Positions 1 to 64,000 of a stretch of 64,000 bases of DNA are shown in pieces. The stretch comes from Corallococcus carmarthensis (GTDB lineage: Bacteria; Myxococcota; Myxococcia; Myxococcales; Myxococcaceae): the NCBI RefSeq assembly GCF_003611695.1, contig NZ_RAWE01000016.1, positions 1-64,000 on the forward strand. The letters are read 5' to 3'. The notes beneath the pieces are model-generated. The model had not been told where the DNA came from and ran no database searches. It saw only the letters and a program-made list of their open reading frames with translations. How positions within the stretch are numbered: position 1 is the first letter of the stretch; every line of letters begins with the position of its first letter. Position numbers and translations under genes: made by a program.

Positions 1-2117
1 ACCCCGTAGAGCCCCACCGCCGCCAGCACCAGCGCCACCCCCGCGAAGAGGCTCGCCAGCAGGAGATAGAAGCGCAGCGGCGCCACCGTTCCATCCACCA
101 CCGACGCCAGCGTCCGCACGCTGCCCACCGCGAGGTTCGCGTCGAGCGCCCGGACCTCCGTCCGCACCACCCTGGCCAGCGCGAGCGGCTCTCCTGAAGT
201 GCGCAACACCAGCGTCATCTCCGTGGTCCGCGTCTGCTCATAGGGTACGTACACCTCCGGCGCGGCGGGCGCGGCCAGCCCCTCCGTGGCCAGGTTCGCC
301 ACCACCCCCACCACCCGGCCACCGAAGGCGCCGTTGCCCAGGTCCATGTCCGTGTCCACGGTGCGGCCCAGCGGGTCCTCTCCCGGCCAGAAGCGCCGCG
401 CCGCCTCCGCGTTGATCAACACCGCGCGCCCACCCGCGCCCCGGTCCTCTGGCAACAGCCCCCGGCCGCGAAGCACGGGCGCGCGCAATGCCTCCAGCGC
501 CCCCGGCGTGACGATGCGGATGCTGGCCTGCCAGGGCTCCGTGCCCGGTGCTACCGGCCGCTGTGGGTCGCGCACCGCGAGCGTCCAGCGCTGCCCCTCC
601 ATGGGCAGCGCATTCACCGCGCCCGCTGCTTTCACGCCGGGCAGGGCCCGCAACCGTTCGAGGAGCCCGTCGTAGAACGCCGCGGGCGCCGCGCTGCCAA
701 ACGCGTAGCGGATGGGCGGCAGGTCGAGCTTCACCGTCAGCACGCCCTCGGGCTGGAAGCCCGGGTCGATTCGCCGCAGGTGCACGAAGCTGCGCAGGAG
801 CAGGCCCGCGCTCACCAGCAGCAGCACCGCCAGCGCCGTCTCCGCCACGATGAGCGCCGCGCGAGTGCGGTGGTGGTGCGCGGCGCCTCCCGCGCCCTCG
901 CCCGTGGTCCGCAGCACGCGCGCCAGCTCCACCCGCGATGTCTGCCACGCGGGCACCAGCCCGAAGAGGAGCGTGGTGAACACCGACAGGCCGGCGGTGA
1001 ACGCCAGCACCGTGCCGTCGAGCGACACCTCCTCGATGCGCGGAATGTCCCGAGGCCCGAACGCCGCCAGCGCATCCAGCGCCCACATGGCCGCGAGCAG
1101 CCCGGCCACCCCGCCCAGCACCGACAGGAGCGCGCTCTCCACCAGCAGCTCCCTCGCGATGCGCCCCCGGCTGGCGCCCAGCGCCAGACGCACGGACGTC
1201 TCTCCCTCACGCGACGCGGCCCGCGCCAGCAGCAGGTGCATGAGGTTGGCGCACGCGATGAGCAGCACCAGCCCCACCGCGCCCAGCATCAGCAGCAACG
1301 AGGGGCGCACCTGGCCCAGCAGCACGTCGCGCAGCGGCTCCACGCTCGCGCCCATGTCCGCGTTCGTCGCCGGGTACCGCGCCGCCAGGCTTCGCGCGAC
1401 CGCCGTGGCGTCGGCCTTCGCCCGCGCGAGGCTCACCCCCGGCGCCAGCCGCCCATACACCTCCAGCCAGTGCGCGCCGCGCGCCTCCGGCTTCGTCATG
1501 GACTCGTCCTGCACGAGGGGCGTCCACAGCTCCGCGCGCGAGGGGAAGTCGAACCCCGGCGCCATCACGCCCACCACCGTCCACGGAAGGGGGCCGCCAA
1601 GGTGCAGCGTACGGCCCAGCACGTCGGGGCTGCCTCCAAAGCGGCGCTGCCAGAGTGCATGCGACAGCACCGCGACCTGGAGCGCCCCCGGCGCGTCATC
1701 CCCGGGCTGGAGCGCGCGGCCCAACTGCACTCGGGGCCCCAGCACCTGGAAGAACCCGGCCGTCACCATCCCGGACTGCACCTTCATGGGCGAGGCCTCC
1801 GTGCGATCCGCCCCGAGCGTCACCCTCACGGGCGCCACGCCGGCGAGCCCCTCGAAGGCCCGCGTCTGTTCGCGCAGGTCCCGCAGGTCCGGCGGCGAGG
1901 TCGGCCCCGCGCCCTGCCTCCCCACGCTGAACAGCCGCACGAGCCGCGCGTCGTCGTGCATGGGCAACGGCCGCAGCAGCACCGCGTGCACCACGCTGAA
2001 GATGGCGACGTTGGCGCCAATGCCCAGCGCCAGCGTGGCCACCGCCACGAAGGTGAAGGTGGGGCTGCGACGCAGCCGCCGCAGCGCGAGCCGGAGGTCC
2101 TGGAAGAGGGAGGCCAT
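1..2117 (-). CDS. MacB/FtsX-type ABC transporter permease, 3' end outside window
   Basis: Membrane permease of the MacB/FtsX class (the 'ADOP' permease type common in Acidobacteria and Myxococcota). The start at 2117 reads MASLFQDLRLALRRLRRSP, the usual amphipathic lead into TM1 (residues about 17-40, with ALGIGANVAIFSVV). A large periplasmic MacB-PCD-like domain follows (about 45-260), then TM2 near residue 275 (LLLMLGAVGLVLLIACANLM), further TM segments, and a second periplasmic region. The frame stays open to base 1, so the last TM segments are missing. Such proteins usually export lipids, peptides or lipoproteins with a separate ATPase; none is visible here and it would lie beyond the window. 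Family assignment is firm, substrate unknown. Confidence 0.85.
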   Translation of the reverse strand, partial: MASLFQDLRLALRRLRRSPTFTFVAVATLALGIGANVAIFSVVHAVLLRPLPMHDDARLVRLFSVGRQGAGPTSPPDLRDLREQTRAFEGLAGVAPVRVTLGADRTEASPMKVQSGMVTAGFFQVLGPRVQLGRALQPGDDAPGALQVAVLSHALWQRRFGGSPDVLGRTLHLGGPLPWTVVGVMAPGFDFPSRAELWTPLVQDESMTKPEARGAHWLEVYGRLAPGVSLARAKADATAVARSLAARYPATNADMGASVEPLRDVLLGQVRPSLLLMLGAVGLVLLIACANLMHLLLARAASREGETSVRLALGASRGRIARELLVESALLSVLGGVAGLLAAMWALDALAAFGPRDIPRIEEVSLDGTVLAFTAGLSVFTTLLFGLVPAWQTSRVELARVLRTTGEGAGGAAHHHRTRAALIVAETALAVLLLVSAGLLLRSFVHLRRIDPGFQPEGVLTVKLDLPPIRYAFGSAAPAAFYDGLLERLRALPGVKAAGAVNALPMEGQRWTLAVRDPQRPVAPGTEPWQASIRIVTPGALEALRAPVLRGRGLLPEDRGAGGRAVLINAEAARRFWPGEDPLGRTVDTDMDLGNGAFGGRVVGVVANLATEGLAAPAAPEVYVPYEQTRTTEMTLVLRTSGEPLALARVVRTEVRALDANLAVGSVRTLASVVDGTVAPLRFYLLLASLFAGVALVLAAVGLYG

Positions 2118-2276
2118 GTCGGACGCGCTTGAGCATGGCGCATGCCACGGAGGCGGGACAGTCACTCCCTGGCGGTAGGCGGAAAGGCACGCGCCACCCG
2201 CTGACCGGCGCTGGGAATCCACATCCCGTTTCCGGACACGCAAGCGGGCTCGAATGCATCCCGGGTCCGAAATGAT

Positions 2277-2307
2277 GGGAGGGCGTTCCACCCAGGGGCG
2301 CCCTCCC
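2277..2307 (-). terminator. Hairpin terminator behind the sugar-dehydrogenase-like gene
   Basis: Perfect 9-bp inverted repeat, GGGAGGGCG (2277-2285) and CGCCCTCCC (2299-2307), 13-nt loop, placed 20 nt after the stop of the minus-strand gene 2328-5063. There is no clear U tract, so the terminator role is inferred from position and stem strength. Confidence 0.5.
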
Positions 2308-2327
2308 GTTCATGTTTCAGCGAGGAC

Positions 2328-5063
2328 TCATTCCGCGCGCGACCGCTTGCGCCGGGTGGCCAGCGCGACGAGCGCCAACCACGCGAGCGGCGCCACCGGG
2401 GCCGCGCCGCAGCCGCAGCCGGAGTCGTCTTCGGTCGAGGGCTTGCTCGTGCCCGCGTCCGGGGTGCCCGTGCCGGCGTCGGTGCCCGCATCCGGCTGCT
2501 CCGCCTCGCAGCTCCCGTCCCCGACGCAGACCGTCACCGTGGCCTCGGCCGGGACTCCCGCCGTGTCCACCACCACGAGGCGCACCGTGTGCGGGCCCGG
2601 CGCCAGGCCCGTGGTGTCCCAGCGGTTGTGCTCGCCACCGAAGTGGAAGTGATTGTCCGAACGGATGTCCGTGTATTCCAGCGTGCCGTCCACGTAGAAG
2701 CCGGCGGCGGTGCAGCCCACGTCGTCCACGCAGTCGCCGAAGAACTCCGCCATGGCGCCGGACACGCGCTCGCCCTGGGTGGGCCGGGTGAGGACGGCGC
2801 GCGGCGGCTCATCCGCCTTCGTGGTGATGGTGAAGGTCTGCTCCGCGTCCGGCGGCACGCCGTTGGCCGCGCGCACGCGCACGTCCACGGGGCCCACCGC
2901 CGAAGGCGTCCAGGTGATGAGACCGGTGGCCGCGTCGATGCTCATGCCCTGCGGCACCGTGCCCTCCAGCGAATACGTGGGCTGCGGCCGGCCCACCGCC
3001 TCCACGTCATAGCGGTACGCGCCCCCCACCACGGCGGTGGTGACGGGCGTGGAGGAGATGGCGGGCGGGAGCACCTCGTCGTCCGCCTCCACGGCCTCCA
3101 GCGTGCGCGCGTCCAGTCCCGGCATGGCGACCGTGATGGTGGCCACGCCGTCCACGTTGTCCGCGTCCTGCGCGGCCTGGAGCGTGACGGTCTTCGGCGT
3201 GTTCCAGTTGGCCGTCGTGAACGCGAGCGTGGCCCCGGAGGCCACGGTGATGTCCGCATCCCCCTGGGTGGGCGCGACGGTGACGGTGACGTTCGACGTG
3301 GGCTTCAGGGAGAGCGACACGTCGAAGGTGGCGGTGCCGCCCTCGGGCACGGAGACCCGGGCGGTGGACACCACCAGCCGGGGCGAGTTGTTGTCGATGG
3401 TGGTGGCCACCACCGCCTCGTCCGTCAGGCCCTCGGAGGACACGGTGAAGGTGGCGGTGTCCGCGACCGCGTCCGCGTCCTCCACCGCCTCGAGCACGAC
3501 GACCTGGGGCACGCTCCAATCGGCCGGAGAGAAGGTGAGGGTGCCGCCGCTGATGACTCCCAGGTCCTCGGAGCCGCCCAGGGCGCGCGTCACCCGCACC
3601 GTCACGGGCGCGGCAGGCGCCTGGGCCAGCCGCACGGTGAAGGTCGCGCGGCCCCCTTCCATCAGGCGCAGGTTGAGCCCGGACACGACCAGCTTCTGGC
3701 CGGAAGCCACCGGAGCCACCCGCCGCACGACGTTGGCGGTGTGCCCGATGGCGTAGAGCGCACCGTCCGGCCCCACGCTCATGTCCACGCTGGAGGAGAA
3801 GCCCGTCCCCCATTCATCCACCGTCGCCACCGAGTCATCCGCCGCCAGCGTGGCGCGCGTCACCTGGCCGGAGTTGTAGTCGCCAAAGAAGTAGTTGCCG
3901 CGGTACTCCGGCGGGAAGAGGGTGGCGTCGTAGAAGGTGCCGCCGGTGATGGAGCCGCCCAGGGCCTGCGTCGTCGCGGTGCCGCCGCCGCTGCTCGCAT
4001 CCGGCAGGCCCGGCTGGGCCACCGTGAAGGTGGTGGTGCCCGGCGCGTTGTTGGCGCTGGCGACGTAGAACTCGCCGTTGAAGCTCGTGTTCCCCACCCC
4101 TTCGAGGGTGAGCCGCTCCCCCTTGCGGAAGCCGTGCGACCCCGTGGTGGTGAACGTGGTGACGCCCCCGCTGCGCACCGCGCCCGTGGCGGTGAGGGGG
4201 CGCGCGTCGACGTTGTTGGTGCGGTACTTGATGACGGGGGTGATGTAGTCGTTCCCCTGGGGCTGGTTGTTCTCGTAGTCGTTGTAGCCGGCGTGGCTGC
4301 GCTTGTTCACGACGAAGACCTGCTCGTAGCCGGTGCCCACGCCGTTGACCCACAGCTGGCCGCTGGTGGGCTGGAACGTGAAGGTGAACGGATTGCGCAG
4401 GCCGCGCGCCCAGATGTATTCGTTGTTGGGGCCCACGCCGTCGTTGAACGGATTGTCATTGGCGGGCGTGCCGTCCAGGTTGGCGCGGCCCACCTTGGCC
4501 GCCATGGACGTCAGGTCCGCGTCCACGCCGGTGCCGTTGCCCAGGTCGCCAATGGACCAGTAGAGCTTGCCGTCCGGCCCGAAGCCCAGCCCGCCGCCGT
4601 CATGGTTGTTGCCCGCCGTGGGCAGCAGCGTGACGACCTCCGTGCGCGCGATGCCCGTGCCGTTGGAGTCCGTGTAGCGCACGATGCGCTGCTCGGACGC
4701 GGAGACGGTGACGAAGAAGTAGACGTACCGGTTGACCACGTAGTTCGGGTCGAACGCGATGCCAATGAGGCCGCACTCGCTGTTGGTGTGGACCGAGGGC
4801 TCCTTGGCGAACTCACGGGTCACCAGCGTGGAGGTGCCCGGCTGCGTCTCCAGGGCCCCGTCCTTCATGGCCACCGTGCGGACGACGCCGTTCTTCAGCG
4901 TGATGAACAGGCGCCCTGAGCCATCCGGCGCCCACGCCATGCCGGTCGCGGCGGACAGGCTGCTGGAGGAATAGTTCGTTTCCACGAAGCCGGCGGGCAC
5001 CGTGGCCCGGGCGGGTGACGCCATCATCAGGAACAACAGCGAGGCCATGACGGGAGTACGCAT
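2328..5063 (-). CDS. PQQ-type glucose/sorbosone dehydrogenase-like surface protein with Calx-beta modules and MYXO-CTERM tail
   Basis: The start at 5063 (MRTPVMASLLFLMMASPARA) gives a clean signal peptide; an in-frame start 24 nt upstream would bury it. About 911 residues. A GSDH/sorbosone dehydrogenase beta-propeller (about 25-450) shows DGGGLGFGPDGKLYWSIGD and WARGLRNPF. It is interrupted at about residues 285-366 by a Gly/Thr-rich module (HGFRKGERLTLEGVG, FNGEFYVAS) that the homologous protein at 51338-53803 lacks. Two Calx-beta-like repeats, a putative Ig domain (PQGMSIDAATGLITWTPSAV) and another beta domain follow. The C-terminus has a DAGTDAGTGTPDAG linker, then SGCGCGAAP, a membrane helix and RRKRSR: the MYXO-CTERM layout used for outer-surface display in myxobacteria. 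Real PQQ binding or enzyme activity is not shown by sequence. Confidence 0.85.
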   Translation of the reverse strand: MRTPVMASLLFLMMASPARATVPAGFVETNYSSSSLSAATGMAWAPDGSGRLFITLKNGVVRTVAMKDGALETQPGTSTLVTREFAKEPSVHTNSECGLIGIAFDPNYVVNRYVYFFVTVSASEQRIVRYTDSNGTGIARTEVVTLLPTAGNNHDGGGLGFGPDGKLYWSIGDLGNGTGVDADLTSMAAKVGRANLDGTPANDNPFNDGVGPNNEYIWARGLRNPFTFTFQPTSGQLWVNGVGTGYEQVFVVNKRSHAGYNDYENNQPQGNDYITPVIKYRTNNVDARPLTATGAVRSGGVTTFTTTGSHGFRKGERLTLEGVGNTSFNGEFYVASANNAPGTTTFTVAQPGLPDASSGGGTATTQALGGSITGGTFYDATLFPPEYRGNYFFGDYNSGQVTRATLAADDSVATVDEWGTGFSSSVDMSVGPDGALYAIGHTANVVRRVAPVASGQKLVVSGLNLRLMEGGRATFTVRLAQAPAAPVTVRVTRALGGSEDLGVISGGTLTFSPADWSVPQVVVLEAVEDADAVADTATFTVSSEGLTDEAVVATTIDNNSPRLVVSTARVSVPEGGTATFDVSLSLKPTSNVTVTVAPTQGDADITVASGATLAFTTANWNTPKTVTLQAAQDADNVDGVATITVAMPGLDARTLEAVEADDEVLPPAISSTPVTTAVVGGAYRYDVEAVGRPQPTYSLEGTVPQGMSIDAATGLITWTPSAVGPVDVRVRAANGVPPDAEQTFTITTKADEPPRAVLTRPTQGERVSGAMAEFFGDCVDDVGCTAAGFYVDGTLEYTDIRSDNHFHFGGEHNRWDTTGLAPGPHTVRLVVVDTAGVPAEATVTVCVGDGSCEAEQPDAGTDAGTGTPDAGTSKPSTEDDSGCGCGAAPVAPLAWLALVALATRRKRSRAE

Positions 5064-5088
5064 GGCCCCGAACCTACCGCACCCCAAA

Positions 5089-5105
5089 TGGGGCCCGGGG
5101 CCCCA
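5089..5105 (-). terminator. Compact hairpin between two minus-strand genes
   Basis: TGGGGCC-CGG-GGCCCCA, a perfect 7-bp GC stem with a 3-nt loop, 12 nt after the stop of the gene at 5118-5654 and 26 nt before the next start. Likely an intrinsic terminator or transcript end; no U tract. Confidence 0.45.
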
Positions 5106-5117
5106 CCTGGAGAATCC

Positions 5118-5654
5118 CTACCGCGTCGCGGTGAAGTTCCGCCGGATGATGCACTTGGAGGCGGTCTTGTCGGAGGAGTAGCTCTCCAACTTGTACTCGC
5201 CTTCAATTGTGGAGCTGTCGGTGTCTGACTGGGGCGCGGGCGCGGCCACCGTCGCGGTGAAAACGGTGTTGTACCAGGTCGTCTCCGTGAGGGTCTGCGA
5301 GCCGAAGAGGTTCAGCTCCCACGAGGGCTCGCCGTAGTAGTAGGTCGACAGGCTCGCGCCGTCGAGCGTCGCCGTGGCGTAGGTTCCGGACAGGTTCACC
5401 ACGAGCGGCCCCTTGGGCAGGCCCAGCCCCAACGCCTCGCACTCGTCCCCAGGGGGCGATGTGTCCGCGAACTGGAGTGTGTAGGTGCCCGCGATGGCGC
5501 AACCGCCTTCACAGACGCTCACCGAGCTTCCGCCACAGCCCGGGTTTCCCATGCCGCTGCCCATCGTCATCATGCCCACCGCGAGCAGCACGGGGATGCG
5601 GAGGAACGTCACGGCCTTCGGGGTGCGGGCGCTGCGCGGGGATTCGACGTGCAT
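5118..5654 (-). CDS. Exported protein of unknown function
   Basis: I do not recognise the family. The start at 5654 (MHVESPRSARTPKAV) is preceded by GGAG six bases upstream; a longer frame to 5711 has no such site. It encodes 178 residues with a hydrophobic segment at about 16-32 (FLRIPVLLAVGMMTMGSG) and then NPGCGGSSVSVCEGGCAI, so the Cys after the segment might be acylated, though Pro-Gly is a poor lipobox. The mature part is rich in Thr and Ser (TYTLQF, TWYNTVFTATV) with few charges and ends RRNFTATR, which suggests a small secreted beta-strand protein. It lies between other exported proteins on the same strand, each probably transcribed separately. Confidence 0.65.
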   Translation of the reverse strand: MHVESPRSARTPKAVTFLRIPVLLAVGMMTMGSGMGNPGCGGSSVSVCEGGCAIAGTYTLQFADTSPPGDECEALGLGLPKGPLVVNLSGTYATATLDGASLSTYYYGEPSWELNLFGSQTLTETTWYNTVFTATVAAPAPQSDTDSSTIEGEYKLESYSSDKTASKCIIRRNFTATR

Positions 5655-5750
5655 GGAAGACTCCAGGTGGAACGGGAGGCGCCACGATAGCGAACGCCTG
5701 CCCTTCTTCACACCTGGGGTCCGTGGTGCTTCACGCTACGGCTTCATGCG

Positions 5751-6287
5751 TCACAGCGTGACGTTGCCGGACACCACCTCGGTGAACTTGCAGGGGATGT
5801 TGCTGGAGAGCGTGGCGCAGGTGGACGGCTGGGCCGGGGTCCACGTGGTGGCGTTCAGCTTGATGGCCGACTGCGCGCGCTGGCGGTAGACGCCCGCGGC
5901 GTAGGGCGTGGGGTTCGCCGTCTGGCCACCGAAGTCGGTGTTCGTCTCCGGGTAGCAGCTGCGGCTGCCCGCCACCGCCGTCCAGGTGACCGTGCCCGTG
6001 CTGCTCACCGACTTCTTCTCCACGATGGAGCAGACGTAGATGATGGGGTAGTCCTGGTCGCAATCCCAGACAGACGCCTGGGCGCTGATGGGGCCCCCCA
6101 CGTCATACGTGTAGGGTGTCGTCGCTTCGACCACGCACGTCGTGCCCGGGATGGCCTTCGTCACTTCGGACTGGACCTGCGCGATGTCACCGCCGGCGGG
6201 GGCCGGCTCCGTCGCTTCCGGCGCGGGACCACAGGCGCTGAACGCAAGGGCCACCACGGCGAGGCTGCACGTCTTGAACTTGAACAT
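5751..6287 (-). CDS. Putative lipoprotein of unknown function
   Basis: The protein starts MFKFKTCSLAVVALAFSAC, a textbook lipoprotein signal with lipobox F-S-A-C, so Cys19 should be lipidated and the protein held in an envelope membrane. It has 178 residues. An acidic linker (GPAPEATEPAPAGGD) is followed by a Thr/Ser-rich domain with several Cys (TTCVVEATTPYTYDVGG, VWDCDQDYP, IIYVCSIVEKK, GSRSCYPET, STCATLSSNIPCKF), which suggests disulfides. I know no named family. No Shine-Dalgarno sequence precedes the ATG; the start is chosen because the signal peptide begins exactly there. The gene is monocistronic in appearance, like its neighbour at 5118-5654. Confidence 0.7.
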   Translation of the reverse strand: MFKFKTCSLAVVALAFSACGPAPEATEPAPAGGDIAQVQSEVTKAIPGTTCVVEATTPYTYDVGGPISAQASVWDCDQDYPIIYVCSIVEKKSVSSTGTVTWTAVAGSRSCYPETNTDFGGQTANPTPYAAGVYRQRAQSAIKLNATTWTPAQPSTCATLSSNIPCKFTEVVSGNVTL

Positions 6288-6465
6288 GGGGGAGTGTCTC
6301 GGGGGAGAATGGACCTGAAGCGCTGTCACCCCCCACCGCTTGAATCCCATGCATCTCCATGGGTTCCAGGTGAGAGGCGACTAGCGCGTCAGCAAGGTAA
6401 ATCCATTCATCCCTTGTCGTCCACCCACGCGGGGCGCGGGGGCGTGGGTTGCACGCCCCGTGAAG

Positions 6466-7020
6466 TCACGGGCTCCGGGACGCCACGCTGGGTGCCGCGG
6501 TCATGGCCTGGCTGAGCTTCCGGGCGCCGTCCGAGAAGGCGCCTCGTGCGACCTCTTGCCCGGAGGTGCTGAGCACCTGGGCGAACACACGGTCGAAGCC
6601 CTTCTCCAGGCCCATGGACTGGTGGGGTTCACCCTTGGAGTCCGCGACCATGAAGAGCGACGTATCCAGCTCCGCCGGAGGCGTTTCGCCCTTCTCGCGG
6701 AAGAGCTCCTTCATGGCGGTGAGCGATTCATTGTGGGTCTTGCGGAGTTCCCCGCGCGCCATCCCCTTGAAGAGGCCCGGAACGTCGCGCAGGTCCACGT
6801 GGATGACGACGATGGGCTTCTTCTCGCGCACGTCATAGAGGAACTGGGAAGCGTGCTGGCGCAGCTCCTCCCGGGTGCTCTTGTTCGCGTACAGCACCAG
6901 GGTGGGGCGGCCCTGCCCGATGGGGACTTCCTTGCCGAACACGTCCTTGAGTTCAGCGGCGGCGGCCGGGAGAGCACCCAGCAGTCCAAGCAGGCAGGTC
7001 AGCAGTGCGGTCTTCTTCAT
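6466..7020 (-). CDS. Exported protein, possibly thioredoxin-fold (YtfJ-like)
   Basis: 184 residues beginning with the signal peptide MKKTALLTCLLGLLGALPA, followed by AELKDVFGKEVPIGQGRP, TLVLYANKSTREELRQ and KPIVVIHVDLRDVPGLFKG. The alternation of strand, helix and strand around TLVLYANKS and IVVIHVDLRD resembles the periplasmic YtfJ/TlpA thioredoxin fold, but no CxxC is present, so a disulfide-exchange role is unlikely. The C-terminal half is helical and charged. An in-frame ATG eight codons upstream is possible but lengthens the signal peptide for no gain. The export call is firm; the fold is a guess. Confidence 0.7.
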   Translation of the reverse strand: MKKTALLTCLLGLLGALPAAAAELKDVFGKEVPIGQGRPTLVLYANKSTREELRQHASQFLYDVREKKPIVVIHVDLRDVPGLFKGMARGELRKTHNESLTAMKELFREKGETPPAELDTSLFMVADSKGEPHQSMGLEKGFDRVFAQVLSTSGQEVARGAFSDGARKLSQAMTAAPSVASRSP

Positions 7021-7112
7021 GCAGTGGCTCCAGAAGTTGATCATGCGCTTAGGGTCCACCAACACCGCCGTGTCCAACCTGAATCCCATCAGGGAAATCA
7101 ATCCGTGCTGAT

Positions 7113-8408
7113 TCAGGGAGGGGGACCGACGTAGCGGGCCCTGGGACGCAGCAGATGCCCCTGCTCTCGTTGCTCGAGCACGTGGGCCACCCAACCCGCC
7201 GAGCGCCCCACCGCGAACACCGTCGCCGCGGCGCCCTTCGGCAAACCCAACGCCTCCGCCAGCATCACCAGCCCGACCTCCATCGACGGTGCGGGGTGGC
7301 CCGCGGCGCGCGTCACCTCCAGCACCGCGGAGGCCACTCGCACCGCGCGCGCTTGCGGGCGCAGTTCGAGCGCGGCCTGGATGAGGGCCGGCGTGCGTGG
7401 ATCCCCTTGGGGATAGAGCCGGTGGCCGAAGCCCGGCACGGACTCGCCCCGGCGCAGATAGGTGGACACCACCTCCTTCGCCCGCTCCGGACGGCCCACC
7501 TCCGCGAGGAGCGCCTCCACGCGGTCGCACGCGCCTCCGTGTCTGGAGCCGGAGAGCGCCGCCATCGCCGCGCCCACGCAGGCGTACAGGTCCGCGCCGG
7601 AGGACGCCGTCACCCGCGCGGCAAAGGTAGACACGTTGAGCTCATGGTCCGCGCAGAGCACCAGCGCCTGGTTCAACACCGCGGGCGCGCGCGGCGACCG
7701 GGCGGCCCACGCACGCGCCAGTGAATCCGCCACCGTCCGCTCACGCAACGCAGGGCCCACGCGGTCCGGCGCACGGGCCACGCATACCCAGGCCGCCAGG
7801 TGCCGCAGCAGGCTCCGGGCCCGTGCCAGCTCCCGGTCCGGTGGCGCCGCGAAGCGCACCGCGTCCCTCGCGCCCAGCAGGGACACCAGCGTCACCAGCA
7901 CCTCCGCCGGAGGCGTGCTCCGGGGCAGGAGCGCCGCCAGCGCGGCAGGGGCGAAGGGCGCTCGCGGCACACGCCACGTCGTGCCCCGAGGCTCCGGCAG
8001 CACGCCGGACCACAGCAGCTCCGCCACGTCCTCGAAGGAGCGGCCTTCCGTCGCCAGCACCACCGCCGAGTGGCGTCCCCGGTACGCCAGGCCTTGTGCC
8101 TCCACGCGCGACACGGCGGAGTCGATGACGGGCTCGCCCCACCGCAGCGCTCCCGCCGCCACCGCCGCGTGTCCCGCCCTCGCGTCGTGGCGGACCTTCA
8201 GCCGCTCCAGGTCCGCGCGTGCGTAGCGGTTCTCCTTCGTTCCCTGCACGGGCACGCACCGCACCAGCCCCCGGCTCACGTAGGTGTACAGCGTCGAACG
8301 TTTCACGCCGAGCAGCGCCGCCGCCTCACGCGCCGGCACCAGGGCTTCTTCCCGCTCAGGTCGATGGTCGAATCGAGATTGAGAGCGTCCACCCCGGCGT
8401 CTATCCAT
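7113..8408 (-). CDS. Helix-turn-helix/citrate synthase fusion protein
   Basis: 431 residues. The ATG at 8408 has AGGAGGT nine bases upstream. Residues about 20-70 form a MerR/excisionase-type DNA-binding domain (AREAAALLGVKRSTLYTYVS; ENRYARADLERLK). Residues about 85-431 are a citrate synthase fold: CADHELNVSTFAARV, SGSRHGG (His290), PGFGHRLYPQGDPR (His329) and VFAVGRSAGWVAHVLEQRE. The usual catalytic Asp motif (PNVD or NIDF) reads PAPSMEVG, with Glu377 at the Asp position. HTH-fused citrate synthase homologues are known from other bacteria. The fusion suggests a metabolite-sensing regulator or a minor citrate/2-methylcitrate synthase. The gene is divergent from the methyltransferase at 8513. 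Confidence 0.88.
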   Translation of the reverse strand: MDRRRGGRSQSRFDHRPEREEALVPAREAAALLGVKRSTLYTYVSRGLVRCVPVQGTKENRYARADLERLKVRHDARAGHAAVAAGALRWGEPVIDSAVSRVEAQGLAYRGRHSAVVLATEGRSFEDVAELLWSGVLPEPRGTTWRVPRAPFAPAALAALLPRSTPPAEVLVTLVSLLGARDAVRFAAPPDRELARARSLLRHLAAWVCVARAPDRVGPALRERTVADSLARAWAARSPRAPAVLNQALVLCADHELNVSTFAARVTASSGADLYACVGAAMAALSGSRHGGACDRVEALLAEVGRPERAKEVVSTYLRRGESVPGFGHRLYPQGDPRTPALIQAALELRPQARAVRVASAVLEVTRAAGHPAPSMEVGLVMLAEALGLPKGAAATVFAVGRSAGWVAHVLEQREQGHLLRPRARYVGPPP

Positions 8409-8512
8409 GCTCCATCCACCTCCTGGGAGGAGAGTGTCGACGCGGCGCGAAGGCGCTGTCGATATGTCTTTCCTCCTGGACGCGTGGAGCCCCGGACCCA
8501 GGAGGACATGCC

Positions 8513-9289
8513 ATGCAGGTGGACTTTGGCCGCACGTCGGAGGACTACGCCCGTCATCGCGCCGGCTTCCCGGATGCCTTCTTCGAACGGCTCAGCCGCG
8601 AGGGCGTCTTCCATCCCGGGCAGCGCGTGCTGGACCTGGGCGCGGGCACGGGAACGCTCGCGCGGGGATGGGCGAAGCGCGGTGGCTCCGTCACGGCGCT
8701 CGATGTCTCAGCGCCCATGCTGGACTCGGCCCGGCGGCTCGCCACGGAGGAAGGGCTGTCCATCGACTTCCGCGTGGCTCCGGCGGAGCGGACCGGACTG
8801 CCTTCGGAGTCCTTCGGGCTCGTGACCGCCGGCACGTGCTGGCATTGGTTCGACCGCGCCGCCGCGGCCCGCGAGGCCTTCCGGGTGCTGGCGCCGGGGG
8901 GACGGCTGGTCATCGCGCACTTCGACTGGCTGCCCTTGCCGGGCAATGTCGTCGAGGTCGTCCACTCCCTCATCGACACCTTCAATGCCTCGCAGGTCGC
9001 GCCCTACGTGAGCTTCGGGCACGACGCAGGCATCTATCCGCGCTGGTTCCTGGACGCCGCCACCGCGGGCTTCACCGGCCTGGAGTCCTTCTCCTTCGAC
9101 ACCGTCGTCCACTACTCGCATGAGGCGTGGATGGGGCGGGTGCGTGCCAGCGCGAAGGTGGGCCCGGTGCTCTCCCCGGAGGAGGCGGCCCGCTTCGACA
9201 CCGCGCACGCGAAGCTGCTCGCGGAGCGCTTCCCGGACGCGCCGCTCGCCGTGCCCCACCGCGTGTTCGCCCTGGTGGCGACGCGGTGA
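8513..9289 (+). CDS. Class I SAM-dependent methyltransferase
   Basis: 258 residues; the start MQVDFGRTSEDYARHRAGFP has AGGAGGA seven bases upstream. Motif I is VLDLGAGTGTLARGWAKRG (about residues 42-60), the acidic motif II is VTALDVSAPMLDSAR, and post-I is RVAPAERTGLPSESFGLV followed by GTCWHWFDRAAAAREAFRVL: the Methyltransf_11/25 (UbiE-like) architecture for small-molecule substrates. The substrate cannot be read from sequence. The citrate-synthase fusion is transcribed the other way from the 104-bp gap, where two TGTCGA repeats are visible. The next gene starts 75 bp downstream with its own ribosome site. Confidence 0.88.
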   Translation: MQVDFGRTSEDYARHRAGFPDAFFERLSREGVFHPGQRVLDLGAGTGTLARGWAKRGGSVTALDVSAPMLDSARRLATEEGLSIDFRVAPAERTGLPSESFGLVTAGTCWHWFDRAAAAREAFRVLAPGGRLVIAHFDWLPLPGNVVEVVHSLIDTFNASQVAPYVSFGHDAGIYPRWFLDAATAGFTGLESFSFDTVVHYSHEAWMGRVRASAKVGPVLSPEEAARFDTAHAKLLAERFPDAPLAVPHRVFALVATR

Positions 9290-9364
9290 GCAGGGCCGGG
9301 TGACAGAAACGAAGGCCTCGGGTGTTCGACCCGCCAGCATCCACTTCGCTGGAGGTCACAGACC

Positions 9365-10702
9365 ATGGGCATCACATTGGACCGCCGCTCCCTCATTCAA
9401 GCCAGCCTGGGGTTGACCGGGGGGCTCGCGCTCCTCCGGGGCGCCCCGGCCGCGGCGGCCGGACAGCCGTCCACGCCCTCCACCTCCGCCGAGGAGCCCC
9501 GGCCCTGGTGGGAGCTGGGCCTGATGGCGGACCCCATCATGGAGAGCCAGCTGCTGCACTTCCTGGCCGCGACCTACAGCGCCCAGGCGGACATCAGCGA
9601 GGTGCTGGACACGGCGAGCCGCATCGTCGCGGGGGATGACTGGAGCTGGCCCAACGAATGGGTCCACACCGCCGACCGCATCCGCGCCATGGGCGCCGCC
9701 AGCCTGTCGCGCCGCCATCCCATCAGCGCGGGCAATGCCTACCTGCGCGCCGCCAATTACTACCGCGCCGCGCTCATCCACCACCCCGAACCCACGCACC
9801 CGAGCGTGGTCGCCACCGGGCGCAAGGCGGTGGATGCGTACAACAAGGCGCTCCCGTTGCTGAAGATTCCGGGCACCCCCGTGCGCATCCCGTACGAGGG
9901 CACCACGCTGCCCGGCTACTTCTTCCGCGCCCCGAGCGCCCGGAGCATCGCGCCGCTGCTCATCTTCCAGCAGGGCCGCGACGCGTGGCCGGAGGAGTCC
10001 AAGTACGTCATCGACGCGGCGCTCGCGCGGGGCTACCACTGCCTCATCGTGCACGCGCCCGGCCAGGGCATGGCCATCCGCGAGCAGGGGCTGCCCTTCC
10101 GCCATGACTGGGAACAGGTCATCCGGCCGGTGGTGGACTTCGCCCTGTGCATCGCGGGCGTGGACTCGCGGCGCATCGCGCTCTTGGGGTGGAGCATGGG
10201 CGGGGCGCTGGTGCCGCGCGCCGCCGCGTTCGAGCGGCGCATCAAGATCCTCATCCCCAACCCCGGCGTCCTCAACTGGGGCGACTCCTCCTTCGAGCAG
10301 TTCAACACCTACTTCCCGGACGTGATGGCGCTGCTCGACAGCGACCCTCGGGCCTTCGACGCGGCCATGGCCCAGCTGATGGAGCAGGTGTTCCTGTACC
10401 GCTGGTACATGAAGGACTCGATGTCCAAGCACGGCGTCAGCACGCCGTCCGCGCTGCTCTTCGAGCTGCGCCGGTACAACAACGAGCCCATCGTCCACCG
10501 CATCCGCTGCCGCACGCTGGTGATGGACGGCACGGCCGAGGCGTTCTCACAGGGGCAGGCCCGGCTGCTCTTCGACGCGCTGGAGTGCCCGAAGGACTAC
10601 ATGCTCTTCACCGCCCAGGACACGGGGCTCCTGCACTGCCAGGAGGCCGCGCAGGCCGTCGCCAACCACCGGATGTTCGACTGGCTGGACGAGTACCTGT
10701 AG
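9365..10702 (+). CDS. Tat-exported alpha/beta hydrolase (FrsA-like esterase family)
   Basis: 445 residues. GGAGGT lies eight bases before the ATG. The N-terminus DRRSLIQASLGLTGGLALL, ending APAAAA, is a twin-arginine signal, so the protein is exported folded. An N-terminal helical cap domain (about 45-180) precedes the hydrolase core: IAPLLIFQQGRDAWPEESKY (oxyanion side), LGWSMGGALVPRAAAF with nucleophile Ser277, LVMDGTAEAF with Asp388, and TGLLHCQEAA with His424. This layout matches the FrsA/DUF1100 and 2,6-dihydroxypseudooxynicotine hydrolase-like group, with a helical cap before the catalytic core. The substrate is unknown; an ester or C-C bond in an aromatic or peptide-like compound is plausible. 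Confidence 0.88.
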   Translation: MGITLDRRSLIQASLGLTGGLALLRGAPAAAAGQPSTPSTSAEEPRPWWELGLMADPIMESQLLHFLAATYSAQADISEVLDTASRIVAGDDWSWPNEWVHTADRIRAMGAASLSRRHPISAGNAYLRAANYYRAALIHHPEPTHPSVVATGRKAVDAYNKALPLLKIPGTPVRIPYEGTTLPGYFFRAPSARSIAPLLIFQQGRDAWPEESKYVIDAALARGYHCLIVHAPGQGMAIREQGLPFRHDWEQVIRPVVDFALCIAGVDSRRIALLGWSMGGALVPRAAAFERRIKILIPNPGVLNWGDSSFEQFNTYFPDVMALLDSDPRAFDAAMAQLMEQVFLYRWYMKDSMSKHGVSTPSALLFELRRYNNEPIVHRIRCRTLVMDGTAEAFSQGQARLLFDALECPKDYMLFTAQDTGLLHCQEAAQAVANHRMFDWLDEYL

Positions 10703-10721
10703 CGCCCAGAGGGCCGCCGCG

Positions 10722-11756
10722 TCATCGCAGGCCGCTGCCCAACACGGCGCGGAAGACGGCCTCCACCTCCTGCGCGTCCGCGCCCACCTCCCGGGCCCAT
10801 GCCCGGCGCACGGCGAGCAGCGCCTCCGTGCGCGCGGGCTCGTTTCCGGGCGCCTGGGCGCGGCGCTGGCGGCGGACCAGCTCCTCCCGGCGGGCGAGCA
10901 GTTCCACCAGCTCCCGGTCGAGCTCATCGATGTGCTCGCGCGGCTCCCGGGGCGCTGGCGCCGCCGGTTCCAATCCGGGCACGGCGTGGCCCGCCGTCTC
11001 TCGCGCCTGCTCCGGCTTCATGGCGGGAGCGGATTCCAGGTCGCGGTGGATGGCCTGGAGCGCCGCGAGCAGCCTGCCGCGCGCTTGCGTGGCGAAGGGG
11101 TTCTCCTGCTGGATGGCGTTGAAGAGGTGGCCCGCGTCCGCGCGCACGGTTTCGATGGTGCGCGACAGCGCCTTGAAGCTTGCCGGCGCGAAGGGCACGT
11201 CCGCCGCCGCGCCTGAGTCCACCATCCCCTTGGCCACGAAGAACGTGAGCGCGTGCGTGCGCGCCATCACCTGGTCATGGCCTTCCGGTGACTGTTCAAT
11301 CACCTCGCAGCCCAGCGCCTCGTAGAAGCGCCGGGCGCGCGGGGCCGCTTCCGGATGCAGCGGGTTGGGACAGAGCACGACGCGCATGGGGCGCTCGGCC
11401 ATGGCCAGGCTCAAGGGGCCGAAGAGCGGATGCGTCCCCACCCACGGCACTTGCGCGCCCAGCACCTCCGTCAGCGCCTCCACGGGCTTCACCTTCACGC
11501 TGCCCACGTCCAGCACCAGGTGCTCCGGCGTGAGGAAGGGCCGCAGCGCCTTCAGCACGTCCCGCATCTGGGGCACCGGGACGGACACCACCACCAGCTC
11601 CGCGCCCTCCAGCAGCTCCGGCATCGAGTGCGCGCGAAGCGGCTCCGGGATGTCCGCCACCGGGTCCAGGGCGCGGTGCTCCACCCCCACCGCCTCCAGC
11701 AGCGTTCCCAGCGCGCGTCCAAAACGTCCGTATCCCACGAGTGCGACATGCGGCAT
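10722..11756 (-). CDS. tyrA: Prephenate dehydrogenase with C-terminal chorismate mutase domain
   Basis: 344 residues. Residues 1-235 are prephenate/arogenate dehydrogenase: Rossmann start VALVGYGRFGRALGTLLE, LVVVSVPVPQMRDVL, VLDVGSVKVKPVEAL and the active-site stretch WVGTHPLFGPLSLAMAE (His109). After a Pro/Ala linker (about 240-271), residues 272-344 resemble AroQ-type chorismate mutase: IDELDRELVELLARREELVR, then a shorter second helix pair. The product would make 4-hydroxyphenylpyruvate (tyrosine route) directly from chorismate. In enterobacterial TyrA the mutase is N-terminal; here the order is reversed and the mutase domain is short (about 73 residues), so it could be regulatory or weak. 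It is monocistronic by appearance, convergent with the hydrolase gene 19 bp away. Confidence 0.88.
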   Translation of the reverse strand: MPHVALVGYGRFGRALGTLLEAVGVEHRALDPVADIPEPLRAHSMPELLEGAELVVVSVPVPQMRDVLKALRPFLTPEHLVLDVGSVKVKPVEALTEVLGAQVPWVGTHPLFGPLSLAMAERPMRVVLCPNPLHPEAAPRARRFYEALGCEVIEQSPEGHDQVMARTHALTFFVAKGMVDSGAAADVPFAPASFKALSRTIETVRADAGHLFNAIQQENPFATQARGRLLAALQAIHRDLESAPAMKPEQARETAGHAVPGLEPAAPAPREPREHIDELDRELVELLARREELVRRQRRAQAPGNEPARTEALLAVRRAWAREVGADAQEVEAVFRAVLGSGLR

Positions 11757-11793
11757 GCGCCGGAGTCTACGCGGGCATGCGGCGGAGAAACGA

Positions 11794-11826
11794 CCGCCGG
11801 GTCCCTCGTGAGGAGGAACCCGGCGG
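11794..11826 (-). terminator. Terminator of the metzincin gene
   Basis: CCGCCGGGT (11794-11802) and ACCCGGCGG (11818-11826) form a perfect 9-bp stem; the loop can pair further. It lies 32 nt past the stop of the minus-strand gene 11858-13360 and before tyrA, whose start is at 11756. Confidence 0.55.
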
Positions 11827-11857
11827 GGAACGACTTCCCAGGGGGTGAAGCCAGGGA

Positions 11858-13360
11858 CTACCGGGCGCGGAACATCTCCGCGGTGAGGCAGGCCTCGGTC
11901 TTCTCCGGGAGGACGAAGAAGGGCTGCTGACGGCTCAGGCCCTGGGTCGTGCCCAGCCAGCCGTCGCCAATCTGCCCGGCGCCGTCGTACACCAGCGCCA
12001 GCCAGTCATGCTGCGACGCCGGGAGGAGGTCCGTGGTGTCCGCGTCGTGGTTGAGGCTGTAGGCGTAGGACGCGGCCTGGATGGTGCCGTTGCCGTTGAA
12101 GTCCAGGTTCGCGCTCGCGGTGCCGGCGCGCTGCACGCCGTTGATGCGCACGCCGATGTGGGCCAGGTCCGCCTCCGTGGTGGGGGCGATGGGCGCGAAG
12201 GCGGAGACCTCGTTGATGGACGCCTCGCTGATGGAGGCGACGCGCACGCGCGAGTAGTCCAGCACGTTGTCCACGCCGTCCACGCGCAGGCCGTACATCT
12301 GGTACTCGTAGTTCATCTGGCTCAGGTAGTTGGCCTTGTAGTTGCTGTCGTCGGTGCCGCCGTGACGCAGGCCGATGTTGTGACCCAGCTCGTGCATGAG
12401 GGTGCCGGCCTGCTGCAGCTCCGTGCCGCCCGGCACGGACCAGCCGCCCAGCGTCACGATGAAGTCGTGTGCGGGGATGCCGCGGGAGATGCCGCTGGAG
12501 GTGCCGCCGTTGTAGGTGTTCGCGAACAGGGCGTAGTGGAAGAAGGGCGCGCGGCGCGACTTGAAGTACTTCGCCTTGATGACGTCGACGTCCGTCCACA
12601 CCGGGGTCAGGTCCGTGTCCGCGTCCGCGGCGGCGATCTGCGAATCCAGCACCAGGTGCAGCGCGATGCCCGTGGTGCCGTTGGGGTTGGACACCGGCGC
12701 GTTGGCGAAGGACGTCGTCACGCGGTCCAGCGCCGCCTGGGTGGGCTTGCGGTCCGCGTAGTAGTCCACCTCCACGAACACGTCCTTCTTGCGCGGATCC
12801 GCGCCCCAGTAGTGCAGGTCCACGCCGCCGTAGCCGTACAGCTCCGCGAAGTCGCTGATGCGGTCCCCGTCCGTGTCGGAGTTGTTGGGGTTGGTGCCGT
12901 ACTGGGCCTCGGCCGCGTCACAGATGCCATCGCCGTCGGTGTCCACGGCGTTGAGCGCGCACAGGTACACGGGCTGCACGGCGGAGACCTGATAGTCGGT
13001 CCCGTTCTGCGTCATCGTCTCGTACTTGGGCCGGTGGTAGACGGTGACGGAGCGGTAGCCCGAGCGCGAATAGACGAGCCGCACCGCCTCCTCGCCGGAC
13101 GCCGGCATGACGATCTGGACGTCGTCCTCGCCGTTTTGGTTGCCGTACGCGTCGAAGACGAAGAGGCCCGACGAGTCCGTCGTCTGGGTCGGGAGGCCGG
13201 TGCCACAGCCCGTGCCAGAGCAGGTGCCGGAGGCGACGTAGACCGTCACGCCCTCCACGGCGCTGCCCGTCGCCGAGTCATAGATGAAACCGTAGACACA
13301 CCCATTCAAGCCGACGAGCGCCATGGACGCCGTCAGCAGGCTCTTGTGAAACGTGGACAT
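11858..13360 (-). CDS. Metzincin-type zinc metallopeptidase lipoprotein with calcium-binding type III repeats
   Basis: 500 residues. The signal MSTFHKSLLTASMALVGLNG ends in lipobox L-N-G-C, so it is probably a lipoprotein. A carboxypeptidase-regulatory-like beta domain follows (CVYGFIYDSATGSAVEGVTV), then thrombospondin type III/EF-like repeats (DTDGDGICDAAEAQYGTNPN; DTDGDRISDFAELYG) likely to bind calcium. The catalytic zinc motif is HELGHNIGLRH (His323, His327, His333), with LSQMNYEYQ as the downstream Met-turn, the metzincin arrangement. A purine-rich AGGGGGA lies close before the ATG. Expected role: cell-surface protease acting on proteins outside the cell, for nutrition or predation. Confidence 0.88.
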   Translation of the reverse strand: MSTFHKSLLTASMALVGLNGCVYGFIYDSATGSAVEGVTVYVASGTCSGTGCGTGLPTQTTDSSGLFVFDAYGNQNGEDDVQIVMPASGEEAVRLVYSRSGYRSVTVYHRPKYETMTQNGTDYQVSAVQPVYLCALNAVDTDGDGICDAAEAQYGTNPNNSDTDGDRISDFAELYGYGGVDLHYWGADPRKKDVFVEVDYYADRKPTQAALDRVTTSFANAPVSNPNGTTGIALHLVLDSQIAAADADTDLTPVWTDVDVIKAKYFKSRRAPFFHYALFANTYNGGTSSGISRGIPAHDFIVTLGGWSVPGGTELQQAGTLMHELGHNIGLRHGGTDDSNYKANYLSQMNYEYQMYGLRVDGVDNVLDYSRVRVASISEASINEVSAFAPIAPTTEADLAHIGVRINGVQRAGTASANLDFNGNGTIQAASYAYSLNHDADTTDLLPASQHDWLALVYDGAGQIGDGWLGTTQGLSRQQPFFVLPEKTEACLTAEMFRAR

Positions 13361-13482
13361 ACATCCCCCTCGGAGGAATCAGGGGCTGGCTTCTCGTGCC
13401 AACCGCCACATTTACGGCGGGTGTGGCGGATATTCTCTGGGGGATTTATTTCCGGGCCCGTCACACGGCGGAGCCCCTCGGG

Positions 13483-13511
13483 TTGACAGCCCGTGCTGTC
13501 TGTCTTACTCC
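13483..13511 (+). promoter_or_regulatory. Candidate promoter for the elongation factor G transcript
   Basis: A perfect -35 hexamer TTGACA (13483-13488) is followed 17 nt later by TACTCC, a poor -10. No other strong element is visible in the 13361-13884 gap. If used, transcription begins near 13518, leaving a leader of roughly 365 nt before the EF-G start. Confidence 0.4.
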
Positions 13512-13520
13512 TATGTCGTC

Positions 13521-13622
13521 ATGAGGCCCGTCTCCTTCCATGCCCTGCCGACCCTGAGCGCCTTCGCGCCGGCGGCGGACGTGCGCCTCACGCCCCGTCA
13601 CGAGGTCCTGCTCGATATTTGA
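13521..13622 (+). CDS. Possible 33-residue leader peptide upstream of EF-G
   Basis: An open frame starting MRPVSFHALPTLSAFAPAAD and ending EVLLDI, stop at 13620-13622. It begins just after the TTGACA promoter candidate. A three-codon frame (ATG TCG TCA TGA, 13513-13524) overlaps its start codon. No Shine-Dalgarno sequence is visible, so it may be translated leaderless-like or not at all. I include it because its position in a long 5' leader of a translation-factor gene is what a translation-sensing attenuator would look like. No homology is known to me. Confidence 0.3.
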   Translation: MRPVSFHALPTLSAFAPAADVRLTPRHEVLLDI

Positions 13623-13630
13623 GCAGGCGG

Positions 13631-13646
13631 ACCGGAGTCCTCCGGT
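13631..13646 (+). promoter_or_regulatory. Small hairpin in the EF-G leader
   Basis: ACCGGA-GTCC-TCCGGT, a perfect 6-bp stem with a 4-nt loop, nine bases after the stop of the possible leader peptide. It could be part of a regulatory leader. The rest of the gap up to 13884 shows only GC-rich sequence and the EF-G ribosome site. Confidence 0.3.
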
Positions 13647-13884
13647 GCGCGCCGTGGCTGGTTGCCCGCGTGCCGTGAGTTCCGTCTCCGCCCGATAGTC
13701 CCGGTGGTGTCTTCGTGTGTCCTCGCGCGTTGCTGGAGCGGGCCTGACGTGCCCCTCCAGGCCTGCGTGCGCGTGCGCGCCTGAAGACCGCCACCGGGCA
13801 GGTCCTCTCAGTTCATCCAACCGGCGTCCTCAATCCAATACACACCCGCGGGCCTCGCTGCCCGGACGGGAACGGGAGTCTTTC

Positions 13885-15990
13885 ATGTCTCGCACCACGC
13901 GCATCGAGCGGTACCGCAACATCGGCATCATGGCCCACATCGACGCGGGCAAGACGACGCTCACCGAGCGCGTCCTCTTCTTCACCGGGCGCATCCACTC
14001 CACGGGAGAGGTGCACACGGGCTCCACGGAGATGGACTGGATGGAGCAGGAGAAGAAGCGCGGCATCACCATCACCTCCGCGGCGACGACGGCCTTCTGG
14101 CAGCCCCGGCACGGGCGGGAGGCGGGCGTTCCCCACCGCATCAACATCCTGGACACGCCGGGCCACGTGGACTTCACCATCGAGGTGGAGCGTTCGCTGC
14201 GCGTGCTGGACGGCGCGGTGGCGGTGTTCGACGCCAGCCAGGGCGTGGAGCCGCAGTCGGAGACGGTGTGGCGTCAGGCGGACCGCTACGGCGTGCCGCG
14301 CATCGCGTTCATCAACAAGATGGACAAGGTGGGCGCGGACTTCGCCCTGAGCGTGCAGTCCATGGTGGACAGGCTGGGCGTGCGCCCGGTGGCCGTGCAG
14401 TGGCCCGTGGGCGACGGCGCGGACTTCCAGGGGCTCGTGGACCTGGTGCGCATGCGGCTCGTGCGCTTCCAGGGCGAGGACGGCCGCTTCGACGACGACG
14501 CGCCCGTACCGCCGGAGCTGTTGGAGGCGGTGATGCCTTACCGCATGCGCCTCATTGAAGTCTGCGCGGACGTGGACCCAGGCGTGCTGGAGAAGTTCGT
14601 GGACGGGCGGGTGGAGGACATCACCGTGGAGGACCTGGAGCGCGCGCTGCGCGCGGGCACCCTCGCGCGGACGCTGGTGCCGGTGCTGTGCGGGTCGGCC
14701 TTCAAGAAGAAGGGAGTGCAGATGCTCTTGGATGCGGTCGTCAACTACCTGCCGTCACCCGCGGACGTGGCCGTGGTGGAGGGCTTTGCGCCCGTCACCG
14801 GCGAGCGCGTCAGCCGTCCCGTGTCGGACTCGGGTCCGCCAAGCGCCCTGGCGTTCAAGCTGATGAGCGACAAGGCCGTGGGCGGCATCGTGTTCCTGCG
14901 GGTGTACTCCGGCACGCTGCGCGCGGGCACCGTCCTGCTCAACCCCGTCACCGGACGGAAGGAGCGGGTGGGCCGTCTGATGTTCATGCACGCCAACCGC
15001 CGTGAAGAGGTGGCGGAGGTGCACGCGGGCGACCTGTGCGCGGCGCTGGGGCTCAAGGGCGTTCGCACGGGCGACACGCTGTGCGACCCGGACGCGCCGG
15101 TGGTGCTGGAGGCGTTGAACGTGATGGAGCCCGTGGTGCAACTCGCCGTGGAGGCGCGCTCCCCCGCGGAGCTTCCGAAGCTGGAGGAGGGCCTGCAACG
15201 GCTGGCGGCGGAGGATCCGTCGCTGCGCCTGGGCGTGGATCCGGAGAGCGGCCAGGTGCTGCTGTCCGGCATGGGTGAGCTGCACCTGGAGGTGGTCGTG
15301 GACCGGTTGAGGACGGAGTTCGGCGTGGAGGCGCGCGTGGGACAGCCGAAGGTGGCGTACCGCGACACGCTTAGGGGCGCGGTGCGCCAGGAGTACCGCC
15401 ACGTCCGCCAGTCCGGCGGGCCCGGACAGTACGCGCGCGTGGTGCTGGACGTGGGGCCGGCGCCGCGAGGGGCGGGGCTCGTCTTCGTGGACGCCACGAA
15501 GGGCGGCACCATCCCCCGTGAGCTGGTGCCCGCGATTGAAAAGGGCGTGGCCGGCGCGATGGCGCGGGGCGTGCGCGAGGGCGTGCCGCTGGTGGACGTG
15601 GAGGTGCGGCTGGTGGATGGGGACACGCACGTGAAGGACAGCACGCCGCAGGCGTTCGCGGTGGCGGGCTCGCTGGCGCTCCAGGAGGCCGCGCGGCGCG
15701 TGGGCATCCAGGGGCTGGAGCCGGTGATGGAGGTGGAGGTGGTGACGCCGGAGGAGTTCCTGGGCGACGTGCTGGGTGACCTGGCGTCGCGGCGGGGACG
15801 GGTGTTGGGGATGGAGGCGAAGGGGACGGCGCGGTGCGTGTCCGCGCGCGTGCCCATGGCGCGCCTGTTCGGCTACGTGACGGCGCTGCGCGGCCGCACG
15901 CAGGGACGCGCCCAGGCCAGCATGCGCCTGGGGACGTACGAGCCGGTGCCGGAGCCGGCCAGCGCCTCCAGCGCCGAGGCGCGGGCGTGA
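13885..15990 (+). CDS. fusA: Elongation factor G, stand-alone paralogue
   Basis: 701 residues, the normal EF-G length. It catalyses GTP-driven ribosomal translocation, or ribosome recycling if specialised. The start [20 protein letters not shown] has CGGGAG about eight bases upstream. GTPase motifs: AHIDAGKTT (G1), [13 protein letters not shown] (G2), DTPGHVDF (G3), NKMD (G4) and GSAFKKKG (G5). Domain IV is recognisable from [17 protein letters not shown], and the C-terminal domain V contains [19 protein letters not shown]. The usual str-operon neighbours (rpsL, rpsG, tuf) are absent and the gene has its own long leader, so this is probably a second EF-G copy rather than the housekeeping one. 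Such paralogues can serve in recycling, stress or antibiotic tolerance; sequence alone does not decide. Confidence 0.93.
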
Positions 15991-15995
15991 GGTGA

Positions 15996-16038
15996 CGGCT
16001 CCGGGCTTCCTTCCGTAACAGGGGGAAGCCCGGGGCCG
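15996..16038. terminator. Bidirectional terminator between EF-G and a convergent gene
   Basis: CGGCTCCGGGCTTCC (15996-16010) and GGAAGCCCGGGGCCG (16024-16038) pair over 15 bp with a single G-U wobble around a 13-nt loop. It sits exactly between two convergent stop codons (15990 and 16042) and can serve both strands. Confidence 0.75.
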
Positions 16039-16041
16039 TGG

Positions 16042-16671
16042 TCAGTTCGTCGGGAGGTAGAACGAGAGCGTCGACGGGCCCCGGAGCTCCCGCAGTCCGC
16101 CCGGCTGGCCGCAGCCGTTCGTCGGGTCGCCGTTCACGTAGGTGACGGTCTTCATCGCGACGGCGTTGGGGAACCGCCCCGACGTCACCGTGCCGATGAG
16201 GACGGCTTCGGAGGCGGTGCCCTTGGCCCGCAGGCCGATCTGCGTGAAGAGCACCGTCGTGAAGCCGCCGTCGCCCCAGAAGAAGCTCTCCTGGATGGGC
16301 TCCGGGGGCTCGATGGCTTGCTGGCAGGAGGCGTTCGCCACGGGCACGTTGCCCGTGCCGCTGCCGGCCGTCAGGAAGAGGGGCGTGCCCAGCAGGTTCG
16401 CGCACAGCGTGTAGGTGGAGTTGATGTTGCGGGTGACGTTCTGGGGCGTGTCCGTCAGGCCAGGGTTGTAGGTGGTGACGCTCGACCCCAGGAGGCACTG
16501 GACCATCAGGGGGCCGGTGGGGATGGGCAGGTCCAGCAGCTCCTGGGGCTGGCCGGAGGGCCCGGTGGGCGCGGCCACGGCGTGCCCCAGCGGGGCCAGC
16601 AGGAAGGCGGCGAGGACCAGGCCCCGGCGGGCCTGGGAGGACTTGGACGGGGAAGACATCGACAGGGACAT
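16042..16671 (-). CDS. Secreted protein of unknown function
   Basis: 209 residues. The N-terminus has a basic region (SKSSQARR) and a hydrophobic core (GLVLAAFLLAPLGHAVAAP), a Sec signal with cleavage near residue 34. The mature part is Gly/Thr/Asn-rich: QELLDLPIPTGPLMVQCLLG, TPQNVTRNINSTYTLCANLL, EPIQESFFWGDGGFTTVLFT, and it ends STLSFYLPTN. Four Cys are spread through it. I know no family. The start may be at 16671 or four codons later (16659). It is divergent from the ECF sigma factor (165 bp gap) and converges on EF-G. Confidence 0.7.
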   Translation of the reverse strand: MSLSMSSPSKSSQARRGLVLAAFLLAPLGHAVAAPTGPSGQPQELLDLPIPTGPLMVQCLLGSSVTTYNPGLTDTPQNVTRNINSTYTLCANLLGTPLFLTAGSGTGNVPVANASCQQAIEPPEPIQESFFWGDGGFTTVLFTQIGLRAKGTASEAVLIGTVTSGRFPNAVAMKTVTYVNGDPTNGCGQPGGLRELRGPSTLSFYLPTN

Positions 16672-16836
16672 GGGCGGCTCCAGATGCGCGACTGCGAGAG
16701 AGCCCCGAAGGTCTTGTCGGCTGCCGGCCTCCTCCATTGCCCCGGGAGGAGGGGTGGAGTGCCCCGCGGGGAAAATCGCGCCCGCATGTCGATTTCCGGG
16801 GCGCCCATTCGACGTGCATTTGATTGAGTTCGCGCC

Positions 16837-18099
16837 GTGACGGCTTCCAAGGCGCAGGCCGCGGTGCACGCGGTGTGGAGAATCGAGTCCGCCCGGCTCA
16901 TCGCCGGGCTTGCGCGCATGGTGCGCGACGTGGGGCAGGCGGAGGAGCTCGCGCAGGACGCGCTGGTGGCGGCGTTGGAGAAGTGGCCCGTGTCGGGCGT
17001 GCCGGAGAACCCGGGCGCCTGGCTCATGGCCACCGCGAAGCGCCGCGCCATCGACGAGATGCGCCGGCACAAGCTGCTCGCGCGCAAGCACGAGGAGCTG
17101 GGGCACGGGCTGGAGGAGGCGGAGGTTCCAGACCTGGACGCGGCCCTGGACGACGACGTCGGCGACGACCTGCTGCGCCTCATCTTCACCTCCTGTCACC
17201 CGGTGCTGTCCCCGGAGGCGCGGGTGGCGCTCACGCTGCGGCTGTTGGGTGGCCTGACGACGGATGAGATTGCCCGCGCGTTCCTGGTGCCGGAGCCCAC
17301 GGTGGCCCAGCGCATCGTGCGGGCCAAGCGGACGCTGGCGGAGAAGGGTGTTCCCTTCGAGGTCCCCCGGGGCGAGGAGCTGGCCGCGCGGCTCGGCTCC
17401 GTGCTGGAGGTCATCTACCTCATCTTCAACGAGGGCTATGCCGCGACCGCGGGCGGCGACTGGATGCGTCCGGAGCTCTGCCTGGACGCGCTGCGCCTGG
17501 GCCGCATCCTCGCGGAGCTCGCGCCGGGTGAACCGGAGGTGCACGGGCTGGTGGCGCTGATGGAGATTCAAGCGTCGCGGGCCCGGGCGCGGGTGGGGCC
17601 CTCGGGCGAGCCCGTGCTGCTCCTGGAGCAGAACCGCGCGCTGTGGGATCAGCTCCTCATCCGCCGGGGACTCGCGGCGCTGGAGCGCGCGGAGAAGGCA
17701 GGCGCGCCGGGGCCCTACGCGGTGCAGGCCGCCATCGCCGCCTGCCACGCGCGGGCGCGCACGCCGGAGGCGACGGACTGGCCGCGCATCGCGGCGCTCT
17801 ACGCGCTGCTCGCACAGCTCGCGCCGTCGCCGGTGGTGGAGCTGAACCGCGCCGTGGCCCTGTCGATGGCGTTCGGTCCCGCGGTGGGGCTGGAGCTGGT
17901 GGATCAGCTCATGGCCGAGCCGTCGCTCAAGCACTACCACCTGCTGCCGAGCGTGCGCGGCGACCTGCTCCAGAAGCTGGGGCGGCTCAAGGAAGCCCGC
18001 GCGGAGTTCGAACGGGCGGCGTCGCTCACGCGCAACGCGAAGGAACAGTCGCTGCTGCGTGCACGCGCCGCCGCCTGCTCGAGCGAGCGGCCGTCGTAG
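16837..18099 (+). CDS. ECF42-type RNA polymerase sigma factor with C-terminal TPR-like extension
   Basis: 420 residues, about twice the length of a simple ECF sigma. Region 2: RLIAGLARMVRDVGQAEELA, then NPGAWLMATAKRRAIDEMRR. Region 4: FTSCHPVLSPEARVALTLR, LLGGLTTDEIARAFLVPEPT and VAQRIVRAKRTL. The C-terminal part (about 185-420, with LIFNEGYAAT, PELCLDALRLGRILAELAP and ELNRAVALSMAFGP) is the helical extension typical of the ECF42 group (DUF6596-like). Such sigmas are usually encoded beside DGPF/YCII-domain proteins and lack a classic anti-sigma. No DGPF gene is visible on either side, so this is an orphan copy. The start is GTG at 16837. Confidence 0.9.
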   Translation: MTASKAQAAVHAVWRIESARLIAGLARMVRDVGQAEELAQDALVAALEKWPVSGVPENPGAWLMATAKRRAIDEMRRHKLLARKHEELGHGLEEAEVPDLDAALDDDVGDDLLRLIFTSCHPVLSPEARVALTLRLLGGLTTDEIARAFLVPEPTVAQRIVRAKRTLAEKGVPFEVPRGEELAARLGSVLEVIYLIFNEGYAATAGGDWMRPELCLDALRLGRILAELAPGEPEVHGLVALMEIQASRARARVGPSGEPVLLLEQNRALWDQLLIRRGLAALERAEKAGAPGPYAVQAAIAACHARARTPEATDWPRIAALYALLAQLAPSPVVELNRAVALSMAFGPAVGLELVDQLMAEPSLKHYHLLPSVRGDLLQKLGRLKEARAEFERAASLTRNAKEQSLLRARAAACSSERPS

Positions 18100-18108
18100 T
18101 CCGGCGCG

Positions 18109-18302
18109 CTAGGGGTTGTGGCAGTTGACGAGCTGGATGACGCCAGAGTCCTTCATCCGGTAGTCGAAGTTGTGGCGGCCGGTGCTGTGCGCGGACTCGA
18201 TCCAGAGGGCTTCACGGTGACGGAGAACGGCTCCGCCGCCAGGAGCCACGTCATGGCGAACAGGGACGTCGCGGCACTCAGGAGCAGGGGAGCGGCGGGC
18301 AT
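18109..18302 (-). pseudogene. Small exported-protein gene, apparently frameshifted
   Basis: From the ATG at 18302 the frame gives MPAAPLLLSAATSLFAMTWL, a plausible signal peptide, but it runs into an early stop after about 49 codons. Another frame, entered around 18220, reads EALWIESAHSTGRHNFDYRM followed by KDSGVIQLVNCHNP and a stop at 18109-18111. That second stretch looks like natural protein, not random GC-rich frame. The simplest reading is one short secreted protein broken by an indel. A sequencing error or a chance frame are alternatives. Confidence 0.35.
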
Positions 18303-18338
18303 CCGTGAAGCATACCCGCCCTCCCTCGCGTCACGCGC

Positions 18339-20537
18339 TCAGGGGCGCGGCGACAGCTCCAGGTTGTCGAAGTTCGTGTCCCAGCCGTTGGACGTCGCCA
18401 CGGTGAAGACCGTGCATTGCGTCGTCCAGCTGGGCACCAGGTGCGTCACCTGTCCCGCCGTCAGCGGGAAGGTGAGCGAGGGCAGGTCGAGGCAGCTCAG
18501 CGTGACCGTGGCGCCGGTGTCCCACGTGAAGGCATCCAGGCCCAGGATGCGCCGCTGGCCGAAGATGGACAGGCCGGCCTGGGTGAGGCCGCCGCCGTTG
18601 AACGACACGCTCTTCGTGTCGAACCCGCCCCAGGGCGAGGCGATGTACCAGCGGTTGGTGCCGAAGTGGAGGGGGCCATGCGGGCCGTCGAAGGTCTCGT
18701 CCTGGCCGGGGAAGGTGTCGAAGGTGACGAGGTTGGTGGACGGGCCCACGGGGATGGACAGCGCGTGGGTGTTGTTGCCCGGCACGAAATCCGTCTGCGA
18801 TGACGAGATGGTGGCCTGGCTGGTGAACGTCCCGGCGCTGAAGGGGATGGCCTGCACGTGGATGGTGAAGCTCGCACCCGGCGCCAGGGTGGGGGCGCCA
18901 CACTGCAGGTCACTGAAGAACCCGCAGTGCCCGCCGTTCACCGGCGGCGCGTTCGCCGAGTAGAAGAAGTAGCTCAGGCCGCTGGGGATCGGGACGTCGA
19001 GCACGACGTTGGTGGCGGTCGCCGGGCCCTGGTTCGTCACGGTGATGTCGTAGAAGAGCACGTCGCCGTTGGCGCCCGTGCCGTCGGGGAACGACTGCTG
19101 CACGGACAGGTCCACCGTCGACGGACCGCCAGGCTCCGAGGGGACGAACGTCACGTCCACCCAGAAGTTGGTGTTGAGCCACGCCTCCGTGGGGAACGCG
19201 CTGCCGTTGAGGTTGCGAACGCCGTTGCCAGGGGCCTCCAGGGTGGAGGGCGCGTGCAGCGGCGGCATGTCCACGCCCGCGGTGCTGAAGTAGTACGGGG
19301 TGATGGCATAGCGCCCGCCGGTGGCGAAGTACGACACGACGTAGGTCGTGTTCGCGGTGAGGCTCACCGGCGTGGTGAAGGCCAGCTCGCGCCAGCCGAA
19401 GCCCGTCTCCGCGGGCGTCGTCTCCGTGGTGGCCAGCAGCGTGCCGGTGGCGCTCCACAGGTGGCCCACGTGCGGGCCGGTGTCGGTGCTGCCCTTGTAG
19501 TAGCGGACCTTCGTCACCGTGCCCGCGACGTCCGTGCGGAACTTCACGCCGACCTCCGTGGGGGTGGCGTCGGCGTTCTCGTACTGCGGGTCCCCCGTCA
19601 CGCTGTTCCACAGGCTGCAGGGGTTGCAGGCCATGTTCGCGAGCGTGGTGGCGGTGACGACCGCGGAGTCCGCGCTGAGGTTGCCGGCGGCGTCACGGCC
19701 GCGCACGGTGTAGTTGTAAGCGGTGGAGGGCGTCAGGCCGGTGTCGCGGTAGCGCACGGTGGTGCCGGGCAGCTCCGCGATGAGCTGGCTGTTCCGGTAC
19801 ACCAGGTGCGCGCGGGCGTTGCCCTGCGTCTCGCCACTGCCGTCCACGGATGCGTACCAGGTCAGGTCGATGGCGGTGGACGAGCTGGGCGTTCCCGCGA
19901 CGTTGGTGGGTGCGCGCGGCGCCGTGGTGTCGTTGGGCTGGAAGGCCACGTCCACCCAGTAGTTGCTCGCGTTGAACGTGCTGGTGGGGAAGCCGCTGGT
20001 GCCATAGCGGTAGAGGCCATTGGTGGTGGCCTCGGCGTGCAGGGGCGGCGCATCCAGCGCGGACGCGAACCCATTGCCCGTCACGGCGTAGTGCCCCGCG
20101 GGCGCGTAGTACGAGACGACGTAGTTCGTGTCGGCGGCGATGGTGACCGGCGAGGCGAACCGCGCCTCCTGCCAGCCGGAGGCTGTCTCGCTCTGGAAGG
20201 TGACGGTGGCCAGCAGGGAGCCGGAGGCCGTCCACAGGTTGCCGGTGTGCGTGCCCGTGTTGCCCGCGCCCTTGTAGAAGCGCAGGCCCATGATCCGCCC
20301 GGGCGCGTCGCTGCGGAAGCGCACGCCCAGCTCCACCGCGCCGCTGTCGTCCGCGGCCGCCACGGCCGGGAGCGCGGTGGTGCCCAGCAGCGAACGCTCA
20401 CCGGCCAGCAGCGGCTGCGCGGCCGACGTGGCCTCCGGTGTCTCTTGCGTGGGCGGTTCAGCGGGAGCACAGCCCGTCTGAATCCAGGTGAAACCCAGCA
20501 CGAACGTCGTGACCCATCGTGATGCATGTCGAAGCAC
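18339..20537 (-). CDS. Large surface lipoprotein with two DUF4082-like domains, fibronectin III and DUF11-like repeat
   Basis: 732 residues from a GTG start (20537) with AAGGAG six bases upstream. The signal WVTTFVLGFTWIQTGC ends in lipobox Q-T-G-C. Two related beta domains (DUF4082 type) are at about 60-200 and 315-455: each has ELGVRFRSDAPGRIMGLRFY or EVGVKFRTDVAGTVTKVRYY, a G-x-L-W strand (TGNLWTASG; VGHLWSATG) and a YVVSYYAPAGHYAVT-like strand. Between them is a fibronectin III repeat (LTWYASVDGSGETQGNARAH). A DUF11-like repeat follows (DVLFYDITVTNQGPATATNV), then a C-terminal beta domain. The make-up suggests a carbohydrate- or surface-binding lipoprotein; no catalytic motif is visible. 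Confidence 0.8.
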   Translation of the reverse strand: MLRHASRWVTTFVLGFTWIQTGCAPAEPPTQETPEATSAAQPLLAGERSLLGTTALPAVAAADDSGAVELGVRFRSDAPGRIMGLRFYKGAGNTGTHTGNLWTASGSLLATVTFQSETASGWQEARFASPVTIAADTNYVVSYYAPAGHYAVTGNGFASALDAPPLHAEATTNGLYRYGTSGFPTSTFNASNYWVDVAFQPNDTTAPRAPTNVAGTPSSSTAIDLTWYASVDGSGETQGNARAHLVYRNSQLIAELPGTTVRYRDTGLTPSTAYNYTVRGRDAAGNLSADSAVVTATTLANMACNPCSLWNSVTGDPQYENADATPTEVGVKFRTDVAGTVTKVRYYKGSTDTGPHVGHLWSATGTLLATTETTPAETGFGWRELAFTTPVSLTANTTYVVSYFATGGRYAITPYYFSTAGVDMPPLHAPSTLEAPGNGVRNLNGSAFPTEAWLNTNFWVDVTFVPSEPGGPSTVDLSVQQSFPDGTGANGDVLFYDITVTNQGPATATNVVLDVPIPSGLSYFFYSANAPPVNGGHCGFFSDLQCGAPTLAPGASFTIHVQAIPFSAGTFTSQATISSSQTDFVPGNNTHALSIPVGPSTNLVTFDTFPGQDETFDGPHGPLHFGTNRWYIASPWGGFDTKSVSFNGGGLTQAGLSIFGQRRILGLDAFTWDTGATVTLSCLDLPSLTFPLTAGQVTHLVPSWTTQCTVFTVATSNGWDTNFDNLELSPRP

Positions 20538-20644
20538 GTCGGACTCCTTGTCTGTGAAAACCGGCGTTGGCTTCGCATGTCGTCAACCCGGAATTCAAGC
20601 GTTCCAAGGACGGTTGACATTTCTCGCAGGGCTGACGGCAAAGC

Positions 20645-21388
20645 TCAGGGCGTTCGGGACAATTCCGCCAGGAATTGAAACAGCGCCGTTTGTTCATGAG
20701 GCCGTGCCAGCAGCCACGTGTGGCCCAGGCCGGGCACCTCGCGCGAGTCCAGCCTCAGCCCTGCCGCACGCCAGGATTCACGCGCCGTCCGCCACAGGGG
20801 CGCGCTGCCATCTGTTTCACCGATGAATGACAGGATGGGCACTCGCGCGTGAGCGGAGCTGGTGGGCGGGGTGTGTTCATCGCCGCGTGACAGGCGCGGG
20901 GCACCGGCGATCAGGACCAGTGCGCCGAAGGACTCGGGGCGCGCCGCCCACAGCTCCAGCGCCATCTGCGCGCCCGCGCTGAAGCCCAGCAGCACCGGCC
21001 GTTCCGCATCCACGCCAGGGACGCGAGCCACCTCCGGCAGCGTGCCGAGCATCATCCGGTTGGCGTCCGCGCCACTCCAGCCCTGCGCGTGCTCACAGGG
21101 GAACGTGAGCAGCGCGAAGCCTTGGGCCTCGAAGGAACTGGCCAGGGGTTCCACCAGCGTCAGGCCATCCGTGCCCGTCGGATGCAGCCACACCACCAGC
21201 CGGTGCGGGTGTTCCGGCGTGGCCTGTCCGGAGACGAAGAGGCGGTAGGGCAGGCCGTTCGCGGGCGCGCCCGTCCGCGTCGGCGTGGACGGCTCCATGG
21301 GCGCGCGGGACTCGGGGGCCACGGAGGCGCACGCGGTGGCCAGGGCCACGGCGAGGAGGGCAGGCAGGGGGGCGCGGCAGGGCTTCAT
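20645..21388 (-). CDS. Alpha/beta hydrolase lipoprotein (carboxylesterase/phospholipase-like)
   Basis: 247 residues. The signal MKPCRAPLPALLAVALATAC ends in lipobox A-T-A-C. The hydrolase core: YRLFVSGQATPEHPHRLVVW, LVVWLHPTGTDG (oxyanion region), PVLLGFSAGAQMALELWAAR with nucleophile Ser in G-F-S-A-G, FIGETDGSAPL (Asp) and VPGLGHTWLLA (His). The triad order fits the phospholipase/carboxylesterase (PF02230) or dienelactone hydrolase groups. It is likely an envelope-bound esterase. It is flanked by the DUF4082 lipoprotein and a DUF2007 membrane protein, all on the same strand but with gaps, so not clearly an operon. Confidence 0.82.
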   Translation of the reverse strand: MKPCRAPLPALLAVALATACASVAPESRAPMEPSTPTRTGAPANGLPYRLFVSGQATPEHPHRLVVWLHPTGTDGLTLVEPLASSFEAQGFALLTFPCEHAQGWSGADANRMMLGTLPEVARVPGVDAERPVLLGFSAGAQMALELWAARPESFGALVLIAGAPRLSRGDEHTPPTSSAHARVPILSFIGETDGSAPLWRTARESWRAAGLRLDSREVPGLGHTWLLARPHEQTALFQFLAELSRTP

Positions 21389-21442
21389 TCCTGGAAGGCT
21401 GCCACGCCACCGGGGGCTCGCGCCCGGAAGGGCAGGACGGCT

Positions 21443-22021
21443 TCAGCGCAGCAGCGCGTTGAGCGCGCCCGCGAGCATGATCACGAAGAGCGGCCCGAAC
21501 ATGAAGAGCAGGATCACCCACGCGACGACCTTGCGCTTCCGGCCGCGCTGGACCCGGGCGCCTGAACCCTTGCGGTCGGAGCAGTCCTCACAGAGACCGG
21601 TGCTGGCGCCATCGCAGCTGGCGCACAGGAAGGTGCCGCACCGCTCACAGGTCCGCGTGGCGCGCTGGCCATGCACCGCGCAGTGGGCGTCCTCGGAATC
21701 GGGGTCCGGCGTCGCGCCGGGGCCGCTTCCGGACGGCTCCTCTTGCGGCACGCTCCGGAGCAACTCGCGGGCGCGCTCCAGCTCCCCGGACGGGACCAGG
21801 ACCCTCAGCTCGATGAAGGCCCCGGCCACGCCCAGCATCGACCGGTGCTGCTCGCCCTGGACGAGGCACGGGATGCCGTTCGCTTCGAGCAGCCCCCGCA
21901 CGAGCGCGGCCTCGGATTCGTCGCCGCAGGACGTGAGCAGCTGGAAGTCGTGATCGGGGATTCCCAAGAAGGGCTCCGCTCCGGTGGGGGCCCCCCAGGG
22001 GCCTGTAGGCGTTGGCTGCAC
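21443..22021 (-). CDS. DUF2007-like protein with zinc-finger and C-terminal membrane helix
   Basis: 192 residues. Residues about 25-92 (FQLLTSCGDESEAALVRGLL, LVPSGELERARELLRS) match the DUF2007 ('putative signal transducing') fold. A Pro/Ser linker leads to a Cys/His cluster (CAVHGQRATRTCERCGTFLC, then ASCDGASTGLCEDC), spaced like a B-box or zinc-ribbon metal site. After a basic stretch (RGRKRK) comes one membrane helix (VVAWVILLFMFGPLFVIMLA). Topology is probably cytosolic N-terminal domains anchored to the inner membrane. Function is unknown. Confidence 0.75.
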   Translation of the reverse strand: MQPTPTGPWGAPTGAEPFLGIPDHDFQLLTSCGDESEAALVRGLLEANGIPCLVQGEQHRSMLGVAGAFIELRVLVPSGELERARELLRSVPQEEPSGSGPGATPDPDSEDAHCAVHGQRATRTCERCGTFLCASCDGASTGLCEDCSDRKGSGARVQRGRKRKVVAWVILLFMFGPLFVIMLAGALNALLR

Positions 22022-22190
22022 ACGAGTCTCCCGCAGGACTCAAGCCCCGGGCAAACCGGCCGTTTTTCCTCGGGAACGCACCGTGCCTTCACGCTCCGCG
22101 AAGGAGGTTCCACTGCACGACATTCACCAGTCGGTGGGCGGCCCGCGGGGGGTTGTGGGCCCGGGGTGCGTGCCTAGCTTGCCCGCGTCC

Positions 22191-23330
22191 ATGACGAACG
22201 AAATGCACCCGACGGCGCGGCCTACGCGCGTGGCTCACGTGATGTATGGCCTGGAGATGGGCGGACTGGAACAGCTGGTGGTCCGGCTGTCCCAGCATGG
22301 CCGCGAGCGGGGCATTGAATCCGTGGTGCTGGCCCTGGGGCCGGACGGTCCGGTGCGCGAGCTGCTCCAGCGCGCCAACGTCCCCACGGTGTGGCTGGGA
22401 GGCCTCGCGGGCATGACGCCCACGGCCATCCGCCGGCTGGCCCAGGAGGTGGACGCCTTTGGCGCCGACGTGGTCCACGGTCACGACGTGGGGCCCTGGC
22501 TCAACGCCGTCGCCACCCGGACGCTGCGTCCGCGCACGCCCGTGATGGGCACCTTCCATCAGACGGTGGAGCCGCAGGGCAAGCTGCGCCCCGCGGCGAT
22601 GGCCGCCGCCATGTTCACCCAGTCCCTGGTCGCGTGCGGCAGTGAAGTGCGCGCCAGCCTGGAGCGCTGGAGCCCGAAGCTGCTCTCCAACGTGGTCACC
22701 ATCGAGAACGGCGTGCCGCTGGAGGTCGCCACGGGCGAAGCGGCCCGCCGGAGCGCACGCGAGCGCCTGGGCCTTCCCCAGGACGCCACCGTGGTGGGCT
22801 ACCTGGGCCGCCTCTCCGAGGAGAAGGGCCCGGACCTGCTGGTGGACGCCTTCCTGCGCCACTTCGCGGACGCGAAGGACACGCACCTGGTGATGATTGG
22901 CCCGGGCCCCATGGAGGCCTCGCTGCGCGCTCGCGCCGCCGCGTCTCCGCTGGCCGGACGGGTGCACTTCACCGGCGCGCTGTTGGAGGCAAGCAAGCTG
23001 CTGCCCGCGTTCGACGTCTACGTTCAGCCGTCCCGCCGCGAGGGCCGCTCGCTGTCGCTGCTGGAGGCGATGGCCGTGGGCCTGCCCACGGTGTCGCATG
23101 CCATCCCGGCCATCCGCGAGGTGCACCGCGATGGCCAGACCGCGCTCCTGGTGCCGTCCGGGGACGTGGATGCGCTCGGCGGCGCGGTGAAGCGCCTGGC
23201 TCACGACTCGGAGCTGCGTTCGCGTCTGGGTGAGGCCGCGAAGCGCGAGGCGCAGCGCTATTCGCTGTCCACCATGGTGGACACGTACGCGAAGCTCTAC
23301 CGGGGTGCCGCGGCTCGCGCCCAGGCGTGA
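22191..23330 (+). CDS. GT4-family glycosyltransferase
   Basis: 379 residues. The N-terminal Rossmann half begins RVAHVMYGLEMGGLEQLVVR, with the GGLE loop typical of GT4 enzymes that bind acceptor; the GT-B C-terminal half has VVGYLGRLSEEKGPDLLVDA and the donor-binding stretch PSRREGRSLSLLEAMAVGLP. It transfers a sugar from a nucleotide donor, probably to a lipid-linked or surface polysaccharide. The ATG at 22191 follows a weak ribosome site; longer frames upstream read through non-coding sequence. The next glycosyltransferase starts inside the stop codon (GTGA overlap), so the pair is translationally coupled. Confidence 0.88.
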   Translation: MTNEMHPTARPTRVAHVMYGLEMGGLEQLVVRLSQHGRERGIESVVLALGPDGPVRELLQRANVPTVWLGGLAGMTPTAIRRLAQEVDAFGADVVHGHDVGPWLNAVATRTLRPRTPVMGTFHQTVEPQGKLRPAAMAAAMFTQSLVACGSEVRASLERWSPKLLSNVVTIENGVPLEVATGEAARRSARERLGLPQDATVVGYLGRLSEEKGPDLLVDAFLRHFADAKDTHLVMIGPGPMEASLRARAAASPLAGRVHFTGALLEASKLLPAFDVYVQPSRREGRSLSLLEAMAVGLPTVSHAIPAIREVHRDGQTALLVPSGDVDALGGAVKRLAHDSELRSRLGEAAKREAQRYSLSTMVDTYAKLYRGAAARAQA

Positions 23331-24487
23331 GCGGCACGGGAGATTCACGGGTGCCGCACTCCACCATCCTCCATGTGCGCAGCACGTGCGGCCTGTATGG
23401 CGCGGAGCGGGCGTTGCTGTCGCTGGCCGCGTCGACGCCGTCGCCGTGGCGGGCGCAGGTGTGCAGCCTCGTTTCGCCCGGAAGGGTGGACGTGCTGTCG
23501 GGCGCGGCGCGCGAGCAGGGACTGGACGCGCTGACGCTGGAGGTGCCCGGCCGCTTCAGCGCGATGGCCGTGGCGACGCTCGCCTCGGAGGTCCGCCGGC
23601 GGGGCGTGGGGTTGCTGCACGCGCATGACTACAAGTCGCTCACGTTGGGCGCGGCCGCGAGCGCGCTCGCCGGAGTGCCGCTGGTGGCCACGTACCACGG
23701 GGACACCGGTGCCACGCCCGCGTTGATCGCCTACGAGGGGCTGGCGCGCGTGCTGGGCAACTGCACGAGCGCGGTGGCCGCGGTGTCGCGCGAGCTGACC
23801 GCGCGCCTGCGTCGCTACGTCCACCGCTCGCCGGTGGTCTACATCCCCAACGCGCTGCCGCTCGCGGATGCGTGCACGGAGGAGGAACGGCTCCAGGCCC
23901 GCGAGGCGCTGGGGCTCGCGCCGGAGGGGTCCGTCATCGCGCTGGTCGGGCGCCTGTCGGTGGAGAAGGGCCCGCAGGTGCTCCTGGACGCGATGCAGCG
24001 GCTGGCCCGGACGCCGGGCGCCACGGTGCCCACGCTGCTGCTGGTGGGCGATGGCCCGCTGCGCGAGTCATTGGAGGCGCAGGCGCAGGGGCTGCCGGTG
24101 CGCTTCCTGGGTTTCCGTTCCGAGGTGCGCAGCGTGTACGCGGCGGCGGACGCGGTGGTGATGCCGTCCCTGCGGGAAGGCATGCCGCTGGTCGCGCTGG
24201 AGGCGATGGCGCTGGGACGGCCGCTGGTGGCGTCCGGCGTCGGAGAGCTGCCCCACGTGCTGGGCACGGGGCGTGGGCTCGTGGTGCCGCCGGGCGACGC
24301 GGGCACGCTGGCCTCGGCGCTCGCGGGACTGCTGGCGGCTCCCGGTTGGCGCACGCGGATGGCGGAGGCCGCGCGCGAGTACGTCGTGGCCCACCACGCA
24401 CCGGAGCGGATGGCGGAGCGTTACATCGAATCCCTCTACCTGCCCGCCCTCGTGGCTCCGCGCGAAGCGCAAGTCGCGGCCGGGTAG
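23327..24487 (+). CDS. GT4-family glycosyltransferase, coupled to the preceding one
   Basis: 386 residues from a GTG that overlaps the previous stop by four bases. STILHVRSTCGLYGAERALL is the N-terminal strand and acceptor loop; VIALVGRLSVEKGPQVLLDA, TLLLVGDGPLRESLEAQ and PSLREGMPLVALEAMALGRP (with the donor-phosphate Glu) are the GT4 C-terminal features. It is a homologue of the upstream gene, and the two probably add successive sugars to the same surface glycan. No polymerase, flippase or other glycan genes are seen in the immediate vicinity besides the convergent glycosyltransferase at 24780-26024. Confidence 0.88.
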   Translation: MSGTGDSRVPHSTILHVRSTCGLYGAERALLSLAASTPSPWRAQVCSLVSPGRVDVLSGAAREQGLDALTLEVPGRFSAMAVATLASEVRRRGVGLLHAHDYKSLTLGAAASALAGVPLVATYHGDTGATPALIAYEGLARVLGNCTSAVAAVSRELTARLRRYVHRSPVVYIPNALPLADACTEEERLQAREALGLAPEGSVIALVGRLSVEKGPQVLLDAMQRLARTPGATVPTLLLVGDGPLRESLEAQAQGLPVRFLGFRSEVRSVYAAADAVVMPSLREGMPLVALEAMALGRPLVASGVGELPHVLGTGRGLVVPPGDAGTLASALAGLLAAPGWRTRMAEAAREYVVAHHAPERMAERYIESLYLPALVAPREAQVAAG

Positions 24488-24571
24488 AGGGCAGCCGAAG
24501 CATCAGCGCCTGCCGGAATCCGCATTGGCACGGCCATGCCGTGACCCCTCCCGCCCGACGCGGCCCCAGCT

Positions 24572-24742
24572 GGTCCGACAGTCGGACCGGTTTCTGGGCG
24601 TTCTTCACGGCAGGGGCGCCGGCCGCGGTCGTCCCAACGGGTCCGACCGTCGGACAGGTTCGTGCGGTGCGCCCCGGACGGGGCGACCCGGCTGGGTTCC
24701 CACCTGCTCATCCATGGGGACTGCCTTCAGGTCCGAAGGACC
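24572..24742. repeat. Cluster of short GGTCC palindromes between convergent glycosyltransferase genes
   Basis: The 292-bp gap between two convergent stop codons (24487, 24780) holds no gene. It has GGTCCGACAGTCGGACC (24572-24588, perfect), GGTCCGACCGTCGGACA (24640-24656, differing at the centre and at one end) and GGTCC-GAA-GGACC (24730-24742). The first two are 68 bp apart centre to centre. They could be serial terminators for both strands, REP-like elements or protein sites. Confidence 0.6.
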
Positions 24743-24779
24743 GGGCGTGCGGCGGAAGCCCACCGCACGCCTGGATGGC

Positions 24780-26024
24780 TCAGGTGGCTTCCGGCTCAGA
24801 GGGCTTCTTCGCGTCGCCGCCCACGGTCGGCGCGTTCTGGTAGAGCTCGCCCAGACCGGCCCCGATGCCGTCCCACGCGAAGGCCTCCGCCATGCGGCGA
24901 GCGTTCTGCGCGAGCCGGCTGCAGAGGTCTGGATCATTGCGCAGGCGGCGCAGCGCGGCGGCGAACTCCTCGGCGGACTCCGCGAGGAGCACGTGCTGGC
25001 CCTCCACCACCGGCAACCCTTCCACCGCGAGCCGCGTGGCCACCACGGGCACCCCCGCCGCCGCGGCCTCCAGGACCTTGAGGCGAGTCCCGCTGCCCGC
25101 GCGCAGCGGAATGGCCGTCGCCAGCGCACGCGCCAGGTACGGCGCCACCGACGGCACCGAGCCCGTCACCACCAACCGCTCGTTCTCCAGGGCGCGCACG
25201 GATGCGGGAGGACTGCGGCCCACCACCATCAGCTTGCTGGTGGCCAACTCCGAAGAAACCAGCGGCCACACCTCGCGCGCCAGCCGCAGTACCGCGTCCT
25301 CGTTGGGCCACCAGTCCATGGAGCCCACGAAGACCAGGTCGTCGCGCGCGGCCTCCTGGGGCACGAAGTCCGCCAGCTTCACGCCGTTGGGCACCACCTG
25401 CACGTGCCTTGCTCCCATGGCGCGCAGTTGCTGGGCGTCCACGTCCGAGCACGCCAGCACGGTGTCCGCCTGGCGCACGCACTCGCGCTCCAACTGCTCC
25501 ACCCGCTTGAACTGCCAGTTCAGGAACGGCCGCAGCAGCGGCGCGCTCAGGGGCGCCATGCGCGCGAGCACCTGGCTCTCCACGTTGTGCTCGTCGATGA
25601 CCAGGTGCGCGGCCGGGTTGAGCTGCCGCGCCAGCGGCAACAGCTGCGCCATGTGCAGGTGGTCGAAGTGGATGATGTCGAAGGGGCCGCGCTCCACCAG
25701 CACCTTGCGGAGGGCGTCCCGCAGGCCCTGGCGCGCGAAGCGGACGTAGGTGAGCGGCGTGCCCCGCAGGAAGGTCTGGGTGCTGTGGAGGGTCTCCCGG
25801 GGCGCCACGCGCGGCAGGTCCACTAGGTGCAGCCTGGAGGCCGGGACGCCCAGCGCTCCCAGCCAGCGCGTGAAGCCCGCGGCGTCGTTGCCCGCCCGGT
25901 GCACCGCGAACACGTCGAGCTCGAAGCGCGAGGCAAGGGCGCGCACCAACTCGAGCGTGCGCAGGGTGCCGCCCGTATCCGAAGGCAGCGGAACGTAGGG
26001 AAGGATGGCGAGAACGCGTCGCAC
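24780..26024 (-). CDS. GT4-family glycosyltransferase
   Basis: 414 residues from a GTG at 26024 (VRRVLAILPYVPLPSDTGGT); the start is chosen because the conserved glycosyltransferase N-terminus begins there, although no ribosome site is visible. The N-terminal half has IIHFDHLHMAQLLPLARQL and LVIDEHNVESQVLARMAPLS, typical of GT4 'sugar transferase, PEP-CTERM/EpsH-like' enzymes. The C-terminal half has DLVFVGSMDWWPNEDAVLRL, PLRAGSGTRLKVLEAAAAGV and PVVATRLAVEGLPV. It is convergent with the coupled glycosyltransferase pair. The 295-bp gap to the aminopeptidase gene must hold both divergent promoters; I could not fix them. Confidence 0.85.
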   Translation of the reverse strand: MRRVLAILPYVPLPSDTGGTLRTLELVRALASRFELDVFAVHRAGNDAAGFTRWLGALGVPASRLHLVDLPRVAPRETLHSTQTFLRGTPLTYVRFARQGLRDALRKVLVERGPFDIIHFDHLHMAQLLPLARQLNPAAHLVIDEHNVESQVLARMAPLSAPLLRPFLNWQFKRVEQLERECVRQADTVLACSDVDAQQLRAMGARHVQVVPNGVKLADFVPQEAARDDLVFVGSMDWWPNEDAVLRLAREVWPLVSSELATSKLMVVGRSPPASVRALENERLVVTGSVPSVAPYLARALATAIPLRAGSGTRLKVLEAAAAGVPVVATRLAVEGLPVVEGQHVLLAESAEEFAAALRRLRNDPDLCSRLAQNARRMAEAFAWDGIGAGLGELYQNAPTVGGDAKKPSEPEAT

Positions 26025-26319
26025 GGTGGGAAACCAGGCCTGCTTCAGGAGACGGGTGGAGCCGGCCGCGTGCTCCTCACCGCGGCCACCGGCTTGGTAA
26101 GCACCTGCGCGCAAGGGGCCCAGGGTCCCGCGACGCTTTCCCCTCAATGGACAACAGATCGCGAATCCGCGACCCAACGGGATGCTGCACCGCGTCTTCC
26201 GAGTGACAGCGGTATTCCCAGAAGTCTTGACCGGAGAGGTGACACCCGGCCCGGGAGGGGCCTCGAAAAGGCGCGCTGTTTCCGGCATGAGGACGCCCGG
26301 CGCAACGACGGAGGAAGCC

Positions 26320-28140
26320 ATGGGCCTTGAGCAGACGCAGGGGGCCGCGGCGCGCGAGCGCATCGCGCGGCTGCGGCAGGTGATGCGGGAGCGCGGTGTG
26401 GCGGCGGTCTGGGTGACGACGAGCGACCCGCACCTGTCCACCTACCTGCCCGGCCGCTGGAAGGGGCGGGAGTGGGCGTCTGGGTTCACCGGCTCCCTGG
26501 GCACGCTGGTGGTGACGGCGGACTCCGCGGGCCTGTGGGTGGACAGCCGGTACTGGGATCAGGCGGACGCGCAGTTGAAGGGCAGCGGCATCGCGACGGT
26601 GCGGACGACGAACGCGCCCGGACAGTCGCACCTGGACTGGCTGGCCGCGAACGTGCCGCCAGGGCAGGTGGTGGCGGTGGACGGGGCGGTGCTGGGCCTG
26701 GGCCTGGCGCGCTCGGCGGCCGCGCAGCTGTCGGCGGCGGGGGTGGTGTTGCGCACGGACCTGGACGTGGTGGCGGAGGCCTGGGCGGACCGGCCGCGCC
26801 TGCCCGCCGCGCCCGTCTACGCGCACGCGCTGTCACCCGTGCCTCGCACCGACAAGCTGCGGGCCGTGCGCGCGGAGATGGGCGTGCTGGGGGCGACGCA
26901 CCACTTCATCTCCACGCTGGATGATGTCGCGTGGCTGACGAACCTGCGCGGCTCGGACGTGGACTACATCCCGGTGTTCCTCGCGCACCTGCTGGTGGAG
27001 CCCGGTGGGGCCCGGCTGTTCATCGGGGAGGGCAAGGTGCCGGACGCGCTGCGCGCGCAGCTGGAGGCGGACGGCATCACCCTCCACCCGTACGACGAGG
27101 CGGCCCGCGCGCTGGGGGCGTTGTCGGACGGCACGCGGCTGCTGGTGGACCCCCGGCGCATCACCCACGGCCTGCGGCAGGCGGTGCCCAAGGGGGTGAC
27201 GGTCGTGGAGGGGCTCAACCCGTCCACCGTGGCCAAGTCGCGCAAGACGGACGCGGAGTTGGGGCACTTCCGCAACGCGATGGAGCAGGACGGCGCGGCG
27301 CTGTGCGCGTTCTTCGCCTGGTTCGAGTCCGCCCTGGGCCGCGAGCCCATCACGGAGCTGACCGTGGACGAGCGGCTCTCCGCCGAACGGGCGCGGCGTC
27401 CGGGCTTCGTGTCGCTCAGCTTCTCCACCATCGCCGCGTTCAACGCGAACGCCGCGATGCCGCACTACCGGGCGACGGAAGCCTCGCACGCGACGGTGTG
27501 CCTGCCGGGGCAGAAGCCGCAAGGCCTGCTGCTCATCGACTCCGGCGGGCAGTACACGTCCGGCACCACGGACATCACCCGGGTGGTGCCGGTGGGCGAA
27601 CCCACGGCCGAGCAGCGGCGCGACTTCACGTTGGTGCTGCGCGGGATGATCAACCTGTCCCGCGCCCGTTTCCCCCGGGGCACGCGTTCACCGAACCTGG
27701 ACGCGCTGGCGCGAGCGCCGCTGTGGGCGGAAGGCCTGGACTATGGCCACGGCACGGGCCACGGCGTGGGCTTCTTCCTCAACGTCCACGAAGGGCCGCA
27801 CGGCGTCTCCCCGACGATGCCCAATGACCTCACCACGGCGCTGGAGCCGGGGATGATCACCTCCAACGAGCCCGGCCTCTACCGCCCGGGCCGCTGGGGC
27901 ATCCGCATCGAGAACCTCATCGCCGCGGTGCCCGACCGGAAGACGGAGTTCGGCGACTTCCTGCGCTTCGAAACGCTGAGCCTCTGCCCCATCGACACGC
28001 GGCTGGTGGACCCGGCCCTGCTGTCCCGGGAGGAGACGGACTGGCTCAATGCCTATCACGCCACCGTGCGCGAAAGGCTCCAGCCCCACCTCCAGGGCGC
28101 GGCGCGCGACTGGCTGCTCCAGCGCACCCAGCCTGTCTGA
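26320..28140 (+). CDS. pepP: Xaa-Pro aminopeptidase (aminopeptidase P, M24B), three-domain type
   Basis: 606 residues; the ATG has GGAGGAAGCC directly upstream. It removes an N-terminal residue ahead of proline. Two creatinase-like N-terminal domains (about 1-165 and 166-320; VAAVWVTTSDPHLSTYLPGR, STLDDVAWLTNLRGSDVDYI) precede the pita-bread domain. The dinuclear metal ligands are all present: Asp407 (LLIDSGGQY), Asp418 (GTTDITR), His481 (GHGTGHGVGFF), Glu517 (ITSNEPGLY) and Glu531 (IRIENL). Their spacing equals that of the human cytosolic enzyme XPNPEP1, and the length is also closer to it than to the roughly 440-residue E. coli PepP. No signal peptide is present, so it is probably cytosolic and works in peptide recycling. 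Confidence 0.93.
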   Translation: MGLEQTQGAAARERIARLRQVMRERGVAAVWVTTSDPHLSTYLPGRWKGREWASGFTGSLGTLVVTADSAGLWVDSRYWDQADAQLKGSGIATVRTTNAPGQSHLDWLAANVPPGQVVAVDGAVLGLGLARSAAAQLSAAGVVLRTDLDVVAEAWADRPRLPAAPVYAHALSPVPRTDKLRAVRAEMGVLGATHHFISTLDDVAWLTNLRGSDVDYIPVFLAHLLVEPGGARLFIGEGKVPDALRAQLEADGITLHPYDEAARALGALSDGTRLLVDPRRITHGLRQAVPKGVTVVEGLNPSTVAKSRKTDAELGHFRNAMEQDGAALCAFFAWFESALGREPITELTVDERLSAERARRPGFVSLSFSTIAAFNANAAMPHYRATEASHATVCLPGQKPQGLLLIDSGGQYTSGTTDITRVVPVGEPTAEQRRDFTLVLRGMINLSRARFPRGTRSPNLDALARAPLWAEGLDYGHGTGHGVGFFLNVHEGPHGVSPTMPNDLTTALEPGMITSNEPGLYRPGRWGIRIENLIAAVPDRKTEFGDFLRFETLSLCPIDTRLVDPALLSREETDWLNAYHATVRERLQPHLQGAARDWLLQRTQPV

Positions 28141-28258
28141 ACCGCTCTGCTCTCGACCCAACGGAAAGACAGACGCGCGGCTGGACGTGCTGCTCCGGAA
28201 ACACGCATGCTGGGCCGCGCGGGGGGGCCGGCCCCGCATGTGATTGGAAGGACTTCGC

Positions 28259-28366
28259 ATGCTGATGTGCTCGCCCGTCCGTGACGCCCAGTCCGACTGC
28301 CGGGAGCGCTACGCCTGCAACGGCGTCAGCAACACGGGCCTCAAGGCCTGTCAGGTCAAGCTGTAG
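28259..28366 (+). CDS. Small Cys-containing peptide (35 residues)
   Basis: An open frame MLMCSPVRDAQSDCRERYAC followed by NGVSNTGLKACQVKL, with four Cys (4, 14, 20, 30). GGAAGGA lies seven bases before the ATG, a better ribosome site than many larger genes here have. There is no signal peptide. It is unrelated to the flanking aminopeptidase and BNR lipoprotein. It could be a metal-binding microprotein, a toxin-like peptide or a ribosomally made peptide precursor. No homologue is known to me. Confidence 0.5.
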   Translation: MLMCSPVRDAQSDCRERYACNGVSNTGLKACQVKL

Positions 28367-28433
28367 ACGCCAGGGCTTGATTTGCAGGCTTGGCGCTTGA
28401 TGCTTGGAATCCGGTGAGAGCAGGCTTGCGGGC

Positions 28434-29615
28434 ATGAATGCTCCCGCCGGGTCTCTTCGTTCCCGCTCCGCCCGCCGTTTCATGACGGGGATGCTGCTCA
28501 CGGTTTCGTTCGGGGCCTGTGCGCCGGAGGAGGCCGTCGAGGATTCCCTGTCCGTGGCCCAGGTGGAGTCAACGCTTCCGGCGGGAGGCTGGCGGGTGCT
28601 GATGCCGGGTGGAGGCGGGCCCATCCGGGGCATCACCCGCCGCTCGGATGGCGTGCTCATCGGCGGCGCCAGCTGGGGGCACGGCATCGACGTGTGGACG
28701 AGCGCGAATGGGGGCGCGAGCTGGACGCTGCACGGCTCCGTCGCCAACAACCCGAACGTGGAGTTCGGCGACGTCACGATGCGAGCCATCCCGGGCACGC
28801 ACACCGTCTTCTGTGCCTTCCGCGAGTACGCCAACGGCCAGTGGCGCGTCACCATCACCCGCAGCGACAACGACGGCGACGGCTGGGTCTACGACAGCAC
28901 CGTCGCCGGTCCCACGACGCGCTTCGTGGGCGCGCCCTTCCTCTTCCAGCGCGGCAACGGCGACCTTCAGGTCTATTACGACTCCGAGCTGCTGGCCGCG
29001 CAGGGCGGCTACCCCGGCCACCAGTGGATCGCCATGCAGGGCCGGCAGGGCACCACCGGCGCCTGGAACGCGTACGGAACGGTGACGGTGTCGCGCGACA
29101 AGCGGGCCGGCGCGCTCAGCCGCGAGGGCATGCCCACGGTGGTGCAGCTCTCTGGAGACCGCATCATGGCCGTCGTGGAGGGCGTGGAGGCGTTCCCCAC
29201 GGGTGGGGCTCGCGCCAATGTCATCAACGCCGTGCAGTCCTGGGACGGGGGCCGCACCTGGGACGACTCGCTGCGCCGCACGGTGTATGCCTCACGCATC
29301 GACCCGGGCTCCGGCCGCCGCTACAACGCCTACGTCCCCTATGCCATCCGCGTGGGTAACGGCCCGGTGGGCGTCGCGTTCTGCACGGACGAGGACAAGG
29401 CCGGTCCCCCTGACCTCTCCAGCGCGCCGGTGGATCAACGCAACTGCCACGTGGGCTTCGTGCTGACCACGAGCACCTTCGAGTCCTGGTCCGCGCCCAC
29501 CCCCATCTGGACGGGCACCTCGCGCAACTACACCCCCGGCCTCTTCGAGCGCGCCCCCAACGACGTCATCGCCCTCATCGATGGATTGGGCACCCAGCGC
29601 GTCCTGGTGCGGTAG
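28434..29615 (+). CDS. Sialidase-like BNR-repeat lipoprotein
   Basis: 393 residues. The signal RRFMTGMLLTVSFGAC has lipobox F-G-A-C, preceded by an Arg-rich start (MNAPAGSLRSRSARR). The body is a beta-propeller with Asp-box/BNR turns: TSANGGASW, SDNDGDGW and SWDGGRTWDD. Strands such as GVLIGGASWGHGIDVW and GDVTMRAIPGTHTVFCAFRE fit the sialidase/neuraminidase superfamily, but the catalytic Arg triad and Tyr/Glu pair cannot be assigned with confidence. A role as surface glycosidase or glycan-binding protein is likely. Confidence 0.8.
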   Translation: MNAPAGSLRSRSARRFMTGMLLTVSFGACAPEEAVEDSLSVAQVESTLPAGGWRVLMPGGGGPIRGITRRSDGVLIGGASWGHGIDVWTSANGGASWTLHGSVANNPNVEFGDVTMRAIPGTHTVFCAFREYANGQWRVTITRSDNDGDGWVYDSTVAGPTTRFVGAPFLFQRGNGDLQVYYDSELLAAQGGYPGHQWIAMQGRQGTTGAWNAYGTVTVSRDKRAGALSREGMPTVVQLSGDRIMAVVEGVEAFPTGGARANVINAVQSWDGGRTWDDSLRRTVYASRIDPGSGRRYNAYVPYAIRVGNGPVGVAFCTDEDKAGPPDLSSAPVDQRNCHVGFVLTTSTFESWSAPTPIWTGTSRNYTPGLFERAPNDVIALIDGLGTQRVLVR

Positions 29616-29644
29616 CACGTCCGGACAGTGTCTGTTACCGGGGA

Positions 29645-30061
29645 ATGGCCAGGATGCAGGACATGGGATGGATTGTGCCCATGTCCACGTCCCCGTCGTC
29701 GAGCCGCTGGCTGCTGACCGCGTTCCTCTTCTGGAGCTTCGGGCTCGTGCATGTCTTTCCCTTCCTGGGGGTCTACATGCTGATGTTCAACAAGCAGTAC
29801 GCCCCGGCGATGCTCGTCGGCTTCGCCCTCACCGGCCTGGGCCTGGGCCTCGTCCAGGCCCTCACGCGCGGTCCCAGGGCGCTGCTGTTCACCCCGGCGT
29901 CGTTCCTCGCGGGGTGGGCGCCGTTGCCGCTGCTCATGGCCGCGAACGTCCCTTTCAGCACCGTGTCGGCACTCACGCTGCTCGCCTCCGTCGGGTGCAT
30001 CTGCCTGGGGCAGTGGGCGCTCAACGCCGAGCGCGGGCCGCAATCACCCTCGGGGGCATGA
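29645..30061 (+). CDS. Small membrane protein of unknown function
   Basis: 138 residues, or 126 if the ATG at 29681 is used. Four predicted membrane helices: LLTAFLFWSFGLVHVFPFLG, YAPAMLVGFALTGLGLGLVQ, ALLFTPASFLAGWAPLPLLM and VSALTLLASVGCICLGQW. Short charged loops (TRGPRA) lie between helices 2 and 3. No family recognised. It is 29 bp after the BNR lipoprotein and could share its transcript. Confidence 0.7.
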   Translation: MARMQDMGWIVPMSTSPSSSRWLLTAFLFWSFGLVHVFPFLGVYMLMFNKQYAPAMLVGFALTGLGLGLVQALTRGPRALLFTPASFLAGWAPLPLLMAANVPFSTVSALTLLASVGCICLGQWALNAERGPQSPSGA

Positions 30062-30290
30062 CGCGACCGGGCGACGAGAGGGGGGCCTCCGGGAGGCATC
30101 CATTGCGTCCGCTATGCCTTCCCGCGTCATGCGGGGCGCGCGCATTTCCTGAAACCAGCCGAGGGGACATTGCGTATCGGGGCGGTCCCCTCGGGGACTC
30201 GCGCGAACGCGGGAGCCCAGGCAACATTCGCGGCGAAATGTAGAGAATCCGGGGAACTTTCTCGGTTCCTAAAAGGTAGGAGTTCCGCTC

Positions 30291-33200
30291 ATGTCCACCC
30301 CTATTGATGGCGGCGCCGCCGCTGCCGCCCGTGCCGCCGCCGAAGCCGCCGCCCGCGCCGCCGCCGAGGCCGCTGCTCGCGCCGCCGCCGAGGCCGCCGC
30401 GAAGGCCGCCGCCGAGCAGGCCGCGAAGCAGCAACAGCAGCAGCCGCAGACGAAGCAGCCCACGGTGAAGCTGTTCCAGAACGATCAGTTCTCCTCGGCG
30501 GGGCCGCAGAACCGCAACGGCGTGAACCGGCTGACGGGTGAGACGACCAACCCCTTCGCCACGCCGCTCTCCTCCAATGGCAACGCGCGCCCGGTCAACG
30601 CCCCGGCGGGACAGAACGTCGCCGCCCCGGCGGCGGAGCCGAAGCCGCCCCACGCGGAGGCGCTGCCCGACAAGGCGGAGGACCTGCCCAAGCTCTTCCC
30701 GGAGCTGAAGGACAAGAAGAAGGAGGACCTGCAGAAGGCCTATGACTCGCTCAACAAGCTGGGCACCGGCTCCTTCTCGGAGAAGGCCACGGCCCTGGGC
30801 GAGCTGGCCTCGCAGTTCCCGGAGACGGTCCCCAACGCGCTGGAGCGCCTGGGCCTCAAGGACGACAAGCTGGCGAAGCTGGCCACCAACTCCGACGCGC
30901 TCACCTCGCTGGGCAAGCTGACGGACCCCAAGGCGAGCAAGACCGACAAGGCGCAGGCCGCCCTCACCCTGGCGAAGGCCGCCGGCGACGCCTTCGCGCC
31001 GGAGGACCTGAAGGGCGTGCTGGACACCGCGCTCAAGGGCCTGCCCGCCGCGGACAAGCTGGTGGGGGCCATTGGCAAGTGGACGGACCCCAACGCCTCC
31101 GCCACCGACAAGGCCACCGCCACGCTGGAGCTGGGCAAGGCGCTCAAGGACTTCGCCGGGGACAAGTTCCCGGCGCTCGCCAACGACCTGCGCAAGCTGG
31201 ACGGGTCGCTGCGCGCCGCGGGCTCCGCCATCACCCTGGCGGACCCCAACGCGTCCACGCAGGACAAGGCGCTGGCCGCCGCGCAGCTCCTGGCGGAGGT
31301 GCCCGACCTCAAGAAGGACCTCAAGGCCTTCACGGACGTCCTCAAGAACGCGGGCGTGAAGAACGCGACGGACGTGGCCCAGCAGGGCACGCAGCTGGCC
31401 AACGTGAAGGTGAAGGGGCTGGATCCGCAGCTCGCGTCCAAGCTCACGCCGGATCAGCTGAAGAAGCTGGAGTCCGCCGCCACCAAGCTGGGCGGTCCGG
31501 AGTCGCTGGAGGGCGCGCTCAAGGGCATCACCGACCCCAAGGCCCTGGACAACCTGGTGGGCCAGCTGGGCAAGGCGGACGCCGCGGCCGGCAAGCGGCT
31601 GGTGAGCGCCCTGGGCGGCATGGAGCACAAGGCCCTCAACGAGGTCCTGTCGGATCCGAAGACGACGGAGCAGTTCGCGAAGCTCGCGGGCAAGCTGGAC
31701 GACGAAGCCGGCAAGGTGCTGTCCAAGCTCGTCACGGACATGGACCCGAGCGCGGTCAAGGCGCTGCTCAAGTTCACGGACGGCGTCGGCGCGGACGCGC
31801 TCAACACCACCGTGAAGGGCCTGGGCCCGCTGCTGGACAAGGCGGGCAGCAAGCTCGTCGGCCAGGGCCTCAAGGTGATGGAGAAGGTGCTGGGCAAGGT
31901 CGGCGTGGAGATCACCGCTGACGTGGCCGGCAAGGTCTTCAAGAACCTGGCGAAGGTCGTCCCGGTGGCGGGCGCGCTGCCCAACGCCATCGACGCGGCG
32001 AAGTACGAGAAGGAATCGCTGGAGCTGCACGGCAAGAACAACGACCTGGGCTACTTCGCGCACACCGCCGCGGCGCTGAACGTCGCGGACGCGGGCATTG
32101 GCATCGCGTTGGACCTCACCGGCGTGGGCGTGGCCGCGGACGTGGGCGCCAGCGTGCTCTTGGGCGCCGCCGAGCTGGCGATGGACATCGGCTTCAGCCA
32201 GGAGAAGGCCAAGTTCGAGGCCGACCCCGAGGGCTACAAGGCCCCGGACTGGATGAAGGCCGTGAACCTGGCGGGCGCCGCGGCCCAGGGCCCCGCGGGC
32301 CTGGCGCACATGGCCGCGTACTACGGGCCGGAGGGCACCGCGCAGCTCATCCAGTGGGGCGTGGAGAAGGCCGCCAAGGGCGCCGTGAAGGCCGCCGAGT
32401 TCGTGGGCGTGTCCCAGGCGGAGCTGGCCGGCGAGGGCCTCAAGGGGGCCGCGAAGGTCATCCACAAGCTGGCGGACGTGGTGCGCAACCCGTCCAAGTA
32501 CGGCGAGGCCGCGGTGAAGGCGGCCACCGAGGCCTTCAACACCGCCATCGAGAAGGGCGGCGAGCTGGCGAAGGAGGCCAAGGAGGTCCTCGACGGCGTC
32601 ATCGACGGGGCGAAGAAGCTGGGCGAGAAGGGCCTGGAGACGCTCAAGTACATCGCGCAGAACCCGGGCGAGGCCGCGAAGAAGGCGCTCGACGGCATCA
32701 AGAGCGTGGTGGACTCCGGCGTGGACCTGGCCACGGACGCCGGCAAGGCGCTCTACAAGCAGGCCGTCTCCACGCTGAATGACCTGAAGGCCGGCTACGA
32801 CAAGCTCACCGGCGCCGCGAAGGAGAAGGCCAAGGAGCTCATCGACGGCGCGACGACGCTCGTGTCCAACACGGTGAACAAGGCCAAGGAGCTGGGCGAG
32901 AAGGGCCTGGAGCTCTTGGCCTGGACGGCCCAGAACCCGGGCGAGGCCGCGGCCAAGGCGAAGGAGGCCCTTGGTGACGCCCTGGCCAAGGGCGGCGAGC
33001 TGGCGAAGAAGGCCTGGGAGTCCGTGAAGGACCTGGGCGCGAAGGGCGCCGAGCTGGCGGAGGGCCTGGTGAAGGGCCTGGCCAACGCGGGCGAGCAGGC
33101 CGTGGAGACGCTCAAGTACATCGCCAACAACCCCGGCGAGGCGCTCACCAAGGCCGGCGAGTGGGTGGGCGGCGCGCTGTCGGACATGGCCCGCAAGGGC

Positions 33201-33629
33201 GGCGAGCTGGCCTCCAAGGCGGCGGGTGCCATCAAGGACTTCGTCGACAACCGCGTCACGTGGGCCAAGGACTTCGCCAAGGACCTGCTCAAGGACGGCG
33301 TGGAGTCCTTCAAGAACGTCGCCAAGGCCTGGAAGGACAACCTCACGGAGGGCGGCAAGGAGCTGCTCGTCGCCGTGGCGGACCTGGGCGACGCGGGCGT
33401 GGACGCGCTCAAGGACCTGGCCGGCGCGGGCGGTCAGCTGGCGGAGGCCGCCGTCAACCACCTGGGCGACATGGCGAAGAAGGGCGTGGATGCCGCCAAG
33501 GACGCGCTCGGGACCCTGGCGGACCTGGGCGGCGAAGTGGGCGAGCTGGCCGGGGATGTGGCCGGCAAGGTGAAGGACTTCTTCGACAGCATCATCCCAG
33601 ACGACATCCCCGGCATCCCGGGCATCTAG
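30291..33629 (+). CDS. Giant repetitive helical protein with hydrophobic centre, no signal peptide
   Basis: 1112 residues; TAGGAG lies eight bases before the ATG. Residues 9-50 are an Ala-rich coiled coil (AAAARAAAEAAARAAAEAA pattern), then poly-Gln. A disordered link holds FQNDQFSSAG (Asp65-x-Phe67). Residues about 210-345 hold three repeats of the form [LW][TA]DP[KN]AS-x2-DKA. A hydrophobic Gly/Ala region at about 540-690 (VVPVAGALPNAIDAA, LNVADAGIGIALDLTGVGVA, ADVGASVLLGAAELAMDIGF) looks like a membrane-inserting hairpin. The C-terminal 370 residues are LEA-like amphipathic helices with recurring NPGEAA turns (YIAQNPGEAAKKALDG; WTAQNPGEAAAKAKEA; YIANNPGEALTKAGEW). Known families: none. It could be a pore-forming or membrane-coating protein; this is inference. 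Confidence 0.8.
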   Translation: MSTPIDGGAAAAARAAAEAAARAAAEAAARAAAEAAAKAAAEQAAKQQQQQPQTKQPTVKLFQNDQFSSAGPQNRNGVNRLTGETTNPFATPLSSNGNARPVNAPAGQNVAAPAAEPKPPHAEALPDKAEDLPKLFPELKDKKKEDLQKAYDSLNKLGTGSFSEKATALGELASQFPETVPNALERLGLKDDKLAKLATNSDALTSLGKLTDPKASKTDKAQAALTLAKAAGDAFAPEDLKGVLDTALKGLPAADKLVGAIGKWTDPNASATDKATATLELGKALKDFAGDKFPALANDLRKLDGSLRAAGSAITLADPNASTQDKALAAAQLLAEVPDLKKDLKAFTDVLKNAGVKNATDVAQQGTQLANVKVKGLDPQLASKLTPDQLKKLESAATKLGGPESLEGALKGITDPKALDNLVGQLGKADAAAGKRLVSALGGMEHKALNEVLSDPKTTEQFAKLAGKLDDEAGKVLSKLVTDMDPSAVKALLKFTDGVGADALNTTVKGLGPLLDKAGSKLVGQGLKVMEKVLGKVGVEITADVAGKVFKNLAKVVPVAGALPNAIDAAKYEKESLELHGKNNDLGYFAHTAAALNVADAGIGIALDLTGVGVAADVGASVLLGAAELAMDIGFSQEKAKFEADPEGYKAPDWMKAVNLAGAAAQGPAGLAHMAAYYGPEGTAQLIQWGVEKAAKGAVKAAEFVGVSQAELAGEGLKGAAKVIHKLADVVRNPSKYGEAAVKAATEAFNTAIEKGGELAKEAKEVLDGVIDGAKKLGEKGLETLKYIAQNPGEAAKKALDGIKSVVDSGVDLATDAGKALYKQAVSTLNDLKAGYDKLTGAAKEKAKELIDGATTLVSNTVNKAKELGEKGLELLAWTAQNPGEAAAKAKEALGDALAKGGELAKKAWESVKDLGAKGAELAEGLVKGLANAGEQAVETLKYIANNPGEALTKAGEWVGGALSDMARKGGELASKAAGAIKDFVDNRVTWAKDFAKDLLKDGVESFKNVAKAWKDNLTEGGKELLVAVADLGDAGVDALKDLAGAGGQLAEAAVNHLGDMAKKGVDAAKDALGTLADLGGEVGELAGDVAGKVKDFFDSIIPDDIPGIPGI

Positions 33630-33657
33630 TCCTCCACGTCACAGGCCTGTAGCGCCC

Positions 33658-33693
33658 AACGGGGTCTGTTCCTTCACGGGAACAGGCCCCGTT
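33658..33693 (+). terminator. Strong terminator after the giant helical protein
   Basis: AACGGGGTCTGTTCC (33658-33672) pairs with GGAACAGGCCCCGTT (33679-33693) over 15 bp with one G-U, loop TTCACG. It lies 28 nt past the stop codon and ends in GTTCGCGTTC, modestly T-rich. Confidence 0.75.
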
Positions 33694-33813
33694 CGCGTTC
33701 GTGGCGTCTGGTTGGACTTTTCCGTCGAGCGCGGTGCGTCACGCGCGTGAAGCCAGACGGACCCAGGGAGTATTTGTTGCCCGTTCGTGACAGGACCTGC
33801 ATCCAAGACAAGT

Positions 33814-33842
33814 TTGAGCGGAAAATTACGAGCAGATTAAAC
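33814..33842 (+). promoter_or_regulatory. Candidate promoter for the lysozyme gene
   Basis: TTGAGC (33814-33819), 17-nt spacer, TTAAAC (33837-33842), inside an AT-rich stretch (33765-33865) unusual for this window. The 306-bp gap between the two tagged-protein genes otherwise holds the terminator, the inverted repeat at 33844 and the leader. Confidence 0.45.
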
Positions 33843-33843
33843 T

Positions 33844-33869
33844 GCGAGATCTTAATTTCCTGATCTCGC
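33844..33869 (+). promoter_or_regulatory. Inverted repeat just downstream of the lysozyme promoter
   Basis: GCGAGATC (33844-33851) and GATCTCGC (33862-33869), perfect 8-bp arms separated by 10 AT-rich bases (TTAATTTCCT). It covers the expected transcription start, so it is either an operator or a 5' RNA hairpin. Confidence 0.45.
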
Positions 33870-33935
33870 GCAACTCGCTGGGAGACGCCTGGATAATCGG
33901 GGCAGGAATCACAGCCGCCACCGAGGAATCCCCGC

Positions 33936-35519
33936 ATGAGCCTGAACGCGACCACGTCCCAGCGCACGAACTCTGTCTTCTCGAATCGTTCCCAGGCTGT
34001 GACGACGAGCGCGGTTCGCAGCACGAACCCGAACGCCATCTTGTCGCAGTACAAGCCCACGGGCGCCTCGGCGCGCACGGCGGCGCAGGACGGGCTGCAG
34101 CCGGGCGTGGCTGCGTCGACGAAGATGGCGCAGACGGACCTGGCGCGGCTGCAGAAGTTCAAGGGCAACATCGAGGCGGCGGCCGCGAAGCACGGCCTTC
34201 CCCCGGCGCTCCTGGCGGCCATCGCGAGCCGTGAGTCGCGCGCGGGCGCGGCGTTGGACCGCACGGGCCACGGCGACGGCGGCAACGGCTTTGGCGTGAT
34301 GCAGGTGGATCACCGCTTCCACACGACCAAGGGCGGCCCCACCAGCGCCGAGCACATCGACCAGGCGGCGGGCATCCTCAAGGGCTACGTCAACGACATG
34401 AAGAAGGCGCACCCGGACTGGTCCGAGGCGCAGCAGCTTCGTGGCGCGGTGGCGGCCTACAACTCCGGCCCCGGCAACGTCCGCACCCAGGCGGGCATGG
34501 ACGTGGGCACCACGGGCAATGACTACTCCAACGACGTGTGGGCGCGCGCGCAGGCGCTGGCGCCGCACTTCGGCGGTGCCGCGACCAACACCGGCACCAA
34601 CACCAACACCCAGAACACCACGCGCCCGGCGCAGACCGCCGACACCTTCGAGCCCGCGGGCACCAAGAAGCCGGCGACGAAGTGGAGCGCCGCGCCCTCG
34701 ATGGACCAGGTGAAGGCGGGCGGCAACAACCTGCGCGAAGGCATGCAGGGCCCGGCGGTGAAGCAGATCCAGGAGATGCTGGGCGTCCCGGCGGACGGCA
34801 AGTTCGGCCCCGTGACGAAGAAGGCCGTGGAGGACTTCCAGCGGGCGAACGGCGTGAGGGCGGGCAGCAACGCGGGCCAGGTGGGCCCCGACACGTTCAA
34901 GGCGCTGCAGGGCAAGCGCCCCGGCAGCACCAACACCACCAACGGGACGAACAACACCCCGGGGACGAACAACACCCAGGGGACGAACAACAACGGCGCG
35001 GTGCTGGGCAACGGCGTCCGCATCAACACCAACGACCCCACGCTGAAGAAGCTGGCCACCTCGCGCCTGAACAACGGCCAGACGGGCTACTGCGTGCGCA
35101 CCACGCTGGACAACATGAGCCGGCTGGGCATCCCGAACACGCCGGCGGCGACGGGCAACGACCCGAACAACCCGCGCGGCGGCATGGCGCAGATGCTGCG
35201 CAATGGCTGGGAGTCCATCCCGTTCCCGGGCGCCAAGCAGCAGGCCATCAAGAGCCCCTACGGCAACGCCACCGCGAACGTGGTGACGGCGGACCAGTAC
35301 CGGAAGCTCGTGGCGGACGGGAAGGTTCCGGACGGCGCCATCATCTTCCAGTCCCGCCACGGCTGGGACTACAGCGGCGGCTCCAAGGGCAACGACATGG
35401 GCATCGTGCGCAACGGTGGCAAGACGACCCACAACTACCAGGACATGAGCTCCATCATCTACTCGGACTGCAAGGAGGTCGTCATCCTGGTCCCGAAGGG
35501 CGCCATCCAGCGCGACTGA
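33936..35519 (+). CDS. Goose-type lysozyme with peptidoglycan-binding and CHAP-like cysteine domain, no signal peptide
   Basis: 527 residues, three domains. Residues about 55-215 match goose egg-white (g-type) lysozyme: AIASRESRAGAALDR (catalytic Glu100), GHGDGGNGFGVMQVDHR (Asp114, Asp125) and MDVGTTGNDYSNDVWARAQ, close to the bird sequence over the whole domain. A Thr/Asn linker holds TADTFEPAG (Asp236-x-Phe238). Residues about 255-325 are a PG_binding_1 domain (EGMQGPAVKQIQEMLG; ADGKFGPVTKKAVEDFQ). After an N/T/G linker, residues 345-527 contain TGYCVRTTLDNM (Cys386) and FQSRHGWDY (His475), a CHAP or NlpC-like papain fold. It should cut glycan and possibly peptide bonds of murein. No signal peptide or membrane segment is present. 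Confidence 0.9.
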   Translation: MSLNATTSQRTNSVFSNRSQAVTTSAVRSTNPNAILSQYKPTGASARTAAQDGLQPGVAASTKMAQTDLARLQKFKGNIEAAAAKHGLPPALLAAIASRESRAGAALDRTGHGDGGNGFGVMQVDHRFHTTKGGPTSAEHIDQAAGILKGYVNDMKKAHPDWSEAQQLRGAVAAYNSGPGNVRTQAGMDVGTTGNDYSNDVWARAQALAPHFGGAATNTGTNTNTQNTTRPAQTADTFEPAGTKKPATKWSAAPSMDQVKAGGNNLREGMQGPAVKQIQEMLGVPADGKFGPVTKKAVEDFQRANGVRAGSNAGQVGPDTFKALQGKRPGSTNTTNGTNNTPGTNNTQGTNNNGAVLGNGVRINTNDPTLKKLATSRLNNGQTGYCVRTTLDNMSRLGIPNTPAATGNDPNNPRGGMAQMLRNGWESIPFPGAKQQAIKSPYGNATANVVTADQYRKLVADGKVPDGAIIFQSRHGWDYSGGSKGNDMGIVRNGGKTTHNYQDMSSIIYSDCKEVVILVPKGAIQRD

Positions 35520-35526
35520 TGATGGC

Positions 35527-37122
35527 CTAGTGGGACGTGTCCACGGCCCGGTCCGGCAACGGGCCGGGCTTCTTCATGAAGACGATGAGGAAGGACGCGG
35601 CGAGGAAGGAGAGGGCCAGGAACAGGAAGCCGCTGTTGAAGGCCTTCACCAACGCCTGTTCGCTGATGCGGTGCTGGAGGACCGCGAGCGCGGCGGAGTC
35701 CGGCGCGAAGAGGTGGCTGCCCGGGCCGCCCTTCAGCGTGGCGAGCTGTTCCTGGACCCAGGGGTTGTACGCGTCCACGTGCGACGTGATGGCGGCGTAG
35801 GCGCGGTGGGACTCGCGGTCCAGCAGGGTGCTCATCCACGCGGTGCCGATGGAGGCACCCAGTTCCCGGGTGAGGCTGAAGAGGGCGGTGCCGCCCGGCC
35901 GCTGGGACGCGGGCAGGGCGGTGACGGCGAGGAAGGTGAGCGGGACGAAGCCGAACCCCGTTCCCACCGCGCGGATGAACAGCGGCGTCACCAGCGCGGG
36001 CAGGTCCGCCTGGGGCGTCAGGTGGGCGTTGAGCCACAGGCTGGTGAAGATGCCGGTGTTGGCCACCACCAGCAGCAGGCGCGGATCCACCCGCGTCACC
36101 AGCCGGCCGGCCAGCGGGAAGATGAGCAGTTGGATCCAACTGCCGAAGAGGAACACCCGGCCGATGTCGATCGCCTTGTAGTGCATCACCGTGCCGCAAT
36201 AGAGCGACAGCAGCAGCGACCCCGCGAAGATGGCGGTGCCCACCAGGAAGTTGAGCGCCGTCGCCGCGGAGTAGGCCCGGTTGAGGAAGATGCGCAGCTC
36301 CACCACCGGGTGGCGCGTCTCCAGTTCATGGCTGACGAAGCCCACCAGGCTGATGCCCGCCACCGCCGCGAGCAGGGTGATGGTGGCGCTTTCGAACCAG
36401 CCCTCGCGGTTGCCCTCCTCCAGCACGTACTGGAGCGACACCATGCCCACCGCGAGCAGTCCGATGCCCAGGCGGTCCACCGGCGCGCGCTCCGCCACGA
36501 AGCCCGGCTGATGGATGTGCCGCCACGCCACCCACGCGGCGAACAGGCCGAAGGGGACGTTGATGAGGAAGATCCAGTGCCAGCTGGACAGGTCGATGAG
36601 GTAGCCGCCCAGCGTGGGCCCCAGGAGCGGTCCGGTGATGGCGCCCAGGCCGAACAGCGCCCCGGCCATGCCGTGCTGCCGCTCCGGATAGCGGGAGAAC
36701 AGCACGCTCTGCGACGTGGGGATGATGGCGCCGCCGCCCAGGCCCTGGAGGATGCGGAACACCACCAGCGACAGCAGGTTCCAGGACAGGCCGCACAGCA
36801 CGCTGGCCGCGGTGAAGATGAGGATGGACGCCGTGTAGTAGCGCCGGAAGCCGAAGCGCTTCAGCAGCCAGCCCGACAGCGGGATGATGGTGATGTTCGC
36901 CATCGCGTACGCGGTGGACACCCAGGCGATCTGATCCAACGGCGTGCCGAAGCTCGCGCGGATGTCGTTGAGCGCCACGTTGACGATGGAGATGTCCAGG
37001 AAGGCCATCAGCCCGGCGAACATCGCGCCCGCGGTGATGAGGGTCTTGTTCCCCTGGAGCAGCGTGGCCTCGTCTCCGGCCGGAGCAGGGGCCGGAGCAG
37101 GGAGTCTGGCGGCGGCGCTCAT
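35527..37122 (-). CDS. EmrB/QacA-type MFS multidrug efflux transporter (DHA2)
   Basis: 531 residues with about 14 membrane helices, the DHA2 topology. Motifs: FLDISIVNVALNDIRASFG in TM1, STAYAMANITIIPLSGWLLK, LLKRFGFRRYYTASILIFTA (motif A region) and RILQGLGGGAIIPTSQSVLF (motif B/C). It couples drug export to proton influx and works with the HlyD-type adaptor encoded upstream; start and stop codons overlap (ATGA at 37119-37122), so translation is coupled. No outer-membrane TolC gene follows; a housekeeping TolC is presumably recruited. Control is likely by the TetR protein heading the operon. The gene converges on the lysozyme with a 7-bp gap. Confidence 0.93.
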   Translation of the reverse strand: MSAAARLPAPAPAPAGDEATLLQGNKTLITAGAMFAGLMAFLDISIVNVALNDIRASFGTPLDQIAWVSTAYAMANITIIPLSGWLLKRFGFRRYYTASILIFTAASVLCGLSWNLLSLVVFRILQGLGGGAIIPTSQSVLFSRYPERQHGMAGALFGLGAITGPLLGPTLGGYLIDLSSWHWIFLINVPFGLFAAWVAWRHIHQPGFVAERAPVDRLGIGLLAVGMVSLQYVLEEGNREGWFESATITLLAAVAGISLVGFVSHELETRHPVVELRIFLNRAYSAATALNFLVGTAIFAGSLLLSLYCGTVMHYKAIDIGRVFLFGSWIQLLIFPLAGRLVTRVDPRLLLVVANTGIFTSLWLNAHLTPQADLPALVTPLFIRAVGTGFGFVPLTFLAVTALPASQRPGGTALFSLTRELGASIGTAWMSTLLDRESHRAYAAITSHVDAYNPWVQEQLATLKGGPGSHLFAPDSAALAVLQHRISEQALVKAFNSGFLFLALSFLAASFLIVFMKKPGPLPDRAVDTSH

Positions 37123-38339
37123 GGCGCGTCCGTGTAGACAGTGGCCTCGGCGCTCATGCCCGGACGCAGCTCCACGTCCGGCGTGCCGTCCAGGCGGATG
37201 AGCACCGGCACGCGCTGGACGACCTTCACGAAGTTGCCGCTGGCGTTGTCCGGCGGCAGCAGCGCGAAGCGGGAACCGGTGCCGTGCGACAAGCTCTCCA
37301 CGTGCCCGTCGAACTCGCGCCGCCCGAACATGTCGAAGCGCACCCGCGCCCGCTGGCCGGGCTGCACGCGCTCCAGCTGGTCCTCCTTGAAGTTCGCCAC
37401 CACCCACACGTCGTCGCGCGGGACGATGGCCATCAGCGACCGCTCCGGGCCCACCGTCTGGCCTTCCTCCACCGAGCGGCGCGACACCACCCCGGCCCGC
37501 GCCGCGCGCACCGTGGTGTAGGAGAGGTTGAGCTCCGCCATCCGGACCGAGGCCTCCGCCTGCTGCACGCGGGCCTCCGCCAGGGCCACCGCCGCGCGCG
37601 ATGAGGCCAGCTGCTCCTCCGTCGTCCGCGCGGCCGTCAGGCGCCCCTGCGCCAGCGTCACGCCGCCCGAGGAGCCCGTGAGGGCCGCGGTCGCGGACAG
37701 CCGGCGCGCGCGGGCCTGCTCCAGCTGTGCGTCCGCCGCGTCCAGCTCCGTCTGGCGCAGGTCCACGTCCGCCTGGGCCAGGGCCTGCTGTTCGAAGAGG
37801 GACCGGGCGCGGCCCAGGTTCGTGGCCGCGAAGGCCTGGCGCGACACGGCGGCGGCGACCTCCGCGTCCGCCTGGGTGATGGCGGCCTTCGCGGCCTCCC
37901 GCGTGGACGTGGCGGACGTGAGCCCGCCTTCCGCCTGGGTGAGGGACGCGGGCGCGGTCCTTTCGGTGAGGGCCAGCGCCGCCTTCGCGCTGTCGGCGGA
38001 GGCTCGCGCGGCCATCAGGTCCGCCTTCGCCGCGGCCAGCCGGGCGGCGAAGTCCTCCGGATCCAGCTCCACCAGCACGTCGCCCGCGGCCACGCGCTGG
38101 TTGTCCACCACCGGCACGCGGCGCACCTGCCCGGCCACGCGCGCGGCCACGTTCATCACCCGGCCCTCCACCTGCGCGTCGTCCGTCGTCTGCTGACCCA
38201 GGTGCAGGAGCGTCCAGCCTCCAGCGAGGAGCCCCACGCCCACCGCCAGCCCACCCATGAGCAGCGGCGTGCGGCGGCGCTCCTTCACGGCGGGCGCGGC
38301 GGGCGCGTCAGCGGAGGGGAGGGTGGCCACGGCGCTCAT
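37119..38339 (-). CDS. HlyD/EmrA-type periplasmic adaptor
   Basis: 406 residues. One N-terminal membrane anchor (LLMGGLAVGVGLLAGGWTLL), then the first half-lipoyl segment (RVAGQVRRVPVVDNQRVAAG), a long coiled-coil hairpin (about 95-265, rich in Ala/Glu/Gln) and the second lipoyl half with the beta-barrel (YTTVRAARAGVVSRRSVEEG; VWVVANFKEDQLERVQPGQR). It bridges the MFS pump to an outer-membrane channel. The long hairpin fits the EmrA group. It overlaps both the regulator upstream and the pump downstream by four bases. Confidence 0.92.
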   Translation of the reverse strand: MSAVATLPSADAPAAPAVKERRRTPLLMGGLAVGVGLLAGGWTLLHLGQQTTDDAQVEGRVMNVAARVAGQVRRVPVVDNQRVAAGDVLVELDPEDFAARLAAAKADLMAARASADSAKAALALTERTAPASLTQAEGGLTSATSTREAAKAAITQADAEVAAAVSRQAFAATNLGRARSLFEQQALAQADVDLRQTELDAADAQLEQARARRLSATAALTGSSGGVTLAQGRLTAARTTEEQLASSRAAVALAEARVQQAEASVRMAELNLSYTTVRAARAGVVSRRSVEEGQTVGPERSLMAIVPRDDVWVVANFKEDQLERVQPGQRARVRFDMFGRREFDGHVESLSHGTGSRFALLPPDNASGNFVKVVQRVPVLIRLDGTPDVELRPGMSAEATVYTDAP

Positions 38340-38920
38340 GGGCCCTCCTTCGTCAGCAGCTCCGCGCCCAGCTTCTTCGCCGCGTCCAGGAACTCGTCGC
38401 CCAGCTTCGTGCCACGCACGGCGCGCGACAGCGACAGCGCGCCGTACATGAGCGCGATGGCGGCCAGCGCCTTCTCCCGGCGCCGCGCCCCCGAAGGCAG
38501 CAGCTCCGCGTATGACTGGATGAACTCCTGGAGCTCCGCCTCCAGCGCGCCCCGGTAGGGCTCACCCGTGCGCGACACCTCCGCGGTGATGCTGGGCAGG
38601 GGACAGGTGGGCGTGACGGCGTCGCGGTGCTTGCGCGACAGGTAGCGCTCCAGCACCTTCAGCGCGGGCGCCTCCGGCGCGTCCTCCTTCGCCTTGCGCA
38701 GGAGCGCGTTCCACACCGTGCGGGCGGTCCCCCGGATGGTCTCCGTGAACAGGTGCTCCTTCGAATCGAAGTGCCCGTAGAAGCCGCCCACCGTGAGCCC
38801 GGCGCCCTTCATCACGTCCATGATGGAGCTCGCCTGGATGCCACGCTCCAGCAGCAACGTGGCGGCGGACGCGAGGATGGCGTCGTGCGACTTCTGCTTC
38901 TGCTCCGTCTTCTGGGTCAT
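38336..38920 (-). CDS. TetR-family transcriptional repressor of the efflux operon
   Basis: 194 residues. The helix-turn-helix is DAILASAATLLLERGIQASS, then IMDVMKGAGLTVGGFYGHFD (about residues 14-55), followed by SKEHLFTETIRGTARTVW. The variable ligand domain contains CPLPSITAEVSRTGEPYRGA, the pattern of the AcrR/TetR_C_6 type. The start at 38920 is chosen over one 33 bases upstream because the operator and -10 region lie there. It is first gene of a TetR-HlyD-MFS operon with ATGA overlaps, so it probably represses itself and the pump, and is released by a drug-like ligand. Confidence 0.9.
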   Translation of the reverse strand: MTQKTEQKQKSHDAILASAATLLLERGIQASSIMDVMKGAGLTVGGFYGHFDSKEHLFTETIRGTARTVWNALLRKAKEDAPEAPALKVLERYLSRKHRDAVTPTCPLPSITAEVSRTGEPYRGALEAELQEFIQSYAELLPSGARRREKALAAIALMYGALSLSRAVRGTKLGDEFLDAAKKLGAELLTKEGP

Positions 38921-38923
38921 GAT

Positions 38924-38960
38924 GGATGATGGTAGTAATATTTCGACCATCATCCGTCAA
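38924..38960 (-). promoter_or_regulatory. Promoter and TetR operator of the efflux operon
   Basis: On the minus strand, TTGACG (38960-38955), 17 nt, TACTAC (38937-38932): a good sigma-70-like promoter. A perfect 10-bp inverted repeat, GGATGATGGT (38924-38933) and ACCATCATCC (38946-38955), with a 12-bp AT-rich centre, covers the -10 and spacer. Binding of the TetR protein there would block RNA polymerase. The ATG of the regulator is four bases away, so the transcript has almost no leader. Confidence 0.75.
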
Positions 38961-38977
38961 GGCGGCCCGCCCGGGGC

Positions 38978-40171
38978 CTACTTCTTCTTCTTGCGCGAGC
39001 CGTCCTCGTAGAAGGCCTCGTCCTCCACCAGCCCGCCGTCGGGGTCCCAGCGCTTGCGCTCGGTGACGCGGCCCTTGGACCACTGCGAGTCCTCGATGAG
39101 GGTGCCGTTCTCCGCCCACACCTGGCGGCGGCCTTCCGCGTCACCCTTCATGTAGTGCTCGCGGCTCCAGGTGCCGCCGTCCGGCAGGAAGCTCTCCGTC
39201 ACGCCGTCGGGCACGAAGCTGTAGCGGCCTTCGATGGCGGCCAGGTTCTGCCGCTCGCGCAGCGAGCCGTCGTCCTCGAAGGTGGAGTCCACCGCGCGGT
39301 CTCCCGTCGCGACGAACTCGTGCTTGCGCTCGCCGTTCTGGAAGTACTCCACGCGCTTCACCTGCTTGCGGTCCTTCCAGGTGACGACGTTCATCTTGCC
39401 GCCATCCTTGAAGAACTCCGTCTCGTCGCCCTCCTTCTGGCCCTTGACCCAGGTGGTGGAGCGGAGGGCCTTCCCGTCGGCGTACTGCGTGCTCACGCCG
39501 TCGAGCACGCCCGCGGAGAACGCGTTCGTCGCGGTGCGCTGCCCGTCCTTGTCGAAGCTCTCCGTCACGCCTTCGCGCCGCCCGTTCTTCAGCGGGATGA
39601 CGGAGCGCTTCTGTCCGTTCGAATGGAAGAACACGAGCGGCGAGGGCCCCTTCCAGACACAGTCCTTCAGGCCCGCCTCCCACGACGACTGCAGGCCGCA
39701 GCCCGCCTTGGTGAGCCGCCCGGTCTCGTCGTAGTCCGCGAAGGTGCTCTTGTCGTCCTCCGGCTGCCGGTCCACGCGCCGGGACACCTTGCCGTTGGGG
39801 TGGTAGCGCAGCTCCTCGCCCCGCGGGTTGTCGTCCGCATACTGCGCGGTCTCCACCAGCCGGCCCTCCTCGTAGCGCTTGAAGCCGCCCTGCCGCTTGC
39901 CGGCGCGGTACTCCTGCTCCACGGCGCGGCCGTCGGACCAGCGGCGCACCTCCCAGCCGTCCTGCTTGCCGTTCTTGAACGAGACGGTGTGTGTCTCCTT
40001 CTTCGTGTCCTCGTCCACGCAGCGCACGGTGCCGGTGAGGTTCGCGGTGGAGTTGCCGTTGTCCAGGTTGATGGACTGGCCCTGGAACGAGCAGCGCTCG
40101 ATGGCCCACGCGGGCGCGGAGAAGAGGGGCACGGACAGCACGAGGAGACGCATCACGGAAGGCGCGCGCAT
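38978..40171 (-). CDS. Exported MORN/YwqK-like repeat protein
   Basis: 397 residues. Signal peptide MRLLVLSVPLFSAPAWA (from the inner Met; the ATG at 40171 adds six residues). The body is a run of about a dozen beta-hairpin repeats of the type Y-x-N/D-G-x2-x2-x2-Y, seen as SFKNGKQDGWEVRRWSDGRA, EYRAGKRQGGFKRYEEGRL, YHPNGKVSRRV, SFDKDGQRTATNAFSAGVLD, QYADGKALRSTTWVKGQKEG and RWDPDGGLVEDEAFYEDGSR. This is the MORN-like 'antitoxin YwqK' repeat (PF07661); despite that name the family is not necessarily linked to toxins. It ends in a short Lys tail. A role in envelope binding is likely. Confidence 0.85.
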   Translation of the reverse strand: MRAPSVMRLLVLSVPLFSAPAWAIERCSFQGQSINLDNGNSTANLTGTVRCVDEDTKKETHTVSFKNGKQDGWEVRRWSDGRAVEQEYRAGKRQGGFKRYEEGRLVETAQYADDNPRGEELRYHPNGKVSRRVDRQPEDDKSTFADYDETGRLTKAGCGLQSSWEAGLKDCVWKGPSPLVFFHSNGQKRSVIPLKNGRREGVTESFDKDGQRTATNAFSAGVLDGVSTQYADGKALRSTTWVKGQKEGDETEFFKDGGKMNVVTWKDRKQVKRVEYFQNGERKHEFVATGDRAVDSTFEDDGSLRERQNLAAIEGRYSFVPDGVTESFLPDGGTWSREHYMKGDAEGRRQVWAENGTLIEDSQWSKGRVTERKRWDPDGGLVEDEAFYEDGSRKKKK

Positions 40172-40301
40172 GGAGGACTCACGGGCAATGGGGATGGGCC
40201 ACCGTAGCAGCCGTGAGGCCAGGGGCCCTGGAACGACTTCCGGGCCCACACCCGCCATGTGCATGGCGAGGGGGCCCGGACGGATGCAGCGAGGCGAAGG
40301 G

Positions 40302-41684
40302 CTATTCGAAGGTCCAGGCGAGGCGGCCCTGGCCCGGGCCGATGCGGGTGTTGCCGGCCGCGATGTCGCTGCCGCGCACCCAGCCCGTCCTGCCGTCCAT
40401 GGGGTCGGTGACCAGGTACTCGCGGTTGGCACCCTGGCCGCGCGCGTCGGACATCACCATCGCGTGGCCGCCGCCGCCGTTCCAGAGGACGGCGAAGGGC
40501 ACGTCCACGCCGTCGCGCAGCAGCCGGTCCGCGCGGTCCAGCGCGCCCTGCCGCGCCTGGGGCGTGTCGGCGATCGTCTGGGTGGCGTAGGTGCGGTTGC
40601 TGTTGGGGCTGACGCCCCGGTTGAACATGTCCCGCATGGCGTCCGGAGAGACGCCCAGGCTGTCTCCGGTGCCGCCCTGGCGGGGCCGCGCGATGCCGTT
40701 CCCGCGCTCCAGCACGCGCCGCTGCTCGCGGCCGATGTTCGTGTTCGCATCCAGGCTGTGGATGGGCTCGCGGTGCATCCGGCGCGCGTAGATGGGGTCC
40801 GCGTCCGCGTGGGCGATCTGCGCCGCCGTGGGGGCGCACGAGTCGTCGAAGCGCTGCTGGAGCGCGCGCGAGCCCGCGTTCACGTCGATGGCGGTGGACT
40901 GGTCGATGAGCGTCTGTCGCGGGGTGCCCGCGATGTCCCGCCCGAAGCGCGCCACGTCGTCCATCTCCCGGGTCGTGTCCCCGAAGGCGTTGCGCACGCG
41001 GTCCAGGACGCCGGGCGACGCCAGCTCCTGGTTGCGCGCACCCACGGCCTTGAGGATGAGCGCGCGCTCCGTCTGCACGTCCGCGTTGGGCACCGGCTGG
41101 CCGTCGCGCGTGCCCGCGTTGCGCAGGGTGCCCTGGAGCGCGGTGAAGTCCTCGCCCGTCATGCCCACGATGGCGCTCGCCGCGGCCCGTGCCTGGGCCG
41201 GGCCCAGGATGCCTTCCTGGCCGGCGGCGCCGGTGCCGCGAGGCTCCGCCACACCGCGCGTCAGCGTCTCCACTGTGTCCACGCTCAGCCGGGCCGGACG
41301 CGCGGCCTGCATCGCGGACAGGTCCAGGTACGTGCGCGTGGCGCGGTCCGCGTTGGGCGTGTTGAGGACGTGCTGGTTCAGGAACTGCGTGGCGCGCGCG
41401 CGCTCGGGCGCGGGCATCGTGGAGAGGCGGGCCTGGAGGGCGGTGTTGGTCTCCGGCTGCAGCGGCTCCGCGCGCGTGCTGGCGGCGCGCGCGGCCGGCT
41501 GCGTGGTGGCGGGAGGCGTCGCGCGCTGCGCCCCGCCCCGGCGTCCAATCTCACCGGCGTCCGCCTGGAAGGTGTCGTTGGTGGCGTAGCCCCGCGCCGG
41601 AGCAATGGGCGCGCGCGGCGCGACGGGCTGCGCATCGGGCAGGCGCGTCTGCGGGACACCAGCGGACGGAATGCGGACGGTCAC
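40302..41684 (-). CDS. C39/papain-like cysteine peptidase-like protein without signal peptide
   Basis: 460 residues from GTG at 41684, preceded by GAGGGGGA; a longer frame to 41816 lacks a ribosome site. The N-terminus is disordered and Pro/Ala/Arg-rich, with NDTFQADAG (Asp37-x-Phe39). A helical middle (about 100-270; LNTPNADRATRTYLDLSAM, LSVDTVETLTRGVAEPRG) precedes the likely catalytic domain: RFDDSCAPTAAQIAHADA (Cys283), LWNGGGGHAMVMSDARG (His407) and YLVTDPMDGRTGWV (Asp427). The Cys-x-PTA, Gly-His and Asp-P pattern is that of C39-like/papain-fold peptidases. It has no secretion signal but looks like an effector. Substrate unknown. Confidence 0.75.
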   Translation of the reverse strand: MTVRIPSAGVPQTRLPDAQPVAPRAPIAPARGYATNDTFQADAGEIGRRGGAQRATPPATTQPAARAASTRAEPLQPETNTALQARLSTMPAPERARATQFLNQHVLNTPNADRATRTYLDLSAMQAARPARLSVDTVETLTRGVAEPRGTGAAGQEGILGPAQARAAASAIVGMTGEDFTALQGTLRNAGTRDGQPVPNADVQTERALILKAVGARNQELASPGVLDRVRNAFGDTTREMDDVARFGRDIAGTPRQTLIDQSTAIDVNAGSRALQQRFDDSCAPTAAQIAHADADPIYARRMHREPIHSLDANTNIGREQRRVLERGNGIARPRQGGTGDSLGVSPDAMRDMFNRGVSPNSNRTYATQTIADTPQARQGALDRADRLLRDGVDVPFAVLWNGGGGHAMVMSDARGQGANREYLVTDPMDGRTGWVRGSDIAAGNTRIGPGQGRLAWTFE

Positions 41685-41871
41685 GGACTTCCCCCTCAAC
41701 GTGAAGCAATGGCTCCCGGATTGTCTCACGGCACCCCGGGGAAGTTGCGTCTGAAGCGGAAAAAACCTCTTTCCCTGTGTGTGTTGAAGGCCTACCCGGA
41801 GGGGACAGGGATTCACGAACAGTGCGTGTCAGCGCCTGTAGAGTCGGGGTTCGCGACGACCGGGGGACTTC

Positions 41872-42744
41872 ATGCGCGATCAGGAACGGGGCTTCAGGCT
41901 CCAGGTACGAAGAGGTGTGCGTGCGGCCGTGGGCTGCTGGCTGCTGGTGGCGGGCTTCGTGCTGGTTCCCTCCGGTGCGCGGGCCCAGGAGCCGGGGCCC
42001 TTCCAGACGTATGTGATTGCGGCGCGTCAGCTCTACGACGAGCTCGAATACGAACGCGCGCTGGCGGAGCTGTCCCGCGCCAGGCGGTATTCGTCGGGGG
42101 AGGCGGACGACGTGCTCCTGTCGCTCTACGAAGGCGTCATCCTGGCGGACCTGGGCAGGACGGAGTCGTCCAGCGCGGCCTTCCGGGTGGGGCTCCTGCT
42201 CCAGCCCGGGGCGGAGCTGCCGTTGAAGGTCTCGCCCAAGGTGGAGCAGCGCTTCGAGACCGTGCGCCAGCAGGTGTTGCGCGAGCTGGCGAAGCAGGAG
42301 GTTCGCGGCGACGTGGCGCGAGTGCCTCCTCCTCCCGTGTCCACCGCGCCTCCAGGGCCCGTCGCGGTGGTGGAGTCGCAGGCTCCGGCCGTGGCTCCCG
42401 CGCCGGAGGTCTCCACGCGGTCGAGCGTTCGCGGCCGCGCGTGGATTCCCGCGACGGTGGGCGGGGTGCTGCTGGTGGGCGGTGGGGTGTCCTATCTCCA
42501 GGCCCGTGGTGAGCGCTCCCGGTTGCGAAGTGACGACGTCAGCCTCGCGACCTCCCAGGACGTGGACCGGAGCGTGTCGCGGGGGAAGGCATTCCAGACG
42601 GTGGGCCTGGTTCTCGCGGGGGCGGGCGTGGCGGGGCTGGGGCTCTCCGCGGGCATGTACCTGCTGGGCGGGCCTCCAGAGAAGGTGGGCATCCAACTGG
42701 GGACGGATGGGACGTCCGCCTTCGTGTCCGGGAGGTGGCCGTGA
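41872..42744 (+). CDS. TPR-containing exported/membrane protein
   Basis: 290 residues. A signal or anchor segment (VRAAVGCWLLVAGFVLVPSG, ending ARA) is followed by tetratricopeptide-like helices (AARQLYDELEYERALAELSR, ARRYSSGEADDVLLSLYEGV, AFRVGLLLQPGAELPLKVSP). A Pro/Ala/Val linker leads to two C-terminal hydrophobic segments (IPATVGGVLLVGGGVSYL; VGLVLAGAGVAGLGLSAGMY) and FVSGRWP. This organisation is common in myxobacterial genes that sit before a surface lipoprotein. Its stop overlaps the GTG of the kelch gene by four bases, so the products are made together and may interact. Confidence 0.78.
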   Translation: MRDQERGFRLQVRRGVRAAVGCWLLVAGFVLVPSGARAQEPGPFQTYVIAARQLYDELEYERALAELSRARRYSSGEADDVLLSLYEGVILADLGRTESSSAAFRVGLLLQPGAELPLKVSPKVEQRFETVRQQVLRELAKQEVRGDVARVPPPPVSTAPPGPVAVVESQAPAVAPAPEVSTRSSVRGRAWIPATVGGVLLVGGGVSYLQARGERSRLRSDDVSLATSQDVDRSVSRGKAFQTVGLVLAGAGVAGLGLSAGMYLLGGPPEKVGIQLGTDGTSAFVSGRWP

Positions 42745-45236
42745 ACTCGCGCGCACTTCGCATCCTCTGGGTGGGCGGGCTGCTGGCCGCGCTCTGCGGC
42801 TGCACCGACTTCGATCAGGAGGGACGTGAGTTCTGCCTGCGCAATCCGGAGCGCTGCGGCGCGCAGGCGCCCGACGCGGGGGGAAATGGCGACGCGGGAG
42901 ACGGTCAGGACGCGGGCACCGACGACGCAGGAACCGGTGACGCGGGGACGTCGCGGCCTCCGCTGTTCCTGGAGGCTCCCGCGGCCTCCCACTACGTGGA
43001 GGGCGGGGGACGGCTCACCTTCCGCGTTGCCGCGCAGGACCCGCAGGGCAGCGCGCTGCGCTTCTCCTGGACCGCGAACGTCGGGACGCAGGGCGCCGCG
43101 CAGGAGACGGCCACCACCAGCCAGATTGTCTGGACGGCGCCGCAGTGCCTGGAGCCCGGGGTCGTCGCGTCGTTCACCGTGACCGTCACCAATGCCCTGG
43201 ACCTGTCGGCCGTGGCGTCGTTCGTCGCCGTCGGCATGCCGGACTGCCCTACGTGGCGACCGACGGGAACTCTGTCGAGGGGCCGATCGTCCCACACCGC
43301 CACGGTGCTGTTGTCGGGCCAGGTGCTGGTGACGGGACATTCGAGTAGCACCGTCACGGAGTTGTTCGATCCCGTGACACGGACGTGGCTCTCCACATGG
43401 ACCATGACCCGGGCTCGCCAGTCGCACACCGCGACACTTCTGCCATCAGGCAAGGTGCTGGTGACGGGAGGCGACGGGGGCGGCTCCTCTACCGCCTCGG
43501 CGGAGCTGTACGACCCCAGCACGGGCACCTGGAGCGCCACGGGCTCCATGTCCACCGTCCGCTTCAATCACGCGGCGGTCCTGCTGCCGTCGGGCAAGGT
43601 GCTGGTGTCGGGCGGCTACGCCTCGGGAGCGGGCATCGCCACGGCGGAGGTGTATGACCCCGCCACGGAAACCTGGAGCGCCACTGGCAGCATGGCGGGG
43701 GGCCGCTCCCTGCACGCGCTTACGGTGCTGCCGTCGGGCAAGGTGCTGGTGACGGGGGGCTTCACCATGAGCGGCTCCCGTGCGGTGTCCGAGCTCTACG
43801 ACCCGGCGACGGGCACCTGGAGCGTTACGGGCAGCCTGGCCTCGGATCGCTATCTCCACACGGTCACGCTGCTGCCGTCCGGCAAGGTGCTGACCGTGGG
43901 AGGCCGCAGCTTCGGCGCCGCGCTCGCCAACGCGGAACTCTACGACCCGGCGAAGGGCACGTGGACGGCGACGGGCGGTCTGGACACGACCCTCGTCAAC
44001 GCCACCGCGACGTTGCTGTTGTCGGGCAAGGTGCTGCTCGCTGGAGGTCTGGCGGGAGGGAAGACCGACGTCACGGCGCGGCTCTACGACCCGGCGACCG
44101 GGACCTGGACCTCCACGGTCGGGCTGACCGCGCAGCGCTACAATCACGTTGCCGTCCTGCTCAGGTCTGGCCGGGTGCTGGTGACGGGAGGCACGGATGG
44201 CTTGACGTCGGACCTCGCCACCGCGGAGGTCTACTCGCCGGGCACGGGTGCCTGGAGCGCCACGGGCGCGCTGGCCACGGGCCGCGCCTCACATTCGGCC
44301 ACGTTGCTGCCTTCGGGAGACGTTCTCGTCGCGGGGGGCTTCTCGGGCACGGCCCCCGTGGCCACGGCGGAGCGGTTCAGCCTGAAGAACGAAAGCTGGA
44401 TGCCCACGGGGGGGATGAGCGTCTCCCGCTCGTTGTTCGTGGCCACGTTGCTGCCGTCGGGCCAGGTGCTGGTGACAGGCGGGAGTACCGACAAGGGACC
44501 GTCGGCCACGACGGAGCTGTACGACCCCACGACCGGCACATGGTCCACCACGGAGCGCCTCTCCGCGGCTCGTTCGGGGCACACTGCGACGCTGCTGCCG
44601 TCGGGCCGGGTGCTGGTGGTGGGCGGCAGTGACACCCTCCGCGCCACGGAGCTGTACGACCCCGCGACCGGTGTCTGGTCCACCAGCGGAAGCCTGTCCA
44701 CCGCCCGTTCGGGGCACACTGCGACGCTGTTGCCGTCGGGCCGGGTGCTGGTGACGGGCGGAGACGGGAGCATCGGTCCCGTCACCACGGCGGAACTGTA
44801 TGACCCGGCGGCGGGCACCTGGTCCTCCACCGGGAGCATGGCGTCCGCCCGCTCGGGACATACGGCGACGCTGCTCCCGACGGGCCGGGTGTTGGTGACG
44901 GGGGGCTCGGACGGTTCAGTCCTGCTCGCCACGGCGGAGCTGTTCGACCCCGGCACGGGCACCTGGGCGTCCACCGGACGGATGTCCGAGGCTCGCGGCT
45001 CCCATACGGCCACGCTGCTTCCGTCCGGCCGGGTGCTGGTGACGGGGGGCGGCGGTGGGAGCCAGGTCCCCCTGGCCACCGCGGAGGTCTATGACCCGGA
45101 CCTGCGCGTCTGGCGAGCCACCGGCGGGCTGGAGGTGGTCCGCAGCGGCCACGCGGCGACACTGCTGCCGACGGGCCGGGTGCTGGTGACGGGCGGCGAC
45201 GGGATTTCGCGCGTCACGGAGGTCTTCACCCCCTGA
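42741..45236 (+). CDS. Kelch-repeat surface lipoprotein, 14 repeats
   Basis: 831 residues. The GTG at 42741 shares four bases with the upstream stop and has GGAGG five bases before it; a GTG two codons upstream is too close to that site. The signal ends LAALCGC, a lipobox. An acidic linker of DAG repeats follows (about 40-75), then an Ig/PKD-like domain and 14 kelch blades (about 170-831), each about 47 residues with the signature HTATLLPSGKVLVTGG and AELYDPATGTWSATGSM. Two seven-bladed propellers would account for 14 repeats. The repeats are close to each other also in DNA, indicating recent duplication. Kelch lipoproteins are likely adhesins or glycan-binding surface proteins. Confidence 0.9.
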   Translation: MNSRALRILWVGGLLAALCGCTDFDQEGREFCLRNPERCGAQAPDAGGNGDAGDGQDAGTDDAGTGDAGTSRPPLFLEAPAASHYVEGGGRLTFRVAAQDPQGSALRFSWTANVGTQGAAQETATTSQIVWTAPQCLEPGVVASFTVTVTNALDLSAVASFVAVGMPDCPTWRPTGTLSRGRSSHTATVLLSGQVLVTGHSSSTVTELFDPVTRTWLSTWTMTRARQSHTATLLPSGKVLVTGGDGGGSSTASAELYDPSTGTWSATGSMSTVRFNHAAVLLPSGKVLVSGGYASGAGIATAEVYDPATETWSATGSMAGGRSLHALTVLPSGKVLVTGGFTMSGSRAVSELYDPATGTWSVTGSLASDRYLHTVTLLPSGKVLTVGGRSFGAALANAELYDPAKGTWTATGGLDTTLVNATATLLLSGKVLLAGGLAGGKTDVTARLYDPATGTWTSTVGLTAQRYNHVAVLLRSGRVLVTGGTDGLTSDLATAEVYSPGTGAWSATGALATGRASHSATLLPSGDVLVAGGFSGTAPVATAERFSLKNESWMPTGGMSVSRSLFVATLLPSGQVLVTGGSTDKGPSATTELYDPTTGTWSTTERLSAARSGHTATLLPSGRVLVVGGSDTLRATELYDPATGVWSTSGSLSTARSGHTATLLPSGRVLVTGGDGSIGPVTTAELYDPAAGTWSSTGSMASARSGHTATLLPTGRVLVTGGSDGSVLLATAELFDPGTGTWASTGRMSEARGSHTATLLPSGRVLVTGGGGGSQVPLATAEVYDPDLRVWRATGGLEVVRSGHAATLLPTGRVLVTGGDGISRVTEVFTP
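43256..45230 (+). repeat. Tandem coding repeat of the kelch propeller, about 140-150 bp per unit
   Basis: The stretch CTGCTGCCGTCGGGC and near variants recur once per blade (for example 43579, 44452, 44592, 44732), followed by GTGCTGGTGACGGG. Fourteen units are visible. High identity between units offers sites for unequal recombination and change in blade number. Confidence 0.8.
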
Positions 45237-45251
45237 AGCGATGAAAGACAA

Positions 45252-45284
45252 CGGGCCGGGCGCGCACGCAGCGCACCCGGCCCG
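45252..45284. terminator. Bidirectional terminator between the kelch and subtilisin genes
   Basis: CGGGCCGGG (45252-45260) and CCCGGCCCG (45276-45284) form a perfect 9-bp stem, extended by GCGC/GCGC inside the loop. It lies between convergent stops at 45236 and 45314 and serves both genes. Confidence 0.7.
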
Positions 45285-45313
45285 GAAGAAGGCATGCGGT
45301 CTTCGGAGAGGCT

Positions 45314-46543
45314 TCAGCGCGAGGCGACGGCCTGCGTCTGCGGCTTGGGCTCCACGGTGGCCTTGGCGGCGTCGATGGCGGCCTGGATGTCCAGCTTGCC
45401 GCCGGTGATGACCTTGCCCTTGAGGTCCGGGTCCTGCTCCACCGTCTTGAGGATGAGGTCGCGCACCTGCACGGCCGTCAGGTCCGGGTTCTCCGCGAAC
45501 ATGCGCGCGGCGGTGGCGGCCACGGTGGGCGTGGCCATGGAGGTGCCGCTCATCTCCTCCCAGTCATTGCCGGGCACGGTGCTGAGCACGTCCTCGCCCA
45601 CGGCGGCCAGGTCCACCACCTTGTCGCCGTGCGACGAGAAGCGGGCCAGCTTGTCGTTGTTGCGGTCCATGGACGCCACGGTGAGGACGTTGGGCAGGTC
45701 CACGTTGGCCGGCATGTCCGGCACGTTGTTCATGTTGCTGCCGTTGCCGTTGGCCGTCGCGGCGACGAGCAGGATGTCCGCGTCCGCCAGCTTCTGGATG
45801 GCGGCCTCCCAGCGCTTCTGGGACGCGGCGTCGCGGTAGGAATCCCCGAAGCTCGCGTTCGCGGCGCGGATGTTCACGCCGTGCTCGGTCTTCATCTTCA
45901 CCAGGTAGTCCACCGAGCGCTCGAAGTTGGTGAGCAGGTCCGCGCCGTCGTACAGGCCGCCCACGCTCAAGATCTTCGCCTTGCCCGCGGCGATGCCGGT
46001 GTTGCCCTCGCCGTTGTCCTCGGCGGCGATGATGCCCGCCACGTGCGTGCCGTGGTCCGTGCCCTCGCCCTTGAACGGGTCGCCCTTGCCGGTGCCCACG
46101 TTGAAGCCGTGGATGTCGTCCGCGATGCCGTTCTTGTCGTTGTCGATGCCGTCCCCGTCGATTTCACCGGGGTTCGTCCACATCGCGTCGTCCAGGTCGG
46201 TGTGCTTGAAGTCCACGCCGCCGTCGATGACCGCGATGACCGGCTCGCCCGTGAGCTTGGGCTTCGGCTGCGACGGATCCACCTGCTTCGCGTCGACGAC
46301 CTTGTTCGCGCCCGGCTTCACCGCGACGTTGGCGCCGCCGAACGTGAAGGCCGACGCCGGCACGCTGGCGCCCGGAGTCGTGGGGCGGCCCGTCGGGCGG
46401 TCCACGAAGTTGGTCGGCCGCGCACCCTGGGTGTCGAAGCCGTCACGCACCGTCAGGGGCTTCGCCTTCGGCCCCTGGGCGCGAGAGGTCTCCGTGCGGG
46501 CCGTGGGGGCGATGGAGGCGGGCGACTTGCGGTTGATTTCCAT
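45314..46543 (-). CDS. Subtilisin-family serine peptidase (S8) without signal peptide
   Basis: 409 residues; GGAGGAAC lies five bases before the ATG. The N-terminus is disordered (MEINRKSPASIAPTARTETS) and carries KPLTVRDGFDTQGARP (Asp34-x-Phe36), then a Pro-rich stretch to about residue 95. The peptidase domain has all three catalytic motifs: PVIAVIDGGVDFKHTDL (Asp107), GTDHGTHVAGIIAAEDNGEG (His164) and EEMSGTSMATPTVAATAARM (Ser335), plus ANASFGDSYRDA before the oxyanion Asn region (LLVAATANGNG). Nearly all bacterial subtilases of this kind have a Sec signal and a propeptide; neither is present. The divergent O-methyltransferase starts 99 bp away. Confidence 0.92.
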   Translation of the reverse strand: MEINRKSPASIAPTARTETSRAQGPKAKPLTVRDGFDTQGARPTNFVDRPTGRPTTPGASVPASAFTFGGANVAVKPGANKVVDAKQVDPSQPKPKLTGEPVIAVIDGGVDFKHTDLDDAMWTNPGEIDGDGIDNDKNGIADDIHGFNVGTGKGDPFKGEGTDHGTHVAGIIAAEDNGEGNTGIAAGKAKILSVGGLYDGADLLTNFERSVDYLVKMKTEHGVNIRAANASFGDSYRDAASQKRWEAAIQKLADADILLVAATANGNGSNMNNVPDMPANVDLPNVLTVASMDRNNDKLARFSSHGDKVVDLAAVGEDVLSTVPGNDWEEMSGTSMATPTVAATAARMFAENPDLTAVQVRDLILKTVEQDPDLKGKVITGGKLDIQAAIDAAKATVEPKPQTQAVASR

Positions 46544-46642
46544 GGTGTTCCTCCGTGGGGGAAGGCGGAGATGCCTACTGACTCCTACATTGTCGCATCG
46601 CGCTATTTTAAGTTTCGCCTCAATGGTTTTTTGGGAGGACGC

Positions 46643-47320
46643 ATGAGCCAGGAGCAGTGGACCGCTGTCGACCGCTACATCACCGACCACATGGTGGCGC
46701 CGGACGCCGCGCTGGACGCGGCCCTGGAGGCGAGCGCGAAGGCGGGGCTGCCCGCCATCAACGTGGCGCCGAACCAGGGCAAGCTGCTGATGCTCCTGGC
46801 CCAGCTGCATGGCGCGAAGCGCATCCTGGAGGTGGGCACGCTGGGGGGCTACAGCACGCTGTGGCTCGCGCGGGCGCTGCCGCCGGGAGGCCGCATCATC
46901 ACGCTGGAGGCGGTGCCGAAGCACGCGGAGGTGGCGCGGGAGAACATCGCCCGCGCGGGCCTGTCCGGCGTGGTGGAGGTGCGGCTGGGCAACGCGGTGG
47001 ACACGCTCGCCCAGCTGGAGAAGGAGGGGCAGGCGCCGTTCGACCTGACCTTCATCGACGCGGACAAGGTGCGCACGGCGGAGTACTTCGCGTGGGCGCT
47101 CAAGCTGTCGCGCAAGGGCAGCGTCATCCTCACGGACAACGTCGTGCGCAAGGGCGGCATCGTGGACGCGGACAGCCCCGACGCGAACGTCCAGGGCATG
47201 CGCCGCTTCTATGAGGCCGTGGCCGCCGAGCCTCGCGTGAGCGCCACCGCCGTGCAGACGGTGGGCAGTAAGGGGTACGACGGCTTCGCCCTCGCGCTCG
47301 TCACGGGCGACCCGGAATAG
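46643..47320 (+). CDS. Class I O-methyltransferase (family 3)
   Basis: 225 residues; GGGAGGA lies five bases before the ATG. It matches the caffeoyl-CoA/catechol O-methyltransferase family: INVAPNQGKLLMLLAQLHGA, RILEVGTLGGYSTLWLARAL (motif I), IITLEAVPKHAEVARENIAR, FDLTFIDADKVRTAEYFAWA with metal-binding Asp, and GSVILTDNVVRKGGIVDADS. It methylates a small-molecule hydroxyl, often a catechol, with SAM and a divalent metal. The end overlaps the 3' end of the convergent LysR gene by 20 bp. Confidence 0.9.
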   Translation: MSQEQWTAVDRYITDHMVAPDAALDAALEASAKAGLPAINVAPNQGKLLMLLAQLHGAKRILEVGTLGGYSTLWLARALPPGGRIITLEAVPKHAEVARENIARAGLSGVVEVRLGNAVDTLAQLEKEGQAPFDLTFIDADKVRTAEYFAWALKLSRKGSVILTDNVVRKGGIVDADSPDANVQGMRRFYEAVAAEPRVSATAVQTVGSKGYDGFALALVTGDPE

Positions 47321-48224
47321 CACCCAGGGTGGGCGCCTCGCAGAGCGCCTTCACCGTGCGCCGCAGCCAGACGTGCGCGGGGTCGCGGTCGAAGCGCGGG
47401 TGCCACGCCTGCGCGACGGCGACGCGTGGCAGGGGCAGCGGCACGGGGCGCTCCTTGACGGGCATCAGCGCGGCCACCGTGCGAGCAAACCCGCCGTTCA
47501 CCACCGTGACGGCGTCCGTCCCCGCGACGAGCGCCGCCGCGGCGAGCATGTTGGGCACCACCGCCGTCACCCGGCGCGTATGGCCGTGCTTCTCCAGCAC
47601 GTCGTCCAGCGGGGTGCGCAGCTTGCCCCGCCGCGACACGCCGACATGGTCGGCGCGGGCGAAGCGCTCCAGCGTCAGCCGTCCCCGGGAGAGCGGGGAG
47701 GCCCGCCCCACGAGACACATGAAGGACTCCTCGCCCAGCCGCTGCACGCGGATCTCCGGACCCAGCGCGCCCTGCACGCCGATGTCCAGGTCCACCTCGC
47801 CGTCGCGCAGGGACTCCACGTCCTCCGTCCCCTCGGGCACGAAGCGCAGCGTCACGCCGGGGGCCTCGGCGCGAGCCCGCTGGTGGAGCGCGGTGCCCAG
47901 CAGCGGGATGACGCCGTCGTTCACCCGCAGCGTCAGCGTGCGCGTCAGCTGCTCCGGCGCGGTGGGCGTTCCCGGCGCGAGCAGCGCGGTGGCATCCCGC
48001 ACCACGGCGCGCACCTGCGCCTGGAGCGCCAGGGCCCGGGGCGTGGGGACCAGCCCGCGTCCGGCGCGCACCAGCACCGGGTCCCCCATGGCGGTCCGGA
48101 TGCGGGTGAGCGTGCGGCTCATGGCCGGCGCGCTCAGGCCCAGCCGGTCCGCGGCGCGCGCCACGCTGCCCTCGCGCAGGAGGGCGTCGAGCGCCACGAG
48201 CAGGTTCAGATCCAGGTCCGCCAT
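47301..48224 (-). CDS. LysR-family transcriptional regulator
   Basis: 307 residues from the ATG at 48224; another ATG three codons upstream (48233) is possible. The winged HTH is LNLLVALDALLREGSVARAA, then DRLGLSAPAMSRTLTRIRTA (residues about 3-60), followed by the PBP-type effector domain (PEQLTRTLTLRVNDGVIPLL, LRDGEVDLDIGVQGALGPEI). LysR proteins usually act on a divergent or nearby gene in response to a small ligand. The two O-methyltransferase genes on either side (46643 and 48267) are the likely targets; the second lies 43 bp upstream on the same strand, suggesting one transcript. Confidence 0.9.
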   Translation of the reverse strand: MADLDLNLLVALDALLREGSVARAADRLGLSAPAMSRTLTRIRTAMGDPVLVRAGRGLVPTPRALALQAQVRAVVRDATALLAPGTPTAPEQLTRTLTLRVNDGVIPLLGTALHQRARAEAPGVTLRFVPEGTEDVESLRDGEVDLDIGVQGALGPEIRVQRLGEESFMCLVGRASPLSRGRLTLERFARADHVGVSRRGKLRTPLDDVLEKHGHTRRVTAVVPNMLAAAALVAGTDAVTVVNGGFARTVAALMPVKERPVPLPLPRVAVAQAWHPRFDRDPAHVWLRRTVKALCEAPTLGAIPGRP

Positions 48225-48266
48225 CCGGGCCATCCTAGCCGCGGGCCGCCTCCCAGCTACGGGCCG

Positions 48267-48938
48267 TCAGGCGGCGCGCACGGCGAAGAGGCAGTCGTCG
48301 TCCTCCCAGGGCAGGGGAATGGTGACGTAGCCGTGCTCCGGCCGCGCCAGGTGCGCCGCGAACTCCGGGCTCATCTTCACGTTGTCCGCGACCAGGATGG
48401 CGCCGGGCGCGAGCTTCGGCTCCAGCAGCCGCAAGAGCGGCAGGTACAGCGGCTTCGCGCCGTCGAAGAGCACCAGGTCGATGCCGTCCGGCACGTCCGT
48501 GCGCAGCGTCTCCAGCGCGTCGCCCACGCGGAACTCCACCAGGTCCACCAGCCCCGCCTGCGTGAGGTGCTCCTTCGCCCGGCGCACCTTGGAGGCCTCG
48601 TACTCCGTGGTGATGATCCGGCCGCCGCCGCCGTCGCGCAGCGCCGCCGCCAGGTGCACCGTGGAGATGCCGAAGGACGTACCGAACTCCACCACCGTGC
48701 GGGCGCGGCGCGCGCGGGCGAGCGCGTAGAGCAGCCGGCCCAGCTCCTCCGACACCGGCAGGTACGCCTCCGCGACGCTCGCGTAGAAGGCGCGCGGGTC
48801 GTGGTTCAGCGTGGCCCTGCGCTGTTCGGGAGGAAGGGCGCTGAAGGGCGCGAGCACGGCGGCGTCCGTCTTCCGTGCGTCCGCGAAGAGGTGGGCGAGC
48901 AGCGAGGCGACAGGGGGCGAATGAAGGGTCGTGGTCAT
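48267..48938 (-). CDS. Class I O-methyltransferase (family 3-like)
   Basis: 223 residues starting MTTTLHSPPVASLLAHLFAD. Motif I is TVVEFGTSFGISTVHLAAAL, motif II RIITTEYEASKVRRAKEHLT, and the acidic motif DLVLFDGAKPLYLPLLRLLE; APGAILVADNVKMSPEFAAH is the late strand. It is a homologue of the enzyme at 46643-47320 and of the caffeoyl-CoA family, but the metal-binding Asp pair is altered (FDGAKPLY instead of FIDADK), so metal dependence is uncertain. It heads a likely two-gene unit with the LysR regulator. Confidence 0.88.
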   Translation of the reverse strand: MTTTLHSPPVASLLAHLFADARKTDAAVLAPFSALPPEQRRATLNHDPRAFYASVAEAYLPVSEELGRLLYALARARRARTVVEFGTSFGISTVHLAAALRDGGGGRIITTEYEASKVRRAKEHLTQAGLVDLVEFRVGDALETLRTDVPDGIDLVLFDGAKPLYLPLLRLLEPKLAPGAILVADNVKMSPEFAAHLARPEHGYVTIPLPWEDDDCLFAVRAA

Positions 48939-49022
48939 GCCCCCACCGTGCGCCCGCGCCCCGCCTGGCACCAGTGCACCGGACGCACGGCCTTCGTGCG
49001 CCCGGCGCAGGTGGGGCTTCGA

Positions 49023-51179
49023 CTACCAGACCTTCACGCGCTGCTCCGGCTTCAGGTAGAGGCCCTGGCCGGGCTTCACGTCGAACGCCGGGTACCACGC
49101 GTCCAGGTTGCGCACGGTGGCCGCGCGGAACATGCCGGGCGAGTGGCCATCCGTCACGAGCAGCCGGCGCAGCAGCGGCTCGCGGAACTTGTTGCGCCAC
49201 GCCTGCGCGAAGCCCAGGAAGAAGCGCTGCTCGCCCGTGAAGCCGTCCAGCGTGGGCGCGGGCTGGCCCTCCAGGGACATCACGTAGGCGTCATGCGCGA
49301 TGGAGACGCCGGCCACGTCGGCGATGTTCTCGCCCAGCGTCAGCTCGCCGTTCACGTTCATGTCGGGCAGGGGCTTGTACGCGTCGTACTGGGCGGCCAG
49401 CGCCTTGCCCGCGGCCTTGAACTGCTCCAGGTCCTTGGGCGTCCACCAGTTGGACAGCTTGCCCTTCGCGTCGAACTGCGCGCCCACGTCGTCGAAGCTG
49501 TGGACGATTTCGTGGCCGATGACGGAGCCGATGCCCGCGTAGTTCACGGCGGGGTCCGCGTTCGGGTCGAAGAAGGGCGGCTGGAGGATGGCGGCCGGGA
49601 AGATGATGGAGTTCTGCTGCGGCGAATTGAGCGCGTTGACCTCCTGGGGCGCCATGAACCACTCCTTGCGGTCCACGGGCTTGCCCAGCTTGGCCAGGTT
49701 GCGCTTGTGCTCGAAGAGCTCCGAGCGCTCCTCGTTGCCGAAGGCGTCTCCCTTGACGATCTCCAGGCCGGAGTAGTCACGCCAGGTGTCCGGGTGGCCG
49801 ATGCCCACCTGCACCGTGCCCAGCTTCTCCTTGGCGCGGGCCTTGGTCTCCGGCGACATCCACGCGAGCGCGTCGATGTGGCGGCCCAGCGCGGCCAGGA
49901 TGTTGCGCACCATCACGTCCGCCTCGGCCTTGGCGGCCGGCGGGAAGTGCTTGTCCACGTAGCGCTTGCCCACGGCCTCGCCCATGGCGCCGTTGGTGAA
50001 GTCCACGCCGCGCTTCCAGCGCGGGCGCAGCTGCTGCGCGCCGGACATGGTGCGGCCGTTGAAGTCGAAGCTCGCGTCCACGAAGGGCTTGGACAGGACC
50101 GAGGCGCCGCGCAGGATGGCGTGGAAGGCCAGGTAGTCCTTCCAGGTCTGGAGGGGCTCGCTGCCCACGAGCTTCGCGATGCCGGTGATGGCGCTGGGCT
50201 GCCAGGCGATGAAGTCCTTCTGGGACGTCAGGCCCGCGCTCGCGAAGTACGCGGCCCAGTCCATCCCGGGCGCCTTCTTCGCGAAGTCCGCCTGCTTCCA
50301 GGGGTTGTTCACCTTGGCCACGTCCTGCGTGTCCTGGGCCGCCCAGTGGGCCTGGGCGATCTTCTTCTCCAGTCCGAAGATGGCGCCCGCCTTGGCTTCC
50401 GCGCCGGGGATGCCGGCGTTCTTCAGCTGGGTGGCGATGTGCTGCTGATACTTCTCCCGCACCTCTTTGAAGCGCGGCGTGTCCTTCAGATAGAAGTCGC
50501 GGTCCGGCAGGCCCAGGCCGCCCTGGAGGAGGTAGGCGGCGTAGCGGCTGGGGTCGTTCAGGTCCTCCGCCACCCACAGGCCCAGCAGGCGCTCCGTGGT
50601 GGCCTGCCCGGTGTTGAGCGGATCCACGTCACTGCGCAGCGTGGTGCCCAGCAACGAGGCCAGGTCCTTGCGGTTGGCGACGGCCGCGATGCGGTCCAGC
50701 TCCGGCTTGAGCGGCGTGGCGCCGCGGGCCTCGATGGCGGCCTCGTCGATGAAGCTGGCGTAGTAGTCCCCCAGCTTGCGCTCCTCGCTGCCGGCGGGGG
50801 CGTCCGACTTCGCGGCGGCCTCCAGCAACTCGCGCGTCTGCTGCGAGGCGTCGTCGGACAGCCGCGAGAACATGCCGTAGGAGGAGCGGTCCGGAGGAAT
50901 CTCCGTGGTGTCCGCCCACTTGCCGTTGACGTAGCGATAGAAGTCGTCGCCGGGGGCCACGGAGGTGTCCATGCCCGGCGTGTCGACGCCAAAGCTCCCG
51001 TAGTGCGGCTTGGGCGCGGCGGGGGCCGTGGGCGCCGGGGCAGGGGTGGCGGCGGCCTGCGCCGGCGGCGGGGACTTCTCCGCGGGCGAAGTGGAGGCGC
51101 ACGCGGTGATGAGCGCGGACGCGCAGACGCCGAGCGTCATGCGCGCGGCGCCAAACGGCGGTCTGGAACGGAACGACAT
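49023..51179 (-). CDS. pepO: M13-family (neprilysin/PepO) zinc metallopeptidase lipoprotein
   Basis: 718 residues; the ATG at 51179 has AGGAG six bases upstream. The signal ARMTLGVCASALITAC has lipobox I-T-A-C, then an Ala/Pro linker. The M13 N-terminal domain begins SVAPGDDFYRYVNGKWADTT. Catalytic domain: NALNSPQQNSIIFPAAILQP (the NAYY-like substrate strand), VIGHEIVHSFDDVG (zinc His556, His560) and LGENIADVAGVSIAHDA (Glu617). The family usually ends in C-x-x-W; here VKVW. Cell-surface oligopeptidase of up to about 40-residue peptides; in a predator it would degrade peptides released from prey. Confidence 0.93.
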   Translation of the reverse strand: MSFRSRPPFGAARMTLGVCASALITACASTSPAEKSPPPAQAAATPAPAPTAPAAPKPHYGSFGVDTPGMDTSVAPGDDFYRYVNGKWADTTEIPPDRSSYGMFSRLSDDASQQTRELLEAAAKSDAPAGSEERKLGDYYASFIDEAAIEARGATPLKPELDRIAAVANRKDLASLLGTTLRSDVDPLNTGQATTERLLGLWVAEDLNDPSRYAAYLLQGGLGLPDRDFYLKDTPRFKEVREKYQQHIATQLKNAGIPGAEAKAGAIFGLEKKIAQAHWAAQDTQDVAKVNNPWKQADFAKKAPGMDWAAYFASAGLTSQKDFIAWQPSAITGIAKLVGSEPLQTWKDYLAFHAILRGASVLSKPFVDASFDFNGRTMSGAQQLRPRWKRGVDFTNGAMGEAVGKRYVDKHFPPAAKAEADVMVRNILAALGRHIDALAWMSPETKARAKEKLGTVQVGIGHPDTWRDYSGLEIVKGDAFGNEERSELFEHKRNLAKLGKPVDRKEWFMAPQEVNALNSPQQNSIIFPAAILQPPFFDPNADPAVNYAGIGSVIGHEIVHSFDDVGAQFDAKGKLSNWWTPKDLEQFKAAGKALAAQYDAYKPLPDMNVNGELTLGENIADVAGVSIAHDAYVMSLEGQPAPTLDGFTGEQRFFLGFAQAWRNKFREPLLRRLLVTDGHSPGMFRAATVRNLDAWYPAFDVKPGQGLYLKPEQRVKVW

Positions 51180-51337
51180 GGAAGCTCCTGGATGTGCCCG
51201 AACGGGGTGGCGCACTCTGGCGCACGCGGGCGCATCGCCAACAGCGCAAACGGCGGTTTCATCCCAGCCATTGCGTTCCAGACGCTGGGTCCGGGGTAGA
51301 GCCCCGGGACAATGGCGCGCCGCGCTGTCCTCCGGGC

Positions 51338-53803
51338 TCAGCGGGTCCAGCGGAGCCCGGCCACGGCATCGCCCCCGTGTTCGTAGTACTCCATGACCAC
51401 GGTGTGCTCTCCGGCGGTCATCCAGCGGCCCACGACGAAGCTCATGGCCGACTGGTCCCTCCACTCATCGATGATGCGAGAGCCGTCCACGAACACGCGG
51501 ACGCCGTCATCCGCCTGGGCGAGGAAGAAGTACAGGCTCGACGCGAAGTAGAACCGCCCCGTCCAGCGCACGGAGAAGTCGTCGGGCCCCACCTCCGGCA
51601 CGGGGCTGCCCGTGGCCCAGAAGTTATTGAGCGGCGCCCCTTCGCAGCGCACCCGCGCCGGGGAGCCCTCCAGGTCCCGGTTGCCGAAGTACTCCGCCCG
51701 GTACTGTCCAACCGGGCACTCCGTGGGGGCGACGGCCTCGAAGAACGCCGTGTAGCTGGCGTCGCTCGAACCGGCCTGGATGACGTGCGCCGCGGCCCCG
51801 CCGTCCGACCACTCGCGGAACTCGAAGACACCTTGGGGCGACGGAGCGATCAGGGTGTGCGTGGAGCCGACGATGACCGGGCGGACCCGGGGCGACGGCC
51901 CGCTCGTGCCGTCGAACACCAGCTCCAGCCCCGGCGGTGACGTCTGGAGGGTCACCTGCACGAGCTGCGGGTCCAGGGTGATCATCCAACTGCTCGTCAG
52001 CCCCGTCGAGTTCATCGCGGTCAGCTTGATGTCGAAGTGCACCTCGTCACCATGGTCCGGGACGGTGAAGGACCCGGTCGCACCCGTGCTCGTGGAGTAC
52101 GGATGGGTATGGCAGCTGCCCGAGGTGCAGTGGCGCAGGGTGATGGTCCACCTCAGCCGGTCGCCAGGAATGGGGCCCTCGTTGGGGTCGACCGCCGAGC
52201 CCGAGTAGGTCACCACGTCGCCGACCTTGAAGCGGTACGTCTGCGAGGGCGAGTGGATGGTCACGACCGGCAGCGCGTTGCCCACGGTGACGCTTACGGC
52301 GGCGGAGTGGCTGCCGCCGCGCCCATCGCTGACGGTCAGCCGGGCCACGTAGAAGCCGGTCACGGCATACGTGTGCTCCGGGCCGGGCAGCGTCGACACG
52401 GGGGTGCCGTCCCCGAAGTCCCAGCGGTACTGGAGCGCGTCACCGTCCGCGTCGTTCGAGCCCGCGCTGGAGAAGCGCACGAGCAGGGGCGGCTGACCCC
52501 TGCGAGGTGTCGCCGACGCCACGGCCACGGGCGGCGTGTTGCCCTCCGTGTAGCGGATGCGGCGCAGCTCACCCGCGAGGATGTCCACGAAGAAGAGGTT
52601 GGAGTCCGGCCCGATGCCGAGCTCCACCAGCCCGCCCACCCCGGTCGCGAACGACGTCACGCTGTCGGGCACGAGCTGATCATTCGCATCCACCCGCAGG
52701 GAGCGGATCCACTGCTGGCTGTAGTCGCCGAAGAAGTAGGCGCCCCGCCACGTCTCTGGGTACGCCATGCCCGTGTAGAAGCCGCCGCCCGTGGCCGTCT
52801 GGCCCACGCCGTGGTCCCAGACGTACAGCGGAGGCCGCACCGCGCCGGGCCCTCGTGCATAGAGGGCCTGGCAGACGGCTTTGGGTTCATAGCCGCTCTG
52901 GCGGAAGGGGCCCTCGTAGCAGGGCCAGCCCAGGTTCGCCCCCGGGAGCGCGACGTTGATCTCCTCGTAGGTGTTCCAGCCGACGTCGCCCAGGTAGGGC
53001 GTGGAGGTGCCCGGGCGCAGGCTGAAGCGATAGGGATTGCGCAGCCCCAGCGCCCACACCTTGGAGCGGTTGGCCCGGGCATCCCCGTTCCAGAACGGGT
53101 TCGAGGCCACGCCCTCGCCGGAGCGGGTGATGTGCAGCACCTTGCCCGCGAGCGAGTCCAGACTCTGCGCCCGCAGGGCGTCGTCGTCGACCGCGTCGAA
53201 GCGGGCGCCGTCTCCTGACGTCACGAAGAGGGTGCCGTCCGGCGCGAAGCGGAGGGTGCCCACGGAGTGCGACTCGCTGTCCGAGGGAATGCAATCCGCG
53301 CCCGCGGGAAAGTCATTGCAGGAGTTGCCCACCACGGTGCCGAGCAGCACGACCTCGCTCGCGGGCGAAGCCATGTCCCCCTGGGCGGTGTAGCGCGCCA
53401 GCCGCGCCGTCTTGGGCCCGGCGTCATCCGTGTCATCGTCGTCGTAGGTGTAGAGCAGGTAGACGAAGCCATTGGTGGCGAAGTCGGGATCCACCGCGAG
53501 CCCCAGCAGCCCGCGATCATGGTGCGAGTTCACCCGCCCGCGGATGTCGAGGAAAGCCACGGGCTGGAGGACGCCGTGCTTGAAGAGCCGGACCACCCCT
53601 GCCTTCTCCGCGATGAGGAGGCTCCCATCGGGAAGGCTCGCGAACGTCGTCGGGTATTGCAGGCCCGTGACCACGGGCTCGGAGGAGAAGCCTGCTGGCA
53701 GGGTGAGGGGCGCCAGGGGCTGGGCTCCGGCCCCTGGCCACCCTCCCAGACACAGCGCGAACAGGACAGCGAGGAACGGCGGACAGCGTCGCAGTGACAG
53801 CAT
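51338..53803 (-). CDS. PQQ-type glucose/sorbosone dehydrogenase-like secreted protein with PKD and PA14 domains
   Basis: 821 residues. The start MLSLRRCPPFLAVLFALCLG gives the signal peptide (GGAGGG about eight bases upstream); a longer frame to 53911 adds non-signal residues. The GSDH propeller spans about 28-425 (ADKAG-like IAEKAGVVRLFKHGVLQ; GRVNSHHDRGLLGLAVDPDF; VWALGLRNPYRFSLRPGTST). It has no insertion where the 2328-5063 protein has one. A PKD domain follows (LQYRWDFGDGTPVSTLPGP, about 430-520), then an Ig-like segment and C-terminal PA14-like domain (YRAEYFGNRDLEGSPARV; FFLAQADDGVRVFVDGSR). PA14 and PKD suggest glycan or surface attachment. Confidence 0.87.
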   Translation of the reverse strand: MLSLRRCPPFLAVLFALCLGGWPGAGAQPLAPLTLPAGFSSEPVVTGLQYPTTFASLPDGSLLIAEKAGVVRLFKHGVLQPVAFLDIRGRVNSHHDRGLLGLAVDPDFATNGFVYLLYTYDDDDTDDAGPKTARLARYTAQGDMASPASEVVLLGTVVGNSCNDFPAGADCIPSDSESHSVGTLRFAPDGTLFVTSGDGARFDAVDDDALRAQSLDSLAGKVLHITRSGEGVASNPFWNGDARANRSKVWALGLRNPYRFSLRPGTSTPYLGDVGWNTYEEINVALPGANLGWPCYEGPFRQSGYEPKAVCQALYARGPGAVRPPLYVWDHGVGQTATGGGFYTGMAYPETWRGAYFFGDYSQQWIRSLRVDANDQLVPDSVTSFATGVGGLVELGIGPDSNLFFVDILAGELRRIRYTEGNTPPVAVASATPRRGQPPLLVRFSSAGSNDADGDALQYRWDFGDGTPVSTLPGPEHTYAVTGFYVARLTVSDGRGGSHSAAVSVTVGNALPVVTIHSPSQTYRFKVGDVVTYSGSAVDPNEGPIPGDRLRWTITLRHCTSGSCHTHPYSTSTGATGSFTVPDHGDEVHFDIKLTAMNSTGLTSSWMITLDPQLVQVTLQTSPPGLELVFDGTSGPSPRVRPVIVGSTHTLIAPSPQGVFEFREWSDGGAAAHVIQAGSSDASYTAFFEAVAPTECPVGQYRAEYFGNRDLEGSPARVRCEGAPLNNFWATGSPVPEVGPDDFSVRWTGRFYFASSLYFFLAQADDGVRVFVDGSRIIDEWRDQSAMSFVVGRWMTAGEHTVVMEYYEHGGDAVAGLRWTR

Positions 53804-53924
53804 GAAAGCGTCCCTCCAGTGCGGGAGCGTCCGGGATGCGGGAAGCTGGCACTTCAGTTCCCCCTGGCCATCTGTCCCCCAGGGATCGGTTACGGTCAGG
53901 GATTGAGCCATTCAAGGGGGACGC

Positions 53925-54554
53925 ATGACTCCGTCCGCATTCCGTCCTGCATACACAGTCCAGACCGGGCACACCGTCCTCCGCTGCTGGTCACCGGCCG
54001 ACGCCCCACTGGCACTCCGAGCCATCGAAGCCAGCCTGGAGCACCTGCGTCCCTGGATGGAATGGGCGAAGCGCTACCCGATGAACGTGTCGCAGCAGGC
54101 GGGGCAGCTTCGCCGGATGCGCGGACTCTTCGACCTGGGGCAGGACTTCGCCTATGGCGTGTTCAGCCGCGACGGCACCGAGGTCCTCGGCGGCACGGGC
54201 CTGCATCCCCGGGTGGGGGAGGGTGCACTGGAGATTGGATACTGGATCGCGGAGCGCCACACCGGCCGGGGGCTCGCGACGGAGATCGCCGGAGCGCTCA
54301 CCCGCGTCGCGTTCGAACTGGAGGGCGTGCGCCGGGTGGAGATCCATTGCGACCCCCGCAACGTCCGCAGCGCCGCGGTCGCCCGGAGGCTGGGTTTCAC
54401 CCATGAAGCCACGTTGCGACAGCGGCTCGTCGCGCCCGACGGCGCGCTTCGGGACACGATGATCTGGACGTTGCTCTCCGGCGAGTACCCCGCCAGCCGT
54501 GCCGCCGCGACCGTCGTCGAGGCCTTCGACGTGCTGGAACAGAAGCTGCTTTGA
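53925..54554 (+). CDS. GNAT-family N-acetyltransferase (RimJ/RimL type)
   Basis: 209 residues. The start follows AAGGGGGA. Motif A, the acetyl-CoA loop, is EIGYWIAERHTGRGLATEIA, and the later strand is RVEIHCDPRNVRSAAVARRL followed by GFTHEATLRQRLVAPDGA, both diagnostic for Acetyltransf_3. N-terminal strand TVLRCWSPADAPLALRAIEA. The likely reaction is acetylation of a protein N-terminus or small molecule with acetyl-CoA. It is divergent from the sugar-dehydrogenase-like gene, 121 bp away. Confidence 0.9.
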   Translation: MTPSAFRPAYTVQTGHTVLRCWSPADAPLALRAIEASLEHLRPWMEWAKRYPMNVSQQAGQLRRMRGLFDLGQDFAYGVFSRDGTEVLGGTGLHPRVGEGALEIGYWIAERHTGRGLATEIAGALTRVAFELEGVRRVEIHCDPRNVRSAAVARRLGFTHEATLRQRLVAPDGALRDTMIWTLLSGEYPASRAAATVVEAFDVLEQKLL

Positions 54555-54673
54555 GATAACAAACATCGCATTTGGTATGGAATGCAGTTTATTCCTGTCT
54601 ATGTATTGACTCGGGAATCAACGGGTCTCAGGATGGCCGCGCTTCACTCCCCTGCCGCCCCCGAGGTGTCTCA

Positions 54674-56281
54674 ATGACGTTGAAACTCCCTGCGTGGTGC
54701 ATGCGTCTACCGGTGGTCTTGGTGTCCCTGTTGCTGCCGCTCACGGGCTCGGCCCTCCCGGTCCGGGCCACGGCCTCCAGCGCGGTGCTGGCCGCTGTTC
54801 CGACGACGGGCTTCCGGTTCGTCGACATCACCGCGAGCGACGGCACGGTGCTCAAGGCGAACTACATCGCGCCCACGACGCCCGGGCCCCATCCGGCGGT
54901 GATCTTCATCTCCAGCTGGGGGCTCAACGACCTGGAGTATCTGGCCCAGGCCAATGCGCTGGCACAGAAGGGCTACGTGGCGCTCTCCTACACGCCGCGC
55001 GGCTTCTGGGCCTCCGGCGGTGGCATTGATACGGCCGGTCCGGCGGACATCGCGGACACCACGCGCGTCATTGATTGGATGATTGCCAACACAACCGCGA
55101 ATTCCTCCCGTATCGGGCTCGCGGGTGTTTCGTATGGCGCGGGCATCGCGCTCATCGCCTCGGGCTTCGACCCGCGCGTGAAGGCGGTGGCGGCGCTCTC
55201 CGGCTGGTCGGACCTGGTGGCTTCGCTGTTCGGCGGAGAGACGCGGCGTCCGCAGGCGGTGGCGCTGCTCGACCTGGCCGCGACGCTGCTGGGCCGGCCC
55301 AGCCCCGAGCTCAGCACGACCATCGACAACTACTTCGCCAACCAGAACATCGAGTCCATCAAGACCTGGGGGCGCGTGCGCTCGGCGGCCACGTACATCA
55401 GCCGGATCAACACGAACAAGCCCGCCATCCTGATGGCCAATTCGTACGGCGACAGCCTCTTCCCGCCCAACCAGCTGGTGTCGTTCTATGGCCAGCTCTC
55501 CGGGCCCAAGCGGCTGGAGTTCGCCCCGGGCGACCACGCCGTCGTGGAGGCCACGGGCCTCCTGGGACTGCCCAACCACGTCTGGACCAGCTTCGGCCGC
55601 TGGATGGACCAGTACGTCGCGGGCGTGGACACCGGCATCTCCCGCGAGGCGCCCGTCGTGCTGCGCACCTACGACGGCGACGTGGAGGGCTATGCGTCGT
55701 GGGCCGCGGTCGCCAGGAGCACGCAGCGCTACGGCCTGGGCGCCATCCGCGTGCTGGATGGCACCGGCACCCTGGGCGGCGCGCCCACGTCGGGTGGTTC
55801 GCGGGTCGTCTGGTCCGGCTTCGACACCTCCGCCGACGCGGGCGTGGCGCTCCTGACCAACGGGCTCCAGGCGCTGACGGGCATTCCTCCCGTGGTCTGG
55901 CTGCCGGGCGTCAACCGCCTCAACGCCGGAGTCTGGACGTCGTCCGTCACCACGAGCGGTATCTCCATCCGTGGCTCGGCGGCCCTGCGCGTGCGCATCA
56001 CGCCTTCCACCGCGTCGGGGACGGTCGTCGCCTACCTGTATGATCTGCTCGGTGACTACGGCGGTCTCATCACCCACGTGCCCCTCACCTGGAAGGGCGC
56101 CACGCCGGGCGTGCCGCTGGACCTGGACCTGACGTTCCCCGCGACGGCGTACGACGTGCCCGTGTTGCACCGGCTGGCGCTCGTCGTCGACACGGAGGAC
56201 CCGCTCTACCTGGACGCCAACACCACTGGCGCGACGGTGTCGCTCGGCGGACCGTCCTGGTTGGATCTGCCGGTGCGCTGA
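54674..56281 (+). CDS. Secreted CocE/S15-type alpha/beta hydrolase (X-Pro dipeptidyl-peptidase-like)
   Basis: 535 residues; the ATG at 54674 follows GAGGTG. Signal peptide LPVVLVSLLLPLTGSALPVR. The N-terminal hydrolase domain: GPHPAVIFISSWGLNDLEYL (oxyanion side), SYTPRGFWASGGGID and RIGLAGVSYGAGIALIASGF with nucleophile Ser in G-V-S-Y-G; later YGDSLFPPNQLV (Asp) and FAPGDHAVVEATG (His). The C-terminal 200 residues (VRITPSTASGTVVAYLYDLL) form the beta jelly-roll typical of PF08530. Substrates of the family are esters, acyl bonds and proline peptides. The upstream gap (54555-54673) is strikingly AT-rich for this genome and probably holds the promoter. Confidence 0.87.
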   Translation: MTLKLPAWCMRLPVVLVSLLLPLTGSALPVRATASSAVLAAVPTTGFRFVDITASDGTVLKANYIAPTTPGPHPAVIFISSWGLNDLEYLAQANALAQKGYVALSYTPRGFWASGGGIDTAGPADIADTTRVIDWMIANTTANSSRIGLAGVSYGAGIALIASGFDPRVKAVAALSGWSDLVASLFGGETRRPQAVALLDLAATLLGRPSPELSTTIDNYFANQNIESIKTWGRVRSAATYISRINTNKPAILMANSYGDSLFPPNQLVSFYGQLSGPKRLEFAPGDHAVVEATGLLGLPNHVWTSFGRWMDQYVAGVDTGISREAPVVLRTYDGDVEGYASWAAVARSTQRYGLGAIRVLDGTGTLGGAPTSGGSRVVWSGFDTSADAGVALLTNGLQALTGIPPVVWLPGVNRLNAGVWTSSVTTSGISIRGSAALRVRITPSTASGTVVAYLYDLLGDYGGLITHVPLTWKGATPGVPLDLDLTFPATAYDVPVLHRLALVVDTEDPLYLDANTTGATVSLGGPSWLDLPVR

Positions 56282-56299
56282 GTCCAGCACCCCCGTGAT

Positions 56300-56323
56300 G
56301 GAGGGCGCTTCCGGGCGCCCTCC
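56300..56323 (+). terminator. Terminator of the S15-type hydrolase gene
   Basis: GGAGGGCGC-TTCCGG-GCGCCCTCC, a perfect 9-bp stem, 18 nt past the stop at 56281 and 15 nt before the next start. Followed by GTCGTTCC. Confidence 0.6.
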
Positions 56324-56338
56324 GTCGTTCCAGGGGGC

Positions 56339-57976
56339 GTGTCCTCTGTGTTAACGCTCCCGGCGTCCATGGGAACCGCCGCCTCGGAACGCACCCGCGT
56401 CGCCCTGCTCGTCCTCGCTGGCGGCGTGCTGGCCCTGCTGCTGTCGCACCACCCCGCCATCCTGTCCGGGCTGCGCCTGGTGCAGGGCGACGAGGGCGAC
56501 GTTCGCTTCAACCACTACATCCTGGAGCACGGCTGGCGCTTCGTGTCCGGCGACCCGGCGCACGCGCGCTTCTGGGATCCGCCGATGTTCCACCCGGAGA
56601 CCAACGTCGCCGCGTACTCCGACGTGCTGCTGGGCGTGGCGCCATTCTACTGGGTGTGGCGAGCGCTGGGGCTGGGCGCGGACCTGTCGTGGCAGGCATG
56701 GGCGCTCACCATGGCGGCGCTCAACTACGCGGCGGCGGTGTGGCTGCTCCGGCGCGGGTTCGGCCTGCGTGTCTTTCCAGCGGTGGTGGGCGCGGTGCTC
56801 TTCACGGCCGGCGCTCCGCGCATCAACCAGCTCAACCACCCGCAGCTGGAAGGGCAGTTCTTCGCGCTCCTCGCCGTGGGCGCGGTGATCGTACTGACGC
56901 GGCCGGAGACGGACCGGCGGCGCGGGATTGCCTGGGCCGCGCTGCTCGTGGGCGCGTTCGTGGCCCAGCTCTACGCGGGTTTCTACTGGGGCTGGTTCCT
57001 CTTCTTCTTCCTGCTGCTGGCTTTCATCGCCGGGCTCGCCTTCCAGGACACGCGCGGTCCGCTGCTGACGGCGCTGCGCCGCCACCTCCCGGCGCTGGTG
57101 GGCTTTGGCGTCGTGGGGCTGGCGCTGCTCGCGCCGCTCGTCCTGCATTCGCGTCAGGCCATTGGCACGGTGGGCCTGCGCACCTTCTCTGAAGTCTCAC
57201 CGATGGTGCCGCGCTTCTGGAGCTGGTTCTTCGTGGGGCAGGACAGCTGGCTGTACGGGTGGACGAATGGCTTCTCCAAGTTCCAGCGCATGCCCGTGGC
57301 GTGGGAGCACCGGCTGGGCTTCGGCTTCCTGACTCCGGTGCTGGCGGGCATCGGCCTGTGGCAGGCGCGCTCGCGGCCCGCCGTGCGGCTGCTGCTCGTC
57401 GTGGCGGTGGCCACGCTGGTGCTCGCCTCGCGCTACACCGGCGGCTTCACGCCCTGGTGGCTCGTGTTCCACGGCGTGCCCGGCGCGGCGGCCATCCGGG
57501 CCCTGGCCCGCATCGGCATGTGGCTGCTGGTGCCCGCGGGCGTGGGGCTGGCCCTGTTCCTCCAGCGGCAGTGGGACTCCGGGCGCGCGGCGCTGGCGGT
57601 GGGCCTGGGCGCGCTGTGCCTGCTGGAGCAGGGGCTCACCGGCCCCTTCTATGACCGGCACGAAGCCCGCGCGGACGTGGAGGCGGTGGCCGCGCGCATC
57701 CCGCCCGGCTGTACGACGTTCTTCTACGCGCCGACGTCCGGCGAGGCCCAGGAGTGGAAGTACAACCTGGACGCCGTGTGGGCATCCGGGGAGCACGGCG
57801 TGCCCACGGTGAATGGCTACTCGGGCAACTACCCGCAGGGCTGGAAGCTCCAGGACAACCGCCGCTTCAACGCGGAGGCCTCGGCGCGCATCGACCGCGA
57901 CCTGGAGGCCTGGATGCGCTCGCGGAACCTGGCGCCCGCGAGCGTCTGCCGCATCGAGATGCCGGCGCGGCGGTAG
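56339..57976 (+). CDS. Polytopic membrane protein, GT-C glycosyltransferase-like
   Basis: 545 residues (GTG start; GTG at 56348 or ATG at 56369 are alternatives). About eleven membrane helices, for example VALLVLAGGVLALLLSHHP, FFLLLAFIAGLAFQ and VGFGVVGLALLAPLVL. The first extracytoplasmic loop has GDEGDVRFNHYILEHGWRFV and FWDPPMFHPETNVAAYSDVL, an acidic loop in the position where GT-C enzymes keep their catalytic Asp. A soluble C-terminal part follows (FFYAPTSGEAQEWKYNLDAV). Lipid-linked-sugar glycosyltransferase is the likeliest class, but the family is not assigned. No related glycan genes lie next to it. Confidence 0.72.
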   Translation: MSSVLTLPASMGTAASERTRVALLVLAGGVLALLLSHHPAILSGLRLVQGDEGDVRFNHYILEHGWRFVSGDPAHARFWDPPMFHPETNVAAYSDVLLGVAPFYWVWRALGLGADLSWQAWALTMAALNYAAAVWLLRRGFGLRVFPAVVGAVLFTAGAPRINQLNHPQLEGQFFALLAVGAVIVLTRPETDRRRGIAWAALLVGAFVAQLYAGFYWGWFLFFFLLLAFIAGLAFQDTRGPLLTALRRHLPALVGFGVVGLALLAPLVLHSRQAIGTVGLRTFSEVSPMVPRFWSWFFVGQDSWLYGWTNGFSKFQRMPVAWEHRLGFGFLTPVLAGIGLWQARSRPAVRLLLVVAVATLVLASRYTGGFTPWWLVFHGVPGAAAIRALARIGMWLLVPAGVGLALFLQRQWDSGRAALAVGLGALCLLEQGLTGPFYDRHEARADVEAVAARIPPGCTTFFYAPTSGEAQEWKYNLDAVWASGEHGVPTVNGYSGNYPQGWKLQDNRRFNAEASARIDRDLEAWMRSRNLAPASVCRIEMPARR

Positions 57977-58000
57977 GCGCCGCCGCGCGCGGGCACCGGA

Positions 58001-58432
58001 CTACTTCGCGATCGTGACGTAGTCGCCCTTGAGCGCGACGCCCGTGACGAAGCTGCCGGCGTGGCACTCGATTTCGGTGGCGCTCTTGCCCTCCACCTTC
58101 TTGTAGTAGCTCACGATGTGGACCACCGCGTTGGCGCCGTTCTTCTTCGCGCCCTCCTGCAGGGCGATGAGCGCGGAGAGGGCGGCCCACTTGCAGGCGT
58201 AGTCGTCCGACTTGCCCACTCCGTTGGTCTTCTTGTTCGTGGTGTCGCTGCCCAGCGTCTTCAGCACGTTGGGCGTCTTCGCGCCTTCCAGGAAGAACTT
58301 CACCGAGCCGTCCAGCTTCTCCTTGGCTTCGGGCAGGGCCATCACATCCGCCAGCTTCACCTTCGTCACGGTGTCGCGCGCCAGGGCGGGGCTCGCGGCG
58401 GTCAGGGCCAGCAACAGGAGGGCTTTCTTCAT
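58001..58432 (-). CDS. Small exported protein (RcsF/YbjQ-like fold), last gene of the polyene operon
   Basis: 143 residues. Signal peptide MKKALLLLALTAASPALA. The rest: LADVMALPEAKEKLDGSVKF, DDYACKWAALSALIALQEGA, KKNGANAVVHIVSYYKKVEG and EIECHAGSFVTGVALKGDYV. Helix with A-L-I-A-L-Q-E-G-A-K followed by GANAVV-hI and a Cys-containing strand resembles the RcsF/YbjQ fold; such proteins are often mis-annotated 'excinuclease ATPase subunit' but show no ATPase or DNA motif. Two Cys (in YACKW and IECHAG) could form a disulfide. It follows the ketosynthase stop by 17 bp and is probably cotranscribed. Confidence 0.7.
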   Translation of the reverse strand: MKKALLLLALTAASPALARDTVTKVKLADVMALPEAKEKLDGSVKFFLEGAKTPNVLKTLGSDTTNKKTNGVGKSDDYACKWAALSALIALQEGAKKNGANAVVHIVSYYKKVEGKSATEIECHAGSFVTGVALKGDYVTIAK

Positions 58433-58449
58433 CGCGGGATCTCCAGGCA

Positions 58450-59688
58450 TCAAGGCCAGCGGCGGAAGATCAACGACGTGTTGATGCCGCCGAAGGCAAA
58501 GTTGTTGCTCATCACCAGGTCTGTCTGCAAGGCCCGTCCCTCGCCCATGACGTAGTCCAGGGGCGCGCACTTGGGATCCACGGAGCCCGCCGTCAGGTGC
58601 AGCGTGGGCGCGAACCAGTCCGAGCGCATCATCTGGATGCTCATCCACGCCTCCAGCGCGCCGCAGGCCCCCAGCGTGTGGCCCATGTAGCTCTTGAGGC
58701 TGGAGATTGCGACCTTCTCCCCGAAGACGGCCTTCGTCGCCGCGCTCTCCGCCACGTCGCCCGTGTCCGTCGCCGTGCCGTGCGCGTTGACGTAGGGGAT
58801 GGCGGACGCCGGCACGCCCGCGTCCTCCAGCGCCAGCCGCATGGCCTCCGCCATGGTGTCCGCGTTGGGCTGCGTCACGTGGCGGCCGTCGCTGTTGGTG
58901 CCGTAGCCCAGCAGCTCCGCGTGGATGGTCGCGCCGCGCGCCTTCGCGTGCTCCAGCTCCTCCAGCACCAGCGTGCACGCGCCCTCGCCCAGCACCAGTC
59001 CGTCGCGCTCGGCGTGGAAGGGGCGGGGGGACTGGTGCGGCGCCTCGTTGTGCTTCGTGCTGGTGGCGAAGAGGGTGTCGAACACCGCCGCGCCCGTGGC
59101 GTCCAGCTCCTCCGCGCCGCCCGCGAGCATCGCCACCTGACGGCCCAGCTTGATGGCCTCGTACGCGTAGCCGATGCCCTGGCTGCCGGAGGTGCACGCG
59201 CTGGACGTGGTGACGATGCGGCCGGTGATGCCGAAGAAGACGCCGATGTTCACCGCCGCCGTATGGGACATCATCCGCAGGTACGTCGTCGCGGTGATGC
59301 CCTCCGTCGTCTTGTGGGTGATCATCTTCCCGAAGTCGCCCATGTTCTCCGGCGTCCCCGCGGAGGAGCCGTAGGCGATGCCCATCTTCCCCCCCTTCAC
59401 CAGGGGGCTGCCCAACAGGCCCGCGTCCTGGAGCGCCAGCTCGCTGGCCCGCGTCGCCATCAGCGCCACGCGGCCCATGGTGCGCGTGGCCTTGCGCGAG
59501 TACGTGGACGACGGCAGTTCGAACGGCAGGGCAGGCGCGCCCAGCCGCGTGTTGAGGCCTTCGTAAGCCTTCCAGGGCTCCATCACCTGGACGGCGTTCT
59601 GGCGCGCACGCAGCCGCGCCTCGACGGTCGTCCAGTCGTGTCCCAGGGGGCTCAGCGCACCCACTCCGGTGACCACCACGCGCTTCAT
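58450..59688 (-). CDS. Beta-ketoacyl-ACP synthase (FabF-like), aryl polyene type
   Basis: 412 residues. It condenses an acyl chain with malonyl-ACP. Motifs: VVVTGVGALSPLGHDWTTVE at the N-terminus, TTSSACTSGSQGIGYAYEA with active Cys165, YVNAHGTATDTGDVAESAAT (first His) and SYMGHTLGACGALEAWMSIQ (second His), NNFAFGGINTSLIF at the end. All three catalytic residues are present, so it is an active synthase rather than a chain-length factor. Start overlaps the ketoreductase stop (ATGA at 59685-59688). Position and sequence fit ApeR of aryl polyene clusters. Confidence 0.9.
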   Translation of the reverse strand: MKRVVVTGVGALSPLGHDWTTVEARLRARQNAVQVMEPWKAYEGLNTRLGAPALPFELPSSTYSRKATRTMGRVALMATRASELALQDAGLLGSPLVKGGKMGIAYGSSAGTPENMGDFGKMITHKTTEGITATTYLRMMSHTAAVNIGVFFGITGRIVTTSSACTSGSQGIGYAYEAIKLGRQVAMLAGGAEELDATGAAVFDTLFATSTKHNEAPHQSPRPFHAERDGLVLGEGACTLVLEELEHAKARGATIHAELLGYGTNSDGRHVTQPNADTMAEAMRLALEDAGVPASAIPYVNAHGTATDTGDVAESAATKAVFGEKVAISSLKSYMGHTLGACGALEAWMSIQMMRSDWFAPTLHLTAGSVDPKCAPLDYVMGEGRALQTDLVMSNNFAFGGINTSLIFRRWP

Positions 59689-60416
59689 CCGATCATCCCC
59701 CCGTTCACCGAAATCACCTGCCGCGTGATGTACCCGGCGTCCTCCGCCATGAGGAAGCTCACCGCGGCGGCGACCTCCTCGGGCTTGCCCACCCGGCGGG
59801 CGGGAATGATCTTCATGGCTTCCTCCAACACTTCGGGAGGCACCATCTCCGTGTCGATGAGGCCCGGCGCCACGCAGTTGACGGTGATGTCGCGCTTGGC
59901 CAGCTCCACCGCCAGCGCCTTCGTCGCGCCGATGATGCCCGCCTTGGCGGCGCTGTAGTTCACCTGGCCGCGGTTGCCCATGAGCCCGGACACGGACGCC
60001 AGCGTGACGATGCGGCCCGGCTTCTTGCGGCGCACCAGCGGCATCGTGAGCGGGTTGAGCACGTTGTAGAAGGCGTCCAGGTTGGTGTGGATGACGCTGT
60101 CCCACTCGTCCGCGGTCATGGCGGGGAAGGCGTTGTCGCGCGCGATGCCCGCGTTGCACACCACGCCGTAGTAGCAGCCGTGGGCTTCCACATCCTGAAG
60201 CAGCGCGGCCTGCGTGCCAGCGCGGTCCGCCACGTCGAACTGGAGCACGCGCGCCTCGCGGCCCGCCGCGCGCACCTGCGCGGCCACGGCGTCCGCTTCG
60301 TCGCGCCGGCTCTTGCAGTGCACCACGACGTCGTAGCCGTCGCGGGCCAGGCGCAGCGCGATGGCGCGGCCGATGCCCCGGCTGGAGCCCGTCACCAGCA
60401 CCGTCTTGTCACCCAT
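59685..60416 (-). CDS. 3-oxoacyl-ACP reductase (FabG-like), aryl polyene type
   Basis: 243 residues. Rossmann motif TVLVTGSSRGIGRAIALRLA, NAGIARDNAF and the catalytic set Ser in LASVSGLMGNRG with Tyr and Lys in VNYSAAKAGIIGATKALAVE. It reduces the beta-keto group of the growing polyene with NADPH. It overlaps the dehydratase gene by eight bases upstream and the ketosynthase by four downstream. Position fits ApeQ of aryl polyene clusters. Confidence 0.92.
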   Translation of the reverse strand: MGDKTVLVTGSSRGIGRAIALRLARDGYDVVVHCKSRRDEADAVAAQVRAAGREARVLQFDVADRAGTQAALLQDVEAHGCYYGVVCNAGIARDNAFPAMTADEWDSVIHTNLDAFYNVLNPLTMPLVRRKKPGRIVTLASVSGLMGNRGQVNYSAAKAGIIGATKALAVELAKRDITVNCVAPGLIDTEMVPPEVLEEAMKIIPARRVGKPEEVAAAVSFLMAEDAGYITRQVISVNGGMIG

Positions 60417-60873
60417 CTGTGTTGCCCCTTCCCAGGTCCTGCCCCGGTTGCGGCTCGTAGACCGTCAGCGCCGCCGTGGCCACCTTCTCCGTGCCCACCG
60501 TGAGGGTGCAGTCGAACTGGCCCAGCCCGTTGTCCGCGGAGAACTGGCGGTGGACCTCGATGCGCAGGCACTCGCCCAGCTTGAAGACGGGGCGGCTGCA
60601 CTCGTAGCGGCGCGTGCCCAGCAGGAAGCCCACCCGGGGCGTGCCGCCGCGCTTGCGCGCATGCCATCCGGCCCAGGCGGCCACGGCCTGCGCCATGTAC
60701 TCGATGCCCACCCAGCCGCCCACGACGCCGTCGGCGTAGAAGAGGCTGTCCTCGCGCACGGTGACCTCCGCGAGCAGGGAGTCCGCGTCGCCCTCCAGGA
60801 CGCGGTCGAGCAGCCGCATGCGCCCCTCGTGGGGCACCAGGTCCTCGACGGGCTGATCAATCACGATGCGCAT
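60409..60873 (-). CDS. Hot-dog fold 3-hydroxyacyl-ACP dehydratase, aryl polyene type
   Basis: 154 residues, hot-dog fold. LVPHEGRMRLLDRVLEGDAD carries a His at the usual catalytic place, and GGWVGIEYMAQAVAAWAGWH is the central helix with Glu. The sequence resembles the ApeP-type dehydratase (often annotated '3-hydroxylacyl-ACP dehydratase') more than FabZ. It would remove water to form each double bond of the polyene. The stop of the preceding ketosynthase and this ATG share one base (TGATG). Confidence 0.85.
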   Translation of the reverse strand: MRIVIDQPVEDLVPHEGRMRLLDRVLEGDADSLLAEVTVREDSLFYADGVVGGWVGIEYMAQAVAAWAGWHARKRGGTPRVGFLLGTRRYECSRPVFKLGECLRIEVHRQFSADNGLGQFDCTLTVGTEKVATAALTVYEPQPGQDLGRGNTDG

Positions 60874-62051
60874 CAGGCGCGCTCCAGCACGAGGGCGGCG
60901 TTGCTGCCCCCGAAGGCGAATGAGTTGCTCAGCACGCTCTTCACCGGACGCCCCAGCACCTCTCCCGGCTTCACCAGCGACAACGCGGGCAGCGAGGCGT
61001 CCACGGCCCCGTCCCAGAAGTGCCCGGGCAGATGTCCCTCCGGGTTGTCCACCAGCGTGAGGTACGCGAAGGCCGCCTCCAGCGCGCCCGCGGCCCCCAA
61101 TGTGTGGCCGGTGAGCGGCTTGGTGGAGCTGGCCTTCACGGCTGGCCCCAACAGCGCGTGCACCGCTCGGCTCTCCATGGCGTCGTTCTGCACCGTCGCG
61201 GTGCCGTGCAGGTTCACGTAGTCCACCTGCTCCGGTGCGAGCCCCGCGCGCTTCAGGGCCTCCTGGATGGCGGCCATGGCGCCCTTGCCGCCGGGCTCCG
61301 GCGCGGAGATGTGGTGCGCGTCGGAGGACTCGCCCCAGCCGGACAGGCGCACCGGCCCCGGCTCGCGCGTCATCAGGAACAGCGCCGCGGCCTCGCCGAT
61401 GTTGATGCCGTGGCGGTGGGCGCTCATCGGGTTGCAGCGCTCTTCACTCACGGAGTCCAGCGAGCGGAAGCCCGCGACGGTGAAGCGGCACAGCGAATCC
61501 ACGCCGCCCGTCAGCACCGCGTCCACGGTGCCCGCGCGCAGCATCCGCGCCGCGCTGGCCAGGGCCTTGGCGCTGGAGGAGCACGCGGTGGAGATGACGT
61601 AGGCAGGACCGCCCAGGCCCAGCACCTGCGTGAGCGCCAGCGCGGGGGAGCCCAGCTCCTGCTGATTCAGGTGGAAGCGGGAGGGCAGCTGTCCCGTGGC
61701 CAGGTGGCCGGCGATGGCGCCCTCGCTCTCACCGATGCCGGAGGTGCTGGTGCCCAACACCACCGCCACGCGCGCGGGGCCGAACCGGGCGATGGCGGCG
61801 TCCACTGCGGGGCGCACCTGCTCCAGCGCGGTGAGCAGCAGCGCGTTGTTGCGGCTGTGCTGCGAAGGGGGCAGGGCGTCCTGGGCCGCGAGCTTCGCCG
61901 TGACGACGCCCAGGTGCAGTGGGCGGTCCGCGAAGCCGTCATGTTCGGCGACGCCGGAGACGGTGTCCGCGAACAGGGCCCGGGCCACCTCCTGCTTCCC
62001 GGAGCCCAACGCGCAGACGAGGCCCAGCTGGTTGAGGAAGACAGGAGGCAT
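60873..62051 (-). CDS. Beta-ketoacyl-ACP synthase, aryl polyene type
   Basis: 392 residues. AYVISTACSSSAKALASAAR holds active Cys157; YVNLHGTATVQNDAMESRAV and PLTGHTLGAAGALEAAFAYL give the two His; VLSNSFAFGGSNAALVLERA is the end. Full catalytic triad, so active. The N-terminal part is shorter than FabF (no flexible extension). Second of two ketosynthases in the operon; position and sequence fit ApeO. It is six bases after the DUF3261-like gene. Confidence 0.9.
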   Translation of the reverse strand: MPPVFLNQLGLVCALGSGKQEVARALFADTVSGVAEHDGFADRPLHLGVVTAKLAAQDALPPSQHSRNNALLLTALEQVRPAVDAAIARFGPARVAVVLGTSTSGIGESEGAIAGHLATGQLPSRFHLNQQELGSPALALTQVLGLGGPAYVISTACSSSAKALASAARMLRAGTVDAVLTGGVDSLCRFTVAGFRSLDSVSEERCNPMSAHRHGINIGEAAALFLMTREPGPVRLSGWGESSDAHHISAPEPGGKGAMAAIQEALKRAGLAPEQVDYVNLHGTATVQNDAMESRAVHALLGPAVKASSTKPLTGHTLGAAGALEAAFAYLTLVDNPEGHLPGHFWDGAVDASLPALSLVKPGEVLGRPVKSVLSNSFAFGGSNAALVLERA

Positions 62052-62057
62052 GGGGAG

Positions 62058-62627
62058 TCACTCGTCCGCGACGTGCGATTCGATGGTGAGCTGGTAGTGC
62101 TCGGACAGGTTGGTGAGCTGCGTGCGCCCTTCCCAGCGCGGCTGCCCATCGTAGCGCACCGTCACCCATTCCCTGCCGTTCTTCGACAGGGTCCGCTGCC
62201 CGGGCCCATCCTCCAGCGTCCAGCCAGCGGGCAGGGCGGCGCGAACGGCGTCGGCTGGCCAGTAGACGAGCTGCACGTCCCGGAGCACCAGCCCGGAGTT
62301 GAACTGGGCAGGCAGGCGGGGGTCCCGCTCCTCGTCCAGGGTGTTGCCGTCCCAGCGCAAGGTGAGGATGCGCTGCCCCATGGCCAGCCCGGCCAACTGC
62401 ATCCGGGCCGGGTCCACCTCCATGAGGGCCTCCAGGGAGCGGGGGCCGCCGGGGTCCTGCTCGTGCGCGAACACCAGCTGCTGCGCCAGGCTCACGGACG
62501 CGCCGAAGGCGGCGGGGGCCAGGCGCAGCTCCGGCAGGGGCTCGCCGGGGGCGGCGGGCTTCGGCCGGGGCGTGGTGGTGCAGGCCACGAGGCCCGCGAC
62601 GAGCAGGGCGGGAATCAGGCCGCGCAC
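62058..62627 (-). CDS. DUF3261-like lipoprotein of the polyene operon
   Basis: 189 residues from GTG at 62627: VRGLIPALLVAGLVACTTT, with lipobox L-V-A-C. The start lies inside the end of the oxidoreductase gene (13-bp overlap). The mature part (LTLRWDGNTLDEERDPRLPA, VQLVYWPADAVRAALPAGW) matches the DUF3261 lipoproteins that recur in aryl polyene clusters, presumably in moving the pigment to the outer membrane together with the MMPL exporter. The exact role is unknown. Confidence 0.82.
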   Translation of the reverse strand: MRGLIPALLVAGLVACTTTPRPKPAAPGEPLPELRLAPAAFGASVSLAQQLVFAHEQDPGGPRSLEALMEVDPARMQLAGLAMGQRILTLRWDGNTLDEERDPRLPAQFNSGLVLRDVQLVYWPADAVRAALPAGWTLEDGPGQRTLSKNGREWVTVRYDGQPRWEGRTQLTNLSEHYQLTIESHVADE

Positions 62628-63844
62628 AGGGCCTCGAGGACGCCCAGGCGCCGCTTGCTGTCCGCGACGTAGGGGTTGTTCTTGTCCCACGCGTAGCCGG
62701 CGAGGATGGCGGAGATCATCCGGCGCACGTCCGGGGACGGGTTCGGGTGGAAGATGATGTTCTGGAAGCCGCCCTCGTACCAGGACTCCACGAAGGTGCG
62801 GAAGGTGTCCACGCCCGCCTTGAGCGGCTTCGCGTAGTCCTTCTCCCAGTCCACCGTCTCCCCGGCGAACGCCCGGGCGATGCAGGCCGACGCGAGGCTC
62901 GCGGACTTGAAGGCGATGGTGACGCCCGAGGAGAACACCGGGTCCAGGAACTCACCCGCGTTGCCCAGCAGCGCGAAGCCCGGGCCCCACAGCGACTTCA
63001 CGTTGGCCGCGTAGCCGGTGAGCTTGCGCGCGGGCGTGTCCCAGACGGCGTCCTTCAGCAGGTTCTGCAGCGACGGCGCCTCCTTCACGATGGCCTGGAG
63101 CCGCTCCGTGTCCGTGCCGGTGTACTGATCCAGGAACTCCTTCTTCGCGACCACGCCCAGCGAGCAGCGGCCGTTGGAGAAGGGGATGGTCCAGTACCAG
63201 ACGTGCACGTGCTCCGGGTGCGTCGTCACTCGGATCTTGTTCCGGTCGAAGGTGCCGAGCGGAACGCGGTCCTCCACGTGCGTGAAGATGGCGCCGCGCA
63301 CGGGGAAGTTCGACGGCGTCTCCAGGTTCAGGATGCGGGGCAGCACGCGGCCAAAGCCGCTCGCGTCCAGGAGGAAGCGCGCCTGCACGCGGTACGTCTC
63401 ACCTTCGGGAGAGCGCACCGTCACCTCCGGCTTCTCGCCGGAGACGTCCACGGTGAGCACCTCGTGGCGGTAGCGCACGGTGGCGCCCTTGCGCTCCGCG
63501 GCCTGGGCCAGCACATGGTCGAAGTGGCCGCGCTGCACCTGGAAGGTGGTGCCCCAGCCGGGGCTGAACTTGTCGCGGAAGTCGAAGTCCGTGTACTTGC
63601 CGGCGCGCTCGAAGGCCGCGCCGTTCTTGTACTGGAAGCCCGCCTCCACCACGTCCTGGAGGAAGCCCGCCTCCTGGATGTACTCCATGCTCTGCGGCAG
63701 CAGGCTCTCGCCAATGGAGAAGCGCGGGAACTGCTCGCGCTCCAGCACGAGGACGTCACGGCCCTGCTTGCGAAGGAGGCCCGCCGCGACGGAGCCCGCG
63801 GGGCCCGCGCCGATGATGAGGATGTCCGCTGATTCAGTTTTCAA
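62615..63844 (-). CDS. FAD-dependent oxidoreductase, tryptophan-halogenase/geranylgeranyl-reductase-like
   Basis: 409 residues. The TTG at 63844 overlaps the exporter stop by four bases (TTGA); a second TTG lies 33 bases upstream. KTESADILIIGAGPAGSVAA is the FAD-binding Rossmann start, EREQFPRFSIGESLLPQSME the conserved second strand, and LGNAGEFLDPVFSSGVTIAF the FAD-ribityl motif with a G-x-F-x-D-P core. The halogenase-specific W-x-W-x-I-P motif is only partly matched (VWYWTIPF). Enzymes of this group recur in aryl polyene and flexirubin-like clusters. Activity (oxidation, reduction or halogenation of the pigment) is not certain. Confidence 0.88.
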   Translation of the reverse strand: MKTESADILIIGAGPAGSVAAGLLRKQGRDVLVLEREQFPRFSIGESLLPQSMEYIQEAGFLQDVVEAGFQYKNGAAFERAGKYTDFDFRDKFSPGWGTTFQVQRGHFDHVLAQAAERKGATVRYRHEVLTVDVSGEKPEVTVRSPEGETYRVQARFLLDASGFGRVLPRILNLETPSNFPVRGAIFTHVEDRVPLGTFDRNKIRVTTHPEHVHVWYWTIPFSNGRCSLGVVAKKEFLDQYTGTDTERLQAIVKEAPSLQNLLKDAVWDTPARKLTGYAANVKSLWGPGFALLGNAGEFLDPVFSSGVTIAFKSASLASACIARAFAGETVDWEKDYAKPLKAGVDTFRTFVESWYEGGFQNIIFHPNPSPDVRRMISAILAGYAWDKNNPYVADSKRRLGVLEALCAA

Positions 63845-64000
63845 TGTGTGGCTTTCCCGGGTGGTAGTCGGAAACAAGGGGTGAGGATCCAGATGGTGAC
63901 CTCACCCAGCAGCATGGCGAGGCCGAACGAGCGCAGCGCGGGCGTGGCGGACAGGCCCAACAGCCCGAAGGACAGGAGCGTGCTCACGCCAGCCAGCGCC
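63841..64000 (-). CDS. C-terminal end of MMPL/RND-type exporter (5' part outside window)
   Basis: The frame reads in from the window edge: ALAGVSTLLSFGLLGLSATP, then ALRSFGLAMLLGEVTIWILT and PCFRLPPGKATH, stop at 63841-63843. TLLSFGLL...TPALRSFGL followed by a hydrophobic helix is the typical end of MMPL-family exporters found in aryl polyene clusters. Only 52 residues are visible. Its stop overlaps the FAD-oxidoreductase start, so the operon continues upstream beyond 64000. Confidence 0.75.
   Translation of the reverse strand, partial: ALAGVSTLLSFGLLGLSATPALRSFGLAMLLGEVTIWILTPCFRLPPGKATH

What the first reader, a model, noticed from the sequence alone, without database searches (positions are those of the whole stretch)
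33936..35519. Animal-like goose-type lysozyme fused to two more murein-acting domains
Residues 55-215 follow bird g-type lysozyme closely, including the catalytic Glu (100), two Asp (114, 125; spacing 14 and 11 against 13 and 11 in goose) and the far C-terminal stretch MDVGTTGNDYSNDVWARAQ. It is joined to a peptidoglycan-binding domain and a CHAP/NlpC-like domain with Cys386 and His475. A three-part lysin without a signal peptide in a predatory bacterium is a strong candidate for prey lysis, or the remnant of horizontal exchange with eukaryotes.
Basis: partly seen in the sequence, partly recalled or inferred. Interest (0 to 1): 0.62.

Follow-up and report, generated by a model that had tools for sequence, protein, structure and literature searches.

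The report
Goose-type lysozyme fusion in myxobacterium
A predatory soil bacterium (Corallococcus) carries a three-part enzyme whose first part is a true relative of the lysozyme in goose egg white, joined to a wall-binding part and to a little-known protease-like part that also occurs in tail-region proteins of viruses of marine cyanobacteria; bacterial goose-type lysozymes of this kind were already published, but I found no description of this combination or of the virus links.

Summary
ORF 33936-35519 (+, 527 aa, Corallococcus) has a genuine goose-type lysozyme at residues ~36-211: 168 bits, E=3e-48 to cod lysozyme. A profile of bacterial and phage homologues scores 205-220 bits on animal g-type lysozymes and at most 21 on any other solved GH23 enzyme. 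The model aligns best with cod (Z 17.2) and goose (17.1), against MltF 11.1. E100, D114 and D125 align with the animal catalytic residues. PG_binding_1 (272-324) is confirmed. The C-terminal domain (368-522) matches no Pfam family, but its confident model (pLDDT 92) is papain-like, nearest murein amidases (Z 9.5-7). Cys386 is invariant, His475 is not; an invariant Asp (D487) seems to sit where CHAP/NlpC enzymes have His. The animal-like lysozyme of Corallococcus and relatives is already published, with opposite proposed directions of transfer (PMC11576321, PMC12855814); my tree decides neither. Apparently new: the architecture, the C-terminal family shared with cyanophage tail-region proteins, and stand-alone g-type lysozymes in Mu-like phages. 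No member inspected has a classical signal peptide, so non-Sec delivery to prey walls is the best, unproven, explanation.

The parts
33936..35519 (+). Whole ORF, 527 aa three-part murein hydrolase
   Evidence: orthologues
33923..33927 (+). GAGGA Shine-Dalgarno-like box 8 bases before the ATG
   Evidence: sequence
33936..34040 (+). N-terminal 35 residues, Ser/Thr/Asn-rich, predicted disordered, no signal peptide
34041..34568 (+). Goose-type lysozyme domain, residues 36-211
34233..34235 (+). Glu100, aligned with the catalytic Glu of goose lysozyme
34275..34277 (+). Asp114, aligned with the first catalytic-site Asp
34308..34310 (+). Asp125, aligned with the second catalytic-site Asp
34749..34907 (+). 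PG_binding_1 domain, residues 272-324
   Evidence: 33 bits, cut-off 23
35019..35516 (+). C-terminal papain-like domain, residues 362-527, no Pfam family, PHROG 13530
35091..35093 (+). Cys386, invariant, at the start of a helix
35358..35360 (+). His475, not conserved in distant homologues
35394..35396 (+). Asp487, invariant, at the apparent place of the usual catalytic His
   Evidence: position inferred from strand order
30291..33629 (+). Upstream 1112-aa protein of unknown family, conserved neighbour in Corallococcus-type loci; relation to the lysin unknown

Best explanation
The gene encodes a modular peptidoglycan-degrading enzyme of Corallococcus. The g-type lysozyme domain would cut the glycan strand (E100 as acid, D114/D125 positioning water), PG_binding_1 would hold the enzyme on the wall, and the C-terminal papain-like domain would cut an amide bond of the stem peptide with Cys386, so that glycan and peptide are attacked together. 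Having no signal peptide and a disordered Ser/Thr/Asn-rich N-terminus, it is most likely kept in the cytoplasm and released into prey or competitors by a non-Sec route (contact-dependent Kil/T3SS*, T6SS, or cell lysis) to break down prey walls. Shown: domain identities, alignment of the lysozyme's catalytic residues, fold class of the C-terminal domain, purifying selection, absence of a hydrophobic signal. Inferred: enzymatic activity, the catalytic residues of the C-terminal domain, the export route, the role in predation.
For: g-type identity. PG binding. C-terminal domain: papain-like model (pLDDT 92), nearest structural neighbours include phage endolysin Lys2972, BACUNI_02947 amidase, T6SS amidase Tse1 and MepS; it caps other murein-hydrolase architectures in myxobacteria and lies in large cyanophage proteins near the baseplate hub/tail lysozyme gene. 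Related proteins keep the g-type lysozyme but carry a CHAP-like or C39-like domain instead. No signal peptide. Purifying selection on both terminal domains. In Myxococcus the T3SS* is needed for prey lysis (PMC12075869). Export-gate and T6SS sheath families are present in this genome.
Against: No secretion-system gene was recognised among the ten neighbours scanned. T3SS gate genes are nearly universal in the family (94/96) and T6SS presence follows the clade, so co-occurrence says little. Only 31 of 96 genomes sampled in the family have the domain, so it is not essential for predation. The C-terminal domain lacks a conserved catalytic His and may not be an amidase. No expression or secretion data.
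Confidence: 0.6

Rival explanations
1. A domesticated phage-type lysin used on the producer itself: for programmed lysis of part of the population (releasing nutrients or other toxins), or for wall remodelling in sporulation or germination.
For: No signal peptide, as in many endolysins; stand-alone g-type lysozymes occur in Mu-like phage settings and the C-terminal domain in cyanophages.
Against: No phage gene recognised nearby; no holin identified; long-term conservation in Corallococcus as a multi-domain protein.
Confidence: 0.2
2. A type VI secretion cargo effector acting in the periplasm of competitors, comparable in logic to the dual amidase-lysozyme effector TseP.
For: All 31 genomes with the domain also have the T6SS sheath family; dual amidase-lysozyme T6SS effectors exist (PMC11893102).
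Against: The association is confounded by clade; no VgrG, PAAR, Hcp or immunity gene recognised nearby; proteins with the C-terminal domain occur in T6SS-less genomes.
Confidence: 0.12
3. The C-terminal domain is not an enzyme but a wall- or partner-binding domain that lost catalysis, leaving a lysozyme with two binding modules.
For: No conserved His; no CHAP or NlpC/P60 profile match.
Against: Cys386 and Asp487 are invariant across myxobacteria and cyanophages with other polar residues, which is unusual for a lost active site.
Confidence: 0.3

Closest known systems
Animal goose-type lysozymes (cod 3gxk, salmon 4g9s, goose 153l; GH23 g-type)
   Same: Full domain homology, about 48-50% identity to cod and salmon in the Foldseek alignment, same Glu and two Asp, same fold (Z about 17)
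   Different: No signal peptide; fused to PG-binding and papain-like domains; bacterial host
Myxobacterial g-type lysozymes of Mukherjee and Moroz 2024 (PMC11576321), reused in the placozoan lysozyme study of 2026 (PMC12855814)
   Same: Same family; Corallococcus is named in the 2024 paper
   Different: The passages read treat the lysozyme and its phylogeny; I saw no mention of the fusion or of the C-terminal domain, but full texts and supplements were not read
TseP, dual amidase-lysozyme T6SS effector of Aeromonas (PMC11893102)
   Same: One protein with amidase and lysozyme parts aimed at peptidoglycan
   Different: TseP has an N-terminal Zn amidase and C-terminal lysozyme and is carried by VgrG2; here the order and families differ and delivery is unknown
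PHROG 13530 and large proteins of T4-like cyanophages (e.g. syn9 gp15)
   Same: C-terminal domain about 40% identical, with the Cys, Asp and DxNNPRG motif kept
   Different: Embedded in 1000-1300-aa phage proteins next to tail genes, mostly annotated hypothetical
Papain-like murein amidases: Lys2972, Tse1, MepS
   Same: Fold class, Cys at a helix start
   Different: No sequence similarity found; usual His apparently replaced by Asp; Z of 7-9.5 is only moderate

Membership tests
goose-type (g-type) lysozyme | Sequence nearer to g-type lysozymes than to bacterial lytic transglycosylases | tested here: met
   Profile: animal g-type 205-220 bits, next GH23 (EtgA) 21 bits; phmmer lists no lytic transglycosylase at E<=1
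goose-type (g-type) lysozyme | Catalytic Glu plus two Asp | tested here: met
   E100, D114, D125 align with goose and cod residues and are invariant in the ten closest sequences; some distant paralogues lose the Asp
goose-type (g-type) lysozyme | g-type fold | tested here: met
   Foldseek E=9e-12 to cod; VIA Z 17.2 against 11.1 for MltF; loop 109-117 of low confidence
goose-type (g-type) lysozyme | Hydrolytic muramidase activity | not testable with these tools
   needs an assay
PG_binding_1 (PF01471) | Profile match above the curated cut-off | tested here: met
   33 bits, cut-off 23
CHAP or NlpC/P60 amidase | Profile match | tested here: not met
   No match for the domain alone; only scattered unrelated weak hits over 25 homologues
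CHAP or NlpC/P60 amidase | Papain-like fold with Cys at a helix N-terminus | tested here: met
   Model pLDDT 92, helix begins at C386; top matches mostly papain-like amidases, Z 9.5-7; Foldseek alone found nothing significant
CHAP or NlpC/P60 amidase | Conserved catalytic His | tested here: not met
   H475 and H499 vary; D487 invariant at the apparent His position, inferred from strand order without coordinates
T6SS effector | Linked VgrG, PAAR, Hcp or immunity gene | tested here: inconclusive
   None recognised among ten neighbours by Pfam; the 1112-aa neighbour has no family
phage endolysin | Lies in a phage or prophage lysis region | tested here: not met
   Recognised neighbours are peptidase M24, glycosyltransferase, MFS, HlyD and TetR

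The most novel reading that the evidence does not exclude
A signal-less family of modular murein hydrolases in which a g-type lysozyme is paired with a new papain-like domain family using a Cys-Asp rather than Cys-His site, shared with cyanophage tail-region proteins and delivered to prey by the contact-dependent predation machinery, with Mu-like phages as a reservoir through which g-type lysozymes moved between bacteria and possibly animals.
Probability: 0.15. Interest if true: 0.75.

Novelty: new variant of a known kind. Interest (0 to 1): 0.45.

Why it matters
If delivered to prey, it is a candidate for the unidentified lytic effectors of myxobacterial predation, where the T3SS* is needed for prey lysis. 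The C-terminal domain, absent from Pfam and shared by myxobacterial hydrolases and cyanophage tail-region proteins, would be a new papain-like family with an unusual site. The phage-borne g-type lysozymes give outgroups for the open question of how animals and myxobacteria came to share this enzyme.

Tried and rejected
Generic SLT assignment: Pfam offers only SLT (25 bits), but ties to g-type lysozymes are far stronger. His475 as catalytic partner: rejected by the conservation count. Direction of horizontal transfer: a tree of 32 domains rooted on the Mu-phage copies puts the four animal sequences among Myxococcaceae (81/87), but monophyly of the cellular bacterial copies is not rejected (delta lnL 0.79, AU p=0.39); with only four animal sequences it stays undecided. 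A first tree with distant GH23 outgroups suffered from long branches. Scan of viral contigs with the window's C-terminal domain alone found nothing; the alignment query found 20 loci. T3SS and T6SS co-occurrence: uninformative because of clade structure. Plasmids: only a PG-binding match. PADLOC: no match for the lysin. Promoter scan: nothing. Profile of the C-terminal domain against PDB sequences: no real match. Active-site geometry not measured, since no model coordinates were available.

Full report
Observation. The ORF at 33936-35519 (+) encodes 527 aa. The genome is of the Corallococcus type (10.8 Mb); near orthologues lie in Corallococcus exercitus, interemptor, terminator and praedator, more distant ones in Citreicoccus, Myxococcus and Pyxidicoccus. 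The start is preceded by a GAGGA box and is conserved.

Lysozyme domain. Residues 36-206 match cod goose-type lysozyme with E=3.3e-48, followed by salmon, goose, ostrich and swan; no bacterial lytic transglycosylase appears at E<=1. A profile of 13 bacterial and phage homologues scores 205-220 bits on animal g-type lysozymes and 21 or less on EtgA, MltF and others. The full-length model has moderate confidence (mean pLDDT 66) but aligns best with cod (Z 17.2, rmsd 2.6, 154 residues) and goose (Z 17.1), against MltF 11.1. E100, D114 and D125 align with the animal Glu and two Asp.

Middle and N-terminus. PG_binding_1 is above its cut-off. The first 32 residues are Ser/Thr/Asn-rich, predicted disordered and without a hydrophobic core. 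Relatives inspected, including a LysM-fused paralogue in the same genome and the Blastocatellia MAG homologue, also begin without an evident signal peptide. This was judged from sequence and hydropathy, not with a dedicated predictor.

C-terminal domain. No Pfam family matches, but PHROG 13530 does (E=1e-26), and tblastn finds the domain in T4-like cyanophages inside 1000-1300-aa proteins near the baseplate hub/tail lysozyme gene. In myxobacteria it stands at the end of several different proteins, some with recognisable wall-hydrolase parts, and also alone (most of those partner assignments are by eye). With 25 homologues the model reaches pLDDT 92. Foldseek finds nothing significant, but the second aligner ranks papain-like murein amidases first: Lys2972 Z 9.5, BACUNI_02947 8.1, Tse1 7.4, MepS 7.2; Z under 8 can be a common arrangement. 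C386, D409, N411, R414, W477 and D487 are invariant where aligned; H475 and H499 are not. Strand order suggests that D487 takes the place of the usual His. I therefore call the domain papain-like and do not file it as CHAP or NlpC/P60.

Selection. Pairwise dN/dS (Nei-Gojobori) against eight orthologues is 0-0.56 in the lysozyme and 0.18-0.35 in the C-terminal domain. Linkers are often near or above 1; the peptidoglycan-binding part is 0.26-0.44 against the closest orthologues and up to about 2 against distant ones. These are rough values for GC-rich genes.

Distribution. 31 of 96 genomes sampled in the family have the g-type domain; a phylum-wide sample of 195 genomes that includes these gave the same 31 and no others, with a limited number of candidates scored per genome. 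Elsewhere: 1 of 396 Acidobacteriota, 1 of 369 gammaproteobacteria and the same one among 398 Pseudomonadota. The gammaproteobacterial copy lies in a stretch with a phage transposase, and an IMG/VR copy lies on a contig with terminase and portal genes; a third, L056, is on a viral contig of less clear type. I read the first two as Mu-like from gene content.

Context. The upstream 1112-aa gene is conserved beside the lysin in the six Corallococcus-type loci where it was found (L001-L005, L007) and is single-copy; it was not found within the flanks of the Citreicoccus and Myxococcus loci. Downstream efflux genes vary. No secretion or phage gene was recognised among ten neighbours.

Literature. 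Two papers already report myxobacterial g-type lysozymes, one proposing transfer from myxobacteria to animals (PMC11576321), the other from animals to a myxobacterial ancestor (PMC12855814); I read passages, not whole papers. My tree, with four animal sequences taken from the alignments and the text of PMC12855814, is undecided.

Mechanism. Best account: a wall-bound enzyme attacking glycan and stem peptide, released to prey by a non-Sec route. Activities and route are inference. Kil/T3SS* is a reasonable candidate route because T3SS* is needed for prey lysis (PMC12075869), but nothing here links the protein to it. The rivals, self-lysis, T6SS delivery and a non-catalytic C-terminal domain, remain open.

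Noticed in passing
window 30291-33629: 1112-aa Ala-rich protein with no recognised family, single copy, just upstream of the lysin in the Corallococcus-type loci examined.
   Followed up: partly
L012 5962-6555; L051 5941-6564; L056 5974-6537: Stand-alone g-type lysozymes of about 190-208 aa in a Mu-like prophage and in viral contigs, matching no PHROG family.
   Followed up: partly
L014 403-2115 (own genome, contig C49): Paralogue with LysM, C39-like peptidase and g-type lysozyme, also without an evident signal peptide.
   Followed up: partly
L011 4753-7362: Blastocatellia MAG protein of 869 aa with LysM, PG-binding and g-type lysozyme (69% identical in the domain); possible transfer or binning error.
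   Followed up: no
window 35527-38339: MFS/HlyD efflux pair between the lysin and a TetR gene was not found at that place in L001-L004 but is present in L005 and L007.
   Followed up: no
L007 6001-7503: In-frame loss of about 35 residues including the DxNNPRG motif of the C-terminal domain in a MAG; real or assembly error unknown.
   Followed up: no
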